Assembly (NCBI GenBank): GCA_025201365.1
Contig: JAIXMF010000115.1
Span: 1-36,584 of the forward strand
Source: Syncephalis plumigaleata
Taxonomy: Eukaryota; Zoopagomycota; Zoopagomycetes; Zoopagales; Piptocephalidaceae
Direction: 5' to 3'
DNA length: 36,584 nucleotides
Part shown: positions 1 through 36,584 of the stretch, in pieces
How the letters are laid out: each line of letters starts with the position of its first letter
How positions within the stretch are numbered: the first letter of the stretch is position 1
Made by a program: the position numbers and the translations under genes
The notes under the pieces: model-generated
Databases searched by the model: none
Seen by the model: the letters and a program-made list of their open reading frames with translations, nothing else
Told to the model about the DNA's origin: nothing

Positions 1-28
1 TCATTATCGTCATTATAAAATAGCTTAC

Positions 29-245
29 CATGTTCAAGTGGTAGGCGTGTCCGTGTTAGCATTTGAACTAGTTGTGCTATTTGCAGTTGATGCAGGGGAG
101 GTTTGCGAACGTAAAAACAAAGCCAGTCGATTATTGAGACGTTGAATCTCTGCGATTGCTGCTGCACCAACTGCTGTAGTTCAGTTGTCGTTTCCGGCAA
201 CGGTTCCGGTCGAGAGAGTCGACGCACTTTGTGTGGAAACTCCAT
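29..245 (-). CDS. First exon of an unidentified protein, running off the left edge
   Basis: On the minus strand an ATG at 245 opens a 72-codon frame that begins MEFPHKVRRLSRPEP and includes a Gln-rich stretch (ELQQLVQQQSQRF) followed by IIDWLCFYVRKPPLHQLQIAQLVQML. The frame runs into a good donor (GTAAGC at 28-23), with one base carried into the next codon, and the rest of the gene lies outside the window. The composition looks like real coding sequence: amphipathic, no low complexity apart from the Gln patch. I do not recognise the family. The start is the only ATG in the exon that precedes the conserved-looking part, but an upstream exon cannot be excluded. Confidence 0.5.
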
Positions 246-1060
246 AGCCGTGGCGAATACGGTATAATTTATATCTGGTGCGTCTGTCGCCTGAACTCTA
301 TGCATATAAGGTAGGCTATATGCACTCACGCAATGCACACAGTGTGGAATAGCTAGATTGATAATAAAAAGCAAACGGACAGAATAGCAACTCAATAGGA
401 AAGATGCTTTGTAACGATAGTTATAAACAGTAGACCAGTCGTATTCTACTCGCTTGCCTCTATATAACCCGTTCTAACTAACTGATTGATGGGTAGTATG
501 CAAACACACGTATGCACTACTAAACTATAAGAGGAGGAGGAGGAGGAACAAGCGACAACAACCGTGAGTGTGTAAGCGTAACACCAACGACAACGACAAC
601 GACGATAACAGTAGAAGAGAGGTGGTAGCAATAATAACAAGGATAACAAATAACAAATAGACTAATGCTATTACTTAATAGAAATAGAAGGAAAGAAGCG
701 ATGCAGTAGTTTGTAACGCAAGCGAGTGTTAAGGAAAGGAGAGGAAAGCGACACAATGAAAGCGCTGTGAGTGCAAGTGCAAGTGCAAGTGCAATGGTGG
801 TGCACTGTCAATCCTTGCATCCGTTATTCCTAATACTGCACTAAAAGTTAGTGCGATGCATCTACCCCAAACAGTGTTGTCATGTTGGTGCATCTATACT
901 GCTATTAGAATGATTGAGAATAAGAAAATACAAGTAGCGTAATCGATATGATATGAAATAATAATAGTAACAACTTGCTCGTAAATACTATAAGTAAAAG
1001 CAGGATTATGTAGACATTTCACTGATAATACACGCGCGTACTATGATTACATTTTATTGA
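246..1060. other. Intergenic, simple-sequence rich
   Basis: No convincing gene. It contains a GAG/GGA run near 531-547, CAACGA repeats near 584-605 and a (GTGCAA)n run at about 771-794. The short minus-strand reading frames here are low-complexity translations of these repeats. The region should hold the promoter of the left-edge gene and the 3' end of the RGG protein gene. Confidence 0.5.
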
Positions 1061-1918
1061 TTATGTCTCACTAACATTCACTACATTTACAACTTCTTTA
1101 GGACGTGGTAGTCCGGGAATAATCGGATTGTTATGACGGGATACCCGAGGATAGTAGGTGCCAGGCGAAGCAATATGCGCATGCGATACTGCTACTTTGG
1201 CACGCTGCTCGAGTTCCCATCGACTTGGTGTTGTCTATAGCAATAATAAACGTAAATTAGAACATAGAAACTTAGTAATGATGCTATTAATTCAATGGGT
1301 GTTTGTATGTGCTCGTACACTAATATCATTGTAATCCTCATCATCAGCAATGTTACTTACCTCGAATACATTGACGGCGCTTAGTCGATGCCCGCCACTA
1401 CCGCCACTGCCACTACCACTGCTGCTATTTTGCGTGGGTGGAGCAAATGGTGTATTGGCGGCTATTCCCATATCGATACTATTTGAAATAATGATAATGA
1501 TAAATAAGATTAGTATACTTTTACTCGCGCGTCATATATTGAGTACTATTACCCTGTAATACTCGTGAGGCTAGCATGTCCAGTTATACCAGCTGGATTG
1601 GTATTTGGACGTCGTCCAGGGGAAGAAAACGCGCCCGACGTACCTACACCACCACTCGATCCAGGCAAGCTAATAATGGAGCAATCGTATTAGATAGGAC
1701 GGGTAGTCATTTGCGTTCTCTTACCCGCTACTATTACTAGGATAGACTGGACTGAATCCGACAGTATTGGTGCCACTACCACCGCCTGCACTACCTCCTC
1801 GACCAAATGAGCCACGATTAAAGCCACGTCCTCGTGACATACCGCGATTACCGCCGCTATTCGACATGCCACGTCCACGACCGCGGAATCCACCGCTCAT
1901 ATCAGTGGGCGTGTCCAT
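1061..1918 (-). CDS. RGG/Gly-rich small protein, four exons
   Basis: Exons on the minus strand are 1918-1725, 1669-1553, 1478-1361 and 1234-1061, giving 200 residues. Donors are GTAAGA, GTAATA and GTAAGT; acceptors are TTAG, ATAG and ATAG; and the phases agree throughout. Residues about 8-45 are an RGG/GRG domain (GGFRGRGRG, GGNRGMSRGRGFNRGSFGRGG). The middle is Gly/Ser/Pro-rich (SSGSGSGGSGG). The C-terminal 60 residues look folded or conserved (PSRWELEQRAKVAVSH, then RHNNPIIPGLPRPKEVV). RGG domains usually bind RNA and are arginine-methylated, so an RNA-associated role is an inference. I do not recognise the C-terminal part. Confidence 0.7.
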
Positions 1919-3914
1919 GTTAGATTGCTAATAAAGTTAGCTGATTAAAGAAAAGAGCGAGTAAAGAGAAAGAAGCGAGTTACTAGTTGGAAAAAATATT
2001 GTTACAACAAATTTATAGTTGACCATTTTATGTGGAACACATCTCTTTCCCCTTTCAAATATCGAGTTTTCTAACATCTCATAATGCACGTTACAGCTAT
2101 CTTGGATGGCTATTATTGACATGCAAGTATTGAATGCTTTATTCCACGTTGAATTGATTGTCATTTTATTGCTTAATAGCTGTGTTTATTCGAGTATGTA
2201 TCGTGAATACGGCAATGTAAGCTTCGTATCATTTAATATTATTGATAACTTTGCTGTAATGGTATGATGCCGCTTATAGCTCAGCAACAAATAGGTAAAA
2301 GCAACAAAGGACGGTGATATAATGATGAATATTGCTAGTAAGTGTACTAGTACGATTCAGTATGTGCTATGCAAGTCTATGAGCAATTGGAGAAGTTGTT
2401 GGTAGAGTAAACTGCATGTGTATGTAAATGAATGAATGGATTTATTAGATCGTAAGTATGCTGGTTTATACAGCGTAATCAATAATGATAATTGATCATA
2501 TTAACTAGATGAATGTCGTATAGCATTATAGATAGCATCGAGTATGTTCATGTTCCATTGACACGTCCATATGATTGTGGGATCATTCGATGACATGTCG
2601 TGATAGATTGCAATCAGTATCGATCATGTCAATTGACAATGGAATGAGCAATGATAGATGACATACAAATGAACATGTCATGTAGATGTCATGATAATGA
2701 ATGACATTTGTATGAATGTGACAATCAAGTCAGAATAATAATTACATGCACGCTCTATCATTGGAAGCTATCGTGTATTGTTCGTAATTCGCACGTATTT
2801 CTATGCTAAAAGTGCATAATATCGGCTACTCATCCTAATTTGCCATCACTGTCCAACTAGGCAGACATGCTTCCTATTATTACCTAGTCACTTCTTAATC
2901 GACTTCATCGAACAGCCGACTATCCTCACCACACATGCATGTAATACGCATAACAATCCGAGCATAGCATAATGGCTAGTGTTAGTGAAATGCGGGACTA
3001 AGGAGTTAAAACAGGTGAAGATGGAAATGAGTACTTTTATTGACAGGGAAGAATGATGTCGAACAAATAGGTGGATGTAAACGAGCTACGTCAGTTCCCA
3101 GACTAATGATAGTTGCATTCGATAATTCCAAGCAAGTAAACACTCCCTCCTTCGGCAACTGCTCATATTCCCCATCTTGCTTACATTGGACTGAACGATC
3201 CGACTACTTTGAAAGCAACGGATATCATTAAACACTCGTACATTGTTGTATGCTTGCATTTGTGTCATTGTATCGCAAATGACGGTTACTTCATTCCTCG
3301 TTAAATGATTGGCTATTCTATTCATTTAGCACAGACCTCTATTCGAAAATGGAATGGCTGTAATACGCTCTGTTGAACTGGTATGTTTTACTCAAACTGA
3401 GGTTGGCTGCTTAACCCTTGGCCAGCAAATACCCGCCCAGTTCCCTCATGTGGGGTTGGCAAAGTGCATGCCCTTTTGTTCATGGTATTAAGGCCTTTCA
3501 GTTCATCTCTTACAAAACTAGCTTACTCAAATACTAACCCTGATATTTTTGGACAATGGCGACTTCTATCACACCACCACCAAAGTAATTCTAATGCGAA
3601 TGTTTCTTCCTGGAAATAACAGGTAAAAGAGAAATGGGAGTGGCGAGTATGGAGGAAATAGTGGATAGCTACATATGATTGGGTTACAAAGTCCCGTGAA
3701 AAGAATCTCAGGTGAAGGAAAGAAGGAGAGAAGGCCTCTTAGAGCTAAAGCAATCTAATGAAATGTGTAATGCAGCGTTGCATCACCATTCCATACCGTT
3801 ATGACGTGTTGGCATGTGGAGTAGATGCTTAGGGGAATTACTCGCGTGGATAATGAACGACACCACGATAGTCATCATCATGCTTTCCACCTAAATATTT
3901 AGCATCATCTCGGC
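1919..3914. other. 2-kb intergenic region upstream of the first micro-exon gene
   Basis: No gene can be supported. The 60-80 residue frames at 1937-2164 and 3040-3325 overlap on opposite strands, lack splice-compatible extensions and look random. The notable content is a cluster of TGACA/TGTCA motifs at 2559-2723. The rest is AT-rich unique sequence. It separates the divergent RGG-protein gene (-) and the micro-exon gene (+), so promoters for both should lie here. Confidence 0.5.
2559..2723. promoter_or_regulatory. Cluster of nine TGACA/TGTCA motifs
   Basis: TGACA or its complement TGTCA starts at 2559, 2591, 2627, 2634, 2659, 2676, 2687, 2702 and 2719: nine copies in 165 bp. Two of them form the perfect 12-bp palindrome TGTCAATTGACA at 2627-2638. 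TGACA-type cores are bound by TALE-class homeodomain proteins, among others. Which factor acts here, and on which flanking gene, is unknown. Confidence 0.4.
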
Positions 3915-3923
3915 TATAAATAA
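3915..3923 (+). promoter_or_regulatory. TATA box of the first micro-exon gene
   Basis: TATAAATAA lies 112-120 bp upstream of the ATG at 4035. It is followed by a pyrimidine-rich stretch typical of a fungal transcription start (about 3937-3995). Confidence 0.6.
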
Positions 3924-4034
3924 GACGCTATTGACACACTCTGCTTGCCATCTTCATATTCACTCTTCTACACTGCTCTACTCTACTCTCGTTCTAGTTA
4001 GCTGGACTATCTATTCCACTTGGTCAATATCAAC

Positions 4035-4947
4035 ATGAAGTTCTCTGCCGCTATCGCTATTGCCGTCACCGTTGTCGCTCTCACCAGTCTGGTCGCCGTT
4101 GAAGCTAGTCCCGTCCTGGATCGTCGTGGTATGTCTGACCGTAACCCTCTCAATTGATGTACTAATCGTAGCCTATTGTTTCATTGTCCACCGATGATTA
4201 CCGATAGGTCGTAAGTTCATGTATATTAAATGGTTGTTTTGACATGCTAATCGCATCATAATGTTTATTCTTCCTATTAATTTGTTAGCTCAAAGCAGTA
4301 AGCTATTCTATTGACCATAACAAGTACTATGCTAATCATATCATAATGTTTATTCTATCTATTCATTTGTTAGCTCAAGAACGTAAGCTATTCTATTGAC
4401 CATAATAAGCACTATGCTAATTGTAATACAAACCAAAATCATATGTGCTGCCATTCAAGCACCCGTAAGTTATCATTCTGATCCTAGTGTACGACTACTA
4501 ACCGTAATCTGTCACACAATCCATACATTTGTCTATCACAGTGTGTAGGTTACCATTATGATCGTAATGAATGACGTACTAACTATGATATCGCACACGA
4601 TCCACATACGTTCCCGTATAACAGAAAGTAAGTTATCATTCTGACCATAATAAATGAGATACTAATTATGATATGTCATATAATTTGCATACATCCTTGG
4701 ATACCAGCCTGTAAGTTACCATTCTGACCGTAATGAATGGGGTACTAATTACAGTATGGCGCATGATCCATGTATGTTTTTGTATGATAGAAAGTAAGTC
4801 ATTATTCTTATCGTAATGAACGATATATTAATCACAATACAATCCACGTTAATTGAATGATGGTAAGCAGTAAGTAATAATCCACAATAATCATACCCAT
4901 ACTAATCCATTATGATTACAGGACAAGACAAGGATATCATCAAGTAG
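4035..4947 (+). CDS. Micro-exon gene encoding a small secreted peptide precursor (locus 1)
   Basis: Exon 1 (4035-4128) encodes a signal peptide (MKFSAAIAIAVTVVALTSLV, then AVEA), a short pro-segment SPVLD and dibasic RR, and ends at donor GTATGT. The following exons are tiny: 4208-4210 GTC; 4296-4297 CA (or 4289-4297); 4380-4382 AAC (or 4374-4382); 4460-4464 CACCC; 4542-4544 TGT; 4625-4627 AAA; 4708-4710 CCT; 4791-4793 AAA; 4868-4869 CA; and a terminal exon from 4922 with stop TAG at 4945-4947. Introns are 52-85 nt with GTAAG/GTAGG donors and CTAAT-like branch motifs. With the short forms, the frame is open for 48 residues and the part after RR reads GPNHPVNLNRQDKDIIK. Using the 9-nt form of the third exon shifts the final frame so that translation runs past the AATAAA at 5076, so I prefer the short form. 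The RR site suggests Kex2-type release of the peptide; function unknown. A paralogous gene lies at 34308. Exon choices need RNA data. Confidence 0.7.
4211..4867 (+). repeat. Tandemly duplicated intron-plus-micro-exon units
   Basis: Successive introns of this gene are copies of each other. Those starting at 4465, 4545, 4628, 4711 and 4794 share GTAAGTTACCATTCTGACCG-like starts, a CTAAT motif at about position 35 and CACAATCCA/GATCCA near the end, with periods of 77-83 nt. A second family is seen in the introns starting at 4298 and 4383 (nearly identical first 35 nt) and in the 3' halves of those starting at 4211 and 4298 (both contain ATCATAATGTTTATTCT and end TTTGTTAGCTCAA). The copies are diverged, so duplication is not very recent. 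Confidence 0.75.
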
Positions 4948-5328
4948 ATATTATAGGTATGCAAGTCAAGAATGGATTGGTGCAAGACCCTCATTTAGTG
5001 TCCATGCCATTCAAGTCATTATTCCTTGGTACAACAACCACAATTATATCTACAAGATCATTCAATCATTTATTGAATAAATATGTCGTATTCTGACCGT
5101 TACATCGCATCTAACGAAATCATATATCATTTTCATTAACTCCATTATACGTCACGTTATATCGTATTTGCATTTCAACATTGGACAGATTTACACTTTC
5201 AGATGGGATTGAATTGTTAAGAACGTAACTTTATTTTAATAAATCACCCAGCATATTATACACATATTCCAATTATGGAAACATGAGATGTAAATAAAAC
5301 TCGTATAAACTTGCTATTGAGTAGATTG
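4948..5328. other. Convergent intergenic region
   Basis: It holds the 3' UTRs of the micro-exon gene (+) and the secreted-protein gene (-), each with an AATAAA-type signal. No further gene is seen. Confidence 0.5.
5076..5081 (+). terminator. Polyadenylation signal of micro-exon gene 1
   Basis: AATAAA lies 129 nt after the preferred stop codon, in AT-rich sequence. The gene is convergent with the minus-strand gene that ends at 5329, which has its own signal (TTTATT on the plus strand at about 5230). Confidence 0.5.
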
Positions 5329-6517
5329 TTATGATGGTTTACGGAAAAATTGAGTAAACTTATTTCCAGATGGTTTCGGCGGTGTTGACATACTCTTCAA
5401 TGCGGCCACAAGGGTAGTACAATCTCTAGTTTGTCCCAATGAGGCATATACTTGAAGCAGCGAAATATAGGCAGCTGTAGCTTCTTCTAATTTCTTTCCG
5501 GTTGAATCCTGAGGCATCGCAGGACCAGGCTTCTGTTGTATATATCGTGCTATTTTCACACGATCATCAGGAGTAACATTTTGTGGGTTTACCCCAATAC
5601 GTGGGTCAACGTCGCGTGAAATAATGTGGAGTAGTTCCTCATGGTAACCACTACATCCATAAGGGCCTGATGACCCAAGACTTTTTGTTATTGGCGTGGT
5701 ATTGATATCCAACGGGTTTGTAGGCAGTTGAGGCTTTCCTGTTACAGCAAACTCAGCTATTGTTGCCTTCAATTGACCAGTAGGTAGTTGCAGAACTCTA
5801 GCCTCTACATTTATATGTTAGATAAATGTGATATAACTTGGTAATACTTACTGCCTAAGTTTAGATCTATCTGTTTAATACCGGCATTATAAAGGTACAT
5901 GGAGCCTACGAAATAGTTAGTACATGCATTAAATAGCACAGATAAGCAGCTTACCTTTAAGTATTTGCGGCATGACTTGATTGAGAGCAATGAGACGATC
6001 TGCGTAGTTTTTAGGCTGCATGAATTGCTCCAAGTGCATTCCATTAATATTACGGTAGACAAGACAGTTTCCTGCAGGTTGAGATGGTCCTGCGGGAACT
6101 GCTATAGGTTTCACCGGATCCTTCACATAATTACGATATTCTTCGTTGGCTCCTTTAAGCGTAATTCGTGCGTTCACAAGTACCTGTTATACAAGGGTAA
6201 GTAGAAGTATGAACAATGTCCATTATACTTGCCCTAAATGCTCCGTTATTACTATCTCCAACAATACACGTCATATATGCAGGCTCTCCATTATACGTAA
6301 GCTGAGCAGCACTAGAAGTCCTGTCTCCACTAATCCACTGCAAATTTAATAGGCCTTCATTGGCAGCTACTTGCTTTGTGAAGAAGCTACGAGCATACAG
6401 GTTTGGATCGGGGTTTCCAGTGACAGCAGTACCAACTGCTTGTGTTTGGGTGGCACATGATATCAGCACCAATACTGCGGTTATTGCCAATGTCGTTTGA
6501 TGAAGTAGTGAACGCAT
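5329..6517 (-). CDS. Secreted protein of unknown family, four exons
   Basis: Minus-strand exons are 6517-6233, 6183-5955, 5905-5852 and 5804-5329, giving 347 residues. The N-terminus MRSLLHQTTLAITAVLVLIS, then CATQTQA, is a clear signal peptide. The mature part has only about four Cys (TCIVG, GNCLVY, YGCSGY, RDCTTL) and no transmembrane segment. It includes the segments NARITLKGANEEYRNYV and DRLIALNQVMPQILK, and ends FTQFFRKPS. Exon 1 ends AGG followed by GCAAGT, so intron 1 is a GC-AG intron: the GT site 4 nt further in (GTATAA) leads to a stop, while the GC donor keeps the frame exactly (…NNGAFR/VLVNARI…). The other introns are GT-AG. The start was chosen at the ATG directly before the signal peptide; an upstream in-frame ATG lies in the GA repeat and is unlikely. 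I do not recognise the fold. Confidence 0.75.
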
Positions 6518-6596
6518 GTTATTCGTGATATCTAGTAGAATCCAAAGATAGGATAGACGAGCGTGTATATGTGTGGATAGCGAGAGATGAGAGATG

Positions 6597-6614
6597 AGAG
6601 AGAGAGAGAGAGAG
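6597..6614. repeat. (GA)n microsatellite in the 5' leader
   Basis: A short GA run lies between the TATA-like element and the ATG of the secreted-protein gene (it reads CT on the coding strand). Confidence 0.5.
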
Positions 6615-6655
6615 ATGATGGTTTGATGCAAAGAAAGTAGCAATATTGCCGTCTC

Positions 6656-6662
6656 TATTTAT
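6656..6662 (-). promoter_or_regulatory. TATA-like element of the secreted-protein gene
   Basis: On the minus strand this reads ATAAATA within CATAAATAG, about 140 nt upstream of the ATG at 6517. Confidence 0.45.
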
Positions 6663-6680
6663 GTCGTAAACAGCTCAGAT

Positions 6681-7060
6681 GTGCCATTCTACTGAATAGA
6701 ACGATGCTTCGACTGTAAACTGAGTATGGCAGAACAAAACAACCTCAACTCCACATGTAGAATTGCCATTAATAGTATAGCAATCACCAGTTATGTTATG
6801 TTTTGTTTTATCTTGATAATTCGGAATGTGCCCCATTCTTTTTCGTTCTACTTTGGATAAAGGGATGCTTCGAGTATAAACCGCGCATTGCGGAACAAAA
6901 CAATCTCAACTCCATATGTCAATTGCCATTAATAGTATGACATCCATCAGCTGTATTCTGTTTTTGTTTGACGTTGATAATTCGGAATGTGCCGTTCTAT
7001 CCCATCCTACTTTGGATGAAGGGATGTTTTAGTTGTAAACTACGCATTAAAGAAAAGGAG
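6681..7060. repeat. Promoter-proximal tandem repeat, about 2.5 copies
   Basis: Diverged units of about 147-161 bp begin at GTGCC at 6681, 6828 and 6989; the third is partial. Shared blocks include GATGCTTCGA, GGAACAAAACAA, CTCAACTCCA, AATTGCCATTAATAGTAT and TTGATAATTCGGAATGTGCC. The repeat sits immediately upstream of the TATA-like element of the minus-strand secreted-protein gene, so it may multiply a regulatory site. This placement is seen; the role is inferred. Confidence 0.75.
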
Positions 7061-7533
7061 AAAACATTGCACGATATCAACTTCTATTATTAGCATGCTC
7101 ATTATTAGAAAGATACTCATCCAATTTAATCTTGTATTGACTAGTATATCTATGTACGGATGATCATGCTATTGATAGCTGCAATAATATACTATTGTCA
7201 GTATCATGATATGAATCGATTTACATTCAATGAAATCATCGATTTTATCGTTTCTTCTACGGTAGCTCAGCAACCCAGTAATGGTGGCAAGTATGAATCG
7301 AGAACTAGTTATAATTCTTTCCTGGCCTACTTAGCTCTATATGAACCAACTCATCGATCATTGACGATGATTAAGCCATGAGTCAAACTATTGAGATATC
7401 CATACAATATTGGTACAATAGACGATGTTTTCTTTTTAAAATCTAATTATATAAAAAAACATAAAAGAAACACGAAACAAAATTAAAGTGTATTTATTTC
7501 TTTTTATTCCTCTTTTCTTTTAGGTATCATATA
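7061..7533. other. Intergenic region upstream of ELP6
   Basis: AT-rich, with an A-rich stretch (about 7440-7490) and a T-rich tract just before the ELP6 start (7490-7521). The 73-residue frame at 7160-7381 has no supporting features. Confidence 0.4.
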
Positions 7534-8544
7534 ATGGCGTATGCCTCTTTGTCAACGCTACTTCACGGTGACAGTGAACTGCCACCTAGTGGTGAGTGTC
7601 ATCTCATTGCAGATAGTCTAGAAGCGGACGGCAACTTTCTATTACATCATTATGTGGCGGCATTCCTTCGTAATGCAACTACTACACCGATTACACAGCC
7701 TCAAGTAATATTTATTAGTACTAGTCAGATATTCTCTCATTACGCTGCTATCGGAAAGAAACTGGTAGGTGCTACTATTCACCTGGTATGATCCTACTAA
7801 TTAAACGCTATCTCATAAGGGTATGAATCTTATTGCGGCCAAGTCGAAGAATCAACTCTACTTTATGGATTTACTCTATCGTTTTACGGCACCAGTTGAT
7901 CCTGCTAGTGCTACCGGTGATGTAGCACGTCCCGATATCGCAACTTACAAACTACCCACTGTACCTAATAGCTCGTTTGCCTGGATAGCTCAATCGGATG
8001 ATCCATCTACCATCGATTGGGAAGCATCATTAGCGCGAGTCGTCACCATTCTAACCGATTTATGTCGAGATAAATCGACGACACCAACGCGTACCGCAGT
8101 GATTATTGATGATTTGACTGCATTATTATTTGCGGGATGTTCGGCGCAAGTACTCGTAGGATTTACACGCGTACTACGTCGTCTATGTGATACGGTAAAT
8201 AGTCATTGTAATGTGTAGATATTCATATCCTAACTATATACCATTGTAATTAGCATGGGATTAATTTGATTATACTAGCTCATGATGACTTGAAGTTTGA
8301 ATCAGACGTCGAGCATGATATGTGTATGAAGTTGGTGGCTCGTCTAGCGCACGTTGTCTTGGCGGTACAAGGACTGGAAAGCGGCGTATCCCGCGACGTA
8401 CACGGTCAGGTAACATTGATGCGAGGTGCAGCCAAAATGGATGCCACTCGAGCTACGACGTTCCATCCTCGTCTATTGCATTATCGTCTTTTGGAGAATG
8501 GTGCGCAGTTCTTTGCACCAGGTTATGCGGCCTCTGTAATTTAA
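7534..8544 (+). CDS. ELP6: Elongator complex protein 6
   Basis: Exons 7534-7764, 7820-8212 and 8254-8544 give 304 residues, close to the usual family length. Elp6 is part of the Elp4-Elp5-Elp6 RecA-like hexamer of Elongator, which supports wobble-uridine modification of tRNA. It shares with animal ELP6 the segments ADGNFLLHHYVAAFL, SHYAAIGKKLGMNL, GLESGVSRDVHGQVTLM and QFFAPGYAASVI, in the same order. There is no Walker A motif, as expected for this subunit. Intron 1 uses GTAGGT. For intron 2 the donor GTGTAG at 8213 gives the best-fitting length, but GTAAAT at 8195 would also keep frame and remove six residues. Confidence 0.88.
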
Positions 8545-8753
8545 AATGACTTGCTTGCCACAATAAAACTAGTAAGACCATGACCGTTACTCTTTATTAG
8601 ACTTATGCATTCAACAACAGCCTTTATTTAATGTAATACGGCGTAGTTTATTTGATTGCAATAGTGCAATACGAATGCTATCGAGTATAAGTCTCAAATT
8701 TACATGATAATTCATTTTGATGCTTACTTACAATCCATGGTATAGTACTATTG

Positions 8754-9421
8754 TTAAAGATTGATGGCTGCCATACCATAAGCATCGTAGCGCTCACCGG
8801 TAACACCGATATCATCGATATGCTTGCGTAGTTCCTTGTCATCCTCATCGGTGATGGTTACATTGCTTGCACCAAGGTTCTCCTCCATGTACTTGACACG
8901 TTTAGTACCTGGAATCACAAAGATGCTGATAGTACAAATTGATATAGTCGACACCGAGTCGTTGCAAGCTTTCCTCGCAGCATCGTCGAATGTAGGATGG
9001 TTCGGCACAGATGCCAAGTCGACCACCAGGGTATAAACGAATGGCAAACTTTGTACAAATAAATACCTTGTCTCGATTATCATTGAGTACACGAGAGGTT
9101 ACTCGCTCGTTATGTCCCATACCATACGCATTCTACATCAGTGAATAATGAGTATCCAGTTAGCGTAAACTCTTCTGAATAACTTACCGCAGTATCCCAA
9201 AAGATACATCCATCCTCGATGGCACGCTTCAATGTAGCAATACCTGACGCGATAATCTCGTCACTTTCATCGACGGGTAGATCGCTCAATGGTACATTGC
9301 CGGATTTTGGACTACCTCCGTAAATACCGGGTGACATACTCATACATCCAAGTCCAATGGCAGGTAATAATGGACCATTATCACCGAGTTGTCGCTTTGT
9401 AATATCGAAAGTGCGAACCAT
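8754..9421 (-). pseudogene. Aldo/keto reductase with internal deletion and frame break
   Basis: Minus-strand exon 1 (9421-9188) encodes an AKR N-terminus (RQLGDNGPLLPAIGLGCMSMS, then SGIATLKRAIEDGCIFWDTA). After a 55-nt intron, exon 2 starts at 9132 with NAYGMGHNERV and continues to VFICTKFA and GVDYINLYYQH, so the catalytic Asp, Tyr, Lys and His positions are all present. At about 8920-8935 the sequence jumps straight to the family's C-terminal motif VIPGTKRVKYMEEN, but in a different frame; the N-terminal frame stops at 8902-8904. The part of the (beta/alpha)8 barrel normally between these motifs (roughly 110-140 residues) is missing. It looks like a deletion-inactivated gene next to the FAD hydroxylase. 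A truncated 154-residue product could still be made. An assembly error is the main alternative. Confidence 0.75.
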
Positions 9422-9735
9422 ATTGAATGGTAGAGTGTCGTTGTCGCTACTATAATTCCATCATAAACTTGTGCTATTTATTTGTTACAAATCAATACCA
9501 GTGACATAGTTAGAGTTAGTATGCAGTACTACACTCGGAATGGCAGTATGACTAACAATTGGTTTATACATGTATTGCCATGTGTGTATATTTTGATAGC
9601 AATGGATTAGCTGGTATGACCATTTATATTGTAGCGCATTACATAATATACAAACAGTATAACCGCTACACATTAATAATAAACCAATTATTTGCTTTGA
9701 TAAACGCCATTTACTATCTGCTACTTGTAGTTGCA
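9422..9735. other. Short intergenic region
   Basis: AT-rich, between the decayed AKR gene and the 3' end of the FAD hydroxylase gene. Overlapping frames on both strands look random. Confidence 0.4.
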
Positions 9736-11688
9736 TCAAATTAAACCGATGGTATTCAAACATACGCGTACTGCAGTGGGTGCTTCAGAAAGAAGCATAC
9801 GAGCAGATATATATGTATCCGGTCGAACAAGGTAAACAGCATGCTGATTTAGTAATGTACAATTGTAAACACTCGCCATAGTATTGTTGTCAAAGCAATC
9901 TCCTTGCTCGATATCAATATATACTGGAGTATTGTGAAATTGTCCGTTAAGATGGGAGACAATTACTCGAAGGCTATCCGGCAGATCATCCATCTTTCGC
10001 TTGACATTCACCCCGTGAAGAATAAACGCCATAGGTATCGGGGATTTATACATGCCAAGTGACTCGGTCAAACTCTTCAGTTCCTCGATGGGATTAGTTG
10101 ATGTTGCGACAGCTGTGTCAATGGTCACTATGCGACAATCTATAAATACAAGTGCGGTGTAGGATTTCTTGTTATTCGCAAAGAATCGATTGATATGAGT
10201 GTACGTAATAGTATTCGCATCAATCACTTGGCAATTGATGGCACGAGTACCTGGCGAGCAAAGTGGATCGGAGAAATACCAGAATGGAAACCATGATGAG
10301 GATGCTCTTTTCCACGCTGGTGTATCCGGAAAGATACCGTAATGCTCGGAGGATGCATATTTAACACGTAGTTGAGCATTCTTCTCGAGTAATGGTCGTG
10401 ACCAGACATTAGGCAAATATTGCATAAATCTTAACACTCGAGTAAGTAATAGAAACTTCCATGGCCGTTTAGCAATCGACGATAAACCTCTCGAATGATT
10501 AATGACCGCGTCAGCTATTGGGATCCTCTCTGTCGCGTAGGACTTGAGCAGCTCCGGTTTGGCAAGTCCATTGTAGACCATGCCAACCTTCCATGCAAGA
10601 TTCTCCGCATCTTGCAATCCAGTGTTCATACCTTGTGCTCCCATGGGACTGTGTACATGAGCAGCATCGCCACACAGGAATACACGCTTATCGTCAGAGA
10701 TGTACTTGGATGCGCGACATTCATTGGGACTGAAATAGGAAATCGACAGGATACACATTCTCTCTACGTTGTACGGATAATAGCGACGCTTAAACGTAGC
10801 GATCACTTCTTCCTCGGTGCAATTCGGACGATCGGTATAGCAATCCATGAACAAACGATATTGCCTTTCTTTACGCGCACGAATAACACCGCCATATCCA
10901 TCGTTATCGACGATAAAACTAGCAGCAGCAGCAGCAGCAGCAGCATTAATATTAGCGTTAAATATTGCTATAGTAATCGCCACTTACCATGAAGCTGGCA
11001 ACCACTCGGCATCAAGCTCAACATCGCAAACGCATACTTTAGAGCCGAGAGACTGGGCATTGAATTCCACACCGATTGTTTTACGTACACTACTGTGTCC
11101 GCCATCACAACCAATTACGTATGACGCGTGCCTCTCCACCATTTCCTCGGAGTCAACTCGTTTCAATCGTACGTTAACGTATGCCGCATCCTCCATGACC
11201 GTATGGGAAATATACTGCCATCCACGCTTCACTTTGATCCCCAGCTCAATTAATTTCTCCTGAAGTAAGGCTTCCGTGATGACTTGTCCGCAGCCCAGCA
11301 TGAAGGAATACTTGCTGCGAACACGCTCGATATCGAGAAATGAAATAAACTTACCCTTGATGTAAGTGGATAATTTGGTAAATGGATTGCCCGCCTTGAT
11401 GAACCGATCGATAAGTCCGTAGAAATCAAGCATCTCAAGAATACGAGGATGTATGACAGATGCACGTAGCTCATTCATTCCTTCAAACCTTCGTTCTAAT
11501 GCGAGATGTATTGGTGTACATGTGTAGATTATTATCAAGTTGAATATCCAGTATAGGCGTAGTAACTAACCATATATCTCGATTGGGACACCGGCTTCCG
11601 TAAGTATTATACCGGCCATTAGGCCAACAGGACCGGCGCCAATAATGATCACTGGATGACGTACATTTACTTGCAGATTGACATCCAT
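9736..11688 (-). CDS. FAD-dependent aromatic hydroxylase (phenol 2-monooxygenase/PHBH fold)
   Basis: Minus-strand exons 11688-11571, 11495-10988 and 10918-9736 give 602 residues. Residues 14-24 form the Rossmann dinucleotide motif (IIIGAGPVGLM). The DG motif is at 168-177 (GCDGGHSSVR), and the FAD ribityl-binding GD motif with its helix is at 292-310 (GDAAHVHSPMGAQGMNTGL). The C-terminal 200 residues match the position of the thioredoxin-like dimerisation domain of phenol hydroxylases. The reaction would be NAD(P)H- and O2-dependent ring hydroxylation; the substrate is not predictable. Intron 1 uses a GTTAGT donor. Intron 2 (10987-10919) ends in a (GCT)n run directly before its TAG acceptor; reading through it would give poly-Ala, but an in-frame stop sits at the donor, so it is intronic. 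Confidence 0.85.
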
Positions 11689-12121
11689 GACTGATACTGT
11701 ATTCAATGTAAAGGAATATCAATTGAACTGTTGTTGTTGCTGCTGCTGCTGTTGTATTTATTATAGTGAAATGATAATGATAAGTAAATGAAACTATTTG
11801 GAATTTGCGTCATACTAATCGGTATATTTAAATCGGTATTATCCGAGGAAGCTCGCACTGTCAGTTTAGCTAAATAGATTGTACATGGCAATGACGTAGA
11901 CGTTGCACGACAGTACATATGGGCGTTGATGTGACTCAATCAAATGAGTTGTAGTCATCTGATTCATCATCACATTACCTGTTATAATGTTGCACAACAA
12001 CGCCAGTAATTCTCGAATTATATGAAACTAATAGATAAGCATATACTCAATAACATATTTAATAATAATAGTAGCAACAATAATAACAATAATAGCAATA
12101 ATCATATAATGCGCCATAGCA
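11689..12121. other. Intergenic region between hydroxylase and SNAP genes
   Basis: It holds the hydroxylase promoter, with a (GTT/GCT)n run at about 11730-11753, and the 3' region of the SNAP gene with AAT repeats (12057-12105). No gene is seen. Confidence 0.4.
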
Positions 12122-13709
12122 TTATCGCATATCATCCGTGTCGAGTGTAGCAAATGCAGCATCGATTGCACGTATCTGCCATGATTCCAAATGGGAACGT
12201 GTTGTGAATGTAGCGCGCGACTCTTTGAATTTATCCGTATCATTAACGACCGCACAATCATACGCCATCTAACATCGTGTCATTCATATTAGATGATGCG
12301 TTATTCCTACCTGAATACCATGAACTTATACAATGCTACTCACCTTCAAGAATTGTCCTTGTGGCGATGTTTCAAATGACGGTAGTAACTCGATGGATTT
12401 CGCATTATGTCCATCAAGACGACCCCATGCACCGAGTGCCATCCAACATAGACCGCCGTTGAATAGATGCTGCGGTATGAGCAACTTATCCGATGGACGA
12501 TGTCGCATCTCATCGATGGCATCATCGAATGCGTGTACAGCATGTAGATAGTGACCGAATCGAGCTGCTGTCTCTGCCTCATGAATTCGCGTGTAGCAGT
12601 GGCGACTAAATTACACGATTAGTCAGTCAGTCAGTCAGTCAGTTAGTATAGGATGCACACCGTACGATCACACTTGCTAATCTTCTCCTTCTACTTCTCC
12701 CTACTTTCTTATCGCATCCTTATTACTCACCCGTCACCCGCTCGCTCGTATAGATCGGCAGCACGTTTATACATCTGAGCAGCACGTAATCCCGCGGCAC
12801 AGGGACCGACTTCCTCTTTGGCACGAGTAATACGGCTTATTTCTGCCTCGGCCAACTTACAGAGGAGATTAGCGGCTCGTGATTCACCGGTGGCCCCACG
12901 ACGTGTAAACAGCTCAATCGATCGTTCCAAATAGTCAATCGCTTTCTCATCTAGTTGCCCATTCAATTAGTCATTCGCCAGTACACTTACATACATCCAA
13001 TTGTATATCACTATTTACCATGTCGACATCCATTGGCCGCTTGAACTTGACACTTGTAGGCTTCCTCAAAGCAAACAGCCGCTTCATAGGCTGCCAGGTC
13101 ATCGCCATTCTCCTTGGATTCTGCCACTGCCGCGATAAATGCCTCACCCGCTGTGACATAAGCATTGGCAGCTTGAGCGTCTAGTATGAACGTTGTATTA
13201 ATACTATACACTTATGATACTGGATAGATGATATGAATGACAGGCATCATCCAGTAGTACTTACAATTACGCTTGCCCTTTGCATTAATGGCAGTCTCTT
13301 TAAGTTCCTCCGCTTTGTCTAGGGCATCCGTATTGGCGGATGTACCGCTTAATCCATGTGTTGACGTGGCACCGCCTTTAACACGAGTCTCGCTGATGAG
13401 CCACCAACGTCCGAACCAACCCAGATAAACGGTCTCAGCACCGCTATTGTAGCGTACAGTAGTAATGGCGCATACTTTATAGTTCTCGTAGATTATCTCG
13501 GGTAGCGGTGTGGCAACCGTAGCAAGTCGTCGTAGGAAACGACCTACATTAGCTGCCGTGGAAGCGGTGCCAGTAGTAGCTGGTGCAGTACCATCAGGAG
13601 AACGATCTTTACCAGTGGCAGCTAAATAGTTACGAAAGTGCTCGAATGTTGGCACTGTTTGCTGCGAGTAGTAAAGCAGTATACCTAGTAGGAAGAGTAA
13701 TGGAAACAT
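12122..13709 (-). CDS. SNAP (Sec17/alpha-SNAP-like) with N-terminal extension
   Basis: Minus-strand exons 13709-13265, 13180-13019, 12950-12731, 12605-12344 and 12268-12122 give 411 residues with consistent phases. From about residue 127 on it is SNAP-like: a TPR-type helical array with ALDKAEELKETA, AANAYVTAGEAF, EKAIDYLERSIELFTRRG, HLFNGGLCWMALG and PSFETSPQGQFLK, ending SHLESWQIRAIDAAF. SNAPs bridge SNARE complexes to the NSF ATPase for disassembly after fusion. Unusual is the first 125 residues: a hydrophobic start MFPLLFLLGILLYY and a segment PLPEIIYENYKVCAITTVRYN followed by VYLGWFGRWWLISE. The single Met in exon 1 is the first residue, so the extension is part of the same frame as SNAP helix 1. 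Typical SNAPs are about 290-310 residues. The extension's family is not recognised. Confidence 0.75.
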
Positions 13710-14172
13710 AATAACAGCAATGTTGATAGAAATAGTAGTAGCAGTAGCAGTAGTAGTAGACGAGCAAGAACAAAGTTAAGGAGCAACGTTCAATAATAAA
13801 CGATACTCAATCGCCAAGCCATTATACATCCTATTCTCTCTCTCTTTCTTAGTATTCCATTGTATTCATGTCCTATACAACATACTACAACGATATCGTA
13901 TATTGCTTATGATATAATTGTCAATTTATTTATTGAATAGAATATTAACAAGTCAATACATCAATTAATGAATAGGTTCCTGTATATCAACGTGTATAGT
14001 GTCAAAGAGTTGCAAATGGGACATACTAATTACTTGACTGGTATTTGGTAGTAATAGTAATAGTAATAGTGATGATGGTGGTGGTGGTGAATCATCAGAC
14101 ATCAATGGTGTGGATGTGTCGACTGTCCCAAAGTTCCTCCTCTTCCACACACACCTATTTGGAATCGTCGCC
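13710..14172. promoter_or_regulatory. Divergent promoter region, SNAP (-) and eL42 (+)
   Basis: 463 bp between two divergent start codons. It contains AGT/GTA trinucleotide runs (13725-13760), a TC-rich patch (13833-13851) and GGT repeats (14075-14090). No clear TATA box is seen. No gene. Confidence 0.45.
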
Positions 14173-15129
14173 ATGGTGGGTATCTCTAGTAGAAATGATG
14201 GATGGCATATATATCATCTACTGCAGTATCATGTACTCCATATCATATACTATCTAGAATGGATCAATCAATAGAGATGAATCTATGAGTGGATGGATGG
14301 ATGGATGAACATGGATGGATGAATATATATATGAGACATGAAGGAGTGAATCTTGAAAATACTCGTCTATTATGACTGCATACTAGATTACACTGAAGCT
14401 AGTCAACGACGTGAATACATAAGCGTGTACAGTCTACTTTAGACAGTGGCGTATATTCACATATATAATATGAATATTATTAACACGATCGTACTATGTG
14501 ATATTGATACAGGTCAACATCCCAAAGACCCGCAACACCTTCTGCAAGGGTAAAGAGTGCCGCAAGCACACACCACACAAGGTGACCCAATACAAGGCGG
14601 GCAAGCGTGCCGAAAACGCTCTTGGTAAGTAGTAATAACCAGATGCTATATAAATATCTAGATAGATAGATAGATGAACTATGTTATGACATTTAAGAAC
14701 ATTGTTCAAGTATACTATTATCTTGTTATTAGTTTATATAGCAACATCAACATCAACATTATCATATTACAAACTGCTTTTTATTAACATATTCTAATTG
14801 ATTGTATCATTCGATAGGTGAGCGTCGTTATCGTCGTAAGCAGGCCGGTTTCGGTGGTCAGACTAAGCCGGTGTTCCACAAGAAGGCCAAGACCACCAAG
14901 AAGGTTGTCTTGCGTCTTGAATGCACTGTCTGCAAATACAAGCAGCAATTGCCTTTGAAGCGTTGCAAACACTTCGAGCTCGGTGGTGACAAGAAGACCA
15001 AGGTAAGTTAACAATGATGATGATGATGATGAAATAGCAGCACATCTAGCATTGTATTAAATATTTATTAACTTTTATTGTTTACTTGTTATTATTATTA
15101 TTGTATAGGGTGCTGCTCTTGTTTTCTAA
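14173..15129 (+). CDS. RPL42: Large-subunit ribosomal protein eL42 (L44e/L36a)
   Basis: Exons 14173-14175 (the ATG alone), 14513-14624, 14818-15002 and 15109-15129 give 106 residues, exactly the family length. The sequence starts [20 protein letters not shown], continues with [20 protein letters not shown] and ends [21 protein letters not shown]; the four zinc-binding Cys (C12, C17 and a second CxxC pair) are present. The protein sits near the E site of the 60S subunit. Residue 56 is Pro (TKPVF), the form associated with cycloheximide sensitivity in fungi; Gln there gives resistance. The first coding exon ends directly after ATG at donor GTGGGT, followed by a 337-nt intron, a common layout for ribosomal-protein genes. 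Confidence 0.95.
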
Positions 15130-15520
15130 GCAGTTTGAAATTTATCCCTTTGGACACACACATTCTTCACCTCTATTTGTACGGTGTAGTCATGGTATCC
15201 CATTCGTTCAGATAGTGATGGCTATATGTGTTGAAATAAATTTGCTTCACCATGATATTATTTTATCATTTATATAGCTATAGTGTGTAAAAACGCGTCA
15301 TTTACTTTCTTTATATAACAAAATGGTACTCTTGATCTCTATATTAAAAAGTATATTTCGATGGCATTTCTTTTATTATATGAATAAATGAACAAGAAAG
15401 TAACTAATCTGTGCTAAATTGCAATGGAATAGGAAATGATGATAACACATTGGATATGTATACACATGTTGTGCGTGTATGTTCGTTCAAAGTATTTACG
15501 TATGAACATGGCGTAGCATA
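15130..15520. other. Convergent intergenic region with poly(A) signal
   Basis: It holds the 3' UTRs of eL42 (AATAAA at 15235-15240) and of the ammonium transporter (-). AT-rich; no gene. Confidence 0.5.
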
Positions 15521-16876
15521 CTATTTTTGAGATTCAACATCAATGGTAGTAGGTGAAGTTAGCGTGGTGGCATTCAATTCCACAGGAGAGGTCGGCTTCG
15601 ATATCTGATCATAGTTGTATTCACCCATTTGAGTGACATCAAGACCAAGGGCCTCCTCCTCCTCGTCAACACGTAGACGAAGCAATGGGATCTTATTCAT
15701 AATGAATAGAATGATAAGCGTGATGACAAATGCCCAGCCAGCACCGGCTGCACTAGCTGCCATCTGGATCGGTAGCTGAATCCAATGACCGTTGACCCAG
15801 CCACCCGGGATACTGGCATTATCAAGTGAAGCGATACTGGCATCGGCAAATATACCGGTTAGCAGATTGCCCACGAGGCCACCAACACCATGTACGCTGA
15901 ACACGTCGAGTGCATCGTCGTAGCGAAGTCGATGCTTGAGATCGCCGGCGAAATGGCAGACCACGCCCGCGATAATACCGAATACGAGTGCGGCCCATGG
16001 TTCAACGAAACCCGATGCCGGTGTGATGGCAACGAGTCCGGCCACGGCACCGCTACAAAAGTGGAAACTACTCAGTTTACGCTCGTGTCGATAAGCCAGC
16101 AGCATCCAGGTGAGTCCGGATGCAGCGGCGGCCACATTTGTCACGATGGCTGCCATACCGGCACGTCCATTAGCCGCGACAGCACTACCAGGATTGAAAC
16201 CGATCCAGCCAAACCATAGTAAAGCCGTACCCAGCATGACATTGGCGTAGTTGTGCGGCTTGAAGTTCTCCTTGCCAAAGCCTTGACGACGACCAACGAC
16301 GATGGCGTAGGCGAGTGCGGCGAATCCACTGCTCATGTGTACGGGAGTGCCACCCGCGTAATCGAGACTACCCAGGGTGCGTAGCCAACCGTTGGGTGCC
16401 CATGTCCAATAGGCAATCGGATTGTAGACGAGTGTCGACCAAATAAACAGGAATACAATGGCGGGCAGGATGCGAGAACGTTCGGCGGCGGCACCAAACG
16501 CTAATGCGGGTGTGAGTGCGGCAAACATACTCTGGTAGGTGCAGTAGACGGTCTCGGAGATGGTGGGCGCATTGGGATGTGGCGCATTACCGACGCCCAT
16601 GAGAAAGGCTTGCTTGAGATTGCCGATGAATACGCCACCATCTTTGGCGAGGGCCAACGAGTAGCCCCATACAAACCACTCGATACCGACCACGGCCAGA
16701 CTAAGCATACTAAGAAAGATGAGGGAGAGGGCGTTCTTGCTACGTGCCATACCACTGTAGAAGTAGCCGACACCTGGAATCATTATAAATACAAGGGCGG
16801 TGGAGGTGAGCACCCATGATTGATCGCCTCCGGAGAGTGAGGATACCTCTGCGCTTTGTCGTCGAATGAGATGCAT
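15521..16876 (-). CDS. Ammonium transporter, MEP/AMT family
   Basis: A single uninterrupted 451-residue frame. It carries ammonium across the plasma membrane as a trimer. It has the Amt signature region (residues 173-184, DYAGGTPVHMSS), the twin pore histidines H180 and H329 (DVFSVHGVGG), the AFGAAAERSR loop, and the fungal-type C-terminus PLLRLRVDEEEEALGLDVTQMGEY that contacts the neighbouring subunit. Eleven hydrophobic helices can be counted. It is closer to fungal MEPs (IPGGWVNGHWIQLPIQ before the last helix) than to plant AMT1. Intronless, unlike most genes here. Twelve GATA motifs lie in the 450 bp upstream, consistent with nitrogen control by GATA factors (inferred). Confidence 0.93.
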   Translation of the reverse strand: MHLIRRQSAEVSSLSGGDQSWVLTSTALVFIMIPGVGYFYSGMARSKNALSLIFLSMLSLAVVGIEWFVWGYSLALAKDGGVFIGNLKQAFLMGVGNAPHPNAPTISETVYCTYQSMFAALTPALAFGAAAERSRILPAIVFLFIWSTLVYNPIAYWTWAPNGWLRTLGSLDYAGGTPVHMSSGFAALAYAIVVGRRQGFGKENFKPHNYANVMLGTALLWFGWIGFNPGSAVAANGRAGMAAIVTNVAAAASGLTWMLLAYRHERKLSSFHFCSGAVAGLVAITPASGFVEPWAALVFGIIAGVVCHFAGDLKHRLRYDDALDVFSVHGVGGLVGNLLTGIFADASIASLDNASIPGGWVNGHWIQLPIQMAASAAGAGWAFVITLIILFIMNKIPLLRLRVDEEEEALGLDVTQMGEYNYDQISKPTSPVELNATTLTSPTTIDVESQK

Positions 16877-16879
16877 AAT

Positions 16880-17333
16880 GATATAAGATGAGATGCAACC
16901 AAGTAGTTGCTATTACTATTACTCGACAATAAAGTTGCAAGTAATAATAATCAATGAAAGAAGAAAGAATAATAGAGTCAGTTAGATATGTATTACACGT
17001 TACAATGTTAAATAAAATAACCATATAGGTAGATAAAGAGTAATTAGCAATAAATGATAGTAGCAGTAATAGATGAATAACCACTTTGACAACGAACGAG
17101 ATAATGGTACGTTTGCGTTATAGTAAATGATAGTAATCGCTTGCTTATTTATACATTTATAAATTACACAAGTAGATGGCACATCCACCTTGGCAATGAT
17201 AATTAATGATCATGACATTGCTCCTATTAGCCATTGACGTGATTGATAGATAACAGGACTGTTCATTGATAGTTAACGCATCCGAACCAGATTACTTGGA
17301 CATGTTCCTATAATAGTAAAGATACAGGAGATA
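16880..17333. promoter_or_regulatory. GATA-rich upstream region of the ammonium transporter
   Basis: GATA on the plus strand starts at 16880, 16985, 17032, 17056, 17100, 17129, 17198, 17245, 17249, 17278, 17321 and 17330; I found no TATC. About three would be expected per strand at this base composition. Fungal nitrogen regulators of the AreA/Gln3 type bind GATA cores, and ammonium transporters are their classic targets. Confidence 0.5.
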
Positions 17334-17819
17334 CAGCTGTCATACACTCCAGATCTAGTCATGTTGTAAGGTAATGCTATTCATTGAATGGAATGATACT
17401 GTAGTAGTGTACGAATAAGCGGAGGAATGGGCCACATGATGATAGATAATCATTAGATAGACTATGTACACGTACATGCATATCGGATCGTATGATGATT
17501 GGTGTGATACGGTTTGTGCTTGTAAAGGGCGGAAAAGGGAACAAGGCATTTTGATAGAGCAAATTAGCGATGAATGAATTGCACTCAACTCCTTCATCTT
17601 GTAATAACTTACTATTGTAAAATAAATGAATAAGTAAAGCTATAACAGTTACATATACAATTATATGATATTTATTCGTAAAAACAAAAAGGCTAACTGC
17701 GTAAATTGGTTGGAAAAGTCCTGTAAATAAAGACACTAGAATGAGACATGTCCCGTTTTAGTCTAATTTATCTTTTTTTATTTTATTACTATATTTCATT
17801 TTTATATACACGACGTGTA
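17334..17819. other. Intergenic region upstream of MTG1
   Basis: Anonymous AT-rich sequence with a T-rich tract just before the chosen MTG1 start. An in-frame ATG at 17748 would add a 24-residue hydrophobic, Tyr/Phe-rich extension encoded by that tract; I regard it as 5' UTR. Confidence 0.4.
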
Positions 17820-19412
17820 ATGAGTGGTTTCCGTACGTCGTTCACCTACCATCGGTCTATTAACTGGTTTCCTGGCCATATGGCCAAGGGATTACGACAG
17901 ATTAAGGAGCGACTACAACGTGACGTAGATCTGGTGGTTGAGGTGCGTGATGCAAGAATATCCTTTACCTATTCCTTTTTGTTCTTTGCTCGCTAGAGAA
18001 CAAGAACTAAAGGAATGCACACACTAATGAAGAAGAAAAAGTAATAGTTTACCTTAACTGCTTGATGCTATTACATTCCCTTCTCGTCTACGAATAGTCG
18101 GTTCGAGACATTGGCCCGACGGAAACAACGGCTTATCGTCTATAATAAGGCGGATCTGGCTGACCCTACCGCTGAAGTGGTAAGTAAACACGCGCGTATT
18201 TATACTTGCATAACTATAATATCAAAGAAATGGAAGAGGTAAGCCTCTATCTTCACCTTGATACTAATGACAATCGCGTATCTTATTAGGCAATTACACG
18301 TGCCTTTGAGGAATATCGAGGTCAATCCGTGTTGTTTACAGACGCGAACGGTAATCGTAATATAGACAAATTGCTTCAATGTGCTGCAGGTTAGTACACG
18401 AGATAGCTGGATGAATGAAGAGGAAGAAAACGATTACAATACGAGTAAATGGACTAATGATCGATGTACTATTACTACGACTATGATAATAATAATACTT
18501 AGATGTGGCTCGGAACAATCAAAGTCGCCTGTCGCGTACTACCGTGCTAGTCGTGGGGATGCCTAATGTTGGCAAATCCTCTATTATTAATGCGTTACGA
18601 AGACTAGGCGTGGGACGTGGTAGGTACCTACACAAATTAGTTAATAAAACAATAGGACTAGAGCTCTCGTATATTGTTATCGTTATTGTTTGTACGAACA
18701 TGTATTGTTTCAGGTAAAGCGGCAGCCACGGGTGCTCAACCGGGTGTAACGCGCGCTGTTGTCGGTACTATTAAAGTGTTTGAGAATCCGGATGTCTATA
18801 TTGTTGACTCGCCAGGTACGCGTCTGAATAGAATGTGATTGAACACCAGTACTGAATAGCAAGACACGATTATTGATATTGATATTGTTATTGATATAGG
18901 TGTTATGATACCACATATTGAGGATCCAATCACTTCACTCAAAGTGGCAATTACAGGAGGAGTACGTGATCATTTGGCGGATGAAGAAATCATGGTCGAT
19001 TATCTGTTGTTCCGTTTGAACCAAGCAAGCAATGAAACGTGAGTAAGGCCTTTTTTCGCTTTCCACTATTCTTGATTATTCTATTATTCGATTATTCCAT
19101 TATTCGATTATTCTATTATCAATAGCGAAATAAACGCGCATGTGTATTTGCAACGTACTAATGCTTATTATGGGTAACTTTACACTCAGATATGTGAATT
19201 TGTTTGGCCTACAGCAACCGACCGACAACGTCTATACGTTATTGACACAGACTGCATCTAGGATCGGGGCAGTTAGACGTGGCGGAGAAGTGGACACATC
19301 TGCTGCAGCCATGTACATTTTGCGTAAATATCGTGAAGGACGCTTAGGTCGCTTTACACTAGACGACTTTGATAATGATTCGCTTAAAAAGTATTTCTCA
19401 CCTAACAAATAA
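17820..19412 (+). CDS. MTG1: Mitochondrial ribosome-associated GTPase 1
   Basis: Exons 17820-17957, 18075-18179, 18290-18389, 18503-18619, 18714-18815, 18900-19038 and 19190-19412 give 307 residues. It is a circularly permuted GTPase of the YlqF/MTG1 family, acting in large-subunit assembly of the mitochondrial ribosome. The motif order is as expected: INWFPGHMAKGL at the N-terminus, G4 NKAD at 70-73, G1 GMPNVGKSS at 133-141 and G3 DSPG at 185-188, then the C-terminal helical domain (AVRRGGEVDTSAAA, FREG-like KYREGRLG). Exon 1 ends DAR and exon 2 starts IPFSSTNSRFETLARR, which matches the family only if the first intron is taken as AT-AC. The other introns are GT-AG. Confidence 0.92.
17958..18074 (+). 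other. U12-type AT-AC intron in MTG1
   Basis: The intron begins ATATCCTTT (17958-17966), the exact minor-spliceosome donor consensus. It contains TACCTTAAC (18050-18058), one base from the U12 branch consensus TTCCTTAAC, and ends in AC at 18073-18074, about 17 nt after the branch adenosine. Removing these 117 nt joins DAR to IPFSS in frame, restoring the conserved MTG1 DARIP motif. No GT-AG choice does this: the frame otherwise reaches a stop at about 17995. Confidence 0.88.
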
Positions 19413-20808
19413 ATCAAATTAAATGATTACACTTGCTTGATTGGGTAGTGACATTAATGATAGAGGATAGAGAGAGAGAGAGGAGTGACAATCAAGCGTA
19501 CGCGTGCGTGTATATGTTTGTATATGGTACTCCCACATTTTTCACCTCTTCACTTTTTCTTCTATCAGCCTCTATTATTTCTATACGGAGAACACAATGG
19601 CGACGGCATTGTTCTAGGAATAGCATCACGGGCTATGCTCGGCAACTGATTCCTTTTTGTGTTACAAAACGGTCATCCTATCAGCAATAACGATTAATAC
19701 AAACAGACTAGCGAGCAAGTAGGGCCGACTTACAAGTGGACTGGCTAGAATGCCGAGGTTTTCTGTCAGCAGTATATGATGAACAGGTTTGTCTGTTTCA
19801 TCAATGGTTACCCCGTGCAGTAGCCGTGTCAACGTTGAAATGTCAAGAAATCCATAGTTGAATGGATGAACACGCACACACACACATGTCATCAGCCAAG
19901 CGAGAGAAGGGAGACATGTTCCTTACTTTCTCTCTCTCTCTCTCTCTCTCTATTTTGCTCAATGTTTATCACTTGAATCATTTACGAATGAGCGTGTATG
20001 GATGTGATGCTCATACACACACATACGCATGCCTCTACCTATTATTATCAGATACGCGGGATGTAGTTGGCACTTGTCTCATCATCTGCATACACCACAC
20101 ACACACATATATACCCAGAAGCATACACACTTACATGGACGTATTCGCTCTTCAAGGGCACACATCGCTTTATCAAAACAACTGGTTATTTCGCCTTTTT
20201 TAGTGTCGTTCTAACTGCTGTGACCACGTGTTTCACGTAGGACGCTTGCCTATTGGTGCATGGCCGGTGTAATTACTGCCTTTCTTTCACCTGTTTTTGC
20301 TAATATTGGAGAGGAGAGGAAACAGACGGAATAATGCGTGCCATCGTACAACCAGTCATTAGCACAGTAATGGCTGTAATGACAATAGCATCGATAGTAG
20401 TCGTGCTTCCTTTCCCTCTTTTTCTTTTTCTTAATTGCGCAGGGCCAGCCACATGATATAAATCGTGCCACTGTCCTGTCCCCCAACTACTAATCGACGT
20501 TTACCTATCTCCACCACTATTTTACTTCTTTACTACTACACAGCTACTACTTTACTATAGCTTCCACTACTATTCATCCGCTTTCCTTGTTCACCTTTAG
20601 CGGTCCGATTCTATCCTACGTATAATTCACTCTTTTCTTTCTTATTAGGTATACGCTACTTTATTTATCAACTTGTTGGTAAATATTAATACGCAATCGA
20701 TTTGCGTCTATTTTGTTTGTCATAAGAACAGCAATAACAACAATAACAACAACACCACCAATAACCTCACATCCTCTCTCTATCCCATCCAATTCAAATC
20801 CATAAATC
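19413..20808. other. Intergenic region upstream of CAP protein 1
   Basis: 1.4 kb with GA/TC and CA microsatellites (19469-19482, 19927-19952, and CA runs near 19872-19885 and 20094-20107) and long pyrimidine-rich stretches from 20400 to 20660. A TATA box lies at 20457. No coding exon is supported; the many short frames are translations of repeats. Confidence 0.45.
20457..20463 (+). promoter_or_regulatory. TATA box of CAP protein 1
   Basis: TATAAAT in the context ACATGATATAAATCG, followed by a pyrimidine-rich leader. It is 346 bp upstream of the ATG, so the 5' UTR is long or contains an intron. Confidence 0.45.
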
Positions 20809-21669
20809 ATGAAGGTCTCCGTTTCTGTTTTGGCTGCTATCGCCCTTTCGGTCACCGTTGCCCAGTCGGTCAATGCTGACATCGATTATAATGTAGTTGC
20901 TTGCGAAGTTAATAAATTCCGTCAAAGCCAGGGCCGCAAGCCCGTTCGTGTCAGTACAGGTTTGAGCGGTGCCGCCAAAGCTTACAGCTCAGTGATGTCG
21001 AGGTTCATCTCTCCTGGTGCCGCGCCCATTCACAATCTATTGGGCGTTGATTTCACCACTAGATTAAACGGAATTTTGAGCGCTCTCGGTCTAAGAATGC
21101 CATACGAGAACATCTCCAATGGCGCGGCCGACGAGAAGGCGGTAGTTAAGGATTGGATCGACTCGCCAGGACATCGTAGCAACATCTTGTCCGACTCCAC
21201 CGATATGGGTATCGGTATGGTTGAGAAGGACGGCAACAAATACTGGACTCAGATCTTTGCCACCGATGGTCAAAAGCACGACTACCCAGTCTGTCCCGGT
21301 AATGCTCCTGCTCCAGAGCCAAAACCTGCCCCTGCTCCTGAACCAAAGCCTGCTCCTGCTCCTGAGACAAAGCCCGCTCCAGTCCCAGAGACGAAGCCTG
21401 CTCCTGCTCCTGCTCCTGAGCCAGCTTATACTCCAGCTCCAGTCCCAGCTCCAGAAGCCCCAGCTCCTCACACTAAGCCACGCAAGTGCCACAAGAAGCA
21501 AAAGCAATGCACCGACGGTGAAAGCAAATGCACCAATGGTGAAATCTCTCACTGCCGTCATGGTCGTTGGGAGACCGCACCATGCCCATCCAACCATTAC
21601 TGCAAGATTGACTCACCTGTCAAGGCTTGCTGCGCTGTTGTACCCGCCCCTCCTACATCCGCTTACTAG
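20809..21669 (+). CDS. Secreted CAP/SCP-domain protein with Pro-rich linker and chitin-binding-like tail
   Basis: 286 residues, single exon. Signal peptide 1-23 (MKVSVSVLAAIALSVTVAQS, then VNA). CAP (PR-1/Tpx1) domain at about 26-152: VVACEVNKFRQSQG, ENISNGAADEKAVVKDWIDS, PGHRSNIL, YWTQIF. Of the CAP metal-site residues, Glu100 and His122 are present, but the first His is Tyr59 (AAKAYSSVM). Then a (P-A-P-E-x-K)n linker at about 163-224, and a Cys-rich end (eight Cys from 227 to 275) with CTDGESKCTNGEISHCRHGRW, matching the spacing of CBM19-type chitin-binding modules. CAP proteins are secreted and bind sterols or lipids in fungi. The modular layout suggests anchoring to cell-wall or exogenous chitin (inferred). 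Confidence 0.9.
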   Translation: MKVSVSVLAAIALSVTVAQSVNADIDYNVVACEVNKFRQSQGRKPVRVSTGLSGAAKAYSSVMSRFISPGAAPIHNLLGVDFTTRLNGILSALGLRMPYENISNGAADEKAVVKDWIDSPGHRSNILSDSTDMGIGMVEKDGNKYWTQIFATDGQKHDYPVCPGNAPAPEPKPAPAPEPKPAPAPETKPAPVPETKPAPAPAPEPAYTPAPVPAPEAPAPHTKPRKCHKKQKQCTDGESKCTNGEISHCRHGRWETAPCPSNHYCKIDSPVKACCAVVPAPPTSAY

Positions 21670-22520
21670 ATTATTACATTAGCAAGTCTTTAATTGCTAT
21701 TGGTGAACAAGTAATATAATACGCAATAATATAAGGCGTGTGTAGTATGTGTATGCGTGCTTGTGCTTGTCTGTGTGATTCCTTCTTACACTCTAATTAT
21801 AAATCCCCTTCCTATCCGCTATGGTTTACCTACCTTCTTCTTCTTTCCTTTCTTCTCCCTCCTCGTACTTATCTATTCTGCTACTTGTTGTGCACACATA
21901 TCTTATCGGTATGTGTGTATATGTGTATGTATGTATGGATATGTGTACGAGTTGTGACAAAGCAAGAGAGAAAGGGAAAGTAAATTTGTCAAAGAGTAAT
22001 ACGCGTGCGTATACGTACATTACATGATTCTCGATGGACGCAATATAGATATTTACTATATATCACAGTAGCCGTCAAAAGTAAAGTAGTTTTCTCCGTA
22101 TATCATCATTTCCTTCTCATGTAATAAGCATGTGTGTGTGTGTGTCTATGTATCCTGTTATCATTGCAATGTCCTTATATCATTATTACATCATGTTAAC
22201 AGTAGTAATTAATGATGTTTACGATAATAATGGTGCTAACAATTGAATAGATTATTTATTAATATACTGCAAAATTTAAAAGATAAATGTGCTAATCGGT
22301 TGGAAAACCCTGTATTTAACGTGATAGGAAGCAACTATTGAAGCAAGAACCTAAAGGAAAAAAGCGCTTAGAGAACAATACTGCCATTAGACTGACAATG
22401 GTGTCAATGTAGAATCATACAAATGTAGCTAGCAGTTGGTCGACCATCCATAATAATTAGATGTCGTGTTCTTTTTTTGCTCTCCTTTAATAATTGTATT
22501 TCTCTTGCTTCTATGACATC
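21670..22520. other. Intergenic region between CAP protein 1 and the LRR scaffold
   Basis: AT-rich with TG/TA microsatellites (21905-21945, 22131-22144). It carries the 3' end of the CAP gene and the promoter of the scaffold gene. No gene is seen. Confidence 0.45.
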
Positions 22521-25500
22521 ATGTGGCAACCTGTCGACTCGTCATCCGCGCATTCTAGCAAAGCACTACCAAAGGAACCGAGTAATCTCGAGGATTCACA
22601 AAACAAGTTAGGCGCTACTTCGTCTAGCACGGAGACTGACCATACAAATCCCGCTACAACGGAGGAATCAAACAGTCGAGCCGCTATCCTTAGTTCACCA
22701 AGACGTAGCGAGGGTCAGAAGCAGCGTGGCACGGTGGTGCAAAGTCATAAACGTACAGACGATGAGCAGTTAAACTCTAGTTCCGCGGATGCTAGTACGT
22801 CACCGTCACTGACGCGTGTCAAATCTCCGTCTAACGTGGCATGGTCAGCGGTATTACCACCGTCGAAACGAGATACAATCGATGCTACCCTAGAAGAGAT
22901 ACCGACAAATACCAATGTAGTATATAATGTGGAGAGAGATACAGCTCGCGATAACCTTGATCATTCGACGAACAATCCAAATCCAACATCTATTGCACCA
23001 TCATCTGACAATGATCCGAATAATCATGAATTTATAATGTCAAGTAAGTAGATGATAGTTATAATAGTATCATTATCATTATTAATCTGTATATACATGT
23101 ATATATATATATTAGCATCAGAAGAGATACCTACAACAGATACACATTCAACTGGTGTATTCCATCATAATATGCAATGGCCTCAACGACGATTATTTAC
23201 ATTGGAGGAGGAACGTTCAAAGGATTTATCGAGTGTATGTTTAGATCCAGCGGGTGAACAGGATAATCACAATACAGCTATAGAACAATCGGTTACTGCA
23301 AAACCTATCGATGATCATTTACCTTCACTGCCATCTAACATTGAAATGGATCGTTACTTGAGCAAATCTGAAGCCAATTCATCGATCGATTCTCATCATT
23401 CTGCACCAGTTGAGGCATCAGCTAGCGTGATTATCGAAGAAGCAATAACTAATCAGGCAGATCTACACGGCCATACAAATGAAAAACTAGCTAGAACACC
23501 CGTTCTTGATGCATTACCTGAAGATCAAACGGCAGAGGATGATGTGCTAACGGAAAACAAACAGCACTTGGATCCACACACACCATTACGACAGGATAAT
23601 CACCGCGAGGTATCCTATGTGTCATCACCATTACTCCACTGGGATGCATCGCCATTACATGAAGCATCAGGCGGTGCGTTGACAAAACTACCTGGACAGC
23701 ATGCTCCACCTTCGCAGAATGCATTAGCACATTATCAAATGGCCGATACAGATGATAGTGTAGCGGAGGCAACCAACATACGTGATCAGATGACATCAAC
23801 GGCAGATATCGAATTGACGAACAACAACTCAACCATCTCGCAATTGCCCACTGTCGAGAATGACATGACCATCGAAGTGTCAGAGGAACTAGAACATAGA
23901 ATAGACACTAGCATCAATCTGCCAATCAATGGAATGATCAACGGACAGGATCCTATTAGTGTGAATGCACGTAACTTACCACAAGAATCGATCGCTTTTT
24001 TGTCATCAGCCATTCCAATGAACGACACGTACATTCCTGCTATAAGCCTACCCAATCGACCGAATACCGCCAATTTGACATCATCCGCATCGGCACCACA
24101 TACGCCAACTCGTCGTCCATTGTCAACACCTGCTTGGCAGCCTGTATCTGCTAGACCTGCAGGAGTATCCGATAAGAAGGTGCTATTCAACGATGAATCC
24201 GATGATGATAAACGAGAAAGAACAAACAGATCAACAAAAGAAGAACAAGAACAAGAAGACAAAGACAAAGAAGGAACTGATCATTATGATGACATGATTG
24301 TAAGAAAACATCATACGGTTGATCCATTTACGCGTGTCAATGATGATCAGCATAGCAATAACACTAATAATGATAATAATAACACGATCAAATCAAAAGC
24401 TGTAAAAGCAGCCTCAGCGCATGGAACACCGGCAACTTCACCAAGGAAGCAACAAGAAGGCGTACCGATGAATGGCGACCTAAGATTGTCCATGCTATCA
24501 GATTCAGCGGAAGTTATGGGTAAAGCACCGGATAGAAAACAACATTTGGCACAGTTGTCTCGACGAGCAAATATGCTGAAAATGCGTCAATCTACATGTA
24601 AGCAACGATAATTGCTTATCTAAATATACAATGATAGTCATACTAACATCAATAACTTTGTATATAGCATCTGTACCAGGATTATCCAATAATGCCGAGT
24701 CTAGTACATCGGCACTAGCATCGAAGAGTGTCAATAATTATGAAGCGAAACCATTATTTGCACCAATGAAATCGAGCGATATACGTAAAAAGCTTGAATT
24801 CGCATCCAACACGATGACAATCAATCCTATAACGACTGAGACAATAAACTACGTGCCAATGTTGGATGAATTTTCACCTCGTTCTATGGCAGCATCCACT
24901 CATTTTGCTGGTGAAGTGGTAGTTGATACCACATCTAATACAACAGCACCATTATGGCCATTGGAACAATCGGGACAACAACAACAACAGCAGCAACAGC
25001 AGCAACAAGCATTGGATAATGATTGGCATGGTATGGCATCAATAGCTATGGAAATGAATCAGCATCATAATAATCAATCGGAAGCAATACATTTATTACA
25101 CAACTCTACAACTTATGAGAATACTACGAGTAATAGTATTGAACAGGACATATACGAGAGACAGCGACAACATATGACGGCGATACTTGCCGAGAAATTG
25201 CCATCTAATCAATGGGAACTATTAAATACCATCGATTTATCGGATATACCGACATTACAATCATTCAATGGACTTGATCGATTATGTCCACTATTAGAGG
25301 AACTTGTAGCGTATGTTAATCGTCTAATTGTTATATTGAATGATTTGATTCGATATGTTAACTTACATTTTCTAATTGTTATTATGATTATTATTTAGTC
25401 GTCGATGTAGTCTCACCTCGCTAAGCGGTTGTCCATCCCGTGTTCAACGATTGAATGTTATGGGGAATCAGTAAGTGATGATAGACATGTTGATAATACA

Positions 25501-27250
25501 TAGGTGAATACGACTAATTCACGCATGACTATTTGTAGATTAAATGAAGCGGAGATCACTAAGTTGCATCATTTGTCTGAATTAACCATACTAGAATTAT
25601 CAGATAATCATTTACGAAAACTAATTAGTAAGTAATTGTTAATAAATACGAATTGTAACCATTAATGTAACCATGTCAATACACTATGTAGATTTTGGTG
25701 AACTAAAACAACTACGAGATTTGCGTGTAGATAGAAATAAGATTAGTGAATTCGAGGATTTATCCGGTACACGTTTGGAACACTTGAGTCTACGTGGTAA
25801 TCAACTAGTAGAGATTGATTGTTCACGTCTACCATGGTAAATAATGGAGTAATAAGCAGAATGGGCGTGCATCCATCAATCATAGCTAATCGATATTTTA
25901 TTCTATAGTGCATACATGAAGAACTTGCTATTAAATAAGAATTCGATTACAAAGGTGCATGCTATTGGATTACTTCAACAATTGCAAGTACTTAATCTTG
26001 GTAGGTGTCGACTAATATTGATGATGATAATAGCAGTAATAGTATATCTCTAATATTCGTAAAATGATAGAACACAATATGCTATCTTTATTCGAGAGTA
26101 GTGCACCATTAGCGAATTTGCATACACTTCGACTCTCGCATAACCAGCTGTATCAGCTGCACGTCGGCAAATTCCCTGCTCTACGTGTTCTATACGCCGA
26201 TTGTAACATACTACGTAGAATGGACGGTCTCGCCGATCTACCCGTACTCGATAGTTTCTCATTACGAGATCAACAACGTAACTGGTAAGCGAGTGTAATG
26301 ATCGATTAAGCACTGTATTCACTCATTGACTCATTGATAGGGAGATGAATTTCGATGCTCTACCACCTGCACGCAACCTATACCTATCGGGTAATCCGTT
26401 CCCTGATCTAGCTCGGTGTGCACGGGCAAGACCCGAGCTGGAATTCCTCGAGCTTAGCGGATGCAGTGTAGTGGGTCTGCCACACGCCTCGCTATGGCCT
26501 AATATCCGTGTACTCAATCTTAACTATAATCATTTACGTGATTTGTCGCCATTACATCGATTGCTATACCTACGTCGTTTAATGCTCGTGGCCAACTCGA
26601 TCGAAACCATCGATATGGTGGCGTGCACGGTGAGACGTCTTCCCAAGTTGCACGCCCTCGATCTACGACGTAATCCGGTGGCGAATGCATTATACGCGCC
26701 ACTAATATCCACGACAGCAACGGTGTTATGCTTATCGCTACTACCGTATCAAGTGGACATGCAATGGCGTCAAACCGATCTACACTACCGGATGCACCTG
26801 TCGGATCTGACTATGTGTCGACGTGCCGCCTATCGATCCACGGTTATTCGATGTGCACCCGCCTGCCTAAGTGAACTCGATGGACAACCGGTGGCCAGCA
26901 ATGAACGGAATGAAGCGGAGGAGATGTTTCGATGGATTCGCGATCAAGCAGCCTTGCCCGATGTATCTGCCTCCATACTATCGGTGGCACCATCGATCAT
27001 GCAAGAGAATACAGTAGCGGGTGTAGAGGAGATGGAACTACCACCACTACCAACAGCTAATTCTTTGCAATTACAACAACAACAACAGCAGCAGCCACAC
27101 CCGACTAATCCACCTGCACCACCTACGAAAGATATTGCGTCATCGATAGATCCGCACACTGCTGGTACAGTAGCATCAAGTGTACGAGGACCACGTACAG
27201 TTAGTTTAGCAGATTTTGCCTTAGGCAATACTAATAATAATAGTGTTTAG
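22521..27250 (+). CDS. Nud1/Cdc11-like leucine-rich-repeat scaffold of the spindle pole body
   Basis: Nine exons: 22521-23043, 23116-24597, 24668-25310, 25399-25470, 25539-25627, 25692-25836, 25909-26000, 26071-26284 and 26341-27250, giving 1389 residues with phases agreeing at every junction. Residues 1 to about 850 are Ser/Thr/Asp/Asn-rich and disordered, with a poly-Gln run near 772-782. About residues 885-1215 are leucine-rich repeats, with the features of S. pombe Cdc11 and yeast Nud1: FSLRDQ, RNLYLSGNPF, LEFLELSGCSVVGLP, NIRVLNLNYNHLRDLSPL, LHALDLRRNPV and a late LDGQ. That family anchors the septation-initiation/mitotic-exit kinase cascade at the spindle pole body. The tail is disordered with a second short Gln run. 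The family call rests on motif order; a different centriolin-like LRR protein is the alternative. The start is the first ATG in the open frame. Confidence 0.8.
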
Positions 27251-28278
27251 AGAAGGATCATTCATCGTATGTAAAGTACGAATACGAATTCTTGTAATAT
27301 TTTTTATTTCCTCTTTTCTTTTACTATTCAATACATCATTATACATACAAATAGTAATAGTAATAATAAAAGTAAAGCTATGCTGTATTTTCATTGCTTA
27401 CTAATTCACACTTGGTGCAATGGCATTACTTGCTAGTTTATTGGTTAGCAAGTACTTCTCGGAAGTGTAGTATCATTACGCCTATTTCCGTAAGTGATAC
27501 GATGATTCTTACTTGCACGAACAACAATACCAATTCGGATGCAACGCTTAACACCGGATGAATAAACATCCAGAACAACGCTCAATCCTTTGTACGCATC
27601 TAAGGTTTCGTTCATTTATAGGTCGCGTGACCACAAGTAAAAGGGCAACTTGCACTACGATGATGACAACAATAAGATACACGTCATTTTCGTGGAATAT
27701 TCAGAATAATAGCGCATGTTCATTGGTTAGCATGGTTCTATGCGTGTAGCTATATCAATATAAATAATAGAATTAGGATTAAAGTACATGGTGTCACACA
27801 TCTTAAGTGCTATTATTGAAAGGCATCGGATATACACGCACATATATATTCAAACGGAATGTCTCATTGCTTTCGTAAAGAAAGAAGCGAGCGAGCGAGC
27901 GAGCAATAGGGAGAATGACCCCGTAAACAAAAAAGATGCATCTTGTCACATTGCGAACATTACATTGTTATCAGGGAATATGCTAGTATGATTTGCATGC
28001 TGTACCGCCAATCGTCGACAATCATACCTACAATGCTTCCTGTTCACGTACGTACATCGTATATTGTATAAATACAGTGTAAATGAATTGCATCAAGCAG
28101 TAGATCATAGCAAACAACGTAAGCCTCTTTCCAATACACACTAGTGCTCTTGTTAACAAAAACATTTTAGCTACTCTTTGCAGCCGGACTGCCAACAAAA
28201 AAGTACTCTCTTTGAACAATTTATTGCTTATTACTACTTCGACTGTCTTTTCGTTTCTCTTTACTACTAACAATAACC
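27251..28278. other. Intergenic region upstream of CAP protein 2
   Basis: About 1 kb of AT-rich sequence with a GAGC run at about 27886-27904. A TATA box lies at 28067. No gene can be supported. Confidence 0.45.
28067..28074 (+). promoter_or_regulatory. TATA box of CAP protein 2
   Basis: TATAAATA lies 205-212 bp upstream of the ATG at 28279. Confidence 0.5.
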
Positions 28279-28806
28279 ATGAAAGTTCCTACGCTTTTAT
28301 TATCCTTTACCCTATTAACCATTGGCATCGAGTCTGTCGTTGCCTTAGCGGGTAGTGCAAGTCTTAATCCGGCGAAAATGCTCTGTCTAGTCAACGAGTT
28401 TCGCGTAAAAAATGGCAGATCACCCATTGGACTGAATGGCTCGTTGAATGTCGCCGCTCAACGTCATAGCATTCTTCAAGCGAAGCATAAGGCACTTAGT
28501 CATAGATTACCCGGTGAACCGGATCTCACCGAGCGTGTTCGTGCAGTGGGCGTTCCTTATCACGGTATATCCGAAAATGCGCATCAAGGTTCCCGGACCG
28601 AAGAGGGAGCCATTCGTGGCTGGATCAACTCGCCGTTGCACCGAGCTAACATGCTATCCGATATAACGCATGGCGGTTTCGGTATGGCGATGGCCGATAA
28701 CGGAGAACCGTATTGGACGCAAGTATTCATTAAGAATACTAGTCTTCGAAAAACGATGCCAATTTGTCGTGGAATGAATAGAGGCAATTACATTAGAAAC
28801 AACTAA
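28279..28806 (+). CDS. Secreted CAP/SCP-domain protein 2
   Basis: 175 residues, single exon. Signal peptide 1-23 (MKVPTLLLSFTLLTIGIESV, then VAL). CAP domain from about 32 to 153: LCLVNEFRVKNGRSP, AAQRHSILQAKH, the loop DLTERVRAVGVPYHGISENAH, AIRGWINSPLHRANML, YWTQVF. Unlike the other CAP protein at 20809, the metal-site residues His63, Glu99 and His121 are all present, and it lacks the Pro-rich linker and chitin-binding tail. The two share the MKV start and domain but are well diverged, so they are not a recent duplicate. Probably a secreted lipid/sterol-binding protein (family knowledge). Confidence 0.88.
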   Translation: MKVPTLLLSFTLLTIGIESVVALAGSASLNPAKMLCLVNEFRVKNGRSPIGLNGSLNVAAQRHSILQAKHKALSHRLPGEPDLTERVRAVGVPYHGISENAHQGSRTEEGAIRGWINSPLHRANMLSDITHGGFGMAMADNGEPYWTQVFIKNTSLRKTMPICRGMNRGNYIRNN

Positions 28807-31321
28807 TAATAAATAGATTTACTATTATCCCTAATAAACTAATAAACTAATAATTCCATAATAATAATAATAACAATATTCCTTAGCTTTACATGGTGAG
28901 CGAGTGTGATAACATTCTTGGTTACAACAATGAATAACATGCGATAGGATGATTGCACCCATAATGCAATGTGGTACTACCACCATTTATTATCATTATT
29001 ATCATTATTATCATCATTAGTACGGGTATTACATTTGATGATCAATATGAAATGCATTTGCAATGCATAATTTAATAAATGAAATTCCCATTGATCAACT
29101 ACGGTAATTGCAACTCAGTCACTACGTATTTGGTTAAATCCGCGTAAAAATCTCATTTAATTGACTAAAATATAAATAGGGAAAACCTGTTTTCTGCGTG
29201 ACGATATATATATGTGTGTGTATGTATATGTGTTGATACTACATGATGAGTGAGTGTGACCGCATACTATCCTATTGACCATGTTCATACCTGTGTGTGT
29301 GTCTCTGTGTGTGTTCTGTCGTTTAAAAGAACAATTCGTACCGTCCCAGTTTCTCATCGGTCACGCTCTTTGTGACCGCATTGTACTACACACACACACA
29401 TACGGAAGGTAGGACAAAGAAAGCCGGAGTGGCATGTCAATGAGTGCTTGCCACATTGTATTTTAAGCAGGTCATGAATTTATGATCCAGACCTTTACCT
29501 CGTTACTTGCTCGCTCGTTCATTTATCCTGTTCAGTTGCTCACGAATGACCACACACACACACACACACACACACTCACGCACGCTCACTCTCACTAGCA
29601 AGCAAGCACACGAAAGTAAACGTGTCAACTATTAGTTTAATTGTCATCGGTAGAGCGCTGAACAGTCGAGTTGACCCCACACATTATCTTATTCTAACCA
29701 CCACCTCGTGCCATCCGGTCATTCTTTCGTCCTTCTTTACCCTTACCCTTTATTCATCGTCATTGTTCGTACATACGTAGCATTGCCATCCACTGTCTTT
29801 TCTTTGCTTTTCTTTTCTTTCTTTTCTTTCTTTCTACTAATATCTGTAGTGATATCTGCAGTTTTATTTGTTAATAATCATTAGTGAGTACTAGTTCTGC
29901 AGCTAGTAAGAAAAACGAAACTACACCTTTAAATAGTCTATTATTTTGAAGTATAAAAACATACTACAATATCCATTAACCTTACTTCGACTCCGTCTAC
30001 ACTCCGCATCTCAATCGAGGAATACTTGTCATTTATTTTCACGCTCCGTGCTTACCACATACCGCTTGTTTGTAGAGTGTATAAAAAATTCTGTACTTCT
30101 AACACTACCATACCTGCTATCGTCACCACCACTACTACTACTACTACTACCACTACCACAGTCCTTCTCACCATAACCATTAACACTGTCAATATTAGTA
30201 TTGTCGTCATTGCTCTGGTAACACTGCGGCAATTGTTCGTGTTCCATTCTCCATTGCTAGTTGCATACATATGCACGAAGTTCGGCCTATCTATTTATAG
30301 TAGAGCTGCATCACTATTCGCGTGCTCGGAGCTTTGAAGCTATTAAAAGCAAAAAAAAGAAGGAAAACAAGTCATTTTGCCGTAGAATTCGCAGTATTCT
30401 AATATATATATTTGTCGCATTCTTGGCACCTTTGTACATTGACACGTACATCACCTTGACCGGAATCAAGTATATCTATTCTCTCATTCTCGCGTTCTCG
30501 TTCGATTATTTGTTTTATTATATTTGGCGTGTACACGCTTGTTTATCCCATTCTCACCTCGTCTCACCTCACCCCTTTTCCCTACCAATACACCTACACC
30601 TATCTTCATCGTCTCACCTTTGCCTACTATCATTTGCTATTAGCCATTAGCTATTTGTCATCATTGCCATTATCTGCGTATCTTTACCTGACGTAGCCAC
30701 GTCGTCATTCACCATCCTTTACTATTTCCCTCCTTTGTCATATGATATTAGTATCAACCGCTGTGTTACCATCTCCTTCCTTTTAACTTGACCGCAGTTT
30801 CTATCATTACCATCTTTGACGTCACTCTATAGCACAGATTCCTCACGTGAACCCTGTACCCCGGCTAATAGCAACGTCTCTGCAACTACTATTTTCCTAA
30901 TCTCACTATCATCATTATCAATATCATCAATATCATTAGTGCCATTAGTATCATCCTCGTCCACGTTTTCATCCTCGCTAATACGTTCCACCGAGGAAGC
31001 GGTGAATATCCATTATCATTATCATCATCATCATTTGTACAAATACAATTGCAGACATTATCATCCTCCCCTTCCTCTATCTACCTTTGCCGCTCTTTCT
31101 CTGTGCATATTTATCATTTATTCATATTACGTCAATTCTCACTTGACTGACTGTTGTGCTGTATTAAGGGTAGTAATAAGTACAGCATTGCATCAGTTTT
31201 AGGATTTGTCTATATCTATCTATCTCTCTGTGTGTGCTGTATTTATTGTTACATCTTCTTTGTATTCATTTAGTACCATATTACAATTACTTAAAAAGCA
31301 ATATTCCGCGTAACGGCAGTT
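28807..31321. other. 2.5-kb intergenic region with microsatellites and pyrimidine-rich leader
   Basis: It begins with the poly(A) region of CAP protein 2 (AATAAA at 28808-28813). It then holds TATCAT repeats (28991-29013), TG/TA runs (29200-29235), a (CA)n tract at 29550-29575 and TTTCTTTTC repeats (29808-29833). A TATAAAA at 30080-30086 is followed by over 1 kb of strikingly pyrimidine-rich sequence up to the next ATG, with CAT/ATC repeats. This may be a long 5' UTR of the 31322 gene, possibly with introns. No coding exon is supported. Confidence 0.4.
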
Positions 31322-33277
31322 ATGACACCATTATCTGGCACTCTTTCTTCGGCGTCACGCCTATTCTCCTCATCATCCTCATCATCATCCACTGCCACCT
31401 CTAATTCACGCAGTCGCGGTCGAACCCAAATTAGTACACTCAACACTAATAGTCGAACTAGTAGTAGCAGTGCCGTGCCAGCAACCGCGACACCTATCAC
31501 CGTCACTCGTACCACCGGTAGTACGGAATCATTACCGCCAATAAACAGATCAGCATCGTTTGTTCCCTCCGGTGAAACCATGCAACGTGCCGGTCGCTCT
31601 ATTTCCGAGGGAAGATTCCGCTTGCCCATCTCATTCTTTGGCAGCGGCGGTAAAGGAACGCATCGTCGTCAGAAAAGTCGCGACTCCACTGGTCGTATAT
31701 CCACCAGCTCCAGTGTCTCGATGTCTACATCCGCTAGTCAAAATAAAGGCATGCCACCACCACCGCCATTACCACTACCAGTACCATCACTTACTGGTAA
31801 AAGTAGTTCTGGTTTCGTGCTTAATGCCGATACCGGCCTAACTTCTACCACCCTAATTAACGTGGAACAACAGTGTGCACTCTACGATCGATCCTTAATG
31901 CGAAATTCATCCGCTACCACCACCATCGATGCTAATGACAGGCTTGATGGTTCGTCGTCTTCCTTTAAAATGATTACCACACAAACGATACCATTATCCT
32001 TGAACGTTAACGACAACGGTAGTCAATACACGACAAGTGATCAGCTTCATTCCGGTCGACGACCTGCCCCCATTGACATACCTATGAAATCGCCAACTAG
32101 TCCACACATGGACAGTGGTATCGGCAGTATGGGCAGTAGCAATACACCAACCGCCAATGGCTCACCTTCTCATTTAGCCTATTCGTCCAGCTTCTCGCAT
32201 CGTCGTGGATCCGATTCATTCCTATTCGACATGCCATTACGTGCTGGCCCTAGTGGCTATGCGTGGAATGGTACCACCGGCCAATCGGTATCCATCAAGT
32301 CAGCGTCCATGTCGCGTGATCCGCGTCGTCATGCAAGCGAGCGTCCCTATCTTAACAGTGGCAACCATAGTCGTACCACTAGTGATCATTCGAAATCCGC
32401 TAGTTGTAGCACATCACCACGTCATAGCAACCATTGTGTGGTGGCAGTGGCAGGTCGATTTGCTTCACCGGCCATTCCTGCTCTAATGGCCCAGGATTAC
32501 GCAATAGACGACAGATTCGACGATATCAATTCGACTAATAGCGGCAACAACACCAGTAATCCGTTGTTGTCACCTGCATCGCCCGATATTCTTGGTACTT
32601 CACCACCTGGTGTACATGCATGGCGACGACGTCGCTCGCTAACACCGGGACCAATATCGACACATATTAGCCCGTCCGTGTCGTATACCGCACCATTGTC
32701 GGCACAGTATCCATTAGGTGCGAGCAAGACATTATCCAATCCTTCGTTAAACGACAAACAGTCAGAATCTCGTCTCGAGCTATGGGAGGCACGTCGTCAA
32801 TTACGTGCCCTAGGTGGTCTAGATGAACTGCTAGCTCAACCGGATGCAACGGTAAAGTGCACACTGACACCAGTCGTGTGTCGTGATCCATATCGACTTA
32901 ATCCGTTGAATTTGCGTGTTGAGGAAGAAGACGAGGACGACGAGGACGATGAGGAAAATGAAGACGATCACGCACTGGAAGATGACCACGAGGATGTATT
33001 CTGCGTCGATGGCGAGGAGGCATCATTAGCAATGCGTCCGCTTGGTGATCCAGCCCGAGCATGGTGGAATCGTAGTTTAGAACGACATGCTCGTACGACC
33101 AAATGGACGAGCGAGCAAAGAGGCAAACGATCCATATCGGAAAATAACAATATATTCGCCATTCCTTCCGCAGCACCCATGGAAAGAGCGGCGACACTAC
33201 CACGAACTGCCGCAGCCATCAATAATCTCCTATGCAAGGACGATGATCTAATGGCTCAGAATGCTTTTAAGCAATAA
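31322..33277 (+). CDS. Large intrinsically disordered Ser-rich protein, unknown function
   Basis: 651 residues in one exon. Very Ser/Thr-rich, with a poly-Ser run at about 16-23, a Pro run (MPPPPPLPLPVP, about 142-153) and an acidic stretch (EEEDEDDEDDEENEDDHALE, about 534-553). There are several basic-x-Ser sites of the PKA/AGC-kinase type (HRRGS, DPRRHAS, RRRRS, HRRQKS) and SP/TP sites (SPTSP, LTPGP, SPASP). A candidate folded helix is ESRLELWEARRQLRALGGLDELL (about 483-505). No enzyme or known domain is recognised. It looks like a phosphorylation-regulated scaffold or regulator (inference). The ATG at 31322 is the first in the frame. Confidence 0.7.
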   Translation: MTPLSGTLSSASRLFSSSSSSSSTATSNSRSRGRTQISTLNTNSRTSSSSAVPATATPITVTRTTGSTESLPPINRSASFVPSGETMQRAGRSISEGRFRLPISFFGSGGKGTHRRQKSRDSTGRISTSSSVSMSTSASQNKGMPPPPPLPLPVPSLTGKSSSGFVLNADTGLTSTTLINVEQQCALYDRSLMRNSSATTTIDANDRLDGSSSSFKMITTQTIPLSLNVNDNGSQYTTSDQLHSGRRPAPIDIPMKSPTSPHMDSGIGSMGSSNTPTANGSPSHLAYSSSFSHRRGSDSFLFDMPLRAGPSGYAWNGTTGQSVSIKSASMSRDPRRHASERPYLNSGNHSRTTSDHSKSASCSTSPRHSNHCVVAVAGRFASPAIPALMAQDYAIDDRFDDINSTNSGNNTSNPLLSPASPDILGTSPPGVHAWRRRRSLTPGPISTHISPSVSYTAPLSAQYPLGASKTLSNPSLNDKQSESRLELWEARRQLRALGGLDELLAQPDATVKCTLTPVVCRDPYRLNPLNLRVEEEDEDDEDDEENEDDHALEDDHEDVFCVDGEEASLAMRPLGDPARAWWNRSLERHARTTKWTSEQRGKRSISENNNIFAIPSAAPMERAATLPRTAAAINNLLCKDDDLMAQNAFKQ

Positions 33278-34307
33278 TTACTTACAAAATTAGTACAACC
33301 ATATTACTTGAAAATAGTTGGTCAGCTAATAATTGTATAGAGAAGAGAGCGTGTCATATATATATATATATATATACGTATGCTCTCCCTCTCTCTCTCC
33401 CTAATATCTGTGATTATATGTATACGCGCTTTTACTCGTTTACTTTCTCTTCATACGTATATCTCTATCCTAATATGTTTTTTATCATACCGCTATATCC
33501 TTCGTATATATATATATATATTGACGTATCAATTGTTTTTATCTATCTCTTTTTTGCACCTCTATGCTTGCTCTTCTACCTACCTACTTACCTATTTACT
33601 TACCTATCCATCTATCCATCTATTTTATAATGACATTTTTATCGCTTTGCTTACATTGCTAACCACCTTAGCGTTGGCAATTGGAAAAAAACACTTTATG
33701 TTTGTTATTTATGGCCAAGACTCCGTTATTTGATATACACATACACATTTATATACATTTATTTAATTACCAATAGCTTGCAAAATAATTAATAATAAAT
33801 TTTAGCTTAATTAAGATACTGCAATTAATTGAATAGCGCACGTAAACAACATCTAAGCGGGAATGACGATGACGATGATGACGATGACGACGATGATGAC
33901 GTTTGTCAGCCTATTATTGTGCTCGTTTCCCATGCAACACAAATGAATTAGAAAAGAAAAATCATATCCCCTTTGTTTTTGAAGTAAAAATACCAGTCAT
34001 TCTATCGATGCTATATACGAGGGAGTAGGCACCAGTCAGTCAAGGAGAAAGTCATGTGGTGGCACATGATTGGTGCAAGGCGAATGCAACATGTATTCCG
34101 TGTAGAACACGCAACGCCGCGACATAGCACGCTGCTTTTCCAATTTAAAGGATGATAGAATGAAAGCACCCAAGACGAACAATCAATTGTTATCGCATTC
34201 ACCGTTCGTTGATCCTCCTCTGTCCGCTTTCTCTCTCTCTCTCTCTCTCTATTTCTATCTTTCTATCTTTCTATCTAGTTATTTGTACTCTGTCGGGATA
34301 CTACACC
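33278..34307. other. Intergenic region upstream of micro-exon gene 2
   Basis: It contains (AT)n at 33356-33376 and 33506-33522, CCTA/CCAT tetranucleotide repeats (33579-33622), a GACGAT/GATGAC run (33863-33901) and a (CT)n tract at 34229-34250 just before the micro-exon gene. TTTAAA at 34144-34149 is a weak TATA candidate. No gene is seen. Confidence 0.45.
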
Positions 34308-35834
34308 ATGAAATCGTTTATCGTCACCATTGTTGCTATCATCGCGACTATCGCCATTAGTGCAGAGATGATTAGTGCAAAGCCAGCATTGATATTCCGT
34401 CGTGGTATGATGAATTAATCACGATACTAATTGTAGTAATGTTTAACGTGTAAACTTTCTATATAATTAGATAGTTAGTTCATAATAATAATACTATATT
34501 TGTATACATCATTAATAACAATAACTAATTCGTAATTATTTGGCAAATAGAACGTAAGTCCTAGCAATAGATGGCAGAGAGTAGTAGCGCTAATCGAAGT
34601 GTCAATATAACACACAATGATCTCGTAAAATATATAGAAAGTAAGTTTGAAATTGAATGTAGAAATTAGTAAACTAATCGACATCTATCATCCAACCCGA
34701 TGATGTACTATCATTCGAAAAATCAGCCAGTAAGTTTGATCACACTACATGTTAATCAACTTCTAATAAACGGTGTAACGTAAAATATATACGTACCTTT
34801 CGTTAAGCAGGTCGTAAGTATAGTGTTAACAAGTGAATCGAACGATAGCTAATAGAAGCGAAACAATAATCTATGCTGCCTATGATTAATTGGCCGATAG
34901 GACGTGAGTACCAGCATTATAATTACATTGCAATGTAGTCATTAATACTGTCGTGTTTATCTTTGTTCATAGCCAGTAAGCCTACTTGAACTAGTATGAT
35001 CGATTATACTCATCGTCCTTATTGTTTTCCGTATACTACTATTCCACCATTAGATTGTAAGTGGTATGAGTTATTACAATGCAATATTTGCTAATTGTAA
35101 CTCGGAAACACGTATCACAAATAATAGTTAGTAAGCATTGGAATTTGAAATAGCAATAATAACTTGTTCGCTAATGATCTATGCATAATCAACATCTTAT
35201 CATTCCATTGAAAAGGCCGTAAGTATTAGCTTACCATTTCATATTAGGTGCTAATTATCTCTTTCTTTTTGTATACACATGACATACCACCGATAGCCGG
35301 TAAGGTTAAATACATCGAGTATACCATTTGAAATACTGATAGCAATGCACAACACCGTCTATATTCGATTATCATGATAACAGGATGTAAGTTTCTCGAT
35401 TACTACTTCCACACATCTCGCTAATTTATTAATCATTCTAATTTAGCGCGTAAGTATTGACTCTTATTTTACAGCCTGATATGCTGATCACATCACATAA
35501 TACCACTTATACAACCACTTCGTCTACCAGAAAGTAAGTAGAAAGCTGAATAGTGATGATCATCCTGCTAATCCCATTGTAATTATCTACCTGCAGTCGG
35601 TAAGATTACGTTTATTACATCAATCATCATAGTAATCATAGCGTATCATGTCATGTTTACTTGACTTTTATTAGGACATCGTAAGTAAATCTCTAAGTAT
35701 TTTTACATCGTGCATTGCATTAATTCTAATCCAATACCAGTAGCCGATGGTAACTAGTTATATCCCCTGTATATCCATTACTATACTAATTGTAACTGGT
35801 ATGTATTATTCCCATTCGCATTATAGCTAGATAA
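34308..35834 (+). CDS. Micro-exon gene encoding a small secreted peptide precursor (locus 2)
   Basis: Exon 1 (34308-34404) encodes a signal peptide (MKSFIVTIVAIIATIAISAE, then MISA), KPALIF and dibasic RR, ending at donor GTATGA. Then come 3-nt exons: 34471 ATA (weaker donor GTTAGT), 34551 AAC, 34638 AAA, 34727 CCA, 34811 GTC, 34901 GAC, 34973 CCA, 35054 ATT, 35128 TTA, 35216 GCC, 35297 CCG, 35384 GAT, 35447 CGC, 35531 AAA and 35597 TCG. Two 6-nt exons follow, 35675 GACATC and 35744 CCGATG, then the last exon from 35827 with stop TAA at 35832-35834. Introns are 60-87 nt, and all but a few have CTAAT/CTGAT motifs. Every intron is phase 1. Joined, the frame is open for 53 residues (52 without ATA); the part after RR begins DKQTSRPN and ends QIGHPDAR. 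RR suggests Kex2-type release. Exon-1 layout is shared with the gene at 4035. Function unknown; RNA evidence is needed for exact exon use. Confidence 0.72.
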
Positions 35835-36477
35835 TAATATGTCTAGCGATAATGCATTACTATTATTACTAATACTAATACAATCGATTGTTCATAATAA
35901 AAGCAAAAATCATGATAGAATAATAGGAACACAAGTGTCAAGCAAGCTATTTCAATACAAGAAACCTCGCTTATTGAGTCCAAGTATAATCGTTATCATT
36001 ATCCGGTCTATTTCCTTACAATCGTCCTATCGCAGCTAACAAACCGTAAAGGATGTCGTCCATAGTGAATAAATATGCGTTATTGATAACTACCCATAAT
36101 GATCTATTCCTACTAGTGGTTGTAGTAACAATCATCATATACATTTGCTATTTGATATTAGTGTACAGGTGTAATAAATCAATATTTTACTTTCATCGTT
36201 TGATAGTTGATATCAAAAAATGCTACATTAAAAGAAACAAAATAAGAGGAATGGAATAATGAATGAATGGATGAATAAATAAATATGCAATTGGTTAAGG
36301 TAGCTGAAAAGGGCATGGTATAGAGATAGTTCGCTCGATATTCAATTCGCCAAACCATCGAACGACCGGTACTAGAAATGATAGTTTGAGTGTCATGGGC
36401 ATTTTCGTCTTTTGTTTACACGCCGTAAGGACTCGTGTCAACATTGGATCGGTCACTTTGCTTAGAAGGCCATTAAA
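35835..36477. other. 3' UTR and intergenic sequence after micro-exon gene 2
   Basis: The 66- and 68-residue frames here lie directly after the stop of the micro-exon gene and look like 3' UTR. AATAAATAAATA at 36274-36285 is the likely poly(A) signal. Confidence 0.45.
36274..36283 (+). terminator. Overlapping AATAAA polyadenylation signals
   Basis: Two overlapping AATAAA hexamers about 440 nt after the stop of micro-exon gene 2. No closer perfect hexamer was noticed. Confidence 0.45.
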
Positions 36478-36527
36478 ATGTCACCACCTATTGAATCAGC
36501 CACTTTGCTTAGAAGGCCATTAAAAAT
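36454..36527. repeat. Short tandem duplication at the right edge
   Basis: CACTTTGCTTAGAAGGCCAT followed by TAAAA is present at 36454-36478 and again at 36501-36525, with a period of 47 bp. Both copies are followed by ATG(T/C)CACCACC, the second after one extra A. Confidence 0.7.
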
Positions 36528-36584
36528 GCCACCACCACCACTATCTCTATTGTTACTATTAGTAGAAGAGGATTCTGACGATGC
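36478..36584 (+). CDS. Possible 5' end of a gene running off the right edge
   Basis: From ATG at 36478 the frame stays open to the window end (35 residues: MSPPIESATLLRRPLKMPPP, then Leu-rich and acidic). An in-frame TAG lies 13-15 bases upstream of it. This is too short to identify; the open frame could be chance, since it overlaps a 47-bp duplication. Confidence 0.25.
   Translation, partial: MSPPIESATLLRRPLKMPPPPLSLLLLLVEEDSDD

Follow-up and report, generated by a model that had tools for sequence, protein, structure and literature searches.

The analysed DNA, here called the window, is a 36,584-nt contig (C19) of Syncephalis plumigaleata. Near its end lies a predicted gene, the window gene (34308..35834, + strand), whose internal exons are almost all 3 nt long. 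The exons were assigned from the pattern AG-N3-GTAAG, from a splice-only model, or from both, as follows.

34308..34404, + strand: exon 1, MKSFIVTIVAIIATIAISAEMISAKPALIFRR plus the first base of the next codon; signal-peptide-like, dibasic RR at its end, donor GTATGA
34471..34473, + strand: 3-nt exon ATA, donor GTTAGT (splice-only model)
34551..34553, + strand: 3-nt exon AAC, first exact AG-N3-GTAAG unit (pattern and splice-only model)
34638..34640, + strand: 3-nt exon AAA (pattern and splice-only model)
34727..34729, + strand: 3-nt exon CCA (pattern and splice-only model)
34811..34813, + strand: 3-nt exon GTC (pattern and splice-only model)
34901..34903, + strand: 3-nt exon GAC, donor GTGAGT (pattern and splice-only model)
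34973..34975, + strand: 3-nt exon CCA (pattern and splice-only model)
35054..35056, + strand: 3-nt exon ATT (pattern and splice-only model)
35128..35130, + strand: 3-nt exon TTA (pattern and splice-only model)
35216..35218, + strand: 3-nt exon GCC (pattern and splice-only model)
35297..35299, + strand: 3-nt exon CCG (pattern and splice-only model)
35384..35386, + strand: 3-nt exon GAT (pattern and splice-only model)
35447..35449, + strand: 3-nt exon CGC (pattern and splice-only model)
35531..35533, + strand: 3-nt exon AAA (pattern and splice-only model)
35597..35599, + strand: 3-nt exon TCG (pattern and splice-only model)
35675..35680, + strand: 6-nt exon GACATC (splice-only model)
35744..35749, + strand: 6-nt exon CCGATG, donor GTAACT (splice-only model)
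35827..35834, + strand: start of the last exon with the stop, (G)CT AGA TAA (splice-only model)

Between exon 1 and the last exon, which bears the stop, the window gene has fifteen exons of 3 nt and two of 6 nt. Its 18 introns are all GT-AG and 60–87 nt long, and carry the branch motif CTAAY exactly in 13 cases and in the looser form YTRAY in 17. Every intron is in phase 1, splitting codons, and the exons start at codon position 2. The joined frame of 162 nt runs from the ATG at 34308 to the TAA at 35832-35834 and translates to MKSFIVTIVAIIATIAISAEMISAKPALIFRRDKQTSRPNFSPGSQIGHPDAR, with the array predicted to read, in order, ...RRDKQTSRPNFSPGSQIGHPDAR. A preliminary description had reported 13 exact AG-N3-GTAAG units, a GAC with a GTGAG donor, an ATA with a GTTAG donor, two 6-nt exons, regular spacing of 60–87 nt, a branch motif in most introns, and a phase-1 frame that stays open until the last exon, where it meets a stop. 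All were found as described, the exact units starting at positions 34549 to 35595 and the GAC unit at 34899.

The same description put chance occurrence of the 7-base pattern at about once in 16 kb of each strand. Against the 13 units observed, 1,000 dinucleotide shuffles of 34308-35834 contained 0.084 on average and never more than 2. The splice-only search used donor, branch and acceptor scores together with intron length, allowed exons of 1–45 nt, and took no account of reading frame; each exon and each exon base carried a small cost, and a length of 3 nt was given no special value. It returned exactly the 17 internal exons originally proposed, with acceptor and branch scores trained on strict AG-N3-GTAAG introns, that is, on the pattern under test and with the window array included. 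In shuffled controls, a path was obtained in 3 of 20 sequences, with at most one 3-nt exon in each. When the model was forced to stop before the last exon, in the style of the main family described below, only the final 6-nt exon was lengthened (score 308 vs 312).

An allele of the window gene (98% identity) is present on contig C362, and the 36.6-kb window resembles an alternative copy of part of that contig. Paralogs on C13 and C322 match over exon 1 only (94–95%). A protein search with the predicted product returned no homologue, which suggests that the deposited annotation lacks the gene. The end of its exon 1 (SAKPAL..RRG) is similar to that of other members (VEAKPALARRG) of an array family found across the genome; judged from sequence, the window gene is a divergent member of this family. 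The best identities between its introns and those of the other genes are 0.44–0.56, and the introns are not close repeats of one another.

A second family member, and many such arrays elsewhere in the genome, had been overlooked in the preliminary description.

~4035..4960 (end approximate), + strand: second family member, from splice models and likeness to relatives
4035-4128, + strand: its exon 1, MKFSAAIAIAVTVVALTSLVAVEASPVLDRR, signal-like, with VEASPVLDRRG

Exon 1 of this gene is followed by the exons GTC, CTCAAAGCA, CTCAAGAAC, CACCC, TGT, AAA, CCT and AAA, and then by the last intron shared by the family and a 3' exon that starts at 4922. At the last coding acceptor the gene has TGATGG, not a clear AG, in place of the TGATAG of relatives; this reads as damage or an assembly error.

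Other genes in the window were as follows.

9736-11538, - strand: FAD-dependent monooxygenase, phenol-hydroxylase-like, with PF01494 in both of the ORFs over which it is split, perhaps by introns
15521-16876, - strand: ammonium transporter, identical to a deposited S. plumigaleata protein and 88% identical to that of S. fuscata
20809-21669, + strand: secreted-looking CAP (PR-1/SCP) protein (Pfam PF00188, E 1.5e-13), with a linker rich in Pro, and a tail resembling CBM19 that falls just below the cut-off (19.8 vs 20.1 bits)
28279-28806, + strand: secreted-looking CAP (PR-1/SCP) protein (PF00188, E 1.8e-13)

To describe the family, the pattern was counted in 32.6 Mb. Overlapping triple runs of AG-N3-GTAAG numbered 1,097 + 902 = 1,999, against 10 + 0 for the reversed-pattern control, and paired units 236 + 214 against 26 + 24. 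A pattern joining the end of exon 1 to its donor (GAAGC...CGTCGTGGTATGT) was found at 98 sites with at most 2 mismatches, and at none in the control. Small contigs appear to be duplicate (allelic) copies, so these genome-wide counts may be inflated.

In twenty 10-kb stretches, the genes that were read share a plan. Exon 1 is 94 nt long (MKFSAVIAIAVAVVALTSLVAVEASPVLDRR and relatives) and is followed by a 3-nt exon and often by one or two exons of about 9 nt; next come an exon of 2 or 5 nt, the run of 3-nt exons, a TAA-containing exon, and finally the last intron and 3' exon that the genes share. A chain of 27 3-nt exons was seen in L026, in a listing of arrays with at least 4 chained units. Among 263 exons delimited by a simpler rule, 216 were of 3 nt, 20 of 2 nt, 9 of 5 nt and 8 of 9 nt, with none of 4, 7 or 8 nt; many of the 2-nt exons are probably the TAAGCA end read short. 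The 241 training introns, GT-AG by selection, were 75–84 nt long in 213 cases and contained an exact CTAAY in 190, typically about 45 nt before the acceptor. In their GT-AG ends, CTAAY branch point and minimal length, the family introns are ordinary U2-type spliceosomal introns. Arrays predicted for other members read, for example, ...APQDPNCTGVCCNVGKDGCQGWMRDWGN in L028 and ...GAEWDCDDQICCKVINGETTGYCRDRH in L030. Cysteines occur in the predicted products of L022, L028, L029 and L030. None of four family members scored above the cut-off in Pfam, the peptides being too short and variable for a verdict on descent.

If the 3-nt exons are translated, they should avoid stop codons in one frame. Among the middle exons of the 1,999 triples, TRR occurred 59 times, 57 of these being TGG, leaving 2 stops against 43.6 predicted from the base composition of a 274-exon sample (controls: 10 + 0 for the TRR count, 0 + 0 for the TGG count). 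The 2 stops belong to a single pair with the same sequence, which does not resemble the family. Another cause considered for the depletion was avoidance of cryptic donors (TAA giving GTAAGT and TGA giving GTGAGT after AG); it was rejected, TAT and TGG exons being common: TAT would create a strong cryptic donor (GTATGT), yet TAT or TAC occurs in 62 of the 1,999 middle exons, so donor avoidance fails to explain the missing stops.

The depletion is specific to one phase. Across 30 arrays, stops were found in 0 of 274 phase-0 codons (null mean 6.0, P = 0.0008); among the junction codons they numbered 25 of 244 when read in phase 1 and 5 of 244 when read in phase 2. RNY codons made up 119 of 274 in phase 0, and 34 and 51 of 244 in the other two (both P < 1e-7). 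Phase 1, at first assumed for the whole family from the window gene, was rejected on the 25 stops. The main-family arrays are accordingly read in phase 0, with one exon equal to one whole codon. The earlier proposal that introns split nearly every codon fits the window gene, but not the modelled arrays of the main family.

Gene models were built without regard to reading frame. Of 25 loci offered, 11 genes were modelled, namely those in which exon 1 and the 3' exon were both recognised; L017-L019, L021, L024, L025, L027, L031, L033, L035 and L041-L044 gave no model. Seven of the 11 were open to the stop (L020, L023, L026, L028, L029, L030 and L034) and four were broken (L022, L032, L036 and the second gene of the window). 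The frame was set by 2-nt exons in L020, L029, L030 and L034, and by 5-nt exons in L023, L026 and L028. The first version of the program gave those frames in only 3 of the 11 genes (L020, L023 and L030), with no path for L034, and the figure of 7 follows retuning, since acceptor scoring, intron limits and exon cost were changed in the second version. With the window gene (open) and L019 and L033 (broken) included, 8 of 14 genes were open to the stop.

Two further comparisons gave null results. The phases were not told apart by codon usage compared with the ORFs of the window (Spearman 0.22 for phase 0, P = 0.09), and for synonymous codon usage intron triplets correlated with those ORFs better than any phase did. 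Between the near-copies L030 and L035, 0 changes were found in 182 exon and splice-site bases and 17 in 1,843 intron sites, indels included (P = 0.39); their exon 1 differs by 1 substitution and 2 indels. The L030/L035 differences are too few, and are probably in part assembly errors. The near-copies L033 and L035 were left out of the stop and RNY counts by phase, the training introns, the codon usage, intron-pair and half-intron tests, and the exon-length spectrum.

Deposited proteins were examined for products of the arrays. With the predicted L030 product as query, eight proteins sharing exon 1 were found: four named S. plumigaleata proteins, one unnamed (NCBI), and three from JGI/ENA at weak E values of 0.02–0.2. 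P0123 (BDF22DRAFT_685769) and P0125 (BDF22DRAFT_685685) share a 975,987-base contig with the transporter P0001, and C362 holds the window's allele; we infer from this that C362 is the contig carrying both proteins. Residues 1–33 of P0125 correspond to C362:262098-262196 (97%) and residues 69–92 to C362:258189-258260 (88%). Among the matches listed (150 of 169 candidates scored), residues 50–68 were uncovered, and the longer alignments elsewhere reached residue 49 at best (60%). The HW and GW of P0125 are matched, in the same order, by the exon pairs CAT-TGG and GGC-TGG on C362. The 50-residue tail of P0123 had no genome match at E <= 10, an empty search that alone carries little weight; its YVYW and YW, at a distance of seven residues from W to Y, fit TAY/TGG places on C362 that lie 584 nt, or about seven units, from each other. 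In P0121 (BDF22DRAFT_698013), EWNEF is consistent with GAA, TGG and TTT exons on C79, where the gap between TGG and TTT leaves space for two units; the protein then continues into an intron.

These agreements are indirect support for gene products that include the 3-nt exons. The end of P0124, VIIPWINKYIYKINQAFIE, looks like a read-through of the 3' exon; about a dozen other residues also follow its RR. In several of P0121, P0122 and P0126-P0128, the protein continues into an intron, either the first or a later one (e.g. RRGMSG...IN). The annotation of the array family is unreliable.

Overall, the sequence-based case that the family is coding is strong. The family-wide stop depletion, the RNY bias, the frame-setting 2- and 5-nt exons and the fitting deposited proteins make a secreted-peptide gene of consecutive 3-nt exons, as proposed in the preliminary description, the best reading of the window gene, on firmer ground than the window alone could give.

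Two loci represent a second kind of gene. L019 (C1:1409000-1418900, - strand) was modelled with 75 internal exons, 62 or 63 of them 3 nt long. Its exon 1 lacks a signal peptide, as does that of L033; L019 has the 5' leader and 3' exon of the family. A frame-aware model of L019 predicts a charged protein, ...RLIIRRARKREAEEMKAQLWGKW...LKAEKQRLEKANQHLDLF..., and the frame-blind model breaks. Some apparent GC donors were noted in L019, and its frame-aware model includes a 27-nt exon that recurs (PSYNHIPEE / PSYNHTPEE). The L019 protein had no Pfam match at E <= 0.1. L033 is a diverged copy of L019, and in both genes WIHDYIYRI and KEKDQEIL are spelled by single-codon exons. Exons and splice-site bases differ between the copies at 4 of 190 positions, compared with 175 of 2,536 other sites (P = 0.006); for exon bases alone the differences (2 of 57) were not clearly fewer than elsewhere.

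The array introns are related to one another, with a mean identity of 0.55 within genes and 0.52 between genes (shuffled 0.38). The nearest relative of an intron lay in the same gene in 65 of 193 cases, against 19 expected. Among 56 non-independent intron pairs at least 90% alike, about 9 shared the upstream codon and about 20 the downstream codon; about four in five would be expected to do so if codons changed like introns (0.92 cubed, by arithmetic), and 3% over all pairs. Alike introns thus often flank different codons, and the usual rule is reversed, the introns being conserved and the codons variable. The variable codons reflect either fast change under selection or copying of introns without their codons, or both.

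The exchange of intron halves was also assessed. Where only the left halves were alike, 12 of 42 pairs shared the upstream codon and 10 of 42 the downstream codon; the corresponding figures were 0 of 33 and 5 of 33 where only the right halves were alike, and 2 of 12 and 5 of 12 where both were. This result is mixed and is not proof of crossover.

Since related introns lie between successive codons in one phase, crossover within introns would add, remove or swap whole residues and leave the frame intact. It is possible, though less likely than not, that the arrays act as a codon-shuffling device, giving hypervariable secreted peptides behind a fixed signal peptide, perhaps along with skipping of single-codon exons. 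If so, this would be exon shuffling shrunk to single amino acids, within or between genes.

A different account accepts the one-codon exons, and so shares its structural part with the explanation we prefer, and regards the layout as a neutral relic of introner-like copying that plays no part in diversification. Fungi are known to have introner-like elements (PMC4457414). The 56 alike pairs flank different codons as if introns had been copied without exons, and of the 13 introns that could be tested for it, none was a mosaic of two others. However, the array introns matched the rest of the window at only three short places (18–24 nt), all from one intron, which gives no sign there of a general spread, and tandem duplications of whole codon-intron units, such as AAG-GCC in L023, also occur. 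We regard a neutral relic as a serious possibility, a little short of an even chance.

Splicing might instead remove the array as one long intron, or by a recursive-splice ladder, so that the 3-nt pieces would never be kept and exon 1 would join the last exon. Skipping the array would indeed leave the last exon of the main family (RACAAGACAAGGACATCATCAAGTAG) in frame with exon 1, to give RR(E/G)QDKDIIK and a stop, and the end of P0124 resembles such a product despite the extra residues after RR. However, skipped pieces would need neither stop avoidance nor an RNY bias in one frame, and both are seen. In addition, L035 has a 1-base deletion inside the supposed coding last exon, which may be an assembly error, and the residues of P0123 and P0125 fit 3-nt exons. 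The pieces were on these grounds rejected as mere stepping-stone splice sites, and we consider the long-intron account improbable.

That the arrays are a non-coding tandem repeat (an ~82-nt minisatellite) merely mimicking splice sites is very improbable and was rejected in its pure form, because although the introns are interrelated and some units are plain tandem duplicates, the units carry a frame-specific coding signal, signal-like exon ends are conserved at 98 sites, most training introns have an exact CTAAY, and the window introns are not close repeats.

We consider it highly probable that the window gene belongs to a large Syncephalis family in which the mature-peptide part is encoded in 3-nt exons; the product would probably be cut at RR and secreted, most likely toward fungal hosts, and the layout may serve peptide diversification. 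Under this explanation, runs of 3-nt exons would be separated by ordinary-looking spliceosomal introns of ~80 nt (GTAAGT, CTAAY ~45 nt before the acceptor, YAG), and the codon array would be spliced to a conserved, signal-like exon with RR at its end. An exon of 2 or 5 nt would, in most modelled members, shift the frame from phase 1 to phase 0; the window gene would stay in phase 1. Cleavage after RR, probably by a Kex2-like protease, would release a peptide of ~15–46 residues, some with several cysteines, to be secreted by the fungus, most likely toward fungal hosts.

Different parts of this explanation rest on different evidence. The sequence itself shows the architecture, the constraint on the frame, the size of the family and the variability of codons that lie between conserved introns. 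The 3-nt pieces of the window gene are predicted to be included in its mRNA. Secretion is probable from the hydrophobic, signal-like exon 1 of the window gene and the main family, as judged by eye. The signal-like exon, the RR before the variable part, the cysteines and the variability together suggest secreted, Kex2-processed peptides; the RR cleavage, the secretion and its target, and a diversifying role of the layout would follow from such sequence features. Syncephalis is a parasite of other fungi, and a role in host contact is a natural guess from the sequence and this biology.

The preliminary description took schistosome micro-exon genes (MEGs) as the nearest analogy, and in form they still are. 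In MEGs, ~80% of the coding region lies in symmetric exons of 6–36 bp and products are varied by alternative splicing (PMC5825161). Both systems have many short symmetric exons, a multi-gene family and a parasitic owner, and the signal-like exon 1 and probably secreted variable peptides of Syncephalis resemble the signal peptide and variable secreted proteins of MEGs; the Syncephalis genes differ in belonging to a fungus, in their 2- and 5-nt frame setters, and in exons mostly of exactly 3 nt, below the MEG range (216 of the 263 exons in the length spectrum and 15 of the 17 internal exons of the window gene). There was no sign of kinship with MEGs, the peptides being too short and variable for a verdict.

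Aphid bicycle proteins carry paired cysteine-tyrosine-cysteine motifs, and the window gene's predicted protein has no cysteine and so no such motif. Bicycle genes average ~17 exons, and nearly all their internal exons start at codon position 2 (PMC9168663). The two systems share fast-evolving effector candidates, many small internal exons in one phase, and a structure that outlasts sequence. The codon-position-2 start is found in the window gene, whereas main-family arrays start at codon position 1; the lineage is different, and the available part of the paper makes no mention of single-codon exons.

Isolated ultra-short exons are known, among them a 1-nt exon in Fusarium CYP621A, a 3-bp exon in Drosophila homothorax and a microexon switch in Trichoderma Xlr2 (PMC12940212, PMC7392893, PMC11121469). 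They show that spliceosomes, also in fungi, can include exons of 1–3 nt. Those exons are single and lie in ordinary genes, whereas Syncephalis chains 27 in L026 and has 62–63 in one model (L019). Fungal introner-like elements are likewise related introns multiplied within a genome; in contrast, the related Syncephalis introns stand in tandem, three bases apart, inside one gene family. Serial 3-nt exons, or Syncephalis genes of this kind, were not reported in the available parts of the open PubMed Central literature, outside which lie most subscription papers and bioRxiv. We see the arrays as an extreme form of the micro-exon-gene kind, outside the MEG and bicycle families. We know of no gene layout as extreme as these arrays of one-codon exons.

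If this reading is true, gene fragmentation would be at its logical limit, with a separate exon for each amino acid across dozens of residues, and the question arises of how the spliceosome handles serial 3-nt exons. Current annotation would miss or garble a large peptide family in a parasite of fungi. The family would be a third, more extreme and apparently independent case beside schistosomes and aphids, and a system whose peptides may evolve through homology between introns and not between coding sequences. Through such a layout, Syncephalis may rebuild its peptides residue by residue.
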